64,000 nt of DNA from Flavivirga aquatica (GTDB lineage: Bacteria > Bacteroidota > Bacteroidia > Flavobacteriales > Flavobacteriaceae): the NCBI RefSeq assembly GCF_001747085.1, contig NZ_MDJD01000034.1, positions 1 to 64,000 on the forward strand. Direction: 5' to 3'. Every line of letters starts with the position of its first letter. Position 1 is the first letter of the stretch. Shown here piece after piece: positions 1 to 64,000 of the stretch. A model generated the notes under the pieces. The model saw only the letters and a program-made list of their open reading frames with translations. It did not search any database and had not been told where the DNA came from. Made by a program: the position numbers and the translations under genes.

Positions 1-316
1 TTTTGAAATTTTAATTAAATTTAGTCTTAGACTTGTAAAATGGGTAGATTTATTATGCAGTAAATTTATTTAGGACAGGATTGGTTTTAAGTTTAAAAAA
101 AGTAAAAAACCAAGCTTACCTAATGATATTGAGTTTACAAAAACTGTATCAATAAAAGTAGTTATTCCAAAATATTAAATGAACTAAGGTTAATTGTTTT
201 TGATCTGGATAATGATATCACTATTCAGGTTTTTTTGAGATGGTTGAATTTGTTTTAAAAGCTCTAACCTATGTAAAAAGATATGTGTTTTTAAGGTTAG
301 TTTAAAATAGGATATA
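1..316. other. intergenic, possible gene tail
   Basis: No complete gene is seen here. On the plus strand an open stretch at about 74-178 encodes about 34 codons and ends in a stop at 176-178; the residues look protein-like (charged, then alternating hydrophobic, ending IPKY), so it may be the tail of a broken gene. There is no start codon and I do not recognise it. The rest is A+T-rich and holds nothing I can name. Confidence 0.3.
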
Positions 317-1396
317 TTATCTTTTTTTTAAACCTAATAAATAATCCGCAGCAGAAAAGGGACTAGTTTTATTATTTTCAATAAGTTGCAATTGATTTTC
401 TAATTCTTTTTTAATTTTAGGTGTGTTAAAAAAATCAGACTTTAATTGTGTTTCAATAGTTTGAATGAGCCAAAATTTATTTTGTTCACTTCGTTTTATA
501 TTGAAATAACCATTTTTTGAAGTTGTTTTTACATAATCTATAATGAATTCCCAAATAGGATCAATACCTTCATTTTTAATAGCACTACAAATAGTTACTT
601 TAGGTTGCCAAAGTGAAGGTTTTTCAGGATAGAGGTGAAGCGCTCTGTTAAATTCTACTTTAGCAAGTTTAGCTTGTTTTAGGTTATCACCATCAGCTTT
701 ATTTATAGCAATTATGTCAGCCATTTCTATAATACCGCGTTTTATACCTTGTAATTCATCTCCAGCTCCAGCCAATTTTAATAATAAAAAGAAGTCGACC
801 ATACTATGTACAGTAGTTTCACTTTGTCCTACACCAACAGTTTCAATAAGAATAATATCAAAACCAGCAGCTTCACATAAAATAATAGTTTCTCGTGTTT
901 TTCTAGCAACACCACCTAACGAATCTCCAGAAGCAGAAGGACGTATAAAAGCATTTTTATCTTTTACTAAATCTTCCATTCTGGTTTTATCACCTAATAT
1001 ACTCCCTTTTGTAATAGAGCTACTTGGGTCAATAGCCAAAACAGCAACACGTTTTCCTTTAGAGGTTAAATGCTTTCCAAAGGTTTCAATAAAGGTGCTC
1101 TTGCCTACACCAGGAACTCCCGTAATACCAATGCGAATAGATTTATTAGCATGAGGCAAGCAGGCATTTACAATCGTATTTGCTTTTTTTAAATGCTTAA
1201 TATTTTTACTTTCAATAAGTGTAATAGCTCTACTTAAGGCTGTAATGTTTTTGTTTAAAATAGAGGATACTAAAGCATTAGCATCTACATTCGTTTTACG
1301 TTTAGTTTTAATGGATTCAATAGAAGATGTATTGGTTATCTCAGATATAGAAACACCTTTTTTTTCTTGTAATGCCGTTTTGTTTTTTTTAGCCAC
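317..1396 (-). CDS. meaB: MeaB-type P-loop GTPase (methylmalonyl-CoA mutase chaperone)
   Basis: This 359-residue protein is a G3E-family P-loop GTPase of the MeaB/ArgK group, which loads and protects adenosylcobalamin-dependent methylmalonyl-CoA mutase. The Walker A motif GVPGVGKST lies at about residues 93-101, an ETVGVGQSE switch region follows at about 185-195, and the NKAD guanine-specificity motif is at about 232. The first 40 residues are lysine- and serine-rich and are probably a non-conserved extension, so the true start could be later. No mutase gene is nearby, so the partner must be elsewhere. The family call is secure; the function is from family knowledge. Confidence 0.93.
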   Translation of the reverse strand: MAKKNKTALQEKKGVSISEITNTSSIESIKTKRKTNVDANALVSSILNKNITALSRAITLIESKNIKHLKKANTIVNACLPHANKSIRIGITGVPGVGKSTFIETFGKHLTSKGKRVAVLAIDPSSSITKGSILGDKTRMEDLVKDKNAFIRPSASGDSLGGVARKTRETIILCEAAGFDIILIETVGVGQSETTVHSMVDFFLLLKLAGAGDELQGIKRGIIEMADIIAINKADGDNLKQAKLAKVEFNRALHLYPEKPSLWQPKVTICSAIKNEGIDPIWEFIIDYVKTTSKNGYFNIKRSEQNKFWLIQTIETQLKSDFFNTPKIKKELENQLQLIENNKTSPFSAADYLLGLKKR

Positions 1397-1476
1397 AAAT
1401 ACATGAATGTTTGTCTAATTTACAATTTTATTTTTTACAAGATTATATGCTCAATATTGATAGAGAAATATTAGCC

Positions 1477-2031
1477 TTACTTTAATGGAAGTGCAATTTT
1501 TACATCATCCCAAGCCATGGTTAAAAATAGATTATCTGTAGAATTATCAAAAGCAATAGTAAATTGTTCTACAGAACCTTGTAATTTTTGTACAGGTACT
1601 TCTACATTTAAAACATCGTAATTTGGATCCCACATAGGTCTCATTTCTGTATCAACACCCCAAGTATATTGTTTAGAATTAAATATAACCTGCCACGTAG
1701 AATCTTTAGGAACCGTCCATAATGTATATTTCCCAGTAGCTAGAGACATACCTTTTACCTCAAGAGGCTTATTGGTTTCAAAAGTAGTTGCTTCATTGGC
1801 ACCTGTTCTCCAAATTTCATTAAAAGGGACTAATGCACCAAAAATTTTCCGATTCTTTTTATAAGGTCTGTTATAAAATACTTTAAGCTTTAAATCATTC
1901 AGTTCAAATTTAACAGTGTCCTTAGGACTCAAGCGTTTTGCAAAAATATTTTCTACAAAAACAGAATAGATAAACAATCCTATAGCTATAATTGATAATA
2001 GAATGAGAATGCGTTTTAAAAAGGTATTCAT
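1477..2031 (-). CDS. DUF2911 domain protein, membrane-anchored
   Basis: A 184-residue protein with one N-terminal hydrophobic segment (about residues 7-25), which is a signal anchor or signal peptide, followed by a DUF2911 domain covering most of the rest (motifs around FGALVPFNEIWRTGANEAT and the GKYTLWTVP turn). DUF2911 proteins are common exported proteins of unknown function in Bacteroidota. It is transcribed in the same direction as meaB, 80 bases upstream of it, with no sign of a shared role. Its function is unknown. Confidence 0.85.
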   Translation of the reverse strand: MNTFLKRILILLSIIAIGLFIYSVFVENIFAKRLSPKDTVKFELNDLKLKVFYNRPYKKNRKIFGALVPFNEIWRTGANEATTFETNKPLEVKGMSLATGKYTLWTVPKDSTWQVIFNSKQYTWGVDTEMRPMWDPNYDVLNVEVPVQKLQGSVEQFTIAFDNSTDNLFLTMAWDDVKIALPLK

Positions 2032-2303
2032 GAAGCGTAATTTTTAAGTGATAAAGATAATTTAAAAAGGAATAATTACTTAAAGGCAAAGGTAGATTTC
2101 TTTTGTTAAATTTAACATAAAATAAAAATGGAGGTTTTAATATTTTGTATTAGAAAGAAAATTAAAATAGAGTTCATAATGTAAAAAAGCATTTTATTGA
2201 AGTAAAGTTTAATTTAAATGTAAAAAAATACACCTTTTTTGCAACACTATATTTTTTTTACCGTCTTTAAAATGAACTACCACAAACCATAAGTAAAAAA
2301 AGT

Positions 2304-2855
2304 ATGTTTCAAGTTGACATTATCGAAAAATGTAAACAAAACAATCGTAAGGCACAATTGCAGTTATACAATCTGTACTGCGACGGAATGTATATTGTTG
2401 CTAAACGATTTTTGAAAGATGCTACCGATGCTGAAGATGTAGTACAAGAAGCCTTTATAAAGGCTTTTACAAAGTTACATCAATATAAAGCGGAAGTTAC
2501 TTTTGGAGCTTGGTTAAAACGTATTGTGGTTAATAAGAGTATCGATTTTTTAAAATCTAAAAAACAAGAACTTCTTGAGTTAGAGGAGGTGCACCTCAAA
2601 GTTGTTGATACTTGTAATGACGACAAATGGTTAGTAGATGATACAATGACATTAAGTGATGTTAAAGACGCAATTAATAAATTACCAGATAAATATCAGT
2701 ACGTAGTGATGCTGTATTTAATCGAAGGGTACGATCATCAAGAAATTTCTGAAATTTTAAGCATTTCTGAAGTTGCATCGCGAACACAACTATCAAGAGG
2801 TAAAACAAAGTTACAAGAACTGTTAATACTTAAAAAAAATGGCACGAGATATTAG
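2304..2855 (+). CDS. ECF-family RNA polymerase sigma factor
   Basis: A 183-residue sigma-70 family protein of the extracytoplasmic-function type. Region 2 is at about residues 10-75 (LYCDGMYIVAKRFL, DAEDVVQEAFIKAF, TFGAWLKRIVVNKSIDFL) and region 4, with its helix-turn-helix, is at about 120-172 (LPDKYQYVVMLYLIEGYDHQEISEIL). It overlaps the next gene by 17 bases, so the two are translationally coupled. That gene encodes a single-pass membrane protein, which is the usual place for its anti-sigma factor. The regulon cannot be read from the sequence; the third gene of the operon may be one target. Confidence 0.93.
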   Translation: MFQVDIIEKCKQNNRKAQLQLYNLYCDGMYIVAKRFLKDATDAEDVVQEAFIKAFTKLHQYKAEVTFGAWLKRIVVNKSIDFLKSKKQELLELEEVHLKVVDTCNDDKWLVDDTMTLSDVKDAINKLPDKYQYVVMLYLIEGYDHQEISEILSISEVASRTQLSRGKTKLQELLILKKNGTRY

Positions 2856-3417
2856 AACATTATTTGAAAACGATAATATAACAAATGAGAAGATGCCTAA
2901 AAATCATCAAGAACGTTTTCTTGAAAAATTAGATAAGGCATTACCTGAGGAATATAGTCATTCAAAATATGGCTGGATAAAAATAGCTGCAAGTATTGTA
3001 TTGCTTTTAGGAGTGAGTATTGGAGCATATAAAAATTTTCAACCAATAGCAGATTTACCTCAAACCGTAGTGACGACAAAAGTTATTGAAACAAAAACTT
3101 TAGGAGATATTTCACCAGGATTAAAAAAGGTAGAGGACTACTATTTGGCAAGCATCAATTTAGAACTATCTAAAATGGTATATACATCTGAAACTAAGGA
3201 TTTGTTTGATGGCTATTTGGAGCAGCTGGATGAATTAGATAAAGAATACAAGCGCTTATCTATAGAGTTAACAGATTCTGGACCAAGTGAATTAGCTGTA
3301 AATGCTTTAATTGATAATTTAAAATTTCGTTTAAACTTATTGTATCGTTTAAGAGCACAATTAAAAGAATTAAGTGCTTCTGAGGTTAATACTACGGGAG
3401 TAACACAATCAATCTAA
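2839..3417 (+). CDS. putative anti-sigma factor, single-pass membrane protein
   Basis: A 192-residue protein with a cytoplasmic N-terminal stretch, one membrane segment at about residues 46-66 (KIAASIVLLLGVSIGAY) and a mostly helical, charged C-terminal part that would lie in the periplasm. No zinc-binding anti-sigma motif is visible. It overlaps the sigma factor gene by 17 bases and lies 10 bases before the following gene. The anti-sigma role is inferred from position and topology, not from a recognised domain. Confidence 0.65.
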   Translation: MARDIRTLFENDNITNEKMPKNHQERFLEKLDKALPEEYSHSKYGWIKIAASIVLLLGVSIGAYKNFQPIADLPQTVVTTKVIETKTLGDISPGLKKVEDYYLASINLELSKMVYTSETKDLFDGYLEQLDELDKEYKRLSIELTDSGPSELAVNALIDNLKFRLNLLYRLRAQLKELSASEVNTTGVTQSI

Positions 3418-3427
3418 AAATCAAAAA

Positions 3428-4885
3428 ATGAACAAGATTATTATAAAAATAAAACTTTTTACGATATACTTTCTTATAACAGGAACTCTTATAGCACAAG
3501 AAAAGCTAACTAAAGTATCTCAATCTATTAAAGTAAATAAAGATGTAACTATTGATTTAAATACAAGTTATTGCAATATTATATTTGATACTTGGAATAA
3601 AGATGTTGTTGAGGTTGAAGCTTATATTGAAGGGTCACAGCTAAGTCGAGAGACATTAAAAAAGGCTTTAAAATTGTGGAAAGTAGATATAGATGCTTCT
3701 CAAAGTGAAATTTCAATAGAAACCAGTAAAGAAAAGGGAATTCCTGTTGTTTGGGCGTATAAGTACAAAATAAACAGTGGTGAAGATGAAAAATGTTCTG
3801 TATTAGAAGAATTAAAATTTGAATTAGCAGATATTCCTGAAATACCAGAACTACCAGAATTACCCAACCTTCCAGAGTTACCTGAAATGCCAGAACTTCC
3901 ACCTTTACCAAATGGAATTAATGAAATTCAGTTTGATTATGAAGCTTATAAAAAAGATGGCGAAAAATATTTAGAAAAATATACCCAAAAGTTTGAATCT
4001 AAATTTGGAGATAACTATTCAAAAAAAATGGAAGCATGGAGTGATGAATTTGAAAAAAAATGGGCAGAAAAATATGGTGAAGAAATGGAAAAGTGGAGTG
4101 AGCGTTTAACAGAAAAAATGGAACGGAAAGCAGAAGAACGTATAAAGTTAGAAGAGAAACGTAGAGAGGTAGAAGTAAAACGTTTGGAATCTCAAGCTAA
4201 ACGATTACAGTATGAACATGAAAGGCATGAACAAGAACGCGTTAAATTACTTAAAAAACGTCAAAAAGAGATTGAAATATTAATGGATAAAGAATCTAAT
4301 TTTAATATTAAGAAAACAATCAAAATAAAAATGCCTAAAAGGACTAAGTTAAAAGTGAATGTAAGGCATGGTGAGATTGAATTTGCTTCTAATATTAATA
4401 ATTTAAAAGCCAACTTATCTCACACAAAATTAACAGCATATAGCATTAATGGAAGTGGAACTTCCATTAATGCTTCATACTCCCCAATTTATATAGCTAA
4501 CTGGAATTTAGGAGAACTGAACTTGCATTATGTTAAAAATGCTGAATTAGGAAGAGTAAAACATCTTGTTTTAAATGCAACATCTTCTAATGTAAGTATA
4601 GATGATTTATTAGGAAATACAATTATAGATGGTAATATTGGAGATCTAAAAATTTCTAATATAGACGATACTTTTACTAGCTTAAACGTGATTCTTCAAA
4701 ATAGTAATGCTATTATTAAGCTTCCTAGAGTAGATTGTAACTTACAATATAAGGGAACAAGATCTTGTTTAGACCATCCTAAAAAGAATTTAAAAAATAA
4801 TACATCTAGTTTTTCATTAGGAAATTTAGCTAGTGGCAAGAGTATTATTGTTAATGCTAAGTATAGTAGTATAGAAATGAAGTAA
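3428..4885 (+). CDS. exported protein with PEL/P repeats, coiled coil and adhesin-like C-terminus
   Basis: A 485-residue protein with a signal peptide (about 1-23, ending IAQ). After about 110 residues comes a short proline-rich tract of repeated PELP/PEMP units (about residues 135-160), then a long highly charged helix (about 165-290, many E, K and R) that looks like a coiled coil, then about 190 residues of short beta-like repeats rich in N, S and I resembling the DUF4097 beta-helix fold. It is the third gene of the sigma/anti-sigma operon, 10 bases downstream, so it is probably an envelope protein controlled by that system. The function is unknown and the fold is an inference. Confidence 0.65.
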   Translation: MNKIIIKIKLFTIYFLITGTLIAQEKLTKVSQSIKVNKDVTIDLNTSYCNIIFDTWNKDVVEVEAYIEGSQLSRETLKKALKLWKVDIDASQSEISIETSKEKGIPVVWAYKYKINSGEDEKCSVLEELKFELADIPEIPELPELPNLPELPEMPELPPLPNGINEIQFDYEAYKKDGEKYLEKYTQKFESKFGDNYSKKMEAWSDEFEKKWAEKYGEEMEKWSERLTEKMERKAEERIKLEEKRREVEVKRLESQAKRLQYEHERHEQERVKLLKKRQKEIEILMDKESNFNIKKTIKIKMPKRTKLKVNVRHGEIEFASNINNLKANLSHTKLTAYSINGSGTSINASYSPIYIANWNLGELNLHYVKNAELGRVKHLVLNATSSNVSIDDLLGNTIIDGNIGDLKISNIDDTFTSLNVILQNSNAIIKLPRVDCNLQYKGTRSCLDHPKKNLKNNTSSFSLGNLASGKSIIVNAKYSSIEMK

Positions 4886-4928
4886 ATAGCTTGATTCTAA
4901 TAATTTTTTTTGAATATAATAAAGAATC

Positions 4929-5606
4929 TCAATGATTAATTTTCCAGTAATGTATTTTTCTTCTAGTAGTAAATCCTAGTTTTTTATATAAATTAATAGG
5001 GCCTAAGTTGGTCTCATCTACATGTAAAAAAGGAGTTTTATTATCATCAAATATACCATTAGCAGTATGGGTTATTAATTGTTTAGCATAACCTTTTCCC
5101 AAATAATCAGGATGTGTTACAACAGCACTAATTTCTGTAAAGTTTTTAGTTTGCATGCGCTCGCCAGTTACAGCTACTAGTTTTTCATTTTTATAAATAC
5201 CGTAGTAGCGTCCCAGTTTATTTGTTTTGTCTTTAAAAAAATATGGATATACAAGCTTAACCAGAGCTAATAAATCATTGAGATGAGTCTCATTAAGTTT
5301 AATAATATTTTCAGTTATCGGGTAATCTATTTTATTATAAATTATCATTTGTAACCCAATATATTTTACGGGTTCCTTAAAATGTAAAGGTAGTTTAGGC
5401 TTATCACCAACAATAAAAAAGGTATCAACTAATTTAGCATATTTTTCTATAGCAAGGCTAGTGTCTTCATTATTGATAAAAGAACCAAAAACAGCATAAT
5501 TGGGATTGTAAAATTTTACATTATCATAATTTATTGATTGATTAAATTGTACCTCGGTTAATGAAAACCAAACGGGGTTATCTAAAACTTTTTCAGATAT
5601 TGCCAT
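4929..5606 (-). CDS. GNAT-family N-acetyltransferase
   Basis: A 225-residue protein whose C-terminal half (about 120-222) has the GNAT fold: the acetyl-CoA-binding loop is in VTHPDYLGKGYAKQLI and the late motif in GPINLYKKLGFTTRRKIHYW. The first 110 residues are less typical and may hold a substrate-binding domain. Its start overlaps the end of miaA by 14 bases, so the two form an operon. The substrate cannot be predicted. Confidence 0.85.
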   Translation of the reverse strand: MAISEKVLDNPVWFSLTEVQFNQSINYDNVKFYNPNYAVFGSFINNEDTSLAIEKYAKLVDTFFIVGDKPKLPLHFKEPVKYIGLQMIIYNKIDYPITENIIKLNETHLNDLLALVKLVYPYFFKDKTNKLGRYYGIYKNEKLVAVTGERMQTKNFTEISAVVTHPDYLGKGYAKQLITHTANGIFDDNKTPFLHVDETNLGPINLYKKLGFTTRRKIHYWKINH

Positions 5607-6534
5607 TATTTAAAATATGCTTTATTTTTTTTATAACATCTTCTATTGGAGTAGTATAATCTATCCAGATTGTATCTTTATTCTTTTTAAACCAGGTGAG
5701 TTGACGTTTTGCAAAGCGTCTGGTATTTTTTTTTATTTCGGAAATAGCAAACTCTAAGGTCCATTCGTCATTTAAATAGTTGAAAATTTCTTTGTATCCA
5801 ACTGTATTTAATGCGTTTAAATTTTTGTATGGAAGTATACTTTTAACTTCATCGAGTAAGCCTTCATCAATCATAATATCTACGCGTTGATTGATTCTAT
5901 TGTATATTATTTCTCTTTCGGCAGTTAATCCAATTGTTATCGTTTTAAAATAGCGTTTTTCTTTTCCTTTATTTAAAAAAGAAGAATAAGGTTTTCCAGT
6001 ACCAATACATATTTCTAAAGCTCGTATAACACGATGTGGGTTATCAATAGCTATGGAATTATAAGATGTATAGTCAAGTGCTTTTAGTTTATTTTGTAAG
6101 AACTCTAAGCCTTTAGTTTCTAATTCGTTATTTAAAGATTCACGTATAGTACTTTCAACTTCAGGAAAATAATCTAGCCCCTTTACAACAGCATCAACAT
6201 ATAATCCAGAACCACCAACCATTATAACGATATCTTGGGTGATAAATAGGATATTTAAGCATTGTAGCGCATCTTTTTCAAAAGCTCCTACGTTATAATT
6301 TTCCTGTATGGATTTATGATGAATGAAATGGTGCTTTGCTGCCGCTAATTCTTCTGGTGTTGGTGCAGCTGTACCTATTTGCATTTCTTTAAAGAATTGA
6401 CGTGAATCTGCAGAAATTATTTCTGTATTGAAATAATTTGCAAGTTTTATGCTTAAAGATGTTTTTCCAATTGCAGTTGGTCCAACTATAGCGATAAGAT
6501 ATTTGGTTTTTGAGTTTATGGTTTTGTTGTTTAT
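5593..6534 (-). CDS. miaA: tRNA dimethylallyltransferase, no canonical start codon
   Basis: MiaA transfers a dimethylallyl group to the N6 of A37 in tRNAs that read codons starting with U. The first ATG in this frame is at 6384, but the frame upstream to the stop at 6538-6540 encodes the essential N-terminus: the P-loop GPTAIGKTS (about 6457-6483) and the DSRQ motif just before MQIGTAAP. Nowhere in that upstream stretch is there an ATG, GTG or TTG in frame; the possible starts are ATA at 6532-6534 or 6517-6519, giving about 313 or 308 residues, the normal family size. The coordinates here use the outer ATA. A rare start, a start-codon mutation or a sequence error could each explain this. It is followed by the GNAT gene with an overlap. 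Confidence 0.82.
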   Translation of the reverse strand: MNNKTINSKTKYLIAIVGPTAIGKTSLSIKLANYFNTEIISADSRQFFKEMQIGTAAPTPEELAAAKHHFIHHKSIQENYNVGAFEKDALQCLNILFITQDIVIMVGGSGLYVDAVVKGLDYFPEVESTIRESLNNELETKGLEFLQNKLKALDYTSYNSIAIDNPHRVIRALEICIGTGKPYSSFLNKGKEKRYFKTITIGLTAEREIIYNRINQRVDIMIDEGLLDEVKSILPYKNLNALNTVGYKEIFNYLNDEWTLEFAISEIKKNTRRFAKRQLTWFKKNKDTIWIDYTTPIEDVIKKIKHILNNGNI

Positions 6535-6700
6535 AGATTAATTAATGTAAAGGTAATCTGAAAAAATGATTAGTCAAATACTAGCTGTGAAAATTAACTT
6601 TAACAAACAGTATATTATGTTAAAGAGAATATTCATTTTTACTATCTCTTAAGAAATAAAGTAATTTATATGAGTAAAGAGTGAAAATGTCTAAAAAATA

Positions 6701-7540
6701 TTAAACATGTAGCTTCTCTCCACAACTATAACAAAATTTGGAACTATCTTTATGATTTTCGGCTAAACAGTTTTGACAAGATTGTGAGTTTAACTGAATG
6801 TCAATTTTTTTATCCGTTTTATTTTGCGAGGCATATTCGGCAGATATTATACCAGTAGGTACAGCAATTATGCCATAACCAAGTATCATAACAATAGATG
6901 CTATAAACTGTCCTAGTGGAGTAGCAGGTGCAATATCTCCATAACCAACAGTAGTTAGTGTCACAATACACCAGTAAACACTTTTTGGAATATTGGTAAA
7001 TCCATTTTCTTCACCTTCAATTAAGTACATAATAGTACCTAGTGTAATAGAAATTATAATAACTGTAAATAAGAATACAGATATTTTTACTCTACTTGCT
7101 TTTAATGCTTTTAATAAAGTGTTCGATGCACCTAAATATCGTGCTAATTTTAAAATTCTAAATACTCTTAATAACCGTAAAGCACGAAGTGCTGCTAAAG
7201 CATGTACACCTCCAAATAATAATGAAATGTACTTTGGTATGGTTGATAGTAAATCTACAATACCATAAAAACTAAAAATATATTTAAGTGGTTTTTTTAC
7301 AGTAATAATTCTTGCAATGTATTCTATACTAAAAAGAATGGTAATAATCCATTCAGATATGTTGAGGAAATTATGATAATTAGTGTCAAAGGATTTAACA
7401 CTTTCAAGCATAACTAGTATAATACTCGCTATTATGATTATAAGTAATACAATATCAAATAGTTTCCCTGCAGGTGTATCTGCTTCATAGATAATTTCAT
7501 GAAGTTTTGTTTTCCAATGTTTTTTTAATGTATTGCTCAT
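6701..7540 (-). CDS. voltage-gated-type potassium channel with C-terminal zinc ribbon
   Basis: A 279-residue six-helix ion channel. S1 is at about residues 28-47, S4 at about 115-135 carries regularly spaced arginines (LRALRLLRVFRILKLARYL), and the pore loop holds the potassium selectivity filter TVGYGD at 197-202 before S6. The C-terminus is unusual in ending with a small zinc ribbon, Cys pairs at 255/258 and 270/273. The gene lies 22 bases downstream of the decayed DUF3857 gene on the same strand. Potassium selectivity is supported by the filter; the gating and the role of the ribbon are unknown. Confidence 0.9.
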   Translation of the reverse strand: MSNTLKKHWKTKLHEIIYEADTPAGKLFDIVLLIIIIASIILVMLESVKSFDTNYHNFLNISEWIITILFSIEYIARIITVKKPLKYIFSFYGIVDLLSTIPKYISLLFGGVHALAALRALRLLRVFRILKLARYLGASNTLLKALKASRVKISVFLFTVIIISITLGTIMYLIEGEENGFTNIPKSVYWCIVTLTTVGYGDIAPATPLGQFIASIVMILGYGIIAVPTGIISAEYASQNKTDKKIDIQLNSQSCQNCLAENHKDSSKFCYSCGEKLHV

Positions 7541-7562
7541 ATATTCAAAAATATGAAAAAGA

Positions 7563-9526
7563 TTATTTTTTCTTTAAGAGTATAAGGGAATTTATTTGTA
7601 TGTCAACAATTTTATTCATAATTTTCTTTAAATATGGATAATATTCTGGTTCGTAAATAACTTTTTTAAAGCTAATTCTAAACATTATATTTATAGTGTT
7701 ATCAACTACTTTTGAAGAAAACAGTAGGTTCCCAGTACTATCAGGGAGATTTAAGTTTATATTTTTTGGTACTTCAGTTATGGTATAATTATCATTAAAG
7801 TTTAGTTTGAAAGCATAAAAATAGGAATCTCTATACCCAAAATCGATAAGGTATGTTCTTTCTTGAAGTTTAAAAGGGTTTTCTTTAAAGAATTTAACAA
7901 AAAACGGATTTAAATAAACATTGTCTCCTGTGTTATCGTAATTATATTCTATGTTATACGATTCTTTAAAGTCGGAGCTCGTTTTGCCTTCACTTGTAAC
8001 TTCAAAATTTGATATGTCTATATAAGGAAACTTATCTTCTAGTTTTTTTAAATAAGCATCGTTATTTGCATAGTAAATCTTTTTATGGTTTATTATGTGA
8101 TATCCTGTTCTTTTAGATTGGATGTTTCCAGAAATAATAGATCACTATCATTAATGTGTAATTCAGCTTGATAGAAAACGCCAGAGGTGCCTCTGGGTTT
8201 TATATCTAACCATTCACTTCCGTTTTTAAAATCAAATAACCTACTGTATTGATTTAAGCACCTAAATGGGATGTCTCCAAAGCTTAAAAATTTATATGTA
8301 GCGTCTAATAAATATGTTTTTTCATTTATAATGGCCTGTATTGTTAAATAATTAAAATCTGAAATTACGGGGTATATTTTAGTTGGTAAGCCATTCTTTC
8401 TTGTAGATACTATACAGGTTTTACACTAATATTGTTTTCCTTTAGTAAGTTATTTAGTAAGATATTAATGGATGATACATTACCAGATTTGTTTTTTAAT
8501 AAACCTTTTGCAGATACGTCTTTAAAAATTCTATAGACCTCATTCCATGTATAATGATCTTGTACATATTGATATATGGCGTTTGCTTTTTTTAATAAAT
8601 CTGTTTCATTAATAATATCTAGAGTTAATAATTTTTCTGAATCTACAGATTTAGACAATTGCTTGCCTATGTTTGAATCTGTTTTTAACTCTTTATCTAC
8701 AGTTTCCTATGTTTTTGTATAATCATTTATTACGCCATCAAAACCTTTAAATGTTTTAAGTTCGTAATCAATTCTAATTAAATAATTAGATTCACTAGTC
8801 ATATAATCTTCCTCAATGAAAGCCGGTATATCCTTCATAACATACCTGAAAACAGCACAGTGGGCAATACCTCCATTACCTCCAGATAAGCGTTTTTTTC
8901 TACTTTAGACTCATTAACAGCAAACTCTTTACTGCCCACTAGTTTAATTTTATATTCCCAATTACCAGGTATACTTGCTTTATATTCGCTATATAGTTTT
9001 GGTATTTTACTTTGGAAATTCCAGCCTTTATATTTAAACATAAAAGGAGAAATAATTGTATAGTTATAGGTGATAACAGAACCTTCTTTAATATTTGGAA
9101 GCGTAAATTTAACTAATGTATAATTTTCGTTATACTTTTCTTTAAATATATCTTTTTCTTGTAGCTGTGTTTTTACAACTTTACCATCAATTTTGTTATA
9201 AGTTGTGGCTATAATTTTTTTTACTTTTTTCAGAAGCGGTTTTATTATTGTATAGATAAATTATTACATTAGCATTTACTAAAGCCTTCTTTATTTAAAA
9301 TTTTTATTTTATGCTTTTCTTCTGTTCTTAAATCGTAGTCACCAGTGTGTACATAGCTTTTTCCTTCTTCAAATATAACTATAGCATTTGCCTCTGTAGA
9401 GTCTTTTTTATAAGTTCTTGTTTCTATATCTCCAAGGGTTACCCTGTAGGTTTCTGAGCTATATTTTTCTTGAGAAACACTTTTTAAGGCAATAACTAGA
9501 AAAAGAGCAAAGAAGATTTTTTTCAT
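7563..9526 (-). pseudogene. decayed DUF3857/transglutaminase-like secreted protein
   Basis: Read across frames, this 1.96 kb encodes one protein: a signal peptide (MKKIFFALFLVIALKSVSQ), a DUF3857-type beta-sandwich, a transglutaminase-like middle and a C-terminal domain ending in a stop at 7563-7565. The frame is broken at least five times: near 9275, in an A-run near 9215, in an A-run near 8900, near 8410 and near 8125. There is also an in-frame stop near 8707 (TAG where a tryptophan codon fits). Only fragments of 82, 68 and 85 residues remain open. It sits 4 bases after the exonuclease/GIY-YIG gene, so it was once part of that transcript. Intact relatives are exported Bacteroidota proteins of unknown substrate. 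Confidence 0.88.
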
Positions 9527-9530
9527 GTTT

Positions 9531-10895
9531 TCAATCTAATTCAACTATTTTGAGGCGTTTATTTTTACGAAGATAATTTTGAATGATATGCTGTGAATCA
9601 CGATTATTTTGCATGGGGGTTATAATAGACTCTAAAACCTCTTTATTATTTATTTGATAATTTAAACTGAAGAATCCTAAACCTTTAAAAATACCATTTT
9701 CGATAAGTATAGCACTACGTTCATCAATATCCCGTCCTTTATCAATAATTACCATATTCTTATTAGAATAGCTGTTTTTCTCTATAAGTGCTTCAACTCG
9801 TTTGTTGTAAGATTCAGAAGGTTCTTTTTGTATACAGGCACCTTCGCAGGTTTTTATATCATAATTAAAACAACTTGTTTTTGTTTTATATAAGTCTGCT
9901 AATTTTTGACATAGGTTGTAATCTTCAACAGCTTTTGTTATAAAACTTTTTCCACTTTGGCGGTTACTAAATGTTGTTATGGCGTTTTTGCGTCCGTCTG
10001 CTTTATCAATTTTTAAATTGATATAATCATTTTCATCTTTAAAACTATATAAGGCATGCGTAAAAACAGAACGGCGAAGTGCTCTGTTAAATATAGGGCG
10101 CAAACGTTTTATTTCTTCGCTTTCTTTTAAAAGGGCTACCAATTCACTACCTGTAGCTTCGTAAGTAACAGTTGTTACTTGAGCTTGGAGTTTTTTTGAT
10201 TTTTGATTAGTTGCTGTAAAATGCTGATTAATCCGCTTTTTTATATTATTACTTTTCCCGATGTAAATAATGTCACCATTAGCTTTATGTATGTAATATA
10301 CACCTGTTATTGATGGTAAACTGTCAATAATATCCAAATGTTTGGGTTCTAATTGACGTTTTGGGTTTAATCTAATGGATTGTTGAATGATACTTTTAGA
10401 AGTGTCTTTATCTAATAATATTTTAAATAACTTAACAGTTGCTAAAGCATCACCAGAAGCACGGTGTCTATCTGTAACAGGAATACCAAGAGAACGGACT
10501 AACTTTCCTAAGCTATAGGATGGTTGGTCTGGGATTAAATCTTTAGAAAGTTCTACAGTGCATAACGATCGGCGATCGTATTGAAACCCCAAACGCCTAA
10601 ATTCGGTACATAAAATTCTGTAGTCAAACTGTGCATTATGTGCAACTAATATACAGTCTTCTGTAATTTCAACAATTCTTTTAGCAACCTCGTAGAATTT
10701 AGGTGCATTACGTAGCATATTACTATTAATACCAGTAAGGTTTACTACAAAGGGTTGTATTTCTCGTTCTGGATTTATTAGACTTATAAATTGATCTACA
10801 ACCTCGTGTCCATCATATTTATAGATTGCAATTTCAGTAATGCCTTCTTCGTTATACTTGCCTCCAGTAGTTTCTATGTCTAGTATTGCGTACAA
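9531..10895 (-). CDS. DEDDh exonuclease fused to GIY-YIG nuclease domain
   Basis: A 454-residue two-domain nuclease. Residues 1-165 are a DnaQ/epsilon-type 3'-5' exonuclease (DIETTG with D6 and E8, AHNAQFDYRIL, and HRASGDA for the closing histidine and aspartate). Residues about 195-280 are a GIY-YIG domain (TGVYYI, then IYIGKSNNIKKRINQHF), as in UvrC and Cho. The C-terminal 150 residues include a short cysteine cluster (CFNYDIKTCEGACI) also seen in UvrC-like proteins. Proteins of this build are common in Bacteroidota and are presumed to act in DNA repair; the exact role is not known. Confidence 0.9.
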   Translation of the reverse strand: MYAILDIETTGGKYNEEGITEIAIYKYDGHEVVDQFISLINPEREIQPFVVNLTGINSNMLRNAPKFYEVAKRIVEITEDCILVAHNAQFDYRILCTEFRRLGFQYDRRSLCTVELSKDLIPDQPSYSLGKLVRSLGIPVTDRHRASGDALATVKLFKILLDKDTSKSIIQQSIRLNPKRQLEPKHLDIIDSLPSITGVYYIHKANGDIIYIGKSNNIKKRINQHFTATNQKSKKLQAQVTTVTYEATGSELVALLKESEEIKRLRPIFNRALRRSVFTHALYSFKDENDYINLKIDKADGRKNAITTFSNRQSGKSFITKAVEDYNLCQKLADLYKTKTSCFNYDIKTCEGACIQKEPSESYNKRVEALIEKNSYSNKNMVIIDKGRDIDERSAILIENGIFKGLGFFSLNYQINNKEVLESIITPMQNNRDSQHIIQNYLRKNKRLKIVELD

Positions 10896-11012
10896 AAAGT
10901 GTTTATGCGTTTATTTATTGTCATTGCTATTTTTTTTAAAGTAGAAACGATTTGTTGAATTTGAGTTTAAAAATGAAAAATTTCTTTATTGTTTCTTCTT
11001 TATAATGACCTT

Positions 11013-11681
11013 TTAATTATAATTTCGTGAACCAAATATACTACTTCCTACTCGAACCATTGTACTCCCACAATTAATAGCTAATTGATAATCACCGCTC
11101 ATACCCATTGAAATGGTTTCTATATTACAATTTTTAGCTTGAATGGTTTTTAAATTGTTAAAAGTTGATTTTAATAATTTAAATTCTTGTTCTACTTGTT
11201 TTTTATCATTTGTAAAGGTTGCCATTCCCATAACTCCAGTAATATTAACGTTTTTTAATTCTGAAAATTCTTTAGATTGAATAATTTCTGAAGCTTCTTT
11301 GGCAGACATTCCAAACTTGGAATCTTCTGAAGCTATTTTTATTTGAAGTAGACAATCTATTATTCTATCATGTTTTTTTGCTTGTTTATTTATTTCATCA
11401 AGTAGTTTATAATTATCTACACCATGAATTAAACGTACAAAAGCAGTCATATATTTTACTTTATTACGTTGTACATGTCCAATCATATGCCATTCAATAT
11501 CTTTTGGCATTAGTTCGTGTTTTTCAGCCATTTCTTGGATTTTATTTTCTCCAAAAATACGCTGACCAGCATTGTAGGCTTCCATTAAGTCACTTACAGG
11601 TTTAGTTTTAGAAACAGCTACAAGCGTTACATGTTTTGGTAATGTTGATTTTATATTGTTAAGATTTGTTGAAATACTCAT
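11013..11681 (-). CDS. YggS-family PLP homeostasis protein
   Basis: A 222-residue single-domain protein of the YggS/PROSC family, which binds pyridoxal 5'-phosphate and buffers cellular B6 without a known catalytic reaction. The PLP lysine is in VAVSKTKP (K25), followed by the family motifs FGENKIQEM, EWHMIGHVQRNK, and near the C-terminus SMGMSGDYQLAI and STMVRVGSSIFG. The length is normal. It lies downstream of the DUF1015 gene by about 60 bases on the same strand. Confidence 0.94.
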   Translation of the reverse strand: MSISTNLNNIKSTLPKHVTLVAVSKTKPVSDLMEAYNAGQRIFGENKIQEMAEKHELMPKDIEWHMIGHVQRNKVKYMTAFVRLIHGVDNYKLLDEINKQAKKHDRIIDCLLQIKIASEDSKFGMSAKEASEIIQSKEFSELKNVNITGVMGMATFTNDKKQVEQEFKLLKSTFNNLKTIQAKNCNIETISMGMSGDYQLAINCGSTMVRVGSSIFGSRNYN

Positions 11682-11744
11682 TGTTATTTGTTAAGTAGTT
11701 TGTTGTTAAGTTATTTTTGAAACAATTCCAGAATACCAAAAGTG

Positions 11745-12983
11745 TTAAAATTCATAAATAGTAACACCACTACGTAATTTAGGTTCTATGAATGTACTTT
11801 TTGGAGGCATAGTTAAATTTTCGTCTGCAATAGCTTTCATTTCTTGAATAGTAATAGGAACTAAACCAAAACCAACAGCAAATTCACCTTGATCTATTTT
11901 ACTTTTAATGTTTACTAGATCGTTTTTACCATGTGAATAATCTATACGTTTATTATTACGTAAATCGGATATTCCTAAAATAGGTTCTAAAATAGTTTTA
12001 TAGAGTATTTGAGTATCTAAAGTATCTAGTGCGTTATTAAATGTATAATTATGCTTTCTTAAATATAATGAATAAAATTCGCCATCAAGATACATGCTAA
12101 AATGATGTTTGTTATTAGGTTTATAGAGTTCACTTCCTCTATTTTCAATACGAAACATAGCATCAAGTTTTATTAAAAAGGCTTCTTTTGTTAAGCCATT
12201 TAAATCTTTTACTAACCTATTAAATTCGTATATTTTTAAATTAGATTCAGGAATTAAATAACTCATAAAAAAGTTATAGGGTTCGTTTCCTGTATGCGAA
12301 TTGTTTTCAGATTTTAATGTTTCCGAAAGTAAATATGATGAGGCAGACCTATGGTGACCATCTGCTATGTATATGGTATCAATAGATTTAAATTCATTTT
12401 CAATATTCTTAATAGCCTGTATATTGTTTACAACCCATAAGTAATGTGTATCTCTAAAGTGCGTTGTAAATTCATATTCTGCACGCTCTTTTTGGGTTTC
12501 AGAAATAATATTTGCTATAACATTGTTATCTGGGTAAGTGAGAAGTACTGGTTCTGCATTAAAACCTACTGTTTTTAAATAATCTTTAAAAATATGTTCT
12601 CTGTATTCAATAGTATCTTCGTGCTTTTTTATAACATCTTTTTTATAATCTTCTGCACTTGCAGCAGCTACGATTCCTGAAAAGGATTGACCTTCTCGAT
12701 TTACAATTTTATATATATAGAAGCAGGGAGTTTTATCTTCAATAAAAATACGGTCTTCTTTAAATTCTAAATAACGATTTCTAACTAAATTATAGCGTTC
12801 TGTTCCAGTGATTTGCTTGTCGTATTTATATCCAGGGTTTACAATATGTAAAAATGAAAATGGATTATAATCTAAACGGGCTTCTAATTCGTCTTGTGTA
12901 TAACTTTGGTATGAACGAGATGCTACCAGACTGACTTTGTCTCTGGTTGGTCTAACTGCTTTAAATGGAATTACTTTTGCCAT
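11745..12983 (-). CDS. DUF1015 family protein
   Basis: A 412-residue protein matching the DUF1015 family along its length. Recognisable parts include the N-terminal FKAVRPTRDKV, an FLHIVNPG stretch, and the central YIADGHHRSASSYLL motif. That motif has conserved His residues and recalls a ParB/sulfiredoxin-like nucleotide-binding loop. DUF1015 proteins are soluble and of unproven function. The start is followed by a good hydrophobic strand and there is no signal peptide. It is in a run of minus-strand genes; the space upstream holds a dispersed repeat. Confidence 0.85.
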   Translation of the reverse strand: MAKVIPFKAVRPTRDKVSLVASRSYQSYTQDELEARLDYNPFSFLHIVNPGYKYDKQITGTERYNLVRNRYLEFKEDRIFIEDKTPCFYIYKIVNREGQSFSGIVAAASAEDYKKDVIKKHEDTIEYREHIFKDYLKTVGFNAEPVLLTYPDNNVIANIISETQKERAEYEFTTHFRDTHYLWVVNNIQAIKNIENEFKSIDTIYIADGHHRSASSYLLSETLKSENNSHTGNEPYNFFMSYLIPESNLKIYEFNRLVKDLNGLTKEAFLIKLDAMFRIENRGSELYKPNNKHHFSMYLDGEFYSLYLRKHNYTFNNALDTLDTQILYKTILEPILGISDLRNNKRIDYSHGKNDLVNIKSKIDQGEFAVGFGLVPITIQEMKAIADENLTMPPKSTFIEPKLRSGVTIYEF

Positions 12984-12996
12984 GTTTTTTCGGACT

Positions 12997-13094
12997 TGTC
13001 ATTACGGGGAGTTTTTATGACACGTGGTAATCTGTTTATTTATTTATTTATAATGAGATTGCCACATCACACAAAAAAGTATGATTCGCAATGA
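12997..13094. repeat. inverted pair of REP-like dispersed repeats
   Basis: Two diverged copies of one element face each other between the DUF1015 and hydroxybutyryl-CoA dehydrogenase genes: the left copy at 12997-13034 begins TGTCATTACGGGG and ends ACGTGGTAATCT, and the right copy at 13055-13094 begins GAGATTGCCAC and ends CGCAATGA. They are imperfect reverse complements and could fold as a cruciform or RNA hairpin. The same sequence family is found in pabB (36133-36163) and between nirB and nirD. Confidence 0.65.
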
Positions 13095-13096
13095 TT

Positions 13097-13984
13097 TTAT
13101 ATAAACTGTTTCGAAACGTCTTCTGCTTTTCTATTTTCCGAATAATCATAAAATCCTTCTCCAGATTTTATCCCTAATTTATTAGCTCTAACCATATTAA
13201 CAAGTAGAGGGCAAGGCGCATATTTTGGGTTTTTAAAGCCTTCATACATAACATTTAAAATAGACAAACAAACATCTAGACCAATAAAATCTGCTAACTG
13301 TAAAGGTCCCATAGGGTGTGTCATACCTAACATCATGACCGTATCAATTTCACGCACACCTGCAACGCCATTATATAATGTTTCAATAGCTTCATTAAGC
13401 ATAGGCATTAAAATACGGTTTGCTACAAAACCTGGATAATCATTTACTTCGACTGGAATTTTACCTAATGTTTTTGAAAGTTCCATAATAGTACTAGTAA
13501 TTTCATCACTAGTATTATAACCACGAATAATCTCTACCAATTTCATGATAGGTACAGGATTCATGAAATGCATACCAATAACTTTATCAGGTCTATGAGT
13601 TACAGCTGCAATTTGTGTGATCGATATAGATGAGGTATTTGTTGCAAGAATGGTGCTTTTAGAGCAAGTTTCATCTAATTTTTTGAAAATATTAAGTTTT
13701 AAATCGACATTTTCAGTAGCAGCTTCAACTACTAAATCAACAGATTTAACACCTTCAACTAAATTTGTGAAGGTTGTTATATTACCTAAAGTCTCAGTTT
13801 TATCAGCTTCAGAAATTTTTTCCTTAGCAAGCATTCTATCTAAGTTTTTAGATATAGTGCTTATTCCTTTGCTAAGTGTCTCTCCACTTTTATCTATAAG
13901 ATTGACTTTAAATCTGTTTTGAGCAAAAGTGTGAGCAATACCGTTTCCCATAGTACCAGCTCCAATAACTGCAATATTTTTCAT
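13097..13984 (-). CDS. 3-hydroxybutyryl-CoA dehydrogenase
   Basis: A 295-residue NAD(P)-dependent 3-hydroxyacyl-CoA dehydrogenase of the short (Hbd-like) form. The Rossmann fingerprint GAGTMG is at residues 8-13. The catalytic region GMHFMNPVPIMKLVEIIRG follows at about 138-157, and the C-terminal domain starts at PGFVANRILMPMLNEAI and includes GPLQLADFIGLDVCL. It would oxidise 3-hydroxyacyl-CoA to the 3-keto form in fatty-acid or butyrate-type metabolism. No other pathway genes lie beside it. Confidence 0.92.
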   Translation of the reverse strand: MKNIAVIGAGTMGNGIAHTFAQNRFKVNLIDKSGETLSKGISTISKNLDRMLAKEKISEADKTETLGNITTFTNLVEGVKSVDLVVEAATENVDLKLNIFKKLDETCSKSTILATNTSSISITQIAAVTHRPDKVIGMHFMNPVPIMKLVEIIRGYNTSDEITSTIMELSKTLGKIPVEVNDYPGFVANRILMPMLNEAIETLYNGVAGVREIDTVMMLGMTHPMGPLQLADFIGLDVCLSILNVMYEGFKNPKYAPCPLLVNMVRANKLGIKSGEGFYDYSENRKAEDVSKQFI

Positions 13985-14117
13985 TGAATATTAATTTTTA
14001 TTATCCCTAAAAACTTAGGAACCCTTTTAACGTTTGTTTATTTCGTCCAGATATAAAATGAACCCAAAAAATATATAAAAATTAGGAAATTACTAAAGCT
14101 CTATATGTCTTTTGTAA

Positions 14118-15083
14118 CTAGCTTCTAAAACAATCAATAATTTGGGTTGCAACACGTAATGCTTCAGTACCATCATGAAGTGTTACTATTGGTGTTGTAT
14201 TATTATTTATAGCATCGGCAAAAGTTTCTAATTCATCTAAAATGGAATTATTATCTGGTATCGATGGATTGTCAAAATAAATTTGTTTTTTAACGCCTTC
14301 GGCATTTTGAAGTATCATATCAAAATCTCCAGGGTTATCTGGAGCATCTTTCATTTTTACAACTTCACATTTCTTTTCTAGAAAATCTACAGAAATGTAA
14401 GCGTCCTTTTGAAAGAAACGGGCTTTACGCATTTTCTTTAATGAGATTCGACTAGCTGTAAGATTAGCAACACATCCGTTTTCAAATTCTAAACGCGCAT
14501 TGGCTATATCTGGAGTATCACTTATTACGGCAACACCACTTGCCGATACACTTTTAATTTTAGATTTTACAATACTTAAAATGATATCAATATCATGAAT
14601 CATTAAATCTAAAACCACAGGAACATCGGTTCCTCTTGGATTAAATTCAGCTAATCTATGTGTTTCTATAAACATAGGTGATTTAATGTCCTCTTCTACA
14701 GCTAAAAAAGCAGGATTAAAACGTTCTACATGACCTACTTGACCACGAAGGTTATGTTCTGCTAAAAGTTGTCTAATATGCTCTGCTTCTTCAACAGTAT
14801 TTGTTATTGGTTTTTCTATAAAAACATGTTTACCTTTAGCTATGGCTTGTTTTGCACAATCATAGTGCGATAGGGTTGGGGTAACAATATCTACCATATC
14901 TACAGCATCAATAAGAGATTCTATAGAGCTAAAAAATTTATAACCAAATTCGGCTTCTACCTTTTTGCCATTGGCTTCATTGGCATCATAAAAACCGATA
15001 AGATTGTATTTTTCAGATTGATTAAGAAGTCTTAAATGAATTTTTCCTAAGTGACCAGCACCTAGCACACCAGCTTTGAGCAT
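14118..15083 (-). CDS. Gfo/Idh/MocA-family oxidoreductase
   Basis: A 321-residue NAD(P)-dependent oxidoreductase. The N-terminal Rossmann domain has GAGHLG at about residues 8-13 and the family EKP motif in HVFIEKPITN. The C-terminal alpha/beta domain carries HDIDIILSIV, with the usual active-site His/Asp. Members act on sugars or sugar nucleotides, or as biliverdin-type reductases; the substrate cannot be told here. It lies upstream of the hydroxybutyryl-CoA dehydrogenase on the same strand, 133 bases apart. Confidence 0.88.
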   Translation of the reverse strand: MLKAGVLGAGHLGKIHLRLLNQSEKYNLIGFYDANEANGKKVEAEFGYKFFSSIESLIDAVDMVDIVTPTLSHYDCAKQAIAKGKHVFIEKPITNTVEEAEHIRQLLAEHNLRGQVGHVERFNPAFLAVEEDIKSPMFIETHRLAEFNPRGTDVPVVLDLMIHDIDIILSIVKSKIKSVSASGVAVISDTPDIANARLEFENGCVANLTASRISLKKMRKARFFQKDAYISVDFLEKKCEVVKMKDAPDNPGDFDMILQNAEGVKKQIYFDNPSIPDNNSILDELETFADAINNNTTPIVTLHDGTEALRVATQIIDCFRS

Positions 15084-15413
15084 AATTATTTACGTTTTCA
15101 ACAAAAATAACATATTTCGTAAATGAATTTGGTTATTTGCTGCTTATTTTTTTGTTGAATTATTTAACCTGTATTCTGTATTAAAAAGCCTGTTAAATTT
15201 TTAATAGAACTATAAAATATAAGGTTTCACCATTTTTTTTAGAATAGCCTTAACAGACGTTGGGTTAAAGCTAATTAAAAGTCATATTTTATTGATATTC
15301 TAATTATTATAACGACCTTTTAATACATAATATGGGGTGAAAAATAAATTCTTAAAAAAATGCTTTCAGCTTAAAAATGTTAAGTAATTTTATCCAACTA
15401 AACACAACCAAAA
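15084..15413. other. divergent intergenic region
   Basis: This 330-base gap lies between two divergent genes (the Gfo/Idh/MocA gene and the isoaspartate methyltransferase gene), so it must hold both promoters. It is A+T-rich with no open frame. I could not pick a convincing -33/-7 pair, nor a repeat or hairpin. Confidence 0.4.
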
Positions 15414-16055
15414 TTGAAAGATACTTTTAAGCACCAAGGGCTAAGACAGCAATTAGTTAATGTTTTAAAAAACAAAGGGATAAAAGATGTGGCGGTTTTA
15501 AACGCCATAGGGAAGATACCTAGACATTTGTTTATGGATTCTAGTTTTTTAGATCATGCTTATCAAGATAAAGCATTTCCTATTGCTGCAGACCAAACTA
15601 TTTCGCAACCTTATACTGTTGCTTTCCAATCTGAGTTATTACAAATAAAAAGAGGTGATAAAATTCTTGAAATTGGTACAGGTAGCGGATATCAAACTGC
15701 TGTTTTATGTGAATTAGGAGCTAGGGTATACAGTATAGAACGACAAAATGAATTGTTTAAAAAAACAAGTAAGTTTTTACCTAAATTAGGGTATCGCGCT
15801 AAGAGTCTTATTTTTGGCGATGGTTATATTGGCTTAAAAGAAGAAGCGCCTTTTGATGGTATTATTGTTACCGCAGGAGCACCTTATGTGCCAAAACCAT
15901 TATTAAGTCAGTTAAAAATAGGTGGTAAGCTTGTTATTCCTGTAGGTGACGATATTCAGGTTATGAATATGTTTACTAGAAAAGGATCTAAAGAATTTGA
16001 ACAAGAAGAATTAGGCGAGTTTCGTTTTGTACCTTTACTTGAGGATAAGAATTAA
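15414..16055 (+). CDS. pcm: protein-L-isoaspartate O-methyltransferase
   Basis: This enzyme methylates isoaspartyl residues in aged proteins using S-adenosylmethionine, starting their repair. The 213-residue sequence has the family signature DQTISQPYTVAFQSELL (about residues 60-76) and methyltransferase motif I, ILEIGTGSGYQT, at about 84-95. The start is TTG at 15414; the nearest upstream ATG, at 15377, is in another frame. The stop codon directly abuts the stop of the convergent PPOX gene with no bases between. Confidence 0.93.
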   Translation: MKDTFKHQGLRQQLVNVLKNKGIKDVAVLNAIGKIPRHLFMDSSFLDHAYQDKAFPIAADQTISQPYTVAFQSELLQIKRGDKILEIGTGSGYQTAVLCELGARVYSIERQNELFKKTSKFLPKLGYRAKSLIFGDGYIGLKEEAPFDGIIVTAGAPYVPKPLLSQLKIGGKLVIPVGDDIQVMNMFTRKGSKEFEQEELGEFRFVPLLEDKN

Positions 16056-16610
16056 TTAGATTTTTTTAGTTATAGAGGTGTGCGTTTCAAAACCATCAAT
16101 ACTTTTGGAGTTTTTTTCTTTCCAATAGGTTTTGATACGCTCTTCTCCTTGTTTTTCAGACCAAGAATTTAACTGTAAGCGCTCTTCTTTATAATCCATA
16201 AAAGGAACAGAATAGCCACATGATGATTGTACTAAATCTATATCTAATTCGATAATTTGTCTAGAACCAATATTTTTTTCAAATAAATTAATGTATTCAT
16301 GAAATTTAGTATCTCTATCATGATATATTTTAGCGTGACCATAGAGTCTTAAAATTATTGGTTTTCCTTCAAAAGCACAGAACATAATAGTCATTCTATT
16401 ATTTTTTAAAAGATGAGCAGCTGTTTCATTGCCACTACCTGTAAGGTTTAACCAGACTAATTTATTAGCATTTATTATTCGAAGTGTATCATACCCTTTA
16501 GGGGATACATTAACACGACCATCGTTTGCAGCTGTACCAACAAAAAAGATGTTTTGTTTTTTTATAAAATCTTGTAATTCGGTACTTATTTCAGAAAATT
16601 GTTTTCCCAT
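16056..16610 (-). CDS. pyridoxamine 5'-phosphate oxidase-fold protein
   Basis: A 184-residue flavin-binding split-barrel protein of the PPOX superfamily (FFVGTAANDGRVNVSPKG at about residues 21-38, LVWLNLTGSGNETAAHLL, IILRLYGHAKIYH). Such proteins bind FMN or F420 and reduce small molecules or haem; they are not necessarily PdxH. It lacks the PdxH C-terminal signature, so a pyridoxine role should not be assumed. It follows the NTF2-like gene by 20 bases on the same strand. Confidence 0.85.
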   Translation of the reverse strand: MGKQFSEISTELQDFIKKQNIFFVGTAANDGRVNVSPKGYDTLRIINANKLVWLNLTGSGNETAAHLLKNNRMTIMFCAFEGKPIILRLYGHAKIYHDRDTKFHEYINLFEKNIGSRQIIELDIDLVQSSCGYSVPFMDYKEERLQLNSWSEKQGEERIKTYWKEKNSKSIDGFETHTSITKKI

Positions 16611-16630
16611 TAGAGACTTTTATTTTGGTG

Positions 16631-17176
16631 TTAATTAGAAGAGTGGTCTTGAGGAATAGGATTCTCTTCACTTTCTTGAGTCCAATAAATATTAACAATC
16701 CACCAACGTTTACCATCATTTAATAGTTGAATACTATTAATACCTCTCATAAAAGGTTTTTCGTCACTTTCGCTGTGAAATGCTTCGTATGTGCTAAATA
16801 CTTGAGTGATATTTCCAAAAGTATTTACAGTTCTATGAATTTCTTTTTCAAAAAAACCATTTTCAACTAACCATTTTCCTGAATCTTTAATATAATCTTC
16901 TGGAGATATGTAGCGCACTTCATAAATACCAGTTTTATCTTTTCTAGTAGGAATTAGTTTTGCGTCAGGTTTAAAAAGATATTTAAATTGTTTCCAATTT
17001 CTTTTTTCTCCTTTTTCACCAGAAATAACAGCGTACAAAGTTTTTATAGTACGATCTAAATTTAATACTAATGTGCTATCTATTTTGTGTTCAACGACAG
17101 TATTCTCAGATTTTTTTTGTGCCTGTAGATTTATAGTAATAAGGCATATAAACAAGACAGAAACTAATTTTTTCAT
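16631..17176 (-). CDS. exported NTF2-like protein
   Basis: A 181-residue protein with a signal peptide (about 1-19, ending LQAQ) and an NTF2/SnoaL-like cone-shaped domain. This is suggested by the DRTIKTLYAVISG helix start, the central strand VFSTYEAFHS and the final strands with SIQLLNDGKRWWIVNIYW. No catalytic residues can be assigned. It lies between smpB and the PPOX gene on the same strand. The function is unknown. Confidence 0.7.
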   Translation of the reverse strand: MKKLVSVLFICLITINLQAQKKSENTVVEHKIDSTLVLNLDRTIKTLYAVISGEKGEKRNWKQFKYLFKPDAKLIPTRKDKTGIYEVRYISPEDYIKDSGKWLVENGFFEKEIHRTVNTFGNITQVFSTYEAFHSESDEKPFMRGINSIQLLNDGKRWWIVNIYWTQESEENPIPQDHSSN

Positions 17177-17241
17177 GATGATTATTTTAAAGAAAGTAAA
17201 TTAGAAAATATAAATAATTTAAGCGTTAATAAACACTTAAA

Positions 17242-17700
17242 TTATTTGTAAGCTTTCTTGATTCTATCTAAATCACGTTTATTATCTCTATCTTTAATAG
17301 ATTCACGTTTATCATATAGCTTTTTACCTTTCGCTAAAGCAATATCCAATTTAGCATAACCTTTTTCATTAATGAATAAGCGTAATGGAATAATAGTAAG
17401 TCCTGTGTTTTGAACTTCTTTAAGAAGTTTTTTAAGTTCCTTTTTATTTAAAAGTAACTTACGTTCGGCTTTAGGGCGGTGATTGTAATAGTTACCAAAA
17501 GCATATTCTTCAATAGTAGCATTAATTACGAAAAGTTCACCAGCTTCATTAAATTCGCAAAAACTTTCAGCAATAGAAGCTTTACTGCTTCTAATAGATT
17601 TTATTTCGGTTCCTGTTAATACAATACCAGCAGTGTACTTATCTAAAATTTCATATAGAAAGCGCGCTTTTTTATTTTGTATGTTTATTGTTTTTTGCAT
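17242..17700 (-). CDS. smpB: SsrA-binding protein SmpB
   Basis: SmpB binds tmRNA and brings it to stalled ribosomes. The protein has the OB-fold core ([29 protein letters not shown]) and the ending [18 protein letters not shown] with a basic tail that enters the ribosome. I place the start at the ATG at 17700, giving [11 protein letters not shown] and 152 residues. An ATG three codons earlier (17709) is also open but adds residues that are not typical of the family. No tmRNA gene was seen nearby. Confidence 0.95.
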
Positions 17701-17837
17701 GGAGTACAAAACTACATAAATTTATTGTTAGAATTTTTTTGATTTTATTGAAAAGTTAAAGAAAAATTAATCCGCTTAAAAATAAAATAAATACGATTAC
17801 TTTAGCTAGCGTTTTATTTTACACGTTATAACTTTAT

Positions 17838-19418
17838 ATGAAAAAAATATTTTTATTAATTTTTGTTTTAGTAGGACTAACATCTTGTAATAGTGTTAAA
17901 AGATATAATGAGCAAATAACAAGTTTACATACTATTGACGATTTACATAACGACGTAGATAGACTTTATAATCAATTAAAAAAGCACCACCCTAAACTTT
18001 ACCAATATACGCCAAAAGAAGTTTTAGATTTTAAGTTTGATAGCTTAAAAAAATCAATAAACACACCTATTAATTCTCGAGAATTTTATAAAATATTAGC
18101 GCCTGTTGTTACGAATGTTAGACAGGGTCATGTATCTGTAAGTTCAGTAAGTAAAGGCTTTACTAAGAAAGAACGTAAACAACTTACAAAAAAAAAGTTT
18201 CAGTTTTATGATTTAGATTTTGAATATCTACAGAATAAACTTTGGGTTACAAATACAAGAGGTAAAGACTCTACTATGCTATGGAGTGAAGTGGTGAATA
18301 TAGAAGACGAACCAATTTCTATGTTAGTTAATATTTATAAAAAACGTTTTGCGTCTGATGGGTATAATAAAACATTGCATAACAGAGCAATAGGAAGAGC
18401 ATTTAGAAGTCTGTACTACAAAGATAAAGGCTTTTTAGACAGTTTACATATAACGTTTAAAAAGAAAGATTCGATATTTATAAAAACCTTTAAAAGAGTC
18501 CCTAAAAAAGAGAAGGCGAATGAAAAGGATTCTCTAAAACAAATTAAGCCTAAAAAACTTACTAAAGTAGAAAAAAAAGAAAATCGAATAGCTAGAAAGA
18601 AAAAACGGAAGGATAATAAAAAATATGGTTACATAGGGGAAAAAAGAGAGTACACTCGTAATTTCAATTTTATAGGTAAAGATAGTACTGTAGCTTTTAT
18701 GAAAATAAGAAGTTTTACAAATGGAAATTATAAAAAGTTTTATAAAGAAAGTTTTAAAAAAATAGATTCAGAAAAAACAAAACACTTTATTCTCGATTTA
18801 AGAGATAATGGAGGCGGACGTATATCTGAAATTAATTATTTATACGCTTACTTAACCAATAAAAATTATCAATTTATTACAGAAAGTGAAGTTAATAGTA
18901 GAGTGCCGTTTTTAAAGTTTTTAATGAGTAATACGACACCAAATAGCCTTAAATTCCTTTCAGGGTTATTGTCTCCAATTATAGTGACTCAGAATTTGCT
19001 TAAAACGAAAAAAAGGGATGGTAAACTGTATTATAAATTTAAATATTCAAATATTCAAGAACCTAACCCACTTAATTTTAAAGGAAATATATATGTGTTA
19101 ATAAATGGGGCTTCTTTTTCTGCTTCTTCCATTATATCGACTCATCTTAAAGCAAATAAAAGAGCCGTTTTTGTAGGAGAAGAAACAGGTGGAGCTTTTA
19201 ATGGCTGTGTTTCTGGGATATATAAAATATATAAATTACCTATATCTAAACTAAAAATAAGAATAGGTTTAATGCAGATAGAGGCTCCTCAAAAACAAAC
19301 TCCAGATGGCTATGGTGTAAAACCAGATATAAAAATTATACCAACTATTGAAGATAGAATATTAAAACGTGATGCAGAGTTAGAGTGGGTATTACAAGAT
19401 ATTGCTAAAAAGGAATGA
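17838..19418 (+). CDS. S41-family peptidase, lipoprotein
   Basis: A 526-residue secreted peptidase. The N-terminus is a lipoprotein signal with the lipobox LTSC (Cys 17). The S41 (C-terminal processing protease-like/TSPc) catalytic region covers about residues 280-500: a DLRDNGGG motif at about 321, then INGASFSASSIIS at about 423-435, carrying the nucleophile serine, and a GEETGGAFNG loop. A strongly basic, lysine-rich stretch (about residues 218-262) lies ahead of the catalytic domain and I see no PDZ domain. The substrate is unknown. Confidence 0.87.
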   Translation: MKKIFLLIFVLVGLTSCNSVKRYNEQITSLHTIDDLHNDVDRLYNQLKKHHPKLYQYTPKEVLDFKFDSLKKSINTPINSREFYKILAPVVTNVRQGHVSVSSVSKGFTKKERKQLTKKKFQFYDLDFEYLQNKLWVTNTRGKDSTMLWSEVVNIEDEPISMLVNIYKKRFASDGYNKTLHNRAIGRAFRSLYYKDKGFLDSLHITFKKKDSIFIKTFKRVPKKEKANEKDSLKQIKPKKLTKVEKKENRIARKKKRKDNKKYGYIGEKREYTRNFNFIGKDSTVAFMKIRSFTNGNYKKFYKESFKKIDSEKTKHFILDLRDNGGGRISEINYLYAYLTNKNYQFITESEVNSRVPFLKFLMSNTTPNSLKFLSGLLSPIIVTQNLLKTKKRDGKLYYKFKYSNIQEPNPLNFKGNIYVLINGASFSASSIISTHLKANKRAVFVGEETGGAFNGCVSGIYKIYKLPISKLKIRIGLMQIEAPQKQTPDGYGVKPDIKIIPTIEDRILKRDAELEWVLQDIAKKE

Positions 19419-19608
19419 TATAATTGCAAATTATTTTATTTTTATAAAATATATATAGACTTAACTATAAGAACTCTAATTCTATTTGATAAAACCTTTT
19501 TTTTATTGAGTTCCCATAAAACATTTGTATTTTTGATTTTCAATTCTGCTTTGTTATGTAGTATACATTCAAAGTAATATCTCTTAATTAAAATTAGAAA
19601 ATTATCTT

Positions 19609-21009
19609 ATGAATTCATATGATGTAGCCGTTATAGGCTCAGGTCCTGGAGGATATGTAGCAGCTATACGTTGCGCACAATTAGGAATGAAAACAGCTAT
19701 TATAGAAAAGTATTCAACACTTGGTGGTACTTGTTTAAATGTTGGTTGTATACCAAGTAAAGCGCTTTTAGATTCATCTCATCATTATGATGATGCTGTT
19801 AAGCATTTTGAAGAGCATGGTATTGAAATCCCTGGAGATATAAAAGTAAACCTAGAGAAGATGATTGCTCGTAAGCAATCTGTTGTAGATCAAACTACAG
19901 GAGGTATTGATTTTTTAATGAAAAAGAACAATATTGATGTTTTCCAAGGTCTAGGAAGTTTTAAAGATGCTACTCGTATTATTATTTCTGGTGAAGAAAC
20001 TGTAGAAATTGAAGCAAAAAACACAATTATAGCTACAGGTAGTAAGCCAGCAAATTTACCATTTATAAATATTGATAAAGAGCGTATTATAACGTCTACG
20101 GAAGCTTTAAAGCTTAAGGAAATCCCTAAGCATTTAATTATTATTGGAGGAGGTGTAATAGGTTTAGAATTAGGTCAAGTATATAAACGTTTAGGTGCTG
20201 AGGTTTCTGTTGTAGAGTATATGGATCGTATTATTCCAACCATGGATGCTGACTTATCTAAAGAACTAAATAAAGTTTTAAAGAAGCAAAAATTTAAAAT
20301 TAATGCATCACATAAAGTAAAATCTGTTGAGCGTGTTGGAGACGAGGTTATTGTTAAAGCAGATAATAAAAAAGGAATTGAGGTAGAGTTTAAAGGAGAT
20401 TATTGTTTAGTATCTGTTGGACGTAGTCCATACACAGATGGCTTAAATGCTGATGCTGCTGGTGTTAAATTAACAGAAAGAGGGCAAGTAGAAGTAAATG
20501 ATCATTTACAAACCTCTGCAAGCAATATTTATGCTATAGGTGATGTAGTTAAAGGAGCTATGTTAGCTCATAAAGCAGAAGAAGAAGGTGTTTTTGTAGC
20601 CGAAACTATTGCAGGGCAAAAACCTCATATTGATTATAATTTAATTCCAGGGGTGGTTTATACATGGCCTGAAGTAGCTACTGTTGGAAAAACAGAAGAA
20701 GCACTTAAAGAAGCTAGAGTTGCATATAAAACTGGGCAATTTCCAATGCGTGCATTAGGTAGAAGTAGAGCGAGTATGGATTTAGATGGTTTTGTTAAAA
20801 TTTTAGCAGACAAAACTACCGATGAAATATTAGGTGTACATATGGTTGGAGCTCGTGCTGCCGATATGATTGCAGAAGCTGTTGTTGCTATGGAGTATAG
20901 AGCTAGTGCAGAAGATATATCTAGAATGTCTCATGCGCACCCAACATTTACAGAAGCTATCAAAGAAGCTGCTTTAGCAGCAACTGAAGATAGACCATTA
21001 CATATTTAA
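19609..21009 (+). CDS. lpdA: dihydrolipoyl dehydrogenase
   Basis: The E3 flavoprotein of 2-oxo-acid dehydrogenase complexes and the glycine cleavage system; it reoxidises dihydrolipoamide with NAD+. The 466 residues show the FAD fingerprint GSGPGG (10-15), the redox disulfide GGTCLNVGCIPSK (Cys 42 and Cys 47), the NAD-binding GGGVIGLE and the C-terminal HAHPTFTEA with the active His-Glu pair. No E1 or E2 genes are adjacent. A clear terminator follows. Confidence 0.96.
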   Translation: MNSYDVAVIGSGPGGYVAAIRCAQLGMKTAIIEKYSTLGGTCLNVGCIPSKALLDSSHHYDDAVKHFEEHGIEIPGDIKVNLEKMIARKQSVVDQTTGGIDFLMKKNNIDVFQGLGSFKDATRIIISGEETVEIEAKNTIIATGSKPANLPFINIDKERIITSTEALKLKEIPKHLIIIGGGVIGLELGQVYKRLGAEVSVVEYMDRIIPTMDADLSKELNKVLKKQKFKINASHKVKSVERVGDEVIVKADNKKGIEVEFKGDYCLVSVGRSPYTDGLNADAAGVKLTERGQVEVNDHLQTSASNIYAIGDVVKGAMLAHKAEEEGVFVAETIAGQKPHIDYNLIPGVVYTWPEVATVGKTEEALKEARVAYKTGQFPMRALGRSRASMDLDGFVKILADKTTDEILGVHMVGARAADMIAEAVVAMEYRASAEDISRMSHAHPTFTEAIKEAALAATEDRPLHI

Positions 21010-21041
21010 TACTTAAGTGTTATATTTATAGAATAAATGAT

Positions 21042-21069
21042 AAAAAAACGACCATATGGTCGTTTTTTT
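21042..21069 (+). terminator. rho-independent terminator after lpdA
   Basis: A perfect inverted repeat, AAAAAAACGACCAT followed by ATGGTCGTTTTTTT, lies 33 bases after the lpdA stop codon. The stem ends in a run of seven T on the plus strand. Confidence 0.9.
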
Positions 21070-21233
21070 ATCTAAAATAAGTTCTCAAAAAAGAATATGA
21101 TATTATTATTAAGTAAATTTTTTTTACAGAAAAATCTTACTTAAATTTGTTTTAAGTGTCAAAAAACTAATGTGACTTTTTGAATAAGTAGGTGTCTTAA
21201 AACTATTAACAATTAAAATAGCTTAGGCTACAT

Positions 21234-21815
21234 TTGGAAACCCTAAAAAATATAAACAGAGAGTCTGATGAAGATCTTGTAAAAGCCATTGTGAAAACAA
21301 ATGACACATTGCTTTTTGAGACTTTATATGATAGACATGTTATACAAGTATATAATAAGTGCTTAGGGTTTGCTAAGAATGAAGATGAAGCTAAAGATTT
21401 AACACAAGATATATTTTTAAAGCTCTTTGTTAAATTAGCTAGTTTTAAAGGTAAGTCAAAATTCTCAACATGGTTGTATGCATTTACGTATAATCATTGC
21501 GTTAATTATGTGACTAGAAATACTGCTAAAAAATTTGAAAGGCAATCTGTAGATTATAAAGACATAGAGAATCTTTCTTATGATGAAAACGACAATAGTT
21601 TTCTGGATATGAAAGTTGACAAGCTAAAAATAGCATTAGAACTTATTTCTCCAGAGGAGAAAATGATATTATTACTAAAATACCAAGATTTTCTTTCAAT
21701 TAAAGAAATAGAAAGTGTTTTAGGAATTGGAGAAAGTGCTGTTAAAATGAGAATTAAACGCGCTAAAGATAAGCTAGTAAAAATGTATAATAATAACCTT
21801 AGTTATAATGGATAA
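21234..21815 (+). CDS. ECF-family RNA polymerase sigma factor
   Basis: A 193-residue sigma factor of the extracytoplasmic-function type. Region 2 spans about residues 25-90 (LYDRHVIQVYNKCLGFAKNEDEAKDLTQDIFLK, FSTWLYAFTYNHCVNYV) and region 4 about 130-182 (ISPEEKMILLLKYQDFLSIKEIESVLGIGESAVKMRIKRAKDKL). The start is TTG at 21234; no in-frame ATG precedes the conserved part. It overlaps the next small gene by 8 bases. No classical anti-sigma gene follows, which is unusual. Confidence 0.92.
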   Translation: METLKNINRESDEDLVKAIVKTNDTLLFETLYDRHVIQVYNKCLGFAKNEDEAKDLTQDIFLKLFVKLASFKGKSKFSTWLYAFTYNHCVNYVTRNTAKKFERQSVDYKDIENLSYDENDNSFLDMKVDKLKIALELISPEEKMILLLKYQDFLSIKEIESVLGIGESAVKMRIKRAKDKLVKMYNNNLSYNG

Positions 21816-21993
21816 TCCGTTTAAACAAATAGACAAGCCTCTTAAAGAAGTTCCGCAAGAACTAAAGGCTAAGGTTATGAATGATATTGCTATGGCAAAA
21901 TTGCTTATGGAACTAGCAGCTTTATTCTCTTATAATATTGGGAATGTTATTGAAGCAGTTGCAAAAAATAGAAAAGATAAAAAGGAAAGATAA
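21808..21993 (+). CDS. small protein coupled to the sigma factor gene
   Basis: A 61-residue protein overlapping the sigma factor gene by 8 bases and ending 17 bases before the MscS-like channel gene. It starts with a charged segment (DNPFKQIDKPLKEVPQELKAKVMNDI), has one moderately hydrophobic helix (about residues 30-50, KLLMELAALFSYNIGNVIEAV) and ends in a basic tail. Position suggests an anti-sigma or accessory role, but no domain is recognised. Similar short genes do follow sigma factors in flavobacteria. Confidence 0.65.
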   Translation: MDNPFKQIDKPLKEVPQELKAKVMNDIAMAKLLMELAALFSYNIGNVIEAVAKNRKDKKER

Positions 21994-22010
21994 TTTAATA
22001 ATCAATAAAA

Positions 22011-22838
22011 ATGGAAAAAGCAGAACAACTAAAAAATAGAGCTTTGGAGTCTATAACTGCTATGTGGCCAGAGATAATGAGTATACTTCTTAATTTACTT
22101 ATAGTTCTTGTTGTTTTATTTGTAGGTTGGTTAGTAACTAAGTTAGTAGTTAAAATAATTAGTAAAGCTTTAAAACTAGCCAAAGTTAATAAGTTAGATG
22201 ACATGATAAATGATATCGAGATTGTTGAGGGTAAAAAACTCAACTTTGACATCATTAAAATTATCTCAAAGTTTGTAAAATGGATCATGTATATCATGTT
22301 AATAATCATAGTATCAGATATTATGAACCTAACTATGATTTCTACACAAATAGGTAATCTATTAGCGTATTTACCTAAATTATTTACAGCGTTAGTTATA
22401 TTTACTATTGGACTGCTTCTGGCAAATCTTATAAAAAAAGGGTTAAAATCCTTTTTTGAATCTATGGATTTATCAGGAGCTAAAATTATAAGTCAGATTG
22501 TTTTTTTTATCATATTAATTTTTATATCAATAACAGCTTTAAATCAAGCAGGTGTTGATACGGGGATTATAACGAGTAATATTACTATGATTTTGGCGGC
22601 CTTCTTATTGGCTTTTGCTTTAGCCTTAGGATTAGGAGCTCAAAAAGTAGTAGGCGATTTGTTAAAAACGTTTTATGCTAGAAAAACTTATGAGATTGGT
22701 CAAGTTATAGCCTTTAATGATATACACGGAGAAGTGGAAGCTATAGATAGTATATCTGTAACAATAAAAACAAAAGAAGGAAAAGTAGTTGTGCCTATTA
22801 AAGATATTGTAGAGAGCCAAGTAAGAATACAGAATTAA
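22011..22838 (+). CDS. MscS-like small-conductance mechanosensitive channel
   Basis: A 275-residue membrane protein with about four hydrophobic helices (about 24-45, 89-106, 122-145, 160-180) and a glycine/alanine-rich pore helix at about 190-213 (LAAFLLAFALALGLGAQKVVGDLL). A short beta domain follows (YEIGQVIAFNDIHGEVEAIDSISVTIKT), matching the MscS middle domain. The large MscS C-terminal cage is missing, so it belongs to the short group with conserved TM helices. It is in one transcript with the sigma factor and the 61-residue protein, suggesting envelope-stress or osmotic control. Confidence 0.85.
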   Translation: MEKAEQLKNRALESITAMWPEIMSILLNLLIVLVVLFVGWLVTKLVVKIISKALKLAKVNKLDDMINDIEIVEGKKLNFDIIKIISKFVKWIMYIMLIIIVSDIMNLTMISTQIGNLLAYLPKLFTALVIFTIGLLLANLIKKGLKSFFESMDLSGAKIISQIVFFIILIFISITALNQAGVDTGIITSNITMILAAFLLAFALALGLGAQKVVGDLLKTFYARKTYEIGQVIAFNDIHGEVEAIDSISVTIKTKEGKVVVPIKDIVESQVRIQN

Positions 22839-22933
22839 CTTTTAAAGTTAGGGTTAAATTTGGTTGGTTACTTTTCTGTAAACCGAAAACCTCTTTGCAT
22901 GTGTCCCTTTTCATTAATTTGAAAAGGGATTTT

Positions 22934-23650
22934 TTAAAACTTTTCTAAAATATTAAGAACATCCTTTTTATAACTTCTACTAATAGGGAAAGACTTTTTA
23001 TTGATAGTAATTTCTTCATTAGTAAAAGACGTGATGTTGGTTAACGATATAATATAAGACCGATGTATTCTTATAAATTTTTTGTTTGGTAATTTAACTT
23101 CTATAGCACTTATAGTTTCCCTAGTTACAATGGTTTCTTTGGTTAGATGCATTTTAATATAATCGCTATAGCTTTCAATATAAATAATAGTATCAAAATC
23201 TATTTTAATCATACGTCTGTCCGATCTCACAAACATAAAGTCATTATTATTAACTTCTTGCTTATCAACTTTTTTTGATTCACTATATATATCAAAATAA
23301 TTATTAATAGCTTTTAGTAAGCGATTGAAGGAAATGGGTTTTAATAAATAATCTACAGCTTGAAGCTCAAAACCTTCTACAGCATAATCCCGATAAGCTG
23401 TTGTGAAGATTATCTTAATGTCTTTGTTTATAGATTTTGCGAAAGAAATACCAGAAATGTCGGGCATATTGATATCTAAAAAAATTAAATCTATAGTGTT
23501 GTTTATTAAGTGGTTAAATGCTTCGATGGCATTGCTACAACTGTCAATAGTTTTAATATTTGGTATTTTAGATAAATGTGTTGCTATAATTTCCCTAGCG
23601 ATTGCTTCATCATCTACAATAAGGCATGATATGTTTCGATTTTTAGTCAA
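22934..23650 (-). CDS. LytTR-family response regulator
   Basis: A 238-residue response regulator. The receiver domain (1-120) has the acidic pair D13/D14 and the phosphoacceptor D59 in LIFLDINMPDISG. The DNA-binding LytTR domain covers about 140-238 (FVRSDRRMIKIDFDTIIYIES, VTRETISAIEVKLPNKKFIRIHRSYIIS). It lies 3 bases downstream of the histidine kinase gene, with which it forms a LytS/LytR-type pair. The signal and target genes are unknown. Confidence 0.93.
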   Translation of the reverse strand: MTKNRNISCLIVDDEAIAREIIATHLSKIPNIKTIDSCSNAIEAFNHLINNTIDLIFLDINMPDISGISFAKSINKDIKIIFTTAYRDYAVEGFELQAVDYLLKPISFNRLLKAINNYFDIYSESKKVDKQEVNNNDFMFVRSDRRMIKIDFDTIIYIESYSDYIKMHLTKETIVTRETISAIEVKLPNKKFIRIHRSYIISLTNITSFTNEEITINKKSFPISRSYKKDVLNILEKF

Positions 23651-23653
23651 ATT

Positions 23654-24703
23654 TTAGATTATATTTAATACTAAGTTAACTTTAAAAATTTCATTAATAT
23701 TATCAAAGGTTAGTGAATAATTGTCTTTGTACAATAAATCTAAGCGTTTTTGCATATTCTCTAAGCCAATGCCTTTGGTTGAAACTTCTGTTTCTTTATT
23801 TGTGTTTTCAATATAAAAATAGATTTTTTTGTCTTTACAAGAAACAGAAATTTTTATTGATAAAACACCGTTTTTTAGGGTACCATGTTTAAAGCTATTT
23901 TCTATAAATGGAATTAAAAGCATGGGAGCGATTTTTAAATCTTCAGAAATATTATTTGTAATAAAATTTATATTTAATGTCTTATTAAAGCGCATTTTTT
24001 CTAATTCAATGTAGTCTTTAATATGATTAATTTCTGATGTTAAAAGTACAAAAGGTTTATCGACTTGATATAATAAATAATCTAATAGATTAGAGAGTTT
24101 TAATATCATTTCAGGAGTTTCATTCGCTTTCTTTAAGGCAAAGCCATACATGGTATTTAAGGTGTTAAATAGGAAATGTGGGTGAATTTGCATTTTTAAA
24201 TAATTCAATTCTTGCTCTTTTAATTTAAGCTGTGTTTCTAAAATCTTAGTTTCTAGTTTTTTTGTTTTTTCTGTATGTTTTAAGTTCATTTTGAGTAGTT
24301 TAAAAGCGCTAACAACAATAACCACTAAGTAAACAGCAATAGCAACAAAAACAAGATTCCTACTAATGGGAGCCATGTTTGAGTGTTTAAAATGAGATAA
24401 ATATACTAAACCATAGAATACCGAAACAACAATAAGATAAGTTGAAATTATTAGTGTATATGCGCTATATAAAACAAATAATTTATAACGCTTTTTTAGT
24501 AAATAATCGGGGATAAGTTTGTAAATAGAAATATAGGTTGTTGCAATGGTAATTGGCATTAAAAAAAGAGAAAAAGACAATACATAACTAAAATCATTAG
24601 TATCAAAGCCAAAAAAATAGGTATAAAAAAAGAGTACTGCACACCAAAAAAACGAGTGAAGCAGTAATTGAATAATTTTATTTAAAATGAATTTCCTTAG
24701 CAT
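23654..24703 (-). CDS. LytS-type sensor histidine kinase
   Basis: A 349-residue membrane kinase. Four hydrophobic helices lie at about residues 11-31, 40-62, 76-100 and 117-137, then a charged linker helix (142-170). The His_kinase domain has the phosphoacceptor in QIHPHFLFNTLN (about H176) and the ATPase part has IPFIENSFKHG and KGIGLENMQKRL. No periplasmic sensor domain is seen, so the membrane helices are the likely sensor. It is transcribed ahead of its response regulator. Confidence 0.92.
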   Translation of the reverse strand: MLRKFILNKIIQLLLHSFFWCAVLFFYTYFFGFDTNDFSYVLSFSLFLMPITIATTYISIYKLIPDYLLKKRYKLFVLYSAYTLIISTYLIVVSVFYGLVYLSHFKHSNMAPISRNLVFVAIAVYLVVIVVSAFKLLKMNLKHTEKTKKLETKILETQLKLKEQELNYLKMQIHPHFLFNTLNTMYGFALKKANETPEMILKLSNLLDYLLYQVDKPFVLLTSEINHIKDYIELEKMRFNKTLNINFITNNISEDLKIAPMLLIPFIENSFKHGTLKNGVLSIKISVSCKDKKIYFYIENTNKETEVSTKGIGLENMQKRLDLLYKDNYSLTFDNINEIFKVNLVLNII

Positions 24704-24858
24704 GTAAAATAAACCTTCTTACAATAATACTATATTTTTAATGGTAATATGTGTTTTGTAGGCGAATGACGGTTTTAGTTATGGTTTTAGCGTTTGGTTA
24801 TAAAAGATACTAAATATGGTATTCGTCGCATTTTAGTTTTTAGGATTGATATGGAGAC

Positions 24859-24866
24859 TAAGTTTG
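24859..24866 (+). promoter_or_regulatory. -7 promoter element (TAnnTTTG)
   Basis: TAAGTTTG matches the Bacteroidota -7 consensus TAnnTTTG and lies 28 bases before the ATG of the serine hydrolase gene. A clear -33 box at the right distance is not visible. Confidence 0.5.
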
Positions 24867-24894
24867 CTTTATGTTAAACTAAAATTATAAGCAA

Positions 24895-26241
24895 ATGAAA
24901 CGATTATTAGTTCTTTTTCTCTTAATAAGTTCCTTGTGTTTTTCTCAGCAAGAAAAATTCAAGCAATTAGATTCACTTTTAGAACAACTTTCTTTAAACA
25001 ATAAAATAATGGGAACCATAGTGGTTTCTAAAAACGGGCATATTATTTATGATAAAAGTGTCGGTTTTGCTAATATTTTAGAAGATAAGAAAATTCCAAT
25101 TACAAAAAAATCTAAATTCAGAATAGCTTCTATTACTAAAAGTTATACAGCGACAATGGTTTTTCAGTTAATTAATGAAGGTAAATTAAGGCTTACAGAT
25201 AAACTCTCAAATTATTTTCCTAAGATACCTAATGCTGAGAATATTGCTATTGAGAATTTATTAAATCATAGTAGTGGTTTATTCGAGATTACTAGAGATA
25301 ATGGATTTAAAGTATGGCATTTAGAAGAAACAACTCAAGTAGAAATGTTAGCAAGAATGCAAAAACATCCAGCAGTTTTTCAGCCTAATGAAAAAAACGA
25401 ATACTCTAATACTAATTTTATTCTTTTAGGATACATCATTGAAAAAATAGACAAGACTAGTTATGCCGAAGCACTTCAGAAAAGAATAGTAGATAGAATA
25501 GGTGTGAAAAACACTTATTTTGGAGGAAAAATAAATGCAAAAAATAATGAGTGTTTTTCTTATTATTATAAAAAAGGAGTACTAACGATATCAGGAGAAA
25601 CAGATATGAGTAATCCAGGTGGAGCGGGAGGAATAGTTTCTACGCCATACGATCTTATAACATTTTATGAAGCTTTATTTTCTAATAAATTAATGTCTAA
25701 AGAAAGCTTCTCTAAAATGATTTTAACTAAAGGCAAAGTTTACGGAAGTGGCATTTTTAAAGAGGAAATGTATGGTCAAGATTTTTATGGTCATGGAGGA
25801 AGTATTGATGGGTTTAGGTCTAGTCTTAAACATATACCAAAGGAGAAAATAACAATTGCATTAATAACAAATGCTTTAGATTATGGATTAGATAATATTG
25901 TTAATAATGCTTTTCTAGCTAGTCAAAATAAAAGCTTAGAATTGCTCAAATACTATACAGAAACTATTGAGTTAACCGAGGAAAAAATAAAATCTTATGC
26001 AGGAGATTATGAAGGTATTCATGGAAGTGAAAAAATACCCTTCATTCTTACTTTTGTTGCAGATGGTAAAGTGTTAAAAGGTGGACCAAATCGAAACAAT
26101 TTAATTCGGTTAAAAGCTATTAAAAAGAATGAATTTGTACATGAAAAATTAGGGATTCACCTCAAGTTTAATTTGGAAGAAAAAACATTAATTTTTTCAC
26201 AATCAGGAATTGAGTCACAAACATTAACAAAAAAACAATAA
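24895..26241 (+). CDS. class C beta-lactamase-fold serine hydrolase
   Basis: A 448-residue exported protein with a signal peptide (about 1-17, ending CFSQ). The serine hydrolase domain (about 25-350) has the nucleophile motif SITK at residues 79-82, the YSN motif in NEYSNTNF at about 166-168 and a final HGGSIDGF in the KTG position. About 90 residues follow as a small beta domain. Proteins of this fold include D-aminopeptidases, esterases and penicillin-binding-protein-like enzymes, so a beta-lactam function should not be assumed. Confidence 0.88.
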   Translation: MKRLLVLFLLISSLCFSQQEKFKQLDSLLEQLSLNNKIMGTIVVSKNGHIIYDKSVGFANILEDKKIPITKKSKFRIASITKSYTATMVFQLINEGKLRLTDKLSNYFPKIPNAENIAIENLLNHSSGLFEITRDNGFKVWHLEETTQVEMLARMQKHPAVFQPNEKNEYSNTNFILLGYIIEKIDKTSYAEALQKRIVDRIGVKNTYFGGKINAKNNECFSYYYKKGVLTISGETDMSNPGGAGGIVSTPYDLITFYEALFSNKLMSKESFSKMILTKGKVYGSGIFKEEMYGQDFYGHGGSIDGFRSSLKHIPKEKITIALITNALDYGLDNIVNNAFLASQNKSLELLKYYTETIELTEEKIKSYAGDYEGIHGSEKIPFILTFVADGKVLKGGPNRNNLIRLKAIKKNEFVHEKLGIHLKFNLEEKTLIFSQSGIESQTLTKKQ

Positions 26242-26252
26242 ATTTAAACATT

Positions 26253-26657
26253 ATGAATACATTAATATTATTACAGAATCCAAGTTTTTTTTCAGAATTA
26301 TCAAAACGATTTAATGAGGGAGGTCTCTTTTTTATGTCCCTTATTTTAATATGTTTTTTACTAGCATTTGCTTTTCTGATACTAGGTTTTTTATATGTTA
26401 AAAAGAACATAACAAAATCTAAGAAAATGACTAGTTTAGCATCAGATATAAGTGTTTTAGGCTTGGTTATTGGATTTTTAGGGTCTACAATAGGTATGAT
26501 TGCTGCCTTTGATGCGATAGATGCGATAGGCGATATTAGTCAAGGCAATATGGCTGCAGGACTTAAAATTGCATTTTTAACTACTGTTTTTGGTTGCATT
26601 ACGTTTATTCTTCCTAGAATAGGTATTATTATTTTAAGAGCTCTGCAGAAGTCCTAA
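26253..26657 (+). CDS. MotA/TolQ/ExbB-like small membrane protein
   Basis: A 134-residue protein with three hydrophobic segments (about 27-52, 64-86, 104-128). The middle part GLVIGFLGSTIGMIAAFDAI and the following helix resemble the paired pore helices of MotA/TolQ/ExbB proton channels. It is shorter than ExbB and lacks an obvious cytoplasmic domain. It starts 11 bases after the serine hydrolase gene, so they are probably co-transcribed. The channel role is an inference from sequence resemblance. Confidence 0.7.
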   Translation: MNTLILLQNPSFFSELSKRFNEGGLFFMSLILICFLLAFAFLILGFLYVKKNITKSKKMTSLASDISVLGLVIGFLGSTIGMIAAFDAIDAIGDISQGNMAAGLKIAFLTTVFGCITFILPRIGIIILRALQKS

Positions 26658-26703
26658 TAGTTTTTGCTTTTTTTTGAATAAGAAATAACCTTTATAAACT
26701 AAA

Positions 26704-26741
26704 AAAATCGAACCTCCTAATAGTTTAGGAGATTCGATTTT
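26704..26741. terminator. bidirectional rho-independent terminator
   Basis: The near-perfect inverted repeat AAAATCGAACCTCCTAA / TTAGGAGATTCGATTTT with a TAGT loop lies between two convergent genes. A and T runs flank both sides, so it can stop transcription from either direction. Confidence 0.88.
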
Positions 26742-26773
26742 ATATTACTTTTTACTTTTAACCTATATATATA

Positions 26774-29530
26774 TTACTTTATAATTTTCTTTACAATTTG
26801 TTTCCCATCGGTATTAACTTTTAATATATAAATACCTTTAGATTTTATGGTGTTAGATGAAATAGTAAATGCATTTTTATCTGATTTTCCAGATTTTATT
26901 AATTTACCATTTATATCATAAATACTATAAGAGATAACATCTGTAATGTTTGTTAACTTAATTGTTAGATCATTATTACCTATAGGGTTTGGAAAAGCTA
27001 TTAAGCTTAAGTTTTCTTGAGTAATTTCATTTGTAGAAAGAGCCTCACAGTTATTTACAGATTGTTGTACAGATTCAGGTGTATTGAGGTTCTTAGCGGC
27101 AGATTCTTGATTGTCTTTAAATAAGACAATTCTATCTACACTATGCCCTTGAGATCTACCTCCATATTCAATTGTGTATTCTCCAGCGGTTGGAAAGTCA
27201 ACCCACATAGTCATACCATTTATTTTCTTACCACCAGCATTTGTTTCACCATTGATTTTAAAATCGAATTCAGATTTTTGTATCCACATTTTAGTATGCT
27301 TTGTTAATGTGTATTCATTACCATCTTTAATACCATAGAATCTAGCACCATTGTCTTTGATTAATAACCAACTATCATTAGCAGCATCGTGAGTTGCAGC
27401 TTTAGGATCTCTTACGTTTCTCCATAAGAAACGGTATACTCCAGGGTTATTGATCTTGATGTTATAAGAAATAGTATGCTCTGCTACTTGAGATCTATGA
27501 TGGTTTGGACCAGTATATCTTAAGTACCCTTTACCAGTAGGACTTGTAGACCCTACATCACCAGTTTCAAGTGTAAATGACGCGTCTTCATAACCTACTG
27601 CATTTTCTGCTTCGATAACTAATAATCCATTCTTTTCCTCAAAAGGACAAGATGTTGCATTAACAGAAAAAGCTTTATTTCTTATATCTGCTTTAGTAAC
27701 TAATGCTACCCAATCAGAATTTGCATTATTAGGAGGATTTCCTATACTTTTGTTTCCACCACCGGTAATAGTTCTAACAGATCCGTTTTTTAAATTACCT
27801 CCTGTTCTAGGGTTAAACCATTTAACTTTAAAGTTTCCTGATTGACCAGTAAGGTTTAAGTTTGAAGAACCTCCGTTTTCTAAGTAAATAATATATGTTT
27901 TACCTTCTTGAGCTAAACATCTGTTTTTATTACCACTAGCTAAAGCATCGTTGTTTTGCATTTTCCAATATTCAAGAGCATTACCTTCAAAAAATTGTAA
28001 TATTGCAATTTTAGACCAGTCAAATAAAGTAGCAAATCTATTGAAGTTTTCAGTTCTAAAATCTCCATTTTTACCACCATACCACATAACACCAGCACCA
28101 CCAGCGATAAGACCTTTCCAAAGAATTTTTGTTCTAGCCTCAATTTTTACGTTGTAATTACTAATGGATTCAGAAGTAAACATTCCAGTATCCCCAGGAT
28201 TTTGTTCATCACTAGCAACCACCCAAGGAATATTATTGTTTTTTGATTTGTTAATCCAAGTTTTTATTCCAGATTTCCCATCATATGCATCATCATAATT
28301 ATTTGATCTAGAACTTTGAACAGAAGCCCCAGTTAATTTGGCATTGTTATTAATTAGGTAGTTATAGTATTTTTCATGTCTACCTGGATATGTGTGAAGT
28401 ACTCTGTGATTTTGCCAAGGGTCTATACTAGCTAACCAATTTATTCTAGGAATTACATTAGCAGGAGCAGCATCGTTATTGTTGTCATCCTTTCCATATT
28501 CTTCAGAGATATTCCACTCAATGGCTAAATGATGTCCATATCTAGCTACCATTTCACGATAGTATACCTTAATTTGATCGAATGATAGTTTTTTATAGTT
28601 TTCAGCTTCCGCTAATTTAAAGTGAAGCATAAGGCCATTTTTTTCAGCATGGTCAAAAACAATTTCCCATTGTTCAAGTTTAGACACATCATACCTAAAC
28701 TTATCTCTAGGATCTGTCCATGGAAATACATTTGTATCATCCCCACCAAACAAAGACATAGACATGGAGTTCATTTGTTGATTTTTTAAATAATTAACAG
28801 CTCCAATAAGGTTTTTACCTTTGTTGCCATCCCATGTAGGGTCTCCTGTATTCCAATCGCTAGAATGAGGACTAAACGAGTGTTCTGTACAATTTGTACA
28901 ATTGTTTTTGTTGACGTCATGGTCAAAACCTTCGTAGTTAAGTAAGTTCTCAGGAGAGTCGGGTCCAAACTTTAAGAAATGTTCTCCAGTTTCTGCCCAT
29001 TTTAGGTAACGTCTCTGATTATTGGTACCAGTTTTTTGATATTGCAGACGCCCTTTAGCTCTCAAGTCAGGAAGCGTAGCATTTGTAGCAGTAACATTTC
29101 CAATAGTACCAGTTAAGTTATGTGTTGGATTAGGTAATTGGTTCACGTTTTTTAAAGCGACATCATTTCCTGTGTAATAAAGTACTTGATATTTCCAACG
29201 ACCAGTTTTGTAAGGTCTTAGGTAGGCTTTAAAAATCTTACCAGACTTGGCATTGGTATTTGCAGCATTGCCATCTGCAGCGAAAAAACCAGGAACTCTA
29301 ATTTTTTTTCCACTAGGATCAGTGAAAAGGACATCCATTCTTGTGTTTTTAAAACTTGTATTAGATTCACTTATACTAGTAGGTAAAGTAAGTGAAACGG
29401 CTATTTTATCCCATTTTCTATAAGGTTTTTGTCCACTTACGTCGACAGTTTGACTGTAACTAGAATAGGATACGGCCATTGCGATAATTGCAAAGTGCAA
29501 TACTCGTAACATAGAGTTAGTTTTTATCAT
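26774..29530 (-). CDS. T9SS-exported DUF5060/glycoside-hydrolase-like protein
   Basis: A 918-residue exported protein. A signal peptide (about 1-26) precedes a DUF5060-type domain (about 27-135). A TIM-barrel-like region follows (about 190-540) with acidic motifs AIEWNISEEYG and VVASDEQNPG that could hold the catalytic pair. Next come a small beta domain (about 545-620, NLTGQSGNFKVKWFNPRTGG), a jelly-roll carbohydrate-binding-like domain (about 635-810) and a C-terminal T9SS sorting domain ending KQIVKKIIK. It probably degrades an algal or plant polysaccharide outside the cell or on its surface. The substrate is not determined; no SusC/SusD pair is adjacent. Confidence 0.85.
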   Translation of the reverse strand: MIKTNSMLRVLHFAIIAMAVSYSSYSQTVDVSGQKPYRKWDKIAVSLTLPTSISESNTSFKNTRMDVLFTDPSGKKIRVPGFFAADGNAANTNAKSGKIFKAYLRPYKTGRWKYQVLYYTGNDVALKNVNQLPNPTHNLTGTIGNVTATNATLPDLRAKGRLQYQKTGTNNQRRYLKWAETGEHFLKFGPDSPENLLNYEGFDHDVNKNNCTNCTEHSFSPHSSDWNTGDPTWDGNKGKNLIGAVNYLKNQQMNSMSMSLFGGDDTNVFPWTDPRDKFRYDVSKLEQWEIVFDHAEKNGLMLHFKLAEAENYKKLSFDQIKVYYREMVARYGHHLAIEWNISEEYGKDDNNNDAAPANVIPRINWLASIDPWQNHRVLHTYPGRHEKYYNYLINNNAKLTGASVQSSRSNNYDDAYDGKSGIKTWINKSKNNNIPWVVASDEQNPGDTGMFTSESISNYNVKIEARTKILWKGLIAGGAGVMWYGGKNGDFRTENFNRFATLFDWSKIAILQFFEGNALEYWKMQNNDALASGNKNRCLAQEGKTYIIYLENGGSSNLNLTGQSGNFKVKWFNPRTGGNLKNGSVRTITGGGNKSIGNPPNNANSDWVALVTKADIRNKAFSVNATSCPFEEKNGLLVIEAENAVGYEDASFTLETGDVGSTSPTGKGYLRYTGPNHHRSQVAEHTISYNIKINNPGVYRFLWRNVRDPKAATHDAANDSWLLIKDNGARFYGIKDGNEYTLTKHTKMWIQKSEFDFKINGETNAGGKKINGMTMWVDFPTAGEYTIEYGGRSQGHSVDRIVLFKDNQESAAKNLNTPESVQQSVNNCEALSTNEITQENLSLIAFPNPIGNNDLTIKLTNITDVISYSIYDINGKLIKSGKSDKNAFTISSNTIKSKGIYILKVNTDGKQIVKKIIK

Positions 29531-30003
29531 AATGATTCGGATTTAATTTTGGTTAAAAAATAAAAAGTATTGTTAATAGTTTTTTGATTTAATTTTAATG
29601 CTCATTTTGAGTCGAAATTTTGTAATGGATTTATCTTTCAAGCAATGATATTTATGCTTACTGAGTTATACGAGTGAATAGATGAAAAGGATTACGTAAA
29701 GTTGAATAAAAAAGAGAGTTTGATGCAACTATTTGTTTAGTAGATTTTTATTGGTGTTTATTATGAGATGTTTTATGAATATTGGGTTTTAAATATCTTT
29801 ATATTGAAATATTTTAGTTTTGTTTTTAGATCTGCACTTTGTTTATTAAACCCTCTTCTCTAATTGAAGGAAAAGGTTTTTACTTATAAAAGTAAGTAAT
29901 GGTTTATTTTTTAAGAGGAAAAATCTAATTTCGCTTATCATTAGATATAAAATGTTTTATATCACGATGTAGACAATATTTAGCTCACTTATAATTGAAA
30001 AAA
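29531..30003. promoter_or_regulatory. intergenic with inverted repeat upstream of tssD
   Basis: This 473-base divergent gap separates the DUF5060 gene from the T6SS-like cassette and holds no open frame that I can support. At 29944-29963 a perfect inverted repeat, GATATAAAA-TG-TTTTATATC, lies about 40 bases before the tssD start and may be an operator. No clear -7 element was recognised. Confidence 0.45.
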
Positions 30004-30734
30004 ATGGTACAAGCAAAATTATTTATTTTAGGTCTGGAAATAGAATTACTCAGGACTAACATGCATTATTATAGAGAAATAAGAATAAATGGAAAACCAG
30101 CAACCGAAATTATGGGTGGTTTAATTAGTGTTTGTTTTGCTACAGGAGAAAACACAGACCAAATTTTACATTGGATGACCAAAGAAAGTAAAGACAATAC
30201 CTGGGAAGAAGTTGATAAAATGGAAAAAACAAAGTCTGTTTTTATGAAAATGGATTTGATTATCCATCAACAAAAACGTATAAATTCAATGATGCTCATT
30301 TAATCTACTTTAAAGAGATATTTAATGCTGAAGAAGAAGAACCTATGCAAACCATTTTAACAATTTCACCAGCCATTCAAAACTACGGTGTAGACTTTGT
30401 AAAAAGATGGAATGTAAGTTGGATTTCTCCAAGTGAGAGAATGCCTTATGAAGCAATGGAAAACAATGATGAACCAAAACTAATTGAGTATCACTTTGAG
30501 GATGAAAAAGGAAATAGAATAGACAAGAATGAAATTAACATTGGTGAAATTATTTATTTGAAGATTAATACAAAAAATGCTATTGGGAAAAGTTTACAAA
30601 TAAATTTAGATGATAACTATAAAGACTTTGAACATAATGGTAATACACTAATAAATGATGTATTAAATAATATCAAAATCACAGACGATACTTGTAAAGT
30701 ACAGTTAAAAGCAGTAAAACAAAAAGAAGAATAA
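30004..30734 (+). pseudogene. tssD: type VI secretion tube protein TssD (Hcp), frameshifted
   Basis: Read across one frameshift, this encodes a Bacteroidota-type Hcp/TssD tube protein of about 243 residues. The first part (30004-30243) has MVQAKLFILGLEIELL, then MHYYREIRINGKPATEIMGGL and HWMTKESKD; the second, in another frame, resumes at YENGFDYP and continues through MQTILTISPAIQNYGVDFVKRWNV. The break is at a run of five T (30239-30243); six T would restore one frame. After the usual tube domain (about 150 residues) the protein continues about 95 residues more with an unrecognised beta-rich extension. ATG at 30004 is a better start than the TTG at 29995. It may be inactive, or the break may be a sequence error. 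Confidence 0.83.
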
Positions 30735-30738
30735 CATT

Positions 30739-31845
30739 ATGGGAAAAATATCTATAATTAACTATCCTAATCAAACTTTAGAAGTAACATTCCCAAGAGT
30801 TACTGACGTAATAACAATTGATATTTATGATGATGTTGAAGGGCTAACCCTAACTAATAAATCTAATAACTATGGATTTAGTACAGGAGTTAGTGATAAT
30901 GAAAAAAAACTTTCAAGTTTAATTCAAGAAACTGGTTATTTTGAAATTGAAATTCATACCAATAGTGGAGGAATATATACTAAAGAAATCGAAATCTTAT
31001 TTTTAGATACTACAATTATTTTTAATAAAATTAATTACGATTTTGAAATAAAAAGGGTTAATGAAGAATGTCAAAAAATTGAAAATGATGGTACAAATTT
31101 ACTTTCAACTTCATTTATCTCAACAGATATTGTAAAATTACAATTTCGAGAGTTAAAAAATTATGATTTACTAAAAGATGGTTTTAGTTTTGACGACATT
31201 ATATGGGAAACAAAAGGGCTAACTGAAAATGATGGAACTGTTGATTTAGAGGAAAGTGGTGATAACGCAATACATAGTTTTACACCTAATCCAATAAACA
31301 GACCAACTGAAAGACCTGTTAGAACAAGAAATTTAGCAATAAGCTATAAAACTTCAATAACAATTATAGGATTAAAAAAAGAATTCACTTTAGAACAAGA
31401 CCAAGTAGATATATTAAGGCAGGAATATGTTGATTTTGGGATAACATTTCAACCTCAAAGAAGTAATGTATATAGAGATAATGGAGCTTGGAATGTTGGA
31501 AACTATGATTATATTGTAACGGAAAGTGATGATAATCATTTTCAAACTATTTATGACGCAATAGTAAGTAACTGGGAAGCCAAAGGCTATACTGATGGGA
31601 TCACGGTGTCAAGTGCTTATAGAAATCCAAGAAGAAATCCTGGAGTAATAAATAGTAGACATTTAAGAGGATTGGCTTTAGATATATACCCTCAAGGTGT
31701 TATAACACTTCAACGTTGGTTAGATTTAAGAACCTCTGGAAATGAAGTTACAGAAGTAAACGGTGTAAATGCACATTGTGATAGATCTGGGACTTTTGTT
31801 GATGATAATTGTTCTCTTGCAAATCATATACATGTGCAATGGTAA
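30739..31845 (+). CDS. M15-type D,D-peptidase fused to an unknown N-terminal region; candidate T6SS effector
   Basis: A 368-residue protein. The C-terminal 140 residues have the zinc-binding pattern of M15/VanY D-Ala-D-Ala peptidases: SRHLRGLALD (S-x-H-x-x-G-x-A-x-D with H308 and D315) and a final HIH (H363-H365). This would cut the peptide stems of peptidoglycan. The first 225 residues are beta-rich and unrecognised; they are a candidate delivery or adaptor domain. There is no signal peptide, which fits injection rather than Sec export. It starts 4 bases after tssD and overlaps the next lipoprotein gene by 7 bases, the usual layout of a T6SS effector with its immunity gene. The effector role is inferred. 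Confidence 0.8.
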   Translation: MGKISIINYPNQTLEVTFPRVTDVITIDIYDDVEGLTLTNKSNNYGFSTGVSDNEKKLSSLIQETGYFEIEIHTNSGGIYTKEIEILFLDTTIIFNKINYDFEIKRVNEECQKIENDGTNLLSTSFISTDIVKLQFRELKNYDLLKDGFSFDDIIWETKGLTENDGTVDLEESGDNAIHSFTPNPINRPTERPVRTRNLAISYKTSITIIGLKKEFTLEQDQVDILRQEYVDFGITFQPQRSNVYRDNGAWNVGNYDYIVTESDDNHFQTIYDAIVSNWEAKGYTDGITVSSAYRNPRRNPGVINSRHLRGLALDIYPQGVITLQRWLDLRTSGNEVTEVNGVNAHCDRSGTFVDDNCSLANHIHVQW

Positions 31846-32522
31846 AATCATATTTTATACTTTTCGCATTAATAATTTTAACTAACTGTAAAAATAATTA
31901 TAAGAAAGAGGTTAGTTCTAAAAATGAAAAACATTTAACTACAATAAACAAAATAGAAAATGATACAATTAATCTATTGCATAAGTCAAAAACATTGAAT
32001 TTAATTAACGTTTTTTTTTCTTCAAATGTTATTAGCGTTAATGATTCAATTTATATTAACAACAATTATTTAGCTCCTTTTTATGGTTCGAATAAAAATA
32101 AAACGTCATTTAGCAAGTACTCAACTTTATTAGAGGTAGAGGGAAATAAATTTAGGATTGAGTTATCTAAAGATTTTAAAACGACTCATATATCGCTTGG
32201 TCGATGTAATATAATCAATGATGAGTTATCAGAAAGAATAGGAGAATTTAATTATATAACAGAGTATTTATATTTAATTGATGGAGGAGAGACCCAGTTA
32301 TGGAAATTATATTGTACAAAATACAATTTAATTGTGTTGGGCTTTAATAAATATGCTAATATAGCTTCAATTAATTGTAATTATGAAGGTGAAGAATTAC
32401 CATTGTTTTTTAGAGATGTTATTATTACTGAAAAAGAAAATTATAAAAAAGGATTTTCATCTTTGAGTTTTAATTTTAGGTTTGAAAATATGTTAGAAAA
32501 AATGAATTTAATTTGCGAATAA
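31839..32522 (+). CDS. lipoprotein, candidate immunity protein
   Basis: A 227-residue lipoprotein with signal sequence MVKSYFILFALIILTNC (lipobox LTNC, Cys 17). The start ATG at 31839 overlaps the stop of the M15 gene by 7 bases; an upstream ATG at 31809 in the same frame would add 10 residues and destroy the signal, so it is rejected. The mature part is rich in N, Y and K with no known domain. Periplasmic anchoring fits a protein that blocks a peptidoglycan-cutting effector, so I read it as the immunity partner. This is inferred from position and localisation. Confidence 0.7.
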   Translation: MVKSYFILFALIILTNCKNNYKKEVSSKNEKHLTTINKIENDTINLLHKSKTLNLINVFFSSNVISVNDSIYINNNYLAPFYGSNKNKTSFSKYSTLLEVEGNKFRIELSKDFKTTHISLGRCNIINDELSERIGEFNYITEYLYLIDGGETQLWKLYCTKYNLIVLGFNKYANIASINCNYEGEELPLFFRDVIITEKENYKKGFSSLSFNFRFENMLEKMNLICE

Positions 32523-32693
32523 TTATTAACGTTACTTAATTAAAGCCGAAGGGGGGTATTATAAAAACCCGACTAAATTACAATTGGGGTTAAATAAAAA
32601 GGAGTTAAGTTTTGAATTAAAGTAAGATACAATTAATCATTTAATTATAGAAAATAATGACACAATAAAATCTTTTAAAATAAACTATAATAA

Positions 32694-33269
32694 TTTAGTA
32701 TTTCAAAAAATAAATTAACGTTAGGAGGGAGTCTTAATTTTGATCATAATAATACTGAAAACGAATATTCTAATTCTAAAAACCATTTATGGGGTATAAA
32801 TCCAGATATAGGGTATGCTGTAAATAAAAATTTTATATTAGGAATAGGAGCAGGTTTTGATTTTTTTAAAAACAAAAATGAATATTCAAGCTCAAACAAC
32901 GTTAATTATGAAACAAAATCTCATAGATTTAGTGTTTTTCCATATTTAAGAAAATATTTTTCTATAAGTGAAAAACTAGCTTTTAACCTTGAGGGAGGAT
33001 TAACGTTTTCTATACGCTGGAATGAAAATGCAAGAATAGAGAATTCAATTATCGATATGGATAAATCAACAACAATTAGTTTCTCTGTAGGAATAACTCC
33101 AGGTATTACATATCAATTATTTAATAAGGTTTATTTATATAGTAACTTGGGTAATATAGGTTATTTTAAAAATGAAAATGAAAGAGAAGATGAGATATCA
33201 AAGTCTGATAGTTTTAACTTTAATGCGTTTACAAAAAATCTGAATTTTGGACTTTTTGTTACTCTATAA
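32694..33269 (+). pseudogene. truncated outer-membrane beta-barrel protein gene
   Basis: An open frame from 32694 to the stop at 33267-33269 encodes about 190 residues of alternating strands (LTLGGSLNFDHN, GYAVNKNFILGIGAGFDFF, KLAFNLEGGLTFS, SFSVGITPGITYQL), ending in an aromatic/hydrophobic strand (NFGLFVTL). This is typical of small OmpW/OMP_b-barrel proteins. No start codon or signal peptide exists upstream of the core; the first ATG is at 33057. The 170 bases before it contain a further coding-like fragment (about 32540-32625) interrupted by a stop. It is a 5'-truncated remnant at the edge of the T6SS-like island. Confidence 0.7.
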
Positions 33270-33285
33270 AAAAATACTCATACTA

Positions 33286-33320
33286 AAAACGGGAATTGAT
33301 ATCTTATCAATTCCCGTTTT
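33286..33320. terminator. bidirectional rho-independent terminator
   Basis: A perfect inverted repeat of 16 bases per arm (AAAACGGGAATTGATA) with a TCT loop lies between the OMP remnant and the convergent DEAD-box gene. A-run before and T-run after allow use in both directions. Confidence 0.9.
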
Positions 33321-33336
33321 AATTATATTTAATATT

Positions 33337-34689
33337 TTATTTCCTCTTATTACGTTTATTATAATTCTTATCACCTCGAGTTTTAGGTTTTTTATATTTC
33401 GCAGCAATTTTAAATTTATAAGAACCACCTAAATTCTCTTTAGAATTTTTTTCAGATTTTTCATGAAAAGCAGGACCGGGAGCGTCTTCATCTTTTCGTT
33501 TAGTAGGGTTGTTGCGTTCTTTTATTTGTGGACGTTCTTCTTCAATAAGCTCGTTCGAAATTTCAATAACATTAGGGATTTCCTTTAAAGGAATAGTCAT
33601 TTGCATTAAATTTTCAATGCGTTCGATAGATTCTTGCTCTTTTTCAGTAGAAAAAATTAAAGCTTCACCCTTACGTTCAGCACGACCAGTTCTACCAATA
33701 CGGTGCATATAGTTTTCAGGAAAATCTGGCGTATCAAAATTAATAACGTGAGATACATTATCAATATCTAAACCACGCGCCATCACATCTGTAGCAACTA
33801 AAATTCTATTAAAACCTTCTCTAAATTGCTCAATACTACGTAACCTGTAATTCTGCGTTTTGTTAGAGTGAATAACACATAATTCATCATGAAACAATTC
33901 ATCTAACTTTTCAAACAAACGATCTGCCATACGTTTATAGGCGACAAAAATTAAGACTTTGTTGTAATGTTCTGTATCATTTAACAAATGCGTTAATAGA
34001 TTAACTTTAGTATTGAAATTTGGAACATTATAGCGTTGTTGAGAAATATTGTCCAGCGGTGTACCAGAAACAGCAATAGAAACACGTTCTGGAGATTTAA
34101 AAAAATCGTTAATTAAAACATCAACATCTTGAGTCATAGTTGCCGAAAACATGATGTTTTGTCTTTTTCCAGGCAGGATATCAAAAATATTAATAAGCTG
34201 GTGTCTAAAACCTAAATCTAACATCACATCAACTTCATCAATCACCAATTTCTGGATGGTCTTTAGTTGTAAAACTCTACTCAATGCTAAATCGTAGAAT
34301 CGACCAGGTGTTGCCACTAAAATATCTATACCTTCTGCAATGGCTTTCTTTTGTGTATTAATATTTGTGCCACCATACACGCCTAAAACCCTATTGTTAA
34401 TATATTTTGAAAGCTTTTCTATTTCATCTACCACTTGCACAACTAATTCACGAGTAGGTACTAAAACCAAAACCCTAGGAGTTTCCTGCATAGAAAACTT
34501 TAAGTTTTTAAGAATAGGTAACATGTAAGCAAAGGTTTTACCCGTACCTGTTTGTGCAATACCAACAACATCTTTACCAGAACTAACAACATTAAATGCC
34601 TGTTCTTGAATAGGAGTAGGGGTTGTAAAGCCTAAGTCGTTTAAGGCGTTATAAAGCGGTGTATTTAAGTTTAAGTCTAAAAAGCTCAA
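33337..34689 (-). CDS. DEAD-box RNA helicase (RhlE-like)
   Basis: A 450-residue ATP-dependent RNA helicase. The Q motif (GFTTPTPIQEQAF), motif I (AQTGTGKT), Ia (PTRELVVQV), motif II (DEVD at about residues 150-153, a DEAD variant), motif III (SAT) and motifs V-VI (ATDVMARGLDI, HRIGRTGRA) are all visible. The C-terminal 90 residues are basic and disordered (ending RGDKNYNKRNKRK), an RNA-binding tail typical of RhlE-type proteins. A role in ribosome assembly or RNA turnover is likely from the family. The DEVD instead of DEAD is common in flavobacterial members. Confidence 0.93.
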   Translation of the reverse strand: MSFLDLNLNTPLYNALNDLGFTTPTPIQEQAFNVVSSGKDVVGIAQTGTGKTFAYMLPILKNLKFSMQETPRVLVLVPTRELVVQVVDEIEKLSKYINNRVLGVYGGTNINTQKKAIAEGIDILVATPGRFYDLALSRVLQLKTIQKLVIDEVDVMLDLGFRHQLINIFDILPGKRQNIMFSATMTQDVDVLINDFFKSPERVSIAVSGTPLDNISQQRYNVPNFNTKVNLLTHLLNDTEHYNKVLIFVAYKRMADRLFEKLDELFHDELCVIHSNKTQNYRLRSIEQFREGFNRILVATDVMARGLDIDNVSHVINFDTPDFPENYMHRIGRTGRAERKGEALIFSTEKEQESIERIENLMQMTIPLKEIPNVIEISNELIEEERPQIKERNNPTKRKDEDAPGPAFHEKSEKNSKENLGGSYKFKIAAKYKKPKTRGDKNYNKRNKRK

Positions 34690-34736
34690 AATAGTAATAT
34701 TTAGCCAGCAAAGTTAAGCTTATTATTCTATTATGT

Positions 34737-35627
34737 TTAAGCTAAATGGTTATTATGTATTTCTATATTGTAAGATGCTACAAATGTTTTGCTGGCATAT
34801 AAGCTAATTATACCTTCTTTTTCTTTTATATTTTGATTCGTAATCTCACTATCAGCAATGCCTAACCAAGGTTCAATACAAACATAATCACCGTTAGGTT
34901 TGGCCCAAATGCCTAAATATGGAAAATCATTAAAACGAACAGAAAGTATTGCACCATGTTTATTGCTTTTTAAAGTGACTTTTTTAGATTTTAAATCTTT
35001 AAAAATAAGCGCATCATTATTAAATAATTCATGTTTTAATGGAATTTGATTAGACGTATTAAAAATGACTTTTTCTTTAGAAGACACCAGTTGGTTATCC
35101 ATGTTAATAAGATGTGTTTTAGAATGCTCTACATGTTCAAATTCTAAAATATAATCCTCATAATTTTCATTTTCATATAAAGGACATTTAAAAGCAGGGT
35201 GTCCACCAACAGAGAAGTACATCGTTTTATTATCAATATTTTTAACCGTATAAATAACTTCAATAATAGTATCATGAAGTTTATAGGTGATATAAAACTC
35301 AAACATAAATGGATATATTTTCAATAAATCCTCATTAGACGTTAATTTAAATGTCAAACTATTTTTAGTTTGTTCATGCAATATAATATGATCGTTCCGT
35401 CTAACGAAACCATGTTTAGGAAGTATATATTCTTGGCCTTCATAAAAGTAAGTTCCTTTTTTTAATGCACCAATTATAGGGAATAGGTTTGGCGAATAAC
35501 TTCCCCAAATAGCATGATCTGCATGCCACATAAAAGAAGCGGTGTTTTTAACAGCTTTAATTTTACATAGTTCTGCACCAGTTTTTTTTACAACTATTTT
35601 GAGTTTATCATTTTGTAACGTATACAT
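34737..35627 (-). CDS. aldose 1-epimerase-family protein (LacX-like)
   Basis: A protein of 296 residues with the galactose mutarotase fold: FPIIGALKKGTYFYEGQEY, PKHGFVRR, the VGGHPAFKCPL segment with the active-site histidine, and ICIEPWLG-like ending YVCIEPWLGIAD. I choose the ATG at 35627 (MYTLQNDKLK) since the nine residues before it are not family-like. It would interconvert sugar anomers; LacX/YeaD-type members act on sugar phosphates or unknown sugars. Confidence 0.88.
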   Translation of the reverse strand: MYTLQNDKLKIVVKKTGAELCKIKAVKNTASFMWHADHAIWGSYSPNLFPIIGALKKGTYFYEGQEYILPKHGFVRRNDHIILHEQTKNSLTFKLTSNEDLLKIYPFMFEFYITYKLHDTIIEVIYTVKNIDNKTMYFSVGGHPAFKCPLYENENYEDYILEFEHVEHSKTHLINMDNQLVSSKEKVIFNTSNQIPLKHELFNNDALIFKDLKSKKVTLKSNKHGAILSVRFNDFPYLGIWAKPNGDYVCIEPWLGIADSEITNQNIKEKEGIISLYASKTFVASYNIEIHNNHLA

Positions 35628-35682
35628 GCTATCCAAATTTAAAGTAATGTACAAAAATCTTCATTTTTTAAGTATTCTAAAT

Positions 35683-35690
35683 TAACTTTG
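35683..35690 (+). promoter_or_regulatory. -7 promoter element upstream of pabB
   Basis: TAACTTTG matches TAnnTTTG exactly. The transcript would begin a few bases after 35690, so the TTG at 35688 cannot be the start codon. This supports the later TTG at 35709 as the pabB start. Confidence 0.55.
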
Positions 35691-35708
35691 TTTCATAATA
35701 TTTTTCTA

Positions 35709-37010
35709 TTGAGGACAATCAAAATTAATAAGTTAGAAGATACTGTTAGATTTAAAAATCAAATTTTGATTTGGGCACAACAATTTGAAGATGTGGTTTG
35801 GTTAGATTCTAATAATTACGAACAAAAATATTCTAATTATGATGCTGTTTTAGCGGTTGATGCTTTTACAGGCATTCAAACAGACTATCATCAGGGTTTT
35901 GAAAAACTTAAGGAATATCAAACAAATGTAAACGATTGGATTTTTGGGTATTTAACCTACGATTTAAAAAATGATGTAGAAGTACTAGAATCTAATAATT
36001 TTGATGGCTTACAATTTCCAGATTTATATTTTTTTCAACCTAAAAAACTCTTTTTATTTAAAGGTGATCAAGTTGAAATTCAATATTTAAAAGTTGTATA
36101 CGATGAGCTGGAAGAAGACTTAAAAAACATCGGTCATTGCGAGGAGGTACGACGAAGCAATCTAACAAATGCTACCAACAACATAAAAATAAAACTTCGT
36201 ATTCATAAAGATGAATATTTTGAAAAGGTAAATAATATGTTAGACCATATGCATCGTGGATATATATATGAAGCTAATTTTTGTCAGGAATTTTATGCTC
36301 AAGATACCGTAATAAACCCTATAGAAACTTATTTAAAACTCAATAGCATATCTAAACCGCCTTTCGCATCTTTTGTAAAACTGCAAGATAAATATGTATT
36401 AAGTGCCTCTCCAGAGCGTTACATAAAAAAGGATAAACAATCTATTATATCCCAACCTATAAAAGGAACAGCTAAACGCTCTATTAATGTATATGAAGAT
36501 GAAGTGCTAAAGTTTAATTTGTTAAAAGACGAAAAGGAACGTAGCGAAAACATAATGATAGTAGATTTAGTGCGTAACGATCTATCTAAAACAGCACTTA
36601 AAGGTACTGTAAGGGTTGAAGAATTATGCGAAATTTATACATTTGACCAAGTACATCAAATGATTTCTACAGTAACATCGAAAGTAGAAGCCCAAACACA
36701 TCCTGTAGATATTATTAAGAGTACATTCCCAATGGGGAGTATGACGGGTGCTCCTAAAATTTCGGCAATGCATATTATTGAAGATTTAGAAGAAACCAAA
36801 CGAGGTGTGTACTCAGGAGCTATAGGCTATTTTTCTCCAACAGGGGATTTCGATTTTAATGTGGTTATAAGAACTATTTTATACAATCAAACCAAGAAAT
36901 ATGTGTCGTATTCTGTAGGTGGTGCTATTACAGCAAAAAGCAACCCTTTAAAAGAGTATGAAGAGTGTTTGGTAAAAGCTAAAGCGATGCGAGAGGTTTT
37001 GGAGGGTTAG
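35709..37010 (+). CDS. pabB: aminodeoxychorismate synthase component I (chorismate-binding)
   Basis: A chorismate-utilising enzyme of the anthranilate synthase component I/PabB family, 433 residues from the TTG at 35709. The C-terminal chorismate-binding domain has SKPPFASFVKL, SASPERYI, ISQPIKGTAKRS, ENIMIVDLVRNDLSK, STFPMGSMTGAPKI and RGVYSGAIGYFSPTGDFDFNVVIRT. PabB rather than TrpE is chosen by the short N-terminal domain and the single gene away from trp genes. Just before the catalytic domain the residues GHCEEVRRSNL come from a REP-like repeat (36133-36163) inserted in frame. It makes the precursor of 4-aminobenzoate for folate. Confidence 0.87.
   Translation: MRTIKINKLEDTVRFKNQILIWAQQFEDVVWLDSNNYEQKYSNYDAVLAVDAFTGIQTDYHQGFEKLKEYQTNVNDWIFGYLTYDLKNDVEVLESNNFDGLQFPDLYFFQPKKLFLFKGDQVEIQYLKVVYDELEEDLKNIGHCEEVRRSNLTNATNNIKIKLRIHKDEYFEKVNNMLDHMHRGYIYEANFCQEFYAQDTVINPIETYLKLNSISKPPFASFVKLQDKYVLSASPERYIKKDKQSIISQPIKGTAKRSINVYEDEVLKFNLLKDEKERSENIMIVDLVRNDLSKTALKGTVRVEELCEIYTFDQVHQMISTVTSKVEAQTHPVDIIKSTFPMGSMTGAPKISAMHIIEDLEETKRGVYSGAIGYFSPTGDFDFNVVIRTILYNQTKKYVSYSVGGAITAKSNPLKEYEECLVKAKAMREVLEG
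36133..36163 (+). repeat. REP-like repeat inside the pabB coding sequence
   Basis: The sequence GTCATTGCGAGGAGG, then TACGACGAAGCAATCT, has the ATTGC...GCAAT ends of the dispersed repeat also seen at 12997-13094 and 53369-53384. It is read in frame as about ten residues in the linker between the N-terminal and chorismate-binding domains. Confidence 0.7.
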
Positions 37011-37110
37011 TGGTGGAATAGAAGGAAAAGGGGAAATAAAAAAAGGAAAAAAGAGATTAGAGGTAAGTAAAAGGGAATGTAGAAAAAGTTTAAAGTTGTA
37101 GTTTTGTATT

Positions 37111-37465
37111 ATGAAGAATTATCGTGATTTAATTGTTTGTCAAAAATCGATGCAAATGGTAATTTTGGTATATTAACTTTTAAAGCAATTTCCAAATGAC
37201 GAAAAATTTGGATTGACGTCCCAAATAAAAAGATGCTCAGTTTCAATTCCTTCAAATATAACTGAAGGCTATGGTCGAAACTATCGAAAAGATTATATAA
37301 GATTTTTAAATATTTCTAGAGGTTTTTTTATATGAAATGTAAACGCAGTTTCAAATAAGTGTAAATTTGAATTTTATAAATGAAAAAGAATTAAAGGAGA
37401 TTAAAGAATTATCAATAGAAGTTAAAAAGATGCAAAATTCTTTGATTAAGAAGTTAGCTATCTAA
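37111..37465 (+). pseudogene. broken four-helix-bundle (S23/IVS-type) protein gene
   Basis: ATG at 37111 opens MKNYRDLIVCQKSMQMV, then a stop occurs after 21 codons. A second frame carries [42 protein letters not shown], and a third frame the ending EIKELSIEVKKM. Together these are a small four-helix-bundle protein of the 23S rRNA intervening-sequence type, about 118 residues when intact. It has at least two frame breaks and two stops. It lies between pabB and tilS. Confidence 0.82.
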
Positions 37466-37484
37466 TCCCTCATTAATTAACAAC

Positions 37485-38810
37485 TTGTATAAGCTCATAG
37501 AAAATCATATCACTCAAAATCTCCCTTTCCTAAAAGAAAGTAAAACCCTTATTGCTATTTCTGGAGGAGTAGATAGTGTTGTATTGGCATATTTATCACA
37601 TAAACTGAATTTAAATATAGCTTTAGCACATTGTAATTTTAATTTACGAGGAAAAGAAAGTGATGCAGATGAAGATTTTGTATTCAAATTAGCGGAAGAA
37701 CTCAATTTAGAAGTATTTGTTGAACATTTTGATACAGAGAAATACGCCAAAGAAAGCAAGCAATCTATACAAATGGCTGCTCGTGAGTTACGTTATAATT
37801 GGTTTGATGAATTAGCAAAGCAATTACAATTTGATTATATTTTAACAGGACATCATGCAGATGATAATTTGGAAACTTTTTTAATCAACCTCACAAGGGG
37901 TACGGGTTTAGAAGGTTTAACAGGTATTCCCGAAGTTAACAATAAATTTGTAAGACCCCTTTTACCATTTTCTAGAGAACAAATTGAGACTTTTGCAAAA
38001 GATAATGTTATAAGCTGGCGTAACGATAGTAGTAATGCTTCAACGAAGTATTTGCGGAACAAGTTGCGTCATGATGTAATACCTATTCTAAAAGAAATAA
38101 ATCCTAACTTACTTCAAAGTTTTCAAAATACACTTAATAACTTAAGTGACACGGCAGATATTATAGAAGAAAGTACTGCTACTGTTTTAAAACAAGCTAT
38201 TGAAACTAAAGACAGTGAGTCTATAGCGTATAAAATTTCAGAATTTAAAAAACTTAAGAACCCTAAAGCCTATCTATTCGAAGCTTTTAAAACTTATGGA
38301 TTTACCGAATGGGATGATGTTGCGAATTTGTTAGATGCACAATCTGGAAAACAAGTATTTTCAAGAACCCATCGCTTAATAAAAGATAGATCACACTTCT
38401 TACTAAGTAAAATTCCTCCAGAAATAATTGAAGGAGATATAAAACAAGATGTATCAATTTTAGAAAATGATGATAAGGTAGAAATACCTTTAGGTACGCT
38501 GTTTTTAGAAGAAGTAGAGGCTGTTTTAGATAAGTCCCCTAATACAATATACGTAGATAAAGAATTATTAAAATATCCTTTAATATTAAGAAAAAAAACA
38601 GAAGGAGATATCTTTTACCCGCTAGGAATGAAAGGGAAAAAGAAACTTAGTAAGTATTTTAAAGACGAAAAACTATCTTTATTAGATAAAGAAAATACGT
38701 GGTTATTATGCTCTGGAGATGCTATTGTATGGGTGGTGAATAGACGTGCAGATAACCGTTATAGAGTCACAGAAAAAACCAAAAATATTCTAAAAATTAA
38801 ATTGGACTAA
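37485..38810 (+). CDS. tilS: tRNA(Ile)-lysidine synthase
   Basis: TilS attaches lysine to C34 of the tRNA(Ile) that reads AUA. The 441 residues begin with the PP-loop ATPase motif SGGVDS (about 26-31), followed by [11 protein letters not shown] and [27 protein letters not shown]. The C-terminal domain (about 320-440) has the usual [21 protein letters not shown]. The start is TTG at 37485; no earlier in-frame ATG exists. The following adenine deaminase gene starts 25 bases downstream. Confidence 0.95.
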
Positions 38811-38835
38811 TGCTTTCCTTTGGAGAGATGTCCAC

Positions 38836-40467
38836 ATGACAGAAAGGATGAAACTACAAGGAAACATAGTAGATATAAAAAACAAGCGCATTTTTAAAGG
38901 AGAAGTAACCTTTAAATATGGTAGAATTTTATCTGTTGAAGAAAAAAATCATGATATAAACCATTATATATTACCAGGGTTTGTAGATGCACATATTCAT
39001 ATAGAAAGTTCGATGTTAGTGCCAAGTGAATTTGCGAAACTAGCAGTAACTCATGGTACGGTATCTACAGTTTCAGATCCACATGAAATTGCCAATGTAT
39101 TAGGTGTTGAAGGTGTAGAGTTTATGATAGATAATGGCAAGAAAACGCCATTTAAATTCAATTTTGGAGCCCCATCATGTGTGCCAGCAACCTCTTTTGA
39201 ATCGGCAGGAGCTGTTATAAATTCAGAAGACATAAAAATACTCCTTGAAAATCCAGAGATTAAGTACCTGGCAGAAATGATGAATTATCCTGGAGTCTTG
39301 TTTGATGATGATGAAGTTTTAAAAAAAATAGCTTGGGCAAAGCATTATAATAAACCTGTTGATGGGCATGCACCAGGTGTAAGAGGTGATGATATTACAA
39401 AGTATATTGATGCAGGCATATCCACAGATCACGAGTGCTTTACATATGAAGAAGCTATAGAAAAACTTCAAAAAGGCATGAAAATATTAATTCGAGAGGG
39501 GAGTGCAGCCAAAAATTTTGAAGCCCTTATCGATTTATTACCAGAGTATTTCGAGAACATGATGTTTTGTAGTGATGATAAGCATCCAGACGATTTAATG
39601 ATTAGCCATATTAACGCATTATGTGCTAGGGCAGTTTCAAAAGGAATTGATGTTTTTAAGGTCTTACAAGTCGCATGTATAAACCCCGTGAAGCACTATA
39701 ATTTAGATGTGGGGTTATTGCAAGTAGGCGATCATGCCGATTGTATTGTAGTAGAAGATTTAAAAGATTTTAAAACCCTTCAAACTTATATTGATGGGAA
39801 TTTGGTTTTTAACAACGGAAAATCAATGATAGCGCCAGTTGCATTTAATAACCTGAATAATTTCAATTGTAATAAAAAAGAAGTTTCAGATTTTAAAGTA
39901 GTATCTTCAGCAAAAAAAATTCGAGTTATTGAAGCATTAGAAGGTCAATTAGTTACCAACGAACTTATTGAAGATGCTTTAATTGAAAGCGGAAATTTAG
40001 TATCTAATACCGAAACAGATATTTTAAAAATGACCGTTGTTAACCGCTATAACGACGATAAACCAGCTGTAGCATTTATTAAAAATTTCGGATTAAAAGA
40101 AGGTGCTATAGCATCATCCGTAGGTCATGATTCTCATAATATTATTGCAGTAGGAGTAAGTGACGAAGAAGTGTGTAAAGCAGTTAATTTACTCATTGAA
40201 AATAAAGGCGGTATTTGTGCAATTTCTAATTCCGTAGAAAAAATAGTGCCATTACCTGTAGCTGGTATAATGAGTGATAAAGATGGTGAAACTATAGGTA
40301 AACAGTATGCAGAACTTGATGCCATGGCAAAACAATTAGGAAGTACATTACAAGCCCCTTATATGACGTTATCATTTATGGCTCTATTAGTTATCCCATC
40401 AATTAAATTAAGTGATAAAGGATTGTTTGATGGAACAGACTTTAAGTTTACTAGTTTAGAAGTTTAA
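38836..40467 (+). CDS. ade: adenine deaminase
   Basis: A 543-residue metal-dependent amidohydrolase that converts adenine to hypoxanthine and ammonia. The metal site begins with [13 protein letters not shown], followed by [32 protein letters not shown] and [13 protein letters not shown]. The C-terminal domain carries [11 protein letters not shown] and [10 protein letters not shown], both typical of AdeC. It follows tilS by 25 bases and is probably co-transcribed, without a functional link. Confidence 0.94.
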
Positions 40468-40531
40468 TTGGTTGTTAAATAGAGATTCAGAGAACTGAAA
40501 AATGTTATGAAAACTTTAATTTTAATGGAAA

Positions 40532-40562
40532 CAACTGAGAACTGAAACTGAACACTAAATAT
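40532..40562. repeat. degenerate ACTGA-type short repeat
   Basis: The gap before the hydrolase gene has short repeated units of the form AACTGA/GAACTGA/AACTGAAC with variants (AACACTAAATATCGAATACT). Similar degenerate strings fill many flavobacterial gaps; that is from general knowledge, not tested here. Confidence 0.45.
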
Positions 40563-40575
40563 CGAATACTAAAGC

Positions 40576-41535
40576 ATGCCCATACTAGAGTCAACCTACA
40601 AACCACCATTTTATTTTAAGAATGGATTTATTTCAACAGTATATTCAGGATTAGTAAGACGTGTTTCTGGTGTTAACCAAGAACGCGAACGCATTACTTT
40701 AAAAGATAATGATTTTTTAGATTTAGATTGGAGTTATTCCAAAGAAAAAACAAGTAAACTAATTATACTATTACATGGTTTGGAAGGTGACGGACAACGC
40801 CCTTATATGACTGGAGCTGCTAAACTTTTTAACACGAATACTATTGATGCAGTATGTGTGAATTTTAGAGGCTGTAGTGGAGAAGATAATTTAAAATTTA
40901 AAAGCTACCATTCTGGAGCAACAGAAGATCTTGAAGCAGTAATAGAGCATGTTATTTCAAAGAATAAATACTCAGAAATATATTTAAAAGGTATTAGTTT
41001 AGGAGCTAATATAATTTTGAAATACTTAGGAGAACGAAATGTAGTACCGCAAGAAATAAAGGCTGCCATAGCAGTTTCTGTACCTTGTTATTTAAAGGGT
41101 TCTTCAAAAGCTTTGCATACACCTAAAAATAGATTATATCATGATCGATTTTTAAAACATCTACTTGATAAAATAAAGATTAAACAAGAGAAATTTCCAG
41201 AATTATTAAATGAAGAAGATTTTAAATCTATCAAAAAATTAATAGATTTTGATAATATTTATACAGCAAGGGCACATGGTTTTAAAGATGCTTTAGAGTA
41301 TTATGAAAAAAATAGCAGCTTACAATTTCTTCCAAAAATAAAAACACCTACATTAATTATAAATGCTTTAAATGATTCATTTTTATCACCAGAATGTTAC
41401 CCTGTTAAAGAAGCTAAAAACAATACGAATCTTTATTTAGAAATGCCAGAATACGGAGGGCATGCAGGGTTTGTTGATAAAAAAAATGTGTATTATAATG
41501 AAAAACGAGCTTTGGAGTTTGTACTTCAATATTAA
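40576..41535 (+). CDS. YheT-like alpha/beta hydrolase
   Basis: A 319-residue alpha/beta hydrolase of the YheT/EMB8 group. The oxyanion region is LIILLHGLEGDG, then VCVNFRGCSGE, and the nucleophile elbow GISLGANIILKYLGE with its serine. The acid is probably in INALNDSFLSPE and the histidine is in GGHAGFVDK. YheT proteins are probably esterases of unknown substrate. It has a good ATG start. Confidence 0.9.
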   Translation: MPILESTYKPPFYFKNGFISTVYSGLVRRVSGVNQERERITLKDNDFLDLDWSYSKEKTSKLIILLHGLEGDGQRPYMTGAAKLFNTNTIDAVCVNFRGCSGEDNLKFKSYHSGATEDLEAVIEHVISKNKYSEIYLKGISLGANIILKYLGERNVVPQEIKAAIAVSVPCYLKGSSKALHTPKNRLYHDRFLKHLLDKIKIKQEKFPELLNEEDFKSIKKLIDFDNIYTARAHGFKDALEYYEKNSSLQFLPKIKTPTLIINALNDSFLSPECYPVKEAKNNTNLYLEMPEYGGHAGFVDKKNVYYNEKRALEFVLQY

Positions 41536-41718
41536 TGAGATTAATAACTTACAAGTAATTTCTTTTAAAATGCTAAATTTTGTTTGAATTTTCTTTAAAA
41601 ATGATTTTTTTTCATAGAAATACTATTTTTAGTTTATTAAAACTATGTTAAACGTTAAAAAACTCCCAAAAGAGATTACATTTTTTTGTAATTTGAGAAC
41701 TATTCTAATTAAAACCAA

Positions 41719-41751
41719 AAATATTATATTGTTATTAATGTTATAATATTT
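41719..41751. promoter_or_regulatory. inverted repeat upstream of the iorAB-type operon
   Basis: AAATATTATA (41719-41728) and TATAATATTT (41742-41751) form an exact inverted repeat of 10-base arms, flanked by CC and GG that nearly extend it. It lies 27 bases before the ATG of the [2Fe-2S] subunit gene, so it could be an operator or a mRNA leader hairpin. Confidence 0.45.
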
Positions 41752-41777
41752 GGTCTAAACTCTATTTCTATATAATC

Positions 41778-42239
41778 ATGCCAACATTTAATTTAAAAAT
41801 CAATAACGAAACCCATACTGTTGAAGCAGATATGGACACACCCTTACTTTGGGTGTTAAGAGATCAATTAAACTTTGTAGGTACTAAATTTGGCTGTGGT
41901 ATTGGCCAATGTGGTGCTTGTACTATTCATATAGATGGAAATGCTATGAGAAGCTGTTTACTTCAAGTATCTCAGGCAGAGGGAATGAATATTACAACTA
42001 TAGAAGGGCTTTCAAAGGACGGAGACCACCCAGTTCAACAAGCGTGGAAAGAAGTAGATGTACCACAATGTGGATATTGTCAAGCAGGACAGATTATGAC
42101 AGCTTCTGCTTTTTTAAAGAATAACCCCAATCCAAATGAAACTGAAATAAGAAATGCCATGCATGGTAATATTTGCAGATGTGCAGCTTATAATAGTATT
42201 GAAGAAGCAGTTAAAGTGGCGGCAAAAAAAATAAGTTAA
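41778..42239 (+). CDS. iorA: [2Fe-2S] subunit of a molybdenum hydroxylase (IorA-like)
   Basis: A 153-residue electron-transfer subunit of the xanthine dehydrogenase family. The plant-type ferredoxin cluster ligands are C40, C45, C48 and C60 (FGCGIGQCGACTIHI...C) and the second cluster ligands C98, C101, C133 and C135 (CGYCQAGQ, ICRC). It matches the small subunit of isoquinoline 1-oxidoreductase-type enzymes. It lies 22 bases before the large subunit gene. The substrate in this organism is unknown. Confidence 0.87.
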   Translation: MPTFNLKINNETHTVEADMDTPLLWVLRDQLNFVGTKFGCGIGQCGACTIHIDGNAMRSCLLQVSQAEGMNITTIEGLSKDGDHPVQQAWKEVDVPQCGYCQAGQIMTASAFLKNNPNPNETEIRNAMHGNICRCAAYNSIEEAVKVAAKKIS

Positions 42240-42261
42240 TAAACCTATAAATATAAAAACA

Positions 42262-44418
42262 ATGACACCTTCAAAAAAAATAGCATTTAGTAGAAGATCG
42301 TTCTTAAAAACATCAGCATTAGCTGGTGGAGGTATATTAATAGGTTTTAATGTACTTAATGCATGTAATCCAAAGGCTGAGATGCCAATAGATATTAGTA
42401 AGTTAAATTTTAATGATTTTAATGCCTTTATAAAAATTTCAGATGAAGGTAAAATAACCATATTTTCACCAAACCCAGAAATAGGGCAAGGTGTTAAAAC
42501 ATCTATGCCAATGATTATAGCTGAAGAGTTAGATGTAGCATGGAAAGATGTTTATGTTGTTCAAGCACCTTTAGATACTAAAAATTATACACGTCAAGTA
42601 GCAGGAGGAAGTCAATCTATAAGAAAGGGTTGGGAAGCCTTGAGACAAACAGGGGCTACTGCAAAGCAATTGCTAGTAAATGCTGCTGCTGCAAAATGGG
42701 GTGTAGATGCATCAGAATGTAACGTTAAAGAAGGCATTATAACTAATGCTAAGGGTGATAAATTAGGATACGGAGATGTTGTTAAGGAAGCCGCATTATT
42801 AGAAATTCCAGAAAATGTATCATTAAAAGATACTAAAGATTTTACTATTATTGGAGAACAAATAGGTAATGTAGATATAGATAAAATTATAACAGGAAAA
42901 CCTTTATTTGGTTTAGACTATAAAGAAGAAGGCATGCTTTATGCCTCTGTTTTAAGACCTCCTGCATTTGGACAAGTTTTAGAATCTTTTGATGATTCAG
43001 GAGCTAAAAGTGTTTCAGGAGTATCTCAAGTACTTAAGTTTGGTAATAAAATTGCAGTTTTAGCTAATAGTACATGGGCGGCAATGAAAGGGAAAAAGGC
43101 TTTAAAAGCAAATTGGAAGCAAGAATCTCAAGCGGAAAGTACAGCGTTTCATGATACTAAGTTATTAGAAATATTAAACGGAAAAACCTTTGATACACGT
43201 AGAAAAGATGGAGATGTTAAAGAGGCATTTGCTAAAGCTGATAAAGTTTTAGAACGTATTTATGAGTCTCCTTTTTTACCACATAACTGTATGGAACCTA
43301 TGAATTTCTTTGCTAACGTAAAAGATGAGAAAATCCATTTGGTAGGACCTATACAAACACCAGCAGGTACAGCAAAACGTGTTGCAAGGCATCTTAAAAG
43401 AGAAGAAAATGAAGTATTTCTGGAAATGACCAGAATGGGAGGTGGTTTTGGAAGACGCTTATATGGTGATTTTGTTTTAGAAGCAGCAGAAATTTCAAGT
43501 TTATCAAAGAAACCCGTAAAAGTGGTGTTTTCTCGTGAAGATGATATGACGGCAGGAACGTACAGACCTGCTATTAAATATAAAATAGCAGCATCTATTA
43601 AAGATGGTAAATTAACAGGGTATCATTTAAAAGAAGCAGCTGTTAATAATAATATGTATGGCTTAATTCCTAATTTTTTCCCAGCTGGAGCTGTCGAAAA
43701 TTATCAAGTAGATACAACTAATTATAAAAGTAATATTACTACGGGAGCTTGGAGAGCACCATATACAAACTTTTTGGCAAGTGCAGAGCAAAGCTTTTTT
43801 GATGAATTAGCAGAGCTTATGGGAGTAGATCGTATTAAGTTGCATATGGATTTACTAGAGCAAGTAAAAACGAACCCAAATCCAAAAGTTGAATATAGTC
43901 CAGATAGATTACAAAATGTAATCAAATTGGCAGTAGAGAAATCCAATTGGGGGAAATCTGAAAAAGGCGTTTATCAAGGTTTCTCAGTATATTATTGTCA
44001 TAATACACATGTTGCTGAGGTAGCCGATATTACTATGGAAAACGGTATTCCAAGCGTTAAAAAAGTAACTTGTATTGTAGACTGTGGTATTGTTGTAAAT
44101 CCTTTAGGGGCAACGAATCAAGTTAAAGGAGGAGTTATTGATGGCATAGGGCATACTATGTATTCCGATTTTTCATTTAATAATGGGGTACCCGAATCTA
44201 ATAACTTTAATAGTTATCAATTAATACGTATGGGACAAACACCAAAGGTTGATGTTCATTTTGTAGAAAGCGATATAGATCCTACAGGTTTAGGAGAACC
44301 TACTTTACCTCCAATAGGTGCAGCTGTAGCTAATGCTATTTATAAAGCAACAGGAAAAAGGCTCACTAAGCAGCCTTATATGAGTAATTTGAATGTAGAT
44401 AAAAAGGTTATGGGCTAG
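42262..44418 (+). CDS. iorB: molybdopterin subunit of a molybdenum hydroxylase (IorB-like), Tat lipoprotein
   Basis: A 718-residue large subunit. The N-terminus has a twin-arginine motif SRRSFLK (residues 10-16) and then a lipobox-like LNAC (Cys 35), so the folded enzyme is probably exported by Tat and anchored. The molybdopterin-binding region has EIGQGVKTSMPMIIAEEL, GGGFGRRLYGDFVLEAA and the C-terminal GLGEPTLPPIGAAVANAI with the active-site glutamate. There is no FAD subunit in the window, as in IorAB. The natural substrate is probably an N-heterocycle or aldehyde. Confidence 0.88.
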   Translation: MTPSKKIAFSRRSFLKTSALAGGGILIGFNVLNACNPKAEMPIDISKLNFNDFNAFIKISDEGKITIFSPNPEIGQGVKTSMPMIIAEELDVAWKDVYVVQAPLDTKNYTRQVAGGSQSIRKGWEALRQTGATAKQLLVNAAAAKWGVDASECNVKEGIITNAKGDKLGYGDVVKEAALLEIPENVSLKDTKDFTIIGEQIGNVDIDKIITGKPLFGLDYKEEGMLYASVLRPPAFGQVLESFDDSGAKSVSGVSQVLKFGNKIAVLANSTWAAMKGKKALKANWKQESQAESTAFHDTKLLEILNGKTFDTRRKDGDVKEAFAKADKVLERIYESPFLPHNCMEPMNFFANVKDEKIHLVGPIQTPAGTAKRVARHLKREENEVFLEMTRMGGGFGRRLYGDFVLEAAEISSLSKKPVKVVFSREDDMTAGTYRPAIKYKIAASIKDGKLTGYHLKEAAVNNNMYGLIPNFFPAGAVENYQVDTTNYKSNITTGAWRAPYTNFLASAEQSFFDELAELMGVDRIKLHMDLLEQVKTNPNPKVEYSPDRLQNVIKLAVEKSNWGKSEKGVYQGFSVYYCHNTHVAEVADITMENGIPSVKKVTCIVDCGIVVNPLGATNQVKGGVIDGIGHTMYSDFSFNNGVPESNNFNSYQLIRMGQTPKVDVHFVESDIDPTGLGEPTLPPIGAAVANAIYKATGKRLTKQPYMSNLNVDKKVMG

Positions 44419-44955
44419 AGTTGTATATGTTTATGTAAAATATTTAGACATGAGACTTAATAAATATATTTAATCATACTAATACCAGTCTCATAGTATA
44501 TTAAGCTGTACTAATTTGTGACTAATTAGTATAAATAAAACTAAAACCACATAAAAACAAAAGCTTTTACATTTCTGTAAAAGCTTTTGTTTTTTACTTA
44601 CTTCGCTATAGAAAATTTTAAGGAACGGGTAGGAGGTTGCTTAGAGATATGTATACTGGAATAGCGACACTTTGTTTTTTTAATTCATTTAAAAATTAGG
44701 ACTGTGGTGTAAAAATAGTTAATTCAAAAGTAATAAAGTTTTGACTAGATCTTTCGTTACAAATAGCACTAGGAAACTCTAGCGGCAATGACATACTATA
44801 ATCGAATGAATCTAATTTACCACCAGTGGGAGGAGTTATTAGCTTATGCTATTTATGGAATAACAAGGAAATACGAACTAAGTAATCTTATATAGTAACT
44901 AGAATGTAGATGTAAGATAAGGTTATAAGATAGTTATACATTTATGTAAAATATA
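44419..44955. other. intergenic with a possible gene fragment
   Basis: Apart from the terminator at 44553-44595, this gap has no gene that I can name. On the minus strand 44696-44848 encodes about 50 codons (with a run like LITPPTGGKLDSFDYS) bounded by stop codons at both ends and no start. It may be a broken gene. Confidence 0.3.
44553..44595 (+). terminator. rho-independent terminator after iorB
   Basis: The arms AAAACAAAAGCTTTTACA and TGTAAAAGCTTTTGTTTT are reverse complements with a TTTC loop and a T-run after the second arm. It lies about 135 bases past the iorB stop. Confidence 0.85.
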
Positions 44956-45588
44956 ATGATTAACGTGAAATTTATTAAACTTATTTTAATCATATTATTG
45001 CTATTAATTAATAGTACAAAAGTTTTGTCTCAAGAACAAATTATGGAAAATAAAATAGAAAAAATAAAAGCTTTAGGAAAGGATTCTATTGTTAAAATAG
45101 CTTATAACATTTTAGAAAAAAAGTATCCAACATTAAAAATTAATTTAAACAATTTTGAAATAACAACTTGGTCTAATAAGAAGGAGATTGTCGTTAATTT
45201 TAAAAGGCATATCACGTTTATTCCGTTGGGGAGAAATTCAAGTGATTTTAATTACAATTTCCTTATTAATATGATAACTGAAGATGTTAATACCTTAAAT
45301 TACGGGAGAATTTCAAGTTTTTATATACCAACAGAAGAAGAAGTTAAGAAAATTGAGTTTGTAAAAAAAGCGTTTAATTTGCCTCGTTTAGGATTTGATA
45401 ATGAAATATCTGAAGAAACAGATATGTATGTAGTGCGAATTAGTAATGATGACGCTTTTGGGATTTATCACATAGATAAAATCACTGGAAAGGAAATCCT
45501 AGGATCTATAGAGGGGAGTTATGAATCACCTCCAGAAATAGAACAGGATATAATTAATGAAGATCCATTAATAGAAATAAAAGAATAA
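44956..45588 (+). CDS. exported protein of unknown function
   Basis: A 210-residue protein with a signal peptide (about 1-25, ending VLSQ). The mature part is acidic at the C-terminus (ending EDPLIEIKE) and has alternating charged helices and strands (MENKIEKIKALGKDSIVKI, FKRHITFIPLG). No domain is recognised. It is monocistronic, with a strong terminator right after it, facing a convergent beta-helix gene. Confidence 0.6.
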   Translation: MINVKFIKLILIILLLLINSTKVLSQEQIMENKIEKIKALGKDSIVKIAYNILEKKYPTLKINLNNFEITTWSNKKEIVVNFKRHITFIPLGRNSSDFNYNFLINMITEDVNTLNYGRISSFYIPTEEEVKKIEFVKKAFNLPRLGFDNEISEETDMYVVRISNDDAFGIYHIDKITGKEILGSIEGSYESPPEIEQDIINEDPLIEIKE

Positions 45589-45606
45589 ATCAATAGTATT
45601 TAAAAT

Positions 45607-45634
45607 AAAAAAAGCCAGCAATTGCTGGCTTTTT
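45607..45634. terminator. bidirectional rho-independent terminator
   Basis: The palindrome AAAGCCAGCAATTGCTGGCTTT is flanked by A and T runs, 18 bases after the unknown exported gene and 55 bases before the stop of the convergent beta-helix gene. Confidence 0.9.
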
Positions 45635-45688
45635 AGCGACTTCTAATTTTAGAGATATCTTATGTCATTAGTTCTTCTCAGGTGATTA

Positions 45689-47899
45689 TTAGTCTTTTTT
45701 AATTAATTTTATTGTCTTATTAACTCCATTTTTTTTTGTAAAGTTAAGAAAATACATACCTTCTTTCAAATTTTTAGGAGAAGAGATATTAAGTTCTTGA
45801 ATATTTTCTTGAAGTTCTTTGTAATAAACGATTCGACCATGGATATCCATAATATTCACCTTTTGTATACCTTCTTGATTAAACCTTAGTTTAATTTTAT
45901 TTTGAAAAGGATTAGGTGAGATGCTAATGTCTTGATTTATTGTTTTTACCAGATTATCTTTACTGATATTTAAGATATTTAAATTTCTATTATAAGTAGT
46001 CCAAGTAATATCATCAATAGCAATATGGTTTTGCTTATTTGTAGCTGAATTATTTTTTAATTCTATAGTAATATTACCAGCAATATCGATATCGTTTACT
46101 TCAAAAGTATAAAGATCTGTACCGTTATTATGAGTACTAGTTCCTACTACATCTCCGTTTATTAATAATTCTAAAATATGAGCTGTTCCAGCTACTCTAT
46201 CTTTACATTTAACAGAAAAAGAAGAAATACCACCAGCGATAGGAGTAGACTTAACACCTGTTTTTCCACTTCTAAAATAAATGTCTTTAGAGTTTTTTAC
46301 ATTATTAGAAGATCCTTTAGCAGCAATTATATTCCATACAAAGCTATTATCTCCAGTATAAGTTTCGTTACCCCATCCGGTAAGTGTCATATTGCTAAAA
46401 GTTTCAGTATAAGATTGTCCTGGTGTAGGGTTCCCTCCTCCAGTAACAGTTACGGTTGAGGTTGCAGTTTTATTACCATCAATAGTAGTAACAGTGACTA
46501 TTGCAGTACCAGCAGATATAGCAGTAACTCTTCCATTAGCGTTAATTGAAGCAACAGAGGTGTTGTTTGAAGACCAAGTCACCGATTTATTACTAGCATT
46601 GTTAGGTAAAACAGTTGCATTTAAATTTTTTGCCTTCCCTACACTAAGAGCTACCAATGTTGGTGCTAGTAATACTTCTGTTGCATTAACAGGGATTGTA
46701 TTATCGCCTATGTTGACAGCATACAATGTTCCTCCAGATGGAGCTCCACCACTAAAAGCAGGAAAGTTATCAATACGTTCTTGTATAGATAAACCTAATT
46801 TTTTAGGTCCAAAATACACTTTACTATTATCAGACCATGGCGTACGACTACCATAATTATGATTATCTTGAACGCATTTATTTTTATAAAGGTAATTCGG
46901 TTTATCTGAGTTTCTATGTTTTGTAGACCATGGACCCATTATTGCAAAATAGATAGGTTTACCATTTTCTGTTTCAGGAAATGGTCCTTTTTCACCTCTT
47001 TCTAAAGGAGGCATATCAGATGGTAGTGTTATTCTATTGTTTGAGATAAGGTTATTACCAGCATCACCAGAATGGAAGCTGATTTCTTGTTTAAAATCAT
47101 TGTCATATACAACATTATATTCAACATTACTTCCTTGAAGAGAAATATGTCTTAAATGCGTGATTTCACATCCTGTAATAAGATTGTCTCTTCCTTGAAT
47201 GAAAAAATAACCTTCGGCTCCTCCAGCTTTCCTTTTACACCCATCGACAATTAAATCTCTAAATGTATTATGATCTGCAGGGCATCTTAAAGGGTCTTTA
47301 GCGCTATTAATTATGCTTACTTTGTCTAACCAGCAATCTTTAGTTGTTCCAGTAAGTTTTATAGAAACATTAGAATTACTAAATTCTTTATTAGCATCTA
47401 AACTATAGTTCCAAGGGTATTTTGGAGTATCCCAGCTTCCTTTAATTGTTAAATTATAGATTCCACATTTTTGAACATCTCTAAAAGAAAACGCATCATT
47501 GTTATTCATAGTAATAGTACATACTACACCATTTCTACTCTCTCCTTGTAGAGAAACATTAGATTTCATGGTAATTGATTTGTTAATATTATAATCACCA
47601 TTAGATAATTTAATCAATCCTTTTTGTCCTCCAGATAAATCATTTGCCATGTTTAGTATTTCAGCATTAATTTTATCACTATTACCTTCAGTAATCGTTT
47701 TAACAATATTGAAGCTATTTATAAAAGGAATACCTCCTCTTACACCAGCATTAGCCCATCTTGCCATTTGTGGATAGTCACTATCAAACTTACTTTGGTC
47801 AATAGTCACTCCAGGATCACCAACTCTTAATTGGGCTTGACTTGGAAAAAATGTTATGTAGAGCATGAACATAAGTAAAAATTCTAATTGTTTTTTCAT
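45689..47899 (-). CDS. T9SS-exported right-handed beta-helix protein with Ig-like domain
   Basis: A 736-residue exported protein. The signal peptide is about 1-22. A right-handed parallel beta-helix region follows (about 60-370, with turns such as YNINKSITMKSNVSLQGES and FRDLIVDGC), the fold of polysaccharide lyases, pectin-type enzymes and some carrageenases. A Big_2-type Ig-like domain (about 405-490), a jelly-roll-like region (about 495-640) and a T9SS sorting domain (about 660-736) complete it. It likely binds or cuts a polysaccharide; the catalytic family cannot be fixed from motifs alone. It is convergent with an unknown exported gene. Confidence 0.82.
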   Translation of the reverse strand: MKKQLEFLLMFMLYITFFPSQAQLRVGDPGVTIDQSKFDSDYPQMARWANAGVRGGIPFINSFNIVKTITEGNSDKINAEILNMANDLSGGQKGLIKLSNGDYNINKSITMKSNVSLQGESRNGVVCTITMNNNDAFSFRDVQKCGIYNLTIKGSWDTPKYPWNYSLDANKEFSNSNVSIKLTGTTKDCWLDKVSIINSAKDPLRCPADHNTFRDLIVDGCKRKAGGAEGYFFIQGRDNLITGCEITHLRHISLQGSNVEYNVVYDNDFKQEISFHSGDAGNNLISNNRITLPSDMPPLERGEKGPFPETENGKPIYFAIMGPWSTKHRNSDKPNYLYKNKCVQDNHNYGSRTPWSDNSKVYFGPKKLGLSIQERIDNFPAFSGGAPSGGTLYAVNIGDNTIPVNATEVLLAPTLVALSVGKAKNLNATVLPNNASNKSVTWSSNNTSVASINANGRVTAISAGTAIVTVTTIDGNKTATSTVTVTGGGNPTPGQSYTETFSNMTLTGWGNETYTGDNSFVWNIIAAKGSSNNVKNSKDIYFRSGKTGVKSTPIAGGISSFSVKCKDRVAGTAHILELLINGDVVGTSTHNNGTDLYTFEVNDIDIAGNITIELKNNSATNKQNHIAIDDITWTTYNRNLNILNISKDNLVKTINQDISISPNPFQNKIKLRFNQEGIQKVNIMDIHGRIVYYKELQENIQELNISSPKNLKEGMYFLNFTKKNGVNKTIKLIKKD

Positions 47900-48270
47900 A
47901 ATGCTTAATTTGGGCTTTATATTATTTAATGATATGTTTATCTACGATAACTGACTATAAAATGGACTACAAAAAAAAGTAATTATCTTACAAAATAGGG
48001 CGTGTTGTTTAAAATCATGAGATTAATTTTGGTTATTGTTTAGGGAAAGAGTAATAAATAAGAGTTTGATGATTTTTAAAGGTGTATCCTTTTTGGATGA
48101 CTCGCTATTAAGTGTTTAAAGATTGTGTGAGTTTGGAGAGTTTACTTAATATGTTTTATTGGTTTTGATTTTGTTAGATAGCTTATTGAAAAGCTTTTAA
48201 TTATTATATTAGAAATAATTAATTTAAAAAAGTATATTTACTTAAATTAGAATTAATTTTAAGAATTAGG
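47900..48270. other. divergent intergenic region
   Basis: This 371-base gap lies between the beta-helix gene and the FdhF/YdeP-type gene. It holds the AAGTA-N4-TACTT operator and promoter described at 48230-48250. No other hairpin or open frame of note was seen. Confidence 0.5.
48230..48250 (+). promoter_or_regulatory. AAGTA-N4-TACTT operator and -7 element
   Basis: AAGTATATTTACTT (48230-48243) is a 5-4-5 inverted repeat. It runs directly into TAAATTAG (48243-48250), a one-base-off match to the -7 element TAnnTTTG. The same layout is found before nirB and narK. It lies 20 bases before the start codon. Confidence 0.6.
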
Positions 48271-50565
48271 ATGGGTAAATTATCAGAGAAAAAAGCAATA
48301 CCACCAGAAGCGTTTAGTGATTTAATTGTAAAAAATCCACCAAAAAACAGTGTTGGTTTAGGAGCTGTAAAGGCAGCAATAGGTCATGCTGCTAAGTATA
48401 TGAAACCTGCTGATGCATTGAAGCTATCTCTAAAAATAAATCAAAAAGGTGGTTTTGATTGTCCTGGTTGTGCATGGCCAGATCCAGATGATGAGCGTTC
48501 TGTTTTAGGTGAATATTGTGAAAATGGTATGAAAGCCATTGCAGAAGAAGCACAGAATAAAACAATCAATCGGGAATTTTTTGCAAAGCATTCTATAGAC
48601 GAGCTGTCGAATTTATCAGATTTTGAAATAGGTAAATCAGGACGATTAGCAGAACCTATGTTACTTGCAGAAAGTGGAACACATTATATACCTATTTCTT
48701 GGGAAGCCGCTTTTAAAAAAGTAGGAAAGTATTTAAATACACTTAGCGATCCAGATGAAGCTGTATTTTATACATCAGGGAGAACAACTAATGAGGCGGC
48801 TTTTTTGTATCAACTTTTTGTTAGAGAATATGGGACATCAAATTTGCCAGATTGTTCTAATATGTGCCATGAAGCTAGTGGAAAAGCATTAACAGAAACT
48901 CTAGGTATAGGAAAAGGTTCGGTTACTTTAGATGATTTATATAAAGCAGAATTGGTAATGGTTATTGGGCAAAACCCAGCAACAAACCATCCAAGGATGC
49001 TTACAGCTCTTGAAAAAACTAAAAAGAATGGAGGTAAAATAGTAGCAATAAATCCACTTCCTGAAGCAGGACTTATAAAATTCACGAATCCTCAAAACCC
49101 AATTAAACTATTAACGGGAGGTACTAAATTAGCCGATGTATTTGTACCTATTACAATTAATGGTGATGTGGCTTTTGTAAAGGCAATTCTTTTAAAACTT
49201 TTAGAAAAGGAAAAACAAAAAGGAGGAGTATTTGATCAAACTTTTATTGAAGCTCATACAGATGGTTATGAGTCTTTTATAAATGATTTGAAAACCTATA
49301 ATTTTCAAGCATGCCTTGAAGCTTCTGGTGTTTCTCAAGATATTTTTGATGATGTTTTTAATTTAATTTTAAATAATGATAAAATCATTATTTGTTGGGC
49401 AATGGGGCTAACTCAGCATCAAAATGCAGTAGATAATATTAGAGAATTAGTAAATCTACTATTATTAAAAGGAAGTATTGGAAAGGAAGGGGCAGGAACT
49501 TGTCCAGTGCGAGGACATTCTAATGTTCAGGGAGATAGAACAGTTGGCATATGGGAAGCAGCTCCTCAAACATTTTTAGATAAAATTGAAAATAAATATG
49601 GATTTAAACCAACTGCTAAACATGGCTATTCGGTTATAGATGCGATTAAAGCCATGTATGAAAAGAAAGCGAAAGTATTTTTTGGATTGGGAGGTAATTT
49701 TATTTCTGCAGTTCCAGATACAGCATATGCCGCTCAAGCATTAGCTAATTGTAATTTGACAGTGCATGTTAGTACAAAATTGAATCGCTCTCATTTAGTT
49801 ACAGGAAAAGAAGCATTGATTTTACCTTGTTTAGGACGTACGGAGAAAGACTACCAAAAAACAGGAGAGCAAGTGCAGAGTGTGGAAAATTCGATGGGTA
49901 TTGTATCGTCTACAAAAGGGATTCTAGAACCATGTTCAAGTGCTTTGTTGAGTGAAGTGGCAGTTGTTTGTGGTATAGCGCATGAAACATTAAAAGATAG
50001 AACTAAAATTAATTGGCTTGCGTATAAAGATGATTATAATTTAGTGCGAGAAGATATTCAAGAAGTAGTTTCTGGGTTTGATGATTATAATAAACGTTTA
50101 AAACAGCCTTCTGGGTTTTATTTGCCTAATGGAGCACGTGTTAGAGACTTTAAAACGAAAACAGGAAAAGCAAATTTTTCAATTAATAAGCTTCCAGATT
50201 GGAAGCTTAAAAAAGATGAATTAATAATGATGACTATACGTAGTCATGATCAATTTAATACCACTATTTATGGGTTAAATGATAGGTATCGTGGTATTTT
50301 TAATGAACGTCGTGTTGTTTTAATGAATCGAGAAGACATGAAAAGGAGAGGGTTGAATGAACATCAAGTAGTGAATTTGAAATCGGAATTTAATGGAGTT
50401 ATTAGAAAGGCTAATAAATTTAAGGTTGTAGGGTATGATATCCCTAAAAATTGTTGTGCAACTTATTTTCCCGAGACAAATGTACTTGTGTCTTTAGATA
50501 GTTTTGCGCATACAGCTAAAACACCAGCTTCCAAGAGTGTAATAATAACGATAGAGGCAAGTTAA
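48271..50565 (+). CDS. FdhF/YdeP-family molybdopterin oxidoreductase
   Basis: A 764-residue molybdopterin enzyme of the FdhF/YdeP group, related to formate dehydrogenase catalytic subunits. The N-terminal cysteines FDCPGCAWPDPDD (C64, C67) with C83 suggest an iron-sulfur cluster site. Motifs AVFYTSGRTTNEAAFLYQ, SNMCHEASG, GQNPATNHPRML, and near the end the molybdopterin-binding C-terminal domain (about 640-760) follow. The selenocysteine/cysteine position of true formate dehydrogenase has not been identified. The substrate is unknown; family members have been linked to acid resistance in E. coli. It sits in the nitrate region and shares the operator seen before nirB and narK. Confidence 0.87.
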   Translation: MGKLSEKKAIPPEAFSDLIVKNPPKNSVGLGAVKAAIGHAAKYMKPADALKLSLKINQKGGFDCPGCAWPDPDDERSVLGEYCENGMKAIAEEAQNKTINREFFAKHSIDELSNLSDFEIGKSGRLAEPMLLAESGTHYIPISWEAAFKKVGKYLNTLSDPDEAVFYTSGRTTNEAAFLYQLFVREYGTSNLPDCSNMCHEASGKALTETLGIGKGSVTLDDLYKAELVMVIGQNPATNHPRMLTALEKTKKNGGKIVAINPLPEAGLIKFTNPQNPIKLLTGGTKLADVFVPITINGDVAFVKAILLKLLEKEKQKGGVFDQTFIEAHTDGYESFINDLKTYNFQACLEASGVSQDIFDDVFNLILNNDKIIICWAMGLTQHQNAVDNIRELVNLLLLKGSIGKEGAGTCPVRGHSNVQGDRTVGIWEAAPQTFLDKIENKYGFKPTAKHGYSVIDAIKAMYEKKAKVFFGLGGNFISAVPDTAYAAQALANCNLTVHVSTKLNRSHLVTGKEALILPCLGRTEKDYQKTGEQVQSVENSMGIVSSTKGILEPCSSALLSEVAVVCGIAHETLKDRTKINWLAYKDDYNLVREDIQEVVSGFDDYNKRLKQPSGFYLPNGARVRDFKTKTGKANFSINKLPDWKLKKDELIMMTIRSHDQFNTTIYGLNDRYRGIFNERRVVLMNREDMKRRGLNEHQVVNLKSEFNGVIRKANKFKVVGYDIPKNCCATYFPETNVLVSLDSFAHTAKTPASKSVIITIEAS

Positions 50566-50643
50566 TAATAAAGTAGATTAATTATAAATTGACTTTTTCG
50601 CCTATCTAAAAGCTATTTTTTACTTTATAGTTAATTATACTTA

Positions 50644-50664
50644 TATCAATTTGAGAAATTGATA
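50644..50664. promoter_or_regulatory. inverted repeat between fdhF/ydeP-type gene and nirB
   Basis: TATCAATTT-GAG-AAATTGATA is a perfect 9-base inverted repeat with a 3-base loop, 79 bases after the stop of the upstream gene. No T-run follows, so it is a poor terminator; a regulator-binding site or mRNA hairpin is possible. Confidence 0.5.
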
Positions 50665-50709
50665 ATAATCGTTATTCTACGTAAAATTCTTTAAAAAAAG
50701 ACTTTAAAA

Positions 50710-50731
50710 TACGTATAAATACTTAGTTTTG
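50710..50731 (+). promoter_or_regulatory. nirB operator and -7 promoter element
   Basis: TACGTAT-AA-ATACTTA (50710-50725) is a near-perfect inverted repeat (ACGTA-N4-TACTT core) that shares its last two bases with the -7 element TAGTTTTG (50724-50731, TAnnTTTG). The start codon is 18 bases downstream. The same arrangement is at 60717-60738 before narK. Confidence 0.7.
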
Positions 50732-50749
50732 TATTCAAATACGTAATTT

Positions 50750-53263
50750 ATGAAAAATATTATTGTTGTTGGTAATGGAATGGTTGGTTATAAATTTTGT
50801 GAAAAGTTTGTAGCAAAATCAGCAAGTAAGGACTTTAAAATTACTGTTTTTGGTGAAGAGCCAAGACCTGCTTATGATCGTGTTCATTTAAGTGAGTTTT
50901 TTGAAAATCAAGATGCTAAAGCTCTTGAAATGGCTCCAGCAGAATGGTATGCAGATAATGGTATTGAATTAATAGTAGATGAACGTGTTACAGATATTCA
51001 CAGATCTACAAAAAAAATTACTACAGTTAAAGATCGTGAGTTCTCTTATGATTATTTAGTATTAGCTACAGGTTCTTCGGCTTTTGTACCGCCAATTAAA
51101 GGTGTAGAAAAAGAAGGCGTATTTGTATATAGAACAATTGAAGATTTAGAAGGTATGCTTGCTTATGCCGATAAACTTAAAAAAGAAAAACCAAATGCAA
51201 AAGCAGCAGTTCTTGGTGGAGGTTTATTAGGTTTAGAAGCGGGTAAAGCTGCAATGGATATGGGATTAGAACCGCATATTGTTGAGTTTGCATCTAAACT
51301 AATGCCTAGGCAATTAGATTTAAGAAGTAGTCAAGTATTACAATTAAAATTAGAATCTATAGGATTAAATATTCATTTAAGTAAAGCGACTAACCAGATT
51401 TTGGGAGATAAGGCCATTACTGGAATGGAGTTTGGAGAGGATGATGTATTAGATGTCGATATGCTAATTATTTCGGCAGGTATTCGTCCAAGAGATGAGC
51501 TAGGAAAAACTTGTGGTCTTGAAATGGGCGTTCGTGGAGGAATTGTTGTTGATAATAAAATGCAAACATCTGATGAAAATATTTATGCTATTGGAGAGAT
51601 TGCACTATACAACCAAATGATTTATGGTTTAGTAGCACCTGGTTATGATATGGCTGGTGTGGCTGTAGATCAAATTTTAGGTGAGGTAGAAGCATTAATG
51701 CCTGATGAAATAGATATGTCTACCAAATTAAAATTAATTGGAGTAGACGTAGCTAGTTTTGGTGAACCTTTTATGCCAGCGTCAAAAGGACATTCTATTA
51801 TTTTTGAAAATAAAACACAGTATTTATATAAAAGAATAAACGTAAGTCTTGATGGTAAATCATTGCTTGGAGGTATTTTAGTTGGAGATGCTTCCGATTA
51901 TAATATGTTACATCAAGTATATTTAAATGGAATGGCTATTCCTGAAGATCCTTCGCAATTAATTTTACCAGCTAGTGAAGGCGGATCGTCATTTGGTAGT
52001 GTTCTTGATTTACCAGATACTGCACAAGTATGTTCTTGCGAAAGTATTTCTAAAGGTGATATTTGCTGTTCTATTACAGAAGACGATTGTAATAATTTAG
52101 GTGATGTTATAGAAAAAACAAAAGCAACAACAGGTTGTGGTGGTTGTAAACCTATGGTTGTAGATTTAGTAAATGAGACATTAAAATCTTTAGGTAAAGA
52201 AGTTAAAGAAACCATTTGTGAACATTTTAGTTTTAGTAGACAGGAGCTTTACGATTTAATAAAAATCAATAAAGTAGCCGATTACGAAGAAACGCTTAAT
52301 TTATTTGGAGATGGTCATGGTTGTGAGATTTGTAAGCCATTAGTAGCATCTATTTTTGCTACAATTACTATGGAAACTCCAAACCGTCAACCCGTTATTC
52401 AAGATACAAACGATAGATTTTTAGCAAATATTCAACGTAATGGCACTTACTCTGTAGTGCCAAGAATTGCTGGAGGAGAGATTACTCCAGACAAATTAAT
52501 TGTTATTGGTGAGGTTGCTAAAAAATACGATTTATACACTAAAGTTACTGGTGGACAACGAATCGATTTATTTGGAGCACAGTTGCATCAGTTACCACTT
52601 ATTTGGAAAGAATTAATTGATGCTGGTTTCGAAAGTGGTCATGCTTATGGAAAGTCATTACGTACTGTAAAAAGTTGTGTAGGTTCTACATGGTGTAGAT
52701 ATGGTATGCATGAAAGTGTAACCTTTGCTATTGATATTGAAAATAGATATAGAGGATTACGTTCGCCTCATAAATTAAAAGGCGGTGTATCAGGATGTAT
52801 TAGAGAATGTGCAGAAGCTAGAGGAAAAGATTTTGGATTAATTGCAGTCGATGGCGGATGGAACTTATATGTATGTGGAAATGGTGGAGCAACTCCTAAA
52901 CATGCTGTATTATTGGCAGAAAAATTAGATGATGAAACTGTTGTAAAATATTTAGATAGATTCTTGATGTACTATATACGCACTGCAGGTCCTTTAGTAA
53001 GAACAGCGCCTTGGTTAGATAAATTAGAAGGAGGGATAGAATATTTAAAGCAAGTGGTTATTGAAGATTCTTTAGGTATTGCTGAAGAGTTAGAACAAGA
53101 AATGCAAGGACTTGTAAATAGATATGAGTGTGAGTGGAAACAGGCTATTGAGAATCCAGAAATGATGAAACGTTTTAAGCACTTTGTGAATTCGGATGAT
53201 ACTGATGATAATTTAGTATTTGTACCTATGCGTGATCAAAAAATGCCAAAAGCTTGGAGTTAG
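50750..53263 (+). CDS. nirB: NADH-dependent nitrite reductase, large subunit
   Basis: NirB reduces nitrite to ammonium with six electrons, as the large subunit of NirBD. The 837 residues have the FAD/NADH domain (GNGMVGYKF at the start, GGGLLGLEAG at about 158), two BFD-type [2Fe-2S] domains (about 420-470 with CSCESISKGDI and CGGCKP; and about 480-540 with CEICKP) and the sulfite/nitrite reductase core. The siroheme/[4Fe-4S] ligands are in VGSTWCRYGMHES and GCIRECAEARGKDFG. The promoter carries a shared operator. nirD follows after a 284-base gap. Confidence 0.96.
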   Translation: MKNIIVVGNGMVGYKFCEKFVAKSASKDFKITVFGEEPRPAYDRVHLSEFFENQDAKALEMAPAEWYADNGIELIVDERVTDIHRSTKKITTVKDREFSYDYLVLATGSSAFVPPIKGVEKEGVFVYRTIEDLEGMLAYADKLKKEKPNAKAAVLGGGLLGLEAGKAAMDMGLEPHIVEFASKLMPRQLDLRSSQVLQLKLESIGLNIHLSKATNQILGDKAITGMEFGEDDVLDVDMLIISAGIRPRDELGKTCGLEMGVRGGIVVDNKMQTSDENIYAIGEIALYNQMIYGLVAPGYDMAGVAVDQILGEVEALMPDEIDMSTKLKLIGVDVASFGEPFMPASKGHSIIFENKTQYLYKRINVSLDGKSLLGGILVGDASDYNMLHQVYLNGMAIPEDPSQLILPASEGGSSFGSVLDLPDTAQVCSCESISKGDICCSITEDDCNNLGDVIEKTKATTGCGGCKPMVVDLVNETLKSLGKEVKETICEHFSFSRQELYDLIKINKVADYEETLNLFGDGHGCEICKPLVASIFATITMETPNRQPVIQDTNDRFLANIQRNGTYSVVPRIAGGEITPDKLIVIGEVAKKYDLYTKVTGGQRIDLFGAQLHQLPLIWKELIDAGFESGHAYGKSLRTVKSCVGSTWCRYGMHESVTFAIDIENRYRGLRSPHKLKGGVSGCIRECAEARGKDFGLIAVDGGWNLYVCGNGGATPKHAVLLAEKLDDETVVKYLDRFLMYYIRTAGPLVRTAPWLDKLEGGIEYLKQVVIEDSLGIAEELEQEMQGLVNRYECEWKQAIENPEMMKRFKHFVNSDDTDDNLVFVPMRDQKMPKAWS

Positions 53264-53318
53264 ATATTGAGTGTTATTAAAAAAAAGATATAACAAGAAA
53301 ATAAATTCACTAAAGGCG

Positions 53319-53512
53319 AGTTGCGTTAAGGATTGCAGTGAAAATCCTTTTTAAAGTATTGAAACGTCATTGCGAGGTAATTTTTCTTTGACGTGGCATT
53401 TGTTAATCGATAAAAAAGGATATCAGATCGTTTTCCTTCTCGTCATAAACAAGAAAAAAGGGTTTTTAAAAAGATTGTAGCGAAAAACCCGACCTTTTAG
53501 GTAACGCCCTAA
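53319..53512. repeat. composite repeat with long imperfect hairpin between nirB and nirD
   Basis: GCGTTAAGGATTGCAG at the left end and TAACGCCCTAAG at the right end are partly complementary. Each half has its own small hairpin-like core (AAGGATT...AATCCTT on the left). Inside, at 53369-53384, is GTCATTGCGAGGTAAT, a copy of the REP-like repeat seen in pabB. This type of block (an AATCCTT-like half and a CCCGACC half) recurs in flavobacterial genomes in my recollection, which I cannot check here. It separates nirB from nirD and may affect mRNA processing. Confidence 0.55.
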
Positions 53513-53547
53513 GAAAATAATTAGATTAAAAATAACACATTGTAATT

Positions 53548-53928
53548 ATGCAAGAAGATATACTTAAACAATACGAAACAGTAACAGAGGGTAATGTAAA
53601 AGAATGGTTTGAGGTTGGTAAAGTATCTGATTTTCCAGAAAATAGTGGTGCCTGTATTAAACATAAAACCAAGCAAATAGCGGTTTATAATTTTACTAGA
53701 ACAGGGAAGTGGTATGCGAGCCAGAATTTATGTCCGCATAAAATGGAAATGGTGCTGTCTTTAGGGATGATAGGTGATAAGGATGGTGTGCCTAAAGTGG
53801 CTTGCCCGATGCATAAAAAGAATTTTTCTTTAGAAGATGGTTCTAATCTTGCTGGAGAAGATTTAAAAATTGCAACCTATCCTGTTAAAATTGAAGCAGG
53901 AAATGTGTATATTGGCTTTTCAGATTAA
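53548..53928 (+). CDS. nirD: nitrite reductase small subunit, Rieske-type
   Basis: A 126-residue Rieske-fold protein and the small partner of NirB. Unlike many NirD proteins, which have lost them, it keeps the Rieske [2Fe-2S] ligand pairs: CPH (C62, H64) and CPMH (C86, H89). It is likely to carry a cluster. It starts the stretch nirD-DUF4202-kinase, with 15- and 10-base gaps. No promoter of the operator type precedes it, so it may be read through from nirB. Confidence 0.9.
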   Translation: MQEDILKQYETVTEGNVKEWFEVGKVSDFPENSGACIKHKTKQIAVYNFTRTGKWYASQNLCPHKMEMVLSLGMIGDKDGVPKVACPMHKKNFSLEDGSNLAGEDLKIATYPVKIEAGNVYIGFSD

Positions 53929-53943
53929 TATTTTTGAAAATTC

Positions 53944-54528
53944 ATGGAGCCAACTCGATTTGAAACAGCTATTGCATTAATAGATAAAAAAAACTCGGAA
54001 GATATAAACGCATACCATATTTATGGGTTAGAGTACCCTAAAGAATTGTTGTATTCGCAACGTATGTCTAGGAAATTATTACAGTTTAAACCTAATGCAT
54101 CAAAAGCATTACAAATAGCTGCAAGAGCACAACATATTTGTAGATGGAAGATAGCTAGAGATGAGTATCCTATGGATCGTGTAGGGTATTTGAAATGGAG
54201 AGAAACTCTTAAAAAAATGCATGCAGAATTAACTTCAGAAATTCTTACTCAGGTAGGTTATGATGCTGAATATATTGATAGAATTTCTTTACTTATTAAT
54301 AAAAAATTAATTAAGAAGAATAAAGAATCTCAAGCATTAGAAGATACCATATGTTTGGTGTTTTTAGATTATTACTTTGAAGAATTTGCAGCTAAGCATA
54401 ATGATGAGAAAGTAATAGATATACTAAAAAAAACCTGGATTAAAATGTCTGATGAAGGCCATGAAGAGGCTTTAAAACTTAATTTTTCGGATAAAAGTTT
54501 ATCTTTAGTAAAACAAGCTATTTCTTAA
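53944..54528 (+). CDS. DUF4202 family protein
   Basis: A 194-residue helical protein matching DUF4202 over its whole length (METTRF-like start EPTRFETAIALIDKKNSED, LLYSQRMSRKLLQFKPNASKALQIAARAQHICRWKI, RDEYPMDRVGYLKWRETLKKMHAELT). A His/Asp-rich core recalls HD-like hydrolases, but the fold is not proven. DUF4202 genes are frequently linked to nitrate or nitrite assimilation genes, which fits this place between nirD and the sensor kinase. The function is unknown. Confidence 0.87.
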   Translation: MEPTRFETAIALIDKKNSEDINAYHIYGLEYPKELLYSQRMSRKLLQFKPNASKALQIAARAQHICRWKIARDEYPMDRVGYLKWRETLKKMHAELTSEILTQVGYDAEYIDRISLLINKKLIKKNKESQALEDTICLVFLDYYFEEFAAKHNDEKVIDILKKTWIKMSDEGHEEALKLNFSDKSLSLVKQAIS

Positions 54529-54538
54529 ATAATAACAT

Positions 54539-56353
54539 ATGACAAAAAACGGTAAATCATTAGACAAAATAACGTTTAATAGATTATGCCGTTTATATGT
54601 TCTGGCCTTGAGTACTATTGCTTTTTCGGTAATAATGAGTCAAGTTCTTATTAAAAATCACCTTAATATTCAAGAAAGCGATTCTACGGTTATTAATATA
54701 GCTGGTAGACAGCGTATGCTAAGCCAGAAATTAACAAAAGAAATTGTATCACTTTCAAGGGAGTCAAGTTTAGAAAATAGAATTCTTCTTAAAGATAAAA
54801 TTAAGAATACATTACAACTTTGGGAGCTGTCTCATTATGCACTTCAAAAAGGAAATGATAGTCTTGGTTTACCAAGTAACAATAGTGAGGTTGTTATTGG
54901 TAAGTTTAAGGAATTGAATATTTCTTTTAATTCAATTCATCTAGCTTCTAAAGCAATTATTAAAAAGTTAGAAACTAAACCAGACTTAACTCTTGATTTG
55001 TTTATTGATGATTTAGACAACGTTAAAAAACATGAAGGTGATTTTTTAATGATAATGGATCAAATTGTAAATCAATATAATCTGGAAGCAGATGAAAGAG
55101 TAAGTTGGTTACGACGATTAGAAGAATGGTTAATGGTTTTAACTTTATTGATTCTATTAGCTGAATTTTTGTTTATTTTTTTGCCAACAGCAAAAATAGT
55201 AAGGAATAGTATAGAGAAATTATTACTAGCAGAAAAGGAAGCTAAAAAAATGGCTTTTGATGCAGATCAGTTAAGTATTGCTAAAGAGGTTTCTATTAAA
55301 GAATTACGAGCACTTAGTCATGCTATGGATGAAACACTTTTATTTGCTCGTATTTTGCCAAATGGAACAATTGCTCACATAGGAAATAAATTTTCGCGAC
55401 TTTTTAAATCTACTAATTTTACTGCTACTAAGAATCTGTCGCAAGTTTTATCTATTCATGAAAATGAACAAAATGTTATTGATGAGTTAATTTCTAAGCA
55501 TAAAAAAACAGGTTGGCAAGGAGAAGTTAAAGCAACAGTAAAGGGTGGGGATAGTATCTGGTTAGAAATGGCTATTATTCCATTTAATTTAACTAAAGAT
55601 AAATCTGAGATTTTAATCATTGCTTCGGAAATAACATCAAGAAAAGCTGCACAGTTAGAAATAGAGCGACTTACTAAAAAGAGTTTTGAAGAAGAAATGA
55701 GTCAGCAAAAAATCATTTCTAGTAAGATTATAGAAAATCAAGAAAAGGAACAAAACCGAATAGCTAAAGATGTACATGATGGAATAGGACAAATGCTAAC
55801 TGGACTTAAGTACAATTTAGAAAGTATAGATATATCTGATATAGAAAAAACAACATCGAAAATTGAGCATTTAAAGGAACTCACTACTAATATTATTAAA
55901 GGGGTGAGAACTGCAACGTTTAATTTAACACCTCCAGAATTATCAGATCATGGTATAGTTCCTGCCATTTCTAAGCTATCTAAGGAGTTAGGTAAGCTTA
56001 CAGGTAAGAATATTGTCTTTTTAAATAAAACAGATTTTAATCAACGTTTAGAGTCGCTTGCAGAAATAAATATTTATAGAATTACTCAAGAGGCTATTAA
56101 TAACTCTATTAAATATGCCGATTCTACACATATTTTAGTGTCTTTGTCTCATAGCGAAAATATACTAAGTATTGTAATTGATGATAATGGTAAAGGTTTC
56201 GACCCTAGTAAAGTAAAGCATGTTAAAAGTGGTGATGGAGGTATGGGATTAACCTTTATGAGAGAGCGTATAAAATATATAAATGGACGTCTTTTCCTTA
56301 ATTCTGAATTAGGCAAAGGGACTCGTGTTACTTTAAATATTCCTTTAAAATAA
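54539..56353 (+). CDS. NarX-like sensor histidine kinase
   Basis: A 604-residue kinase. After TM1 (about 17-37), a PilJ/NarX-type sensor has the P-box-like NIAGRQRMLSQKLTKEIV (about residues 53-70), the region that binds nitrate or nitrite in NarX. TM2 is at about 196-218, then a PAS-like domain (about 255-375). A HisKA_3 region has RIAKDVHDGIGQML (His near 413), and the ATPase domain ends GMGLTFMRERI and GKGTRVTLNIPL. It lies 10 bases after DUF4202. The nitrate/nitrite ligand is inferred from motif and neighbours. Its partner is the response regulator at 56983. Confidence 0.87.
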   Translation: MTKNGKSLDKITFNRLCRLYVLALSTIAFSVIMSQVLIKNHLNIQESDSTVINIAGRQRMLSQKLTKEIVSLSRESSLENRILLKDKIKNTLQLWELSHYALQKGNDSLGLPSNNSEVVIGKFKELNISFNSIHLASKAIIKKLETKPDLTLDLFIDDLDNVKKHEGDFLMIMDQIVNQYNLEADERVSWLRRLEEWLMVLTLLILLAEFLFIFLPTAKIVRNSIEKLLLAEKEAKKMAFDADQLSIAKEVSIKELRALSHAMDETLLFARILPNGTIAHIGNKFSRLFKSTNFTATKNLSQVLSIHENEQNVIDELISKHKKTGWQGEVKATVKGGDSIWLEMAIIPFNLTKDKSEILIIASEITSRKAAQLEIERLTKKSFEEEMSQQKIISSKIIENQEKEQNRIAKDVHDGIGQMLTGLKYNLESIDISDIEKTTSKIEHLKELTTNIIKGVRTATFNLTPPELSDHGIVPAISKLSKELGKLTGKNIVFLNKTDFNQRLESLAEINIYRITQEAINNSIKYADSTHILVSLSHSENILSIVIDDNGKGFDPSKVKHVKSGDGGMGLTFMRERIKYINGRLFLNSELGKGTRVTLNIPLK

Positions 56354-56424
56354 GAAGTTTTGATTTTTTTGTGTTTCATTAATTTAAAGAAAGACTAAGT
56401 AATTAAAATAAGGAAGTAAAATGT

Positions 56425-56432
56425 TAATTTTG
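56425..56432 (+). promoter_or_regulatory. -7 promoter element before ridA
   Basis: TAATTTTG fits TAnnTTTG and lies 38 bases before the ridA ATG, suggesting a separate start within the kinase-ridA gap. Confidence 0.5.
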
Positions 56433-56470
56433 CCATTAATAGTAAAAACTAAAAATTTATAAATTAGATT

Positions 56471-56860
56471 ATGGGTAAAAAATTAATAAGTACTGGTTCA
56501 GATTTTGAAACTAAAATGGCGTATTCAAGAGCTGTTGTTCAGGATAATTGGGTATTTGTATCAGGAACTACAGGATATAATTATGACGATATGTCTATTA
56601 GTGATGATGTTGTAACTCAAACAGAACAATGCTTAATAAATATTAAAAATACGCTTGAAAGAGCAGAAGCAGAGTTGTCGGATGTGGTAAGAGTTACTTA
56701 TATTTTACCTAATGGGAGTGATTTCGAAAAATGTTTTCCTATACTTAGAAAGTATTTTGGAGAGGCTAAACCTGCTGCAACTATGATTATTGCTGGGTTA
56801 GCTGATGAAAAAATGAAAATTGAAATTCAAGTTACAGCTCTTAAATCACAAAATAAGTAA
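56471..56860 (+). CDS. ridA: RidA/YjgF-family protein
   Basis: A 129-residue RidA-family protein (FSRAVVQDNWVFVSGTTGY-like start, then TEQCLINIKNTLERAEAELSDVVRVTYIL and the ending AATMIIAGLADEKMKIEIQVTAL). RidA hydrolyses enamine/imine intermediates made by PLP enzymes. The usual conserved catalytic arginine position (about 105 in standard proteins) is not obvious here (PAATMIIAG), so it may be a non-deaminase relative. It lies between the kinase and response regulator genes. Confidence 0.87.
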   Translation: MGKKLISTGSDFETKMAYSRAVVQDNWVFVSGTTGYNYDDMSISDDVVTQTEQCLINIKNTLERAEAELSDVVRVTYILPNGSDFEKCFPILRKYFGEAKPAATMIIAGLADEKMKIEIQVTALKSQNK

Positions 56861-56867
56861 GTAATAT

Positions 56868-56915
56868 TACGTAAATTTATTATTTTTGAGTGTAACTCAA
56901 TTTACGTATTTTTTT
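56868..56915 (+). terminator. possible terminator after ridA, with an extra inverted repeat
   Basis: TACGTAAATT (56868-56877) and AATTTACGTA (56899-56908) are exact reverse complements, with an inner TTGAG-TGTAA-CTCAA hairpin, followed by seven T (56909-56915). It begins 8 bases after the ridA stop. It could be a terminator or an operator with TACGTA half-sites, as before nirB. Confidence 0.5.
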
Positions 56916-56916
56916 G

Positions 56917-56958
56917 AAATTGAAGTGATAATGTCAAGCTACTTCAATTTTATATTTG
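56917..56958 (+). promoter_or_regulatory. operator-like inverted repeat and -7 element of the response regulator gene
   Basis: AAATTGAAGT (56917-56926) and ACTTCAATTT (56941-56950) are exact reverse complements with a 14-base spacer, directly followed by the -7 element TATATTTG (56951-56958). The layout resembles the nirB/narK operator-promoter overlap but has another sequence. It may be an autoregulatory site. Confidence 0.55.
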
Positions 56959-56982
56959 TGTAATATTTTTAAACTTTAAGGA

Positions 56983-57645
56983 ATGGATATTATCAATGTT
57001 GTTTTGGCAGATGATCACGTATTAGTAAGAGATGGTATAAAAGCACTTTTAGAAGATCAATCTGGTATTGTGGTAATTGACGAAGCATCTAATGGAAAAG
57101 AAGCTTTAGAAGTTATACAGGTTAGTAAGCCTGATGTGTTAATTGTAGATATACGTATGCCAGAGTTAAATGGTATAGAGGTGGTTAGGGAGGTAAATAG
57201 ACTTAGGCTAGATGTTAAAACTTTGGTGCTTTCAATGCATGATTCTGAAGAGTATGTTGTACAGGCTATTGAGGCAGGAGCACATGGGTATTTGCTAAAA
57301 GGAGCTAGTAAAGAAGAATTTCTTAAAGCTTTAAATAAAGTAGCTTCTGGAGGTAAATATTATACTGGAGATGTTTCTGCTATTATCATGAGTAATTTTG
57401 TAAATAGCTCATCTAAAGTTGTTTATTCACAAAAAGAGCCTATTGAAACACCATTTAAATTAACTAAGCGTGAAAAGCAAATACTTAGTTTAGTACTTGA
57501 ACTTAAGAATAATAAAGATATTGCCGAGGAACTTAAAATTAGTAAGCGTACCGCTGAAGTACATCGTTTTAATTTGATGAAAAAACTTGATGTTAAAAAC
57601 TTGATGGAACTTTCTAATAAAGCTAGGGAATATCAATTGGTTTGA
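56983..57645 (+). CDS. NarL/FixJ-family response regulator
   Basis: A 220-residue regulator. The receiver domain has D10/D11 and the phosphoacceptor D56 (VLIVDIRMPELNG). The C-terminal LuxR-type helix-turn-helix has LTKREKQILSLVLELKNNKDIAEELKISKRTAEVHRFNLMKKL. With the NarX-like kinase it makes a NarX/NarL-type pair, separated only by ridA. It has its own promoter and inverted repeat. It is my best candidate for the protein that binds the AAGTA-N4-TACTT sites, but that is untested. Confidence 0.92.
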   Translation: MDIINVVLADDHVLVRDGIKALLEDQSGIVVIDEASNGKEALEVIQVSKPDVLIVDIRMPELNGIEVVREVNRLRLDVKTLVLSMHDSEEYVVQAIEAGAHGYLLKGASKEEFLKALNKVASGGKYYTGDVSAIIMSNFVNSSSKVVYSQKEPIETPFKLTKREKQILSLVLELKNNKDIAEELKISKRTAEVHRFNLMKKLDVKNLMELSNKAREYQLV

Positions 57646-58037
57646 TAAGTTTGTTACAAATCTTTTTTAGGTCATTTTTGCTTTCAATATTTTAAGTAGT
57701 TAAGATTGTTCATTTGTTTTTCATGCCAGATGAGGTTTTTTAATAGTTTCATTTAGTTCTTTTCAATTGGCTGTTAAATAGTTTTTTTTCAATATTTTCC
57801 TTTTATAATGATATTGTGTTATGCCTTTAAAATTATGAAGAAAATCATGAGTAGAAGACATTTTTCAGTAAAAACAGCAAAAAAAGATTAAAAAGAGGAA
57901 ACCTTATAATTGTATAATTATAATTAATACTGGAGTTGATCTTTATATTATTTTAAAAGATATACAAAAAAAGTGGTTGGAATTTCTTCCAACCACTTTT
58001 ACCTACTTTGAAGGTAACCTTTTTATAGTTAAAAAAA
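57646..58037. other. intergenic between response regulator and sulfatase genes
   Basis: A 392-base convergent gap. Except for the terminator at 57969-58000 nothing is recognisable. A very short frame (57838-57894, 18 codons, basic) is too short to support. Confidence 0.4.
57969..58000. terminator. bidirectional rho-independent terminator
   Basis: AAAAGTGGTTGGAA and TTCCAACCACTTTT are perfect reverse complements with a TTTC loop. It lies between the convergent response regulator and sulfatase genes. Confidence 0.9.
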
Positions 58038-60080
58038 TTATTTTTTAACTATTTTTCTTGGTTTTTGAGGGTTTCCATCTACACTAGTCTTAATAATATA
58101 AAGACCATTAGAAAGACCTGAAAGATCAATTTTAGATGCTTTAACATCAGAGAAAACAGCTTGTTTAACAACTTTACCATCTAATGCCATAATTTCAATG
58201 TCTAATTCAGCAACTTCCTTAGTGAAATTGAAATTAATGAAGTTATATGCAGGAACAGGAGAAATTGTTAATTTGTTACCGTTAGCTAAAAGCTCATCTG
58301 TAGCAGAAAATTTAGTATCGTTTTTAGCAGTAGAAATTTTTCCTAAAGAAAAAGTATTGTCTTTTATAGCATTACCTTGTGCATTAGTACGTGATGCATC
58401 TTGGTATCTAGGCATGTTTTGGTTATCCCATTTGTCTTGTATACCTCTACAGTTATCAAAAAATTGCGGTTGTTTATGTTGTTTTGCTAATTCTTGAACT
58501 TGAGGAACTAATCTGTTGATTAATTGTGTAGCTTCAGTTCTACGAGAACTTCTTAAGTTTGTTGATTCACTAATATCTGTAGATAAATCATAATATTGCC
58601 AATCAGCTCTACTTTTACGAACTAACTTTTTGTTGTGATTTCCTGGAGTGTTATCGTAAATAGATAGGTTACTAAATCCATTAAAGTGACGTAAAACGTA
58701 TAATGGTTGATCTCTAGCTATTAATTTGTTTTGACGTAAACCAGGTAATGCATTTTCTCCATCTAATCTTGCGGGTATAGGTCTTCCAGCTGCAGCTAAT
58801 AAAGTTGGATAGATGTCTAAAGCAGAAATAGGGAAGTTATATTTTCTTCCTCCTCTAATATTTCCTCTTGGCCAGCTAATAGCAAAAGGTACACGGAATC
58901 CACCTTCATTTAAACTTCCCTTTCCTTCGTCTAATGGATAGTTTACACCACCAGCACTAAATCTTTTCCCACCATTGTCACTTAAAAAAATAACGATCGT
59001 GTTGTTTTTAGCACTTCCACCATCTCTGTTGCTGTTAATTTCATCTAAAATCCTACCAACACCTTGATCCATAACATCTACCATGGTAGCGTAAGTAATA
59101 CGGTTTTCTATTAATTTGTTGATTTCAGTATTTCTATTAGCAGGGCTTGCATCTCTTACGCTTTTTGCTTTTAAAATATCTGAACTGTTGCGCAAAGCAT
59201 TTCTAAAGCCAGGGTGTCTGCTTAAAAATGAGTTTTTTTGAGCTACAGAAGCTTGTAATGGTGTATGTGGCGCGTTATAAGCTACATAGGCTAAGAATGG
59301 GTTGTTGCTTCTTTTTCCTTTACGAATAAATTCGATAGCTTCATCAGAGATAGCATCTGTGATATAACGACTTTCATTAGGTAGACCAACTCCGTTTTTT
59401 TCTACGTATGTTAGGTATTCATTAACAGAACCTTCTCTTTTGTTTTTTATAGCATTTCTATATATAGCGTTAGAGCTAGTAATATCTTCTGGGTTATCTC
59501 TTAAGCTACCACTATTATCGTAGTCAAGTCCAGCTGGAAAATATTGGTGTCCACCTCCACGGAATCCATAATATTCATCAAATCCACGGCCTTGAGGACT
59601 GAAACGTTCAGCTTCACCTAAATGCCATTTTCCTAACATATAAGTGTTGTAGTTTGCTTTTTTTAAGGCTTCACTAAAAAATTCAGCATTGTTAGCATTA
59701 GAAACACCAGTATGTTCACCATCACAATTAACACTACGTACAGGAAGATTAAATTGAGAACCAATCTCGTGGGGGTAACGTCCTGTTAATAAACCGGCTC
59801 TACTTGGTCCACAAAACGGGTGGATAGCGTAAGCTTGTGTACAAATAACACCGTTAGCTGCAATTCTGTCAATATTTGGTGTTTTAATAACACCTAGGCT
59901 TGCAGGAGCAACAGCACCACCGCCACTTCTGTTCATACGATTAAAACCTATATCGTAATAACCTAAGTCATCTGCTAAAATTATTACTACATTAGGTTTT
60001 TGAGCATAACTACTAAAGCATAGTAGGCATGCACAAAAAAATAAAACTTTAGGGAGTTGTTTTTTTAATTTTGTTTTCAT
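58038..60080 (-). CDS. T9SS-exported type I sulfatase
   Basis: A 680-residue sulfatase of the formylglycine (S1) group. The signal peptide ends about residue 27 (SYAQ). The calcium site starts ILADDLGYYDIG (D37, D38). The nucleophile motif is CGPSRAGLLTGR with Cys 90 to be oxidised to formylglycine by a maturation enzyme that is not in the window. Other motifs are GKWHLGE (about 150) and VIFLSDNGG. The last 80 residues are a T9SS sorting domain (NFTKEVAELDIEIMALDGK...). It removes sulfate from an unknown sulfated polysaccharide or metabolite. It sits inside the nitrate gene region on the opposite strand. Confidence 0.92.
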   Translation of the reverse strand: MKTKLKKQLPKVLFFCACLLCFSSYAQKPNVVIILADDLGYYDIGFNRMNRSGGGAVAPASLGVIKTPNIDRIAANGVICTQAYAIHPFCGPSRAGLLTGRYPHEIGSQFNLPVRSVNCDGEHTGVSNANNAEFFSEALKKANYNTYMLGKWHLGEAERFSPQGRGFDEYYGFRGGGHQYFPAGLDYDNSGSLRDNPEDITSSNAIYRNAIKNKREGSVNEYLTYVEKNGVGLPNESRYITDAISDEAIEFIRKGKRSNNPFLAYVAYNAPHTPLQASVAQKNSFLSRHPGFRNALRNSSDILKAKSVRDASPANRNTEINKLIENRITYATMVDVMDQGVGRILDEINSNRDGGSAKNNTIVIFLSDNGGKRFSAGGVNYPLDEGKGSLNEGGFRVPFAISWPRGNIRGGRKYNFPISALDIYPTLLAAAGRPIPARLDGENALPGLRQNKLIARDQPLYVLRHFNGFSNLSIYDNTPGNHNKKLVRKSRADWQYYDLSTDISESTNLRSSRRTEATQLINRLVPQVQELAKQHKQPQFFDNCRGIQDKWDNQNMPRYQDASRTNAQGNAIKDNTFSLGKISTAKNDTKFSATDELLANGNKLTISPVPAYNFINFNFTKEVAELDIEIMALDGKVVKQAVFSDVKASKIDLSGLSNGLYIIKTSVDGNPQKPRKIVKK

Positions 60081-60685
60081 TGTTTAAATTTTTTATTATA
60101 CAAATTTTAAAGTAACAAATATATTAACTTTTGTAAGTTTAGTATTATTTTAACAGTAGTATTATTATTTGTTTTTAAATGAAAGATCCTAACTTGCTTA
60201 TTTTTAAAGAATTATGTTTATTGAAGGAGATTATTTATTCTTGTTTGGGTTTTTCGGTCTAGTATTAATTTTTTTGAATAGTATTTTGCAAATAAATTTA
60301 AACGTTTTTAAAGTATTTAATATGCTGTTTTTTATCCAAGGGTCTTTAAATACAGGATATTAAAGAAGTATGGTTATAAATATTATATATACTAAAAGTT
60401 ATATTTATAGAGAGAACTGTATGTAATTATAGTAAATAAAAGATGATGTATATTAAAAAGTAAGGCTTATAATGTAAATTGAAACTTGATAGCTTCTAGA
60501 CATTAATATTTGTTGTTATTTCCAATTTTAGGCTTTAAAAATATGATTTTTATACAAAATAGGATGCTTATTTTAGATATAGGTATATTAAAATATTTTT
60601 GTTTTTACATCAATTTGCATTTTTTTTCCTGTAATTTATCATATCCTCAAAATCACTATTATGTAATTATCAATCTAATATTTAT

Positions 60686-60711
60686 TAAGTATTACGTATT
60701 TTTTATACTTC
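60686..60711 (+). promoter_or_regulatory. upstream half-site cluster of narK
   Basis: The half-sites TAAGTAT (60686-60692) and TACGTAT (60693-60699) lie head to tail, followed after five bases by ATACTTC (60705-60711) in the opposite orientation. These repeat the same motif as the main narK and nirB operators, suggesting a second binding site. Confidence 0.5.
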
Positions 60712-60716
60712 TAAAT

Positions 60717-60738
60717 TAAGTATTTATACTTAGTTTTG
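60717..60738 (+). promoter_or_regulatory. narK operator and -7 promoter element
   Basis: TAAGTAT-TT-ATACTTA (60717-60732) is a perfect inverted repeat of 7-base arms. Its last two bases begin the -7 element TAGTTTTG (60731-60738). The start codon ATG is at 60759. The twin of this site is before nirB. Confidence 0.75.
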
Positions 60739-60758
60739 TGCATATAAAAGTATGTATT

Positions 60759-62186
60759 ATGAAAAATTCAACACAAGCAAAAGCTACAAAATTAAGTTTA
60801 TTAGATTTTAAAAATGTATCCACTCGTACGTTTTGGATTACATCTATATCTTTCTTTATGTGTTTTTTCGCATGGTTTGGTATTGTTCCATTTATGCCAG
60901 ACGTAGTTAAAGATTTAGGTTTAACTCCAGATCAAAAGTGGAACTCAATTATTTTAGCGGTTTCGGGAACTGTATTTGCGCGTTTGCTTATAGGTAAATT
61001 GTGTGACAAATATGGACCAAGATTATGTTATACATGGTTATTAATGTTAGGAGCGATTCCTGTTATTCTTTGTGGTTTAGTACAAACACCATTACAGTTT
61101 TTAGTATGTAGATTATTTATAGGTTTTATAGGAGCATCATTTGTGATAACACAAGTTCATACCTCTTTAATGTTTGCACCTAATATAGTTGGTACTGCAA
61201 ATGCAACATCTGCAGGTTGGGGTAATTTAGGTGGTGGAGCTAATCGTTTAGGAATGCCTATAATAGCAGCAGCAGTTATAGCTTTTGGAGTAGCAGATGC
61301 AGAAGCTTGGAGATATTCGATGGTGGTAGCAGGTATTATTTGTTTTTTAATGGGTATTGTATATTTCTTTTTTACACAAGATACGCCTAAAGGTAATTTA
61401 AAGGATTTAAAAGCTTCTGGAGAAATTATAGAAGGTAATAAAGATCAAATTGGATTTTTAACAGTAATTAAAGATTATAGAATTTGGATTTTATTTTTAG
61501 TATATGCTGCTAGTTTTGGAATTGAATTAACGGTTTATGGTACTATGGACGATTATCTTCAAAATACATTTCAATTAGAGCGAGTTACTGCTGGTAATAT
61601 TGTATTATCTTTTGCATTAATGAACATATTTGCTAGAACTTTAGGAGGCTTTTTTGGTGATAAATTTGGGAAATTAAAGGGCTTACGTGGTCGTGTTTTG
61701 TTTTTATCATTTATATTAACAGTACAAGGAATTATGTTAGTTACATTTTCTTTAATGACAAGTATTATAGTAGGGTTCATCTTTTTAATACTATTTAGTT
61801 TAAGTGTTCAAATGGCTGAAGGTGCTACGTTTTCGGTAGTGCCATTTATAAATAAAAAAGCAATTGGGGCTGTATCAGGGATAGTCGGAGCTGGAGGCAA
61901 TGTAGGGGCCTTTATAGCTGCTATTTTGTTAAAGTCAAAATCGGCAGTAGCAGAGAAATCAGCAATTGTTGCTAGTGAAGGTTTAGGAGAAGAAGTTATT
62001 AAAAATGCACAAGCAGTGGCATCATCGGCGGCTGTTTCTCAAGGTTATTTGTTAATTGGTTGTGTAGTGCTTTTAACAGGAGTAATAGCTTTAGCAATTA
62101 AGTTTTCTAGTGAAGATGAAAAAATAGCAGATATAGAATTGAAAAAATCATTAGAAGATTTAATTCCTGTGCCTGTAAAAAGTTAG
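60759..62186 (+). CDS. narK: nitrate/nitrite transporter, MFS family
   Basis: A major facilitator with 12 predicted helices, 475 residues from the ATG at 60759; a GTG at 60738 is within the -7 element and cannot be the start. The nitrate-signature regions are seen in helix 5 (GTANATSAGWGNLGGGANRLGMP, the G-x-x-x-G-N-x-G-G-G type) and helix 11 (GAVSGIVGAGGNVGAF). It takes up nitrate or exchanges it with nitrite. It precedes the nitrate reductase gene by 127 bases and has the shared operator. Confidence 0.93.
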   Translation: MKNSTQAKATKLSLLDFKNVSTRTFWITSISFFMCFFAWFGIVPFMPDVVKDLGLTPDQKWNSIILAVSGTVFARLLIGKLCDKYGPRLCYTWLLMLGAIPVILCGLVQTPLQFLVCRLFIGFIGASFVITQVHTSLMFAPNIVGTANATSAGWGNLGGGANRLGMPIIAAAVIAFGVADAEAWRYSMVVAGIICFLMGIVYFFFTQDTPKGNLKDLKASGEIIEGNKDQIGFLTVIKDYRIWILFLVYAASFGIELTVYGTMDDYLQNTFQLERVTAGNIVLSFALMNIFARTLGGFFGDKFGKLKGLRGRVLFLSFILTVQGIMLVTFSLMTSIIVGFIFLILFSLSVQMAEGATFSVVPFINKKAIGAVSGIVGAGGNVGAFIAAILLKSKSAVAEKSAIVASEGLGEEVIKNAQAVASSAAVSQGYLLIGCVVLLTGVIALAIKFSSEDEKIADIELKKSLEDLIPVPVKS

Positions 62187-62313
62187 TTAAATAGATCCTG
62201 TAATTATCAATTTCATATTATATGGTTGGTTTTTTACAGTATTCAGAATAATAAAAAACACACTTGTTTAGTGTTAAAAAAATAGTTTAATTCGGTACAA
62301 AACGCTGTTGGAA

Positions 62314-64000
62314 ATGATTAAAAAAGAAGTAAAAACAACTTGTTCCTACTGTGGTGTTGGATGCGGTATTATTATTAAAAAGGACAATAATAATAAAGTA
62401 TTTGTCGAAGGAGATAAGGATCATCCAGTAAACAAAGGGATGTTATGTTCTAAAGGTATGAATTTGCATTATGTTGCAAATGATACATCAGATAGAATTC
62501 TTTATCCAGAAATGAGATGGAGTAGATCACACCCAAGAGAGCGTGTAAGTTGGAATGATGCATTAGATAGAGCAGCAAGTGTTTTTAAATCTATTATAAA
62601 AAAGCATGGGCCAGATAGTGTTGGTTTTTACGTGTCTGGACAAAGTTTAACAGAAGAATATTATATAGCAAACAAGCTAACTAAAGGCTTTTTAGGAACC
62701 AATAATATTGATACGAATTCACGTTTATGTATGAGTTCTGCAGTGGTTGGTTATAAAAAAACATTTGGAGAAGATAGTGTACCTATTTCTTATGCAGATA
62801 TTGAGTTAGCAGATTGTTTTCTTATTACAGGAGCAAATCCAGCATGGTGTCATCCTATATTATTTAGAAGATTAGAAAAGCATAAAGAAGAAAACCCAGA
62901 TGTAAAAGTGATTGTTGTAGATCCTCGTAAAACGGATTCTGCAAACTTTGCAGATATACATCTTCAATTATTACCTGGAACAGATATAATTCTTTATAAT
63001 GCGATTGGACGATGCCTTTATGAGCGTGGTTTAATTGATGAAGATTTTATAAAAAATCATACAGAAGGTTTTTCTGCATATAAAGAACAAGTTTTTGATA
63101 CCTCTATAAAGAAAGCATCAAAACTTTGTGGAGTACCAGAAAAAGATATTAGAAAAGCAGCAGATGTTATAGGGCTTTCAAAAGGTTTTATAAGTATGTG
63201 GGCTATGGGGTTAAACCAAAGTGTTGTAGGAGTTAATAAAAACTATGCACTTTTAAATTTGTCTCTAATTACAGGGCAAGTAGGGAAGCCAGGAGCTGGG
63301 CCATTTTCTTTAACAGGACAGCCTAATGCAATGGGAGGTCGTGAAGTAGGAGGGATGGCAAATTTATTAGCAGTTCATAAAGATTTACAAAATGAAGAGC
63401 ATCGTCGTGAAGTCGCTCAGTTTTGGGGGGTAGATAAAATATCTCCTAAACCAGGGTTAACGGCTACCGAAATGTTTGATGCACTTGAAAGTGGAAAATT
63501 AAAAGCCATTTGGGTTGCTTGTACAAATCCATTAGTGAGTATGCCTAATGCGCATCGTATTGAAAAAGCGATGGAAAATGCAAAGTTTGTAGTTGTTCAA
63601 GATATTTCTCATAAATCTGATACCGTTGCATTTGCAGATTTAGTATTGCCAGCAGCAGGTTGGTTAGAAAAAGAGGGTACTATGACGAATTCAGAGCGTA
63701 GAGTTTCTTATTTACCAAAGGAAATTGAAGCTCCAGGAGAAGCAAGACCAGATGTTGAAATATTCTGTGATTTTGCAGAGCGTATGGGTTTTCGTGGTTT
63801 CAGTTATGCAAATGCAAGAGAGATTTATGATGAGTATGCATCAATGACAAAAGGAACCAATATAGATGTGTCTTTTTTGAATTATGAAAGATTAAAAAAC
63901 GAAGGAACATTTCAATGGCCAGTTCCAGAATATCGTCATTCGGGAACTCCAAGATTATTTGAAGATAAACAGTTTTACACGCCATCTAAAAAGGCTATTT
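62314..64000 (+). CDS. nasA: assimilatory nitrate reductase, catalytic subunit (partial)
   Basis: The 5' part (about 562 residues) of a molybdopterin nitrate reductase; the gene runs past the window end. The N-terminal [4Fe-4S] site is C10, C13, C17 and C45 (CSYCGVGC...MLCSKGM). Molybdopterin-domain motifs follow: GFYVSGQSLTEEYYIANKL, NTNSRLCMSSAVVGYKKTFGEDSVP, GANPAWCHPILF, GPFSLTGQPNAMGGREVGGMANLL. The cysteine of SRLCMSSA is the expected molybdenum ligand. There is no Tat signal, so it acts in the cytoplasm. With narK and nirBD it completes nitrate-to-ammonium reduction. Confidence 0.92.
   Translation, partial: MIKKEVKTTCSYCGVGCGIIIKKDNNNKVFVEGDKDHPVNKGMLCSKGMNLHYVANDTSDRILYPEMRWSRSHPRERVSWNDALDRAASVFKSIIKKHGPDSVGFYVSGQSLTEEYYIANKLTKGFLGTNNIDTNSRLCMSSAVVGYKKTFGEDSVPISYADIELADCFLITGANPAWCHPILFRRLEKHKEENPDVKVIVVDPRKTDSANFADIHLQLLPGTDIILYNAIGRCLYERGLIDEDFIKNHTEGFSAYKEQVFDTSIKKASKLCGVPEKDIRKAADVIGLSKGFISMWAMGLNQSVVGVNKNYALLNLSLITGQVGKPGAGPFSLTGQPNAMGGREVGGMANLLAVHKDLQNEEHRREVAQFWGVDKISPKPGLTATEMFDALESGKLKAIWVACTNPLVSMPNAHRIEKAMENAKFVVVQDISHKSDTVAFADLVLPAAGWLEKEGTMTNSERRVSYLPKEIEAPGEARPDVEIFCDFAERMGFRGFSYANAREIYDEYASMTKGTNIDVSFLNYERLKNEGTFQWPVPEYRHSGTPRLFEDKQFYTPSKKAI

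Follow-up and report, generated by a model that had tools for sequence, protein, structure and literature searches.

The capacity of repeats to rewrite protein sequence repeatedly has been discussed mostly for Rickettsia. The CGTC-tagged REPs (Di Nocera et al. 2013, PMC3733652) are short dispersed palindromes, present in Bacteroidetes too, that include intragenic units and head-to-head dimers. They are defined by a terminal tag (CGTC, TGTC, or CCTC), an 8- to 9-bp stem, a 4- to 5-bp loop, and, mostly, a CCA tail, and they are reported to lack a transposase; in two Xanthomonas species, different REPs occupy about the same site of recB (PMC3733652). REP insertions found inside tnpA_REP genes retain the reading frame of the host gene (PMC6006769). 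We describe here a REP-like element, A, within the pabB gene of Flavivirga aquatica, in a 64,000-nucleotide stretch of DNA (the window).

The repeat in pabB and its setting

The relevant features of the window are as follows.

35709..37010, + strand: pabB, aminodeoxychorismate synthase component I (the TTG start at 35709 is inferred from homologues; the open frame starts upstream)
36114..36200, + strand: variable interdomain linker EEDLKNI...IKIKL, which appears from the PabB linker comparison and the model to be a recurrently filled loop
36133..36163, + strand: REP-like element A in pabB, 31 bp, in frame, GHCEEVRRSNL, residues about 141-151
12998..13090 (approximate), no strand given: degenerate intergenic head-to-head dimer of element A
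53366..53398, + strand: intergenic copy of element A, a half element with the 5' half intact and the 3' half worn

Element A (GTCATTGCGAGGAGGTACGACGAAGCAATCT, the + strand letters of 36133-36163) lies within an intact pabB open reading frame and is read in frame as (G)HCEEVRRSNL, just as the original prediction had proposed for the linker between the domains. The two intergenic places at which the same repeat family had been expected in the window do exist, but they are degenerate or worn. The pabB copy agrees with the family A consensus at 28 of 30 defined positions, compared with a maximum of 20 in 20 shuffles of the window; these shuffles and the 0 matches of the reversed control exclude a chance match. 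The window copy has a 5-bp stem (ATTGC/GCAAT) and a long loop, and its folding is no better than that of shuffled sequences, so that a stable hairpin was dropped as its function. The element is open in 5 of the 6 frames, but about one-quarter of the shuffles reach at least 5, and special openness in all frames was likewise set aside.

The pabB product matches TIGR00553 (334 bits against a cut-off of 328), as well as PF00425 and PF04715, and in the protein alignment its catalytic domain retains the conserved columns. The nearest structure to its model (mean pLDDT of 71, moderate confidence) is that of PabB from Cytophaga hutchinsonii (3h9m). In the model, the element begins at the end of helix 130-141 and fills the loop ahead of strand 161-164, with pLDDT below 50 at residues 149-153; the gaps of the PabB/3h9m alignment are located at this loop. 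The modeled loop fits a tolerant site, and the variability of the linker, together with the model, agrees with the earlier suggestion that a REP-like repeat of a dispersed family occupies an interdomain position tolerating additions. The element would be tolerated because the frame is kept, no stop is introduced in frame, and the position is a loop; its peptide probably has no function of its own. Between pabB and tilS (positions 37080-37470), there is an apparent decayed gene for a four-helix-bundle (S23-like) protein, with stops and frameshifts, as judged by eye.

Repeat families A and B in genomes and PabB linkers

Family A is dispersed in the 4.64-Mb genome from which the window was taken, in about nine copies by the mapping that the original prediction had proposed. 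There are 6 exact matches to GTCATTGCGAG and 0 to its reversed control; GTCATTGCGAGG with one mismatch has 10 sites, but the control gives 5. Nine of the ten sites look like A copies: eight are intergenic, and among the ten one-mismatch sites checked, the pabB copy alone lies within a real gene. The tenth near match (L390), situated in an open frame and missing the second arm, was set aside as probably an ordinary gene match. The subtype of the pabB copy, GGAGGTACG, recurs in an intergenic position at C28:46706, and a GGAGGCACG copy of A is found at C47:89047. With a two-arm pattern, which gave no control match, 0 to 25 copies of A per genome were detected in 45 genomes (that of the window and 44 relatives). 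A second family, B (GTCAnnCTGAGC...GTCGAAGnnTCT), is present in 27 of these 45 genomes; the pattern search found none in the genome of the window. Both A and B are palindromes with compensated arms (covariation): the arms of A are complementary in 78 of 85 copies, and all 38 copies of B, in nine sequence types, keep complementary 3-bp stems.

The two families were sought in 153 distinct PabB linkers, which came partly from a scan of genome contigs and partly from whole genomes belonging to the family and the order. Linker length ranges from 22 to 42 residues, with 26 the commonest value (67 of 153) and 29 in the window. About ten residues had been expected to be absent from relatives; these lengths rule out such a simple insertion. 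Nor is the insertion a one-off, because many relatives have A or B at the same place. Scores of at least 18, compared with a maximum of 13 for shuffled linkers, were reached for A in 12 and for B in 17 of the 153 linkers, so the carriers number at least 12 for A and about 17 for B. In all A carriers, the element starts one nucleotide past the same isoleucine codon; B mostly starts 15 nt beyond that point. The element is longer in some carriers: linker L015 equals L012 plus a 21-bp in-frame stretch with a palindrome inside the loop of A. L059 and L189 are 92% identical at fourfold-degenerate sites and have the 5' half of B in common, the remainder being different. At the same place, the L232 linker (TPPVSSGHPPQGG) holds what is seemingly a third repeat type, C-rich, with the pattern CCTCCC...GGGAGG.

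PabB trees were built without the linker, and the state of the linker (A, B, or none) was mapped onto them. At least 32 changes of state are needed on a quick tree of 153 rows, which has many open forks and weakly supported inner branches; on a better supported tree of 44 rows there are 20, with each of the eight clean A copies representing a change of its own. Supported neighbors differ in state: A in the Oceanihabitans linker L044 stands against B in L059 and L189, an A-like element in L016 against none in L018, and A in L225 against B in L068. The association between the A/B content of a genome and the state of its pabB is borderline (p = 0.05).

These patterns bear on whether the element was simply inherited. 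A single ancestral insertion passed on vertically, which selection on DNA or peptide preserved in some lineages and which decayed in others, would agree with the identical start nucleotide of all A copies. It would also agree with the element-free linkers: among 57 such 26-residue linkers, in-register identity to A is 0.367, compared with 0.268 after codon shuffling (sd, 0.010; maximum, 0.307), and the site in pabB therefore appears to be old. The element-free linkers have the look of A copies in decay, but the same signal would also result if this place had been filled repeatedly and independently. We nevertheless regard purely vertical descent as quite unlikely, given that close neighbors carry A, B, or nothing and that the elements are 77-97% identical in most carrier pairs despite saturation of fourfold sites. 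Across the ten A carriers, element identity is 20-30 of 31 positions (65-97%), and fourfold-degenerate sites of the same pabB pairs are only 24-50% identical, the exception being the close pair L066/L069 (68%); the clean A copies therefore appear to have been copied recently at the DNA level. Moreover, two loop subtypes known among the dispersed copies appear in unrelated pabB lineages, and dispersed copies are the most likely source of the clean copies in pabB, as judged from these sequences.

Homologous exchange of pabB segments between species, a form of horizontal transfer that would shuffle a few linker alleles, could account for why the boundaries are fixed and why the linker state disagrees with the tree. 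In most pairs of A carriers, however, identity at fourfold sites is no higher within 60 codons of the element than elsewhere in the gene, so exchange of longer pabB segments is unsupported, and the sequence directly downstream differs between carriers. Exchange of tracts shorter than ~100 bp is still compatible with these data; as an explanation of the pattern as a whole, we consider exchange improbable.

The reading that we favor, and hold to be quite probable, is that the 31 bp in pabB are a REP-like element A copied at the DNA level from a dispersed pool into an exposed loop that is refilled recurrently. The site would probably have been first colonized long ago in Flavobacteriaceae. Old copies would decay to unrecognizable linker, and a copy of A would pass, as DNA, from the dispersed pool of the genome to the loop between the N-terminal and the chorismate-binding domains, fresh A or B being deposited at almost the same nucleotide. 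Such deposition would be ectopic copying, by insertion or conversion from dispersed copies. A copies keep the pabB linker near 26 residues, which is not what plain insertion predicts; neither a target duplication nor a donor copy was identified for the pabB element.

Other genes, transposases, and target sites

Copies of A or B outside pabB were sampled mostly from relatives (95 copies, including the intergenic ones of the window genome), and in 16 of the 95 an open frame runs across the copy and 40 codons to either side of it. Ten of these 16 lie in leuS, gltX, purL, mvaD, icmF, and a GHMP kinase gene, each named by sequence family from one member. Insertions into coding sequence had been thought unusual, but coding copies are not that rare, because at least 10 of 95 sampled copies fall within these named housekeeping genes. 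In leuS, the loop has 12 residues in six genomes; others hold A, B, A plus B, or a stretch of 155-176 residues. The gltX loop is mostly empty, with B in some genomes and a head-to-head A dimer in two. A and B thus alternate at both loops among relatives; in the window genome, the two corresponding loops (L341 and L360) contain neither element. Length is increased by net insertion in these two genes and nearly kept in pabB. The peptides vary with the frame, HCEEARRGN being read in pabB and VIASEAKQS in leuS and gltX; since frames differ between genes, no particular peptide is apparently selected.

Some of these loops have further peculiarities. In six relatives (L346-L351), the leuS loop before TTRPDT contains the in-frame stretch of 155-176 residues instead of A or B. 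A nuclease-like domain, DUF559 (PF04480), is present in the one such stretch tested, and at the ends of the stretch lies a third repeat-like peptide, PPSGVRG; the DUF559 stretch is a candidate for an enzyme tied to the A/B elements. In L374 and L376, the whole head-to-head A dimer, VIASETKQSVSNDEITTSQTPRND, is translated in gltX, where the loop is otherwise empty or filled with B.

A link to a RAYT-type transposase, also put forward in the original prediction, is not supported by the distribution of Y1 transposases (PF01797). Four A-rich genomes (G026, G040, G042, and G034), with 10-16 copies of A each, have zero PF01797 matches, and a resident Y1 transposase is unnecessary for the persistence of A, which agrees with the absence of a transposase reported for CGTC repeats (PMC3733652). 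Mobilization of A by RAYT was dropped, as A persists in genomes lacking any Y1 transposase match. The whole genome G000 has eleven PF01797 matches, many with internal stops, which are remains of IS200/RAYT-like genes.

The recurrence of the exact position in pabB, and near recurrence in leuS and gltX, might suggest site-specific insertion by an enzyme that targets exact sites in the three genes. A scarcity of tolerant loops combined with old relics predicts such recurrence too, no common target sequence is seen beyond the repeats themselves, and no candidate enzyme is linked to the sites, Y1 transposases being absent from several A-rich genomes; we judge targeted insertion to be highly unlikely.

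Comparison with known repeat systems

Recurrent copying from dispersed repeats, proposed above for pabB, has a wider version that is plausible if tentative: in Flavobacteriaceae, ectopic DNA copying that proceeds without a resident RAYT may repeatedly, and possibly still today, place two REP-like families in a small and recurring set of loops in essential enzymes. Repeat DNA would then keep supplying housekeeping proteins with linker sequence. Because one loop can be followed through many related genera, its filling, decay, and refilling form a natural series, and pabB, leuS, and gltX serve as three replicates; how fast, in which direction, and from which template REPs are copied therefore becomes measurable. 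For phylogenetics, linkers in proteins of this kind make poor markers, and a peptide like VIASEAKQS, HCEEARRGN, or CHPERSRRVS can belong to the actual protein and need not reflect an annotation error. Our literature search, which covered few subscription papers, found no earlier report in Flavobacteriaceae and, in the literature searched, no case of two repeat families taking turns at a single site across a whole family.

Among the known systems, A resembles the CGTC-tagged REPs in that its stem begins with AT, it forms head-to-head dimers, some of its units are intragenic, and it lacks an associated transposase gene, A being abundant in genomes without PF01797. Its xGTC end partly recalls their tag, reading GGTC in the window copy and CGTC, TGTC, or AGTC in other copies of the window genome. 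However, the window copy has a 5-bp stem and a longer loop, outside the defined sizes, and the tail of A and B is TCT instead of CCA. With stem, loop, and tail off the definition, A is therefore described as CGTC-like and not filed as a CGTC-tagged REP. Family-wide turnover at one site, seen here in Flavobacteriaceae, is undescribed for CGTC-tagged REPs in PMC3733652. Like the GTAG REPs mobilized by RAYTs (PMC6006769), A keeps the frame of the gene that it enters. Those REPs are marked by a GTAG tag and by a RAYT gene that the repeat flanks; A lacks the tag, and a connection with a Y1 transposase was not found. A also resembles the Rickettsia palindromic elements (RPE; compared here through PMC3733652), in which a palindrome lies in frame in genes for functional proteins. 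The RPE differ in host phylum and sequence, and A and B alternate at the same loops; the pabB copy is nonetheless of the RPE kind, a dispersed palindrome in an intact conserved gene with the frame unbroken.
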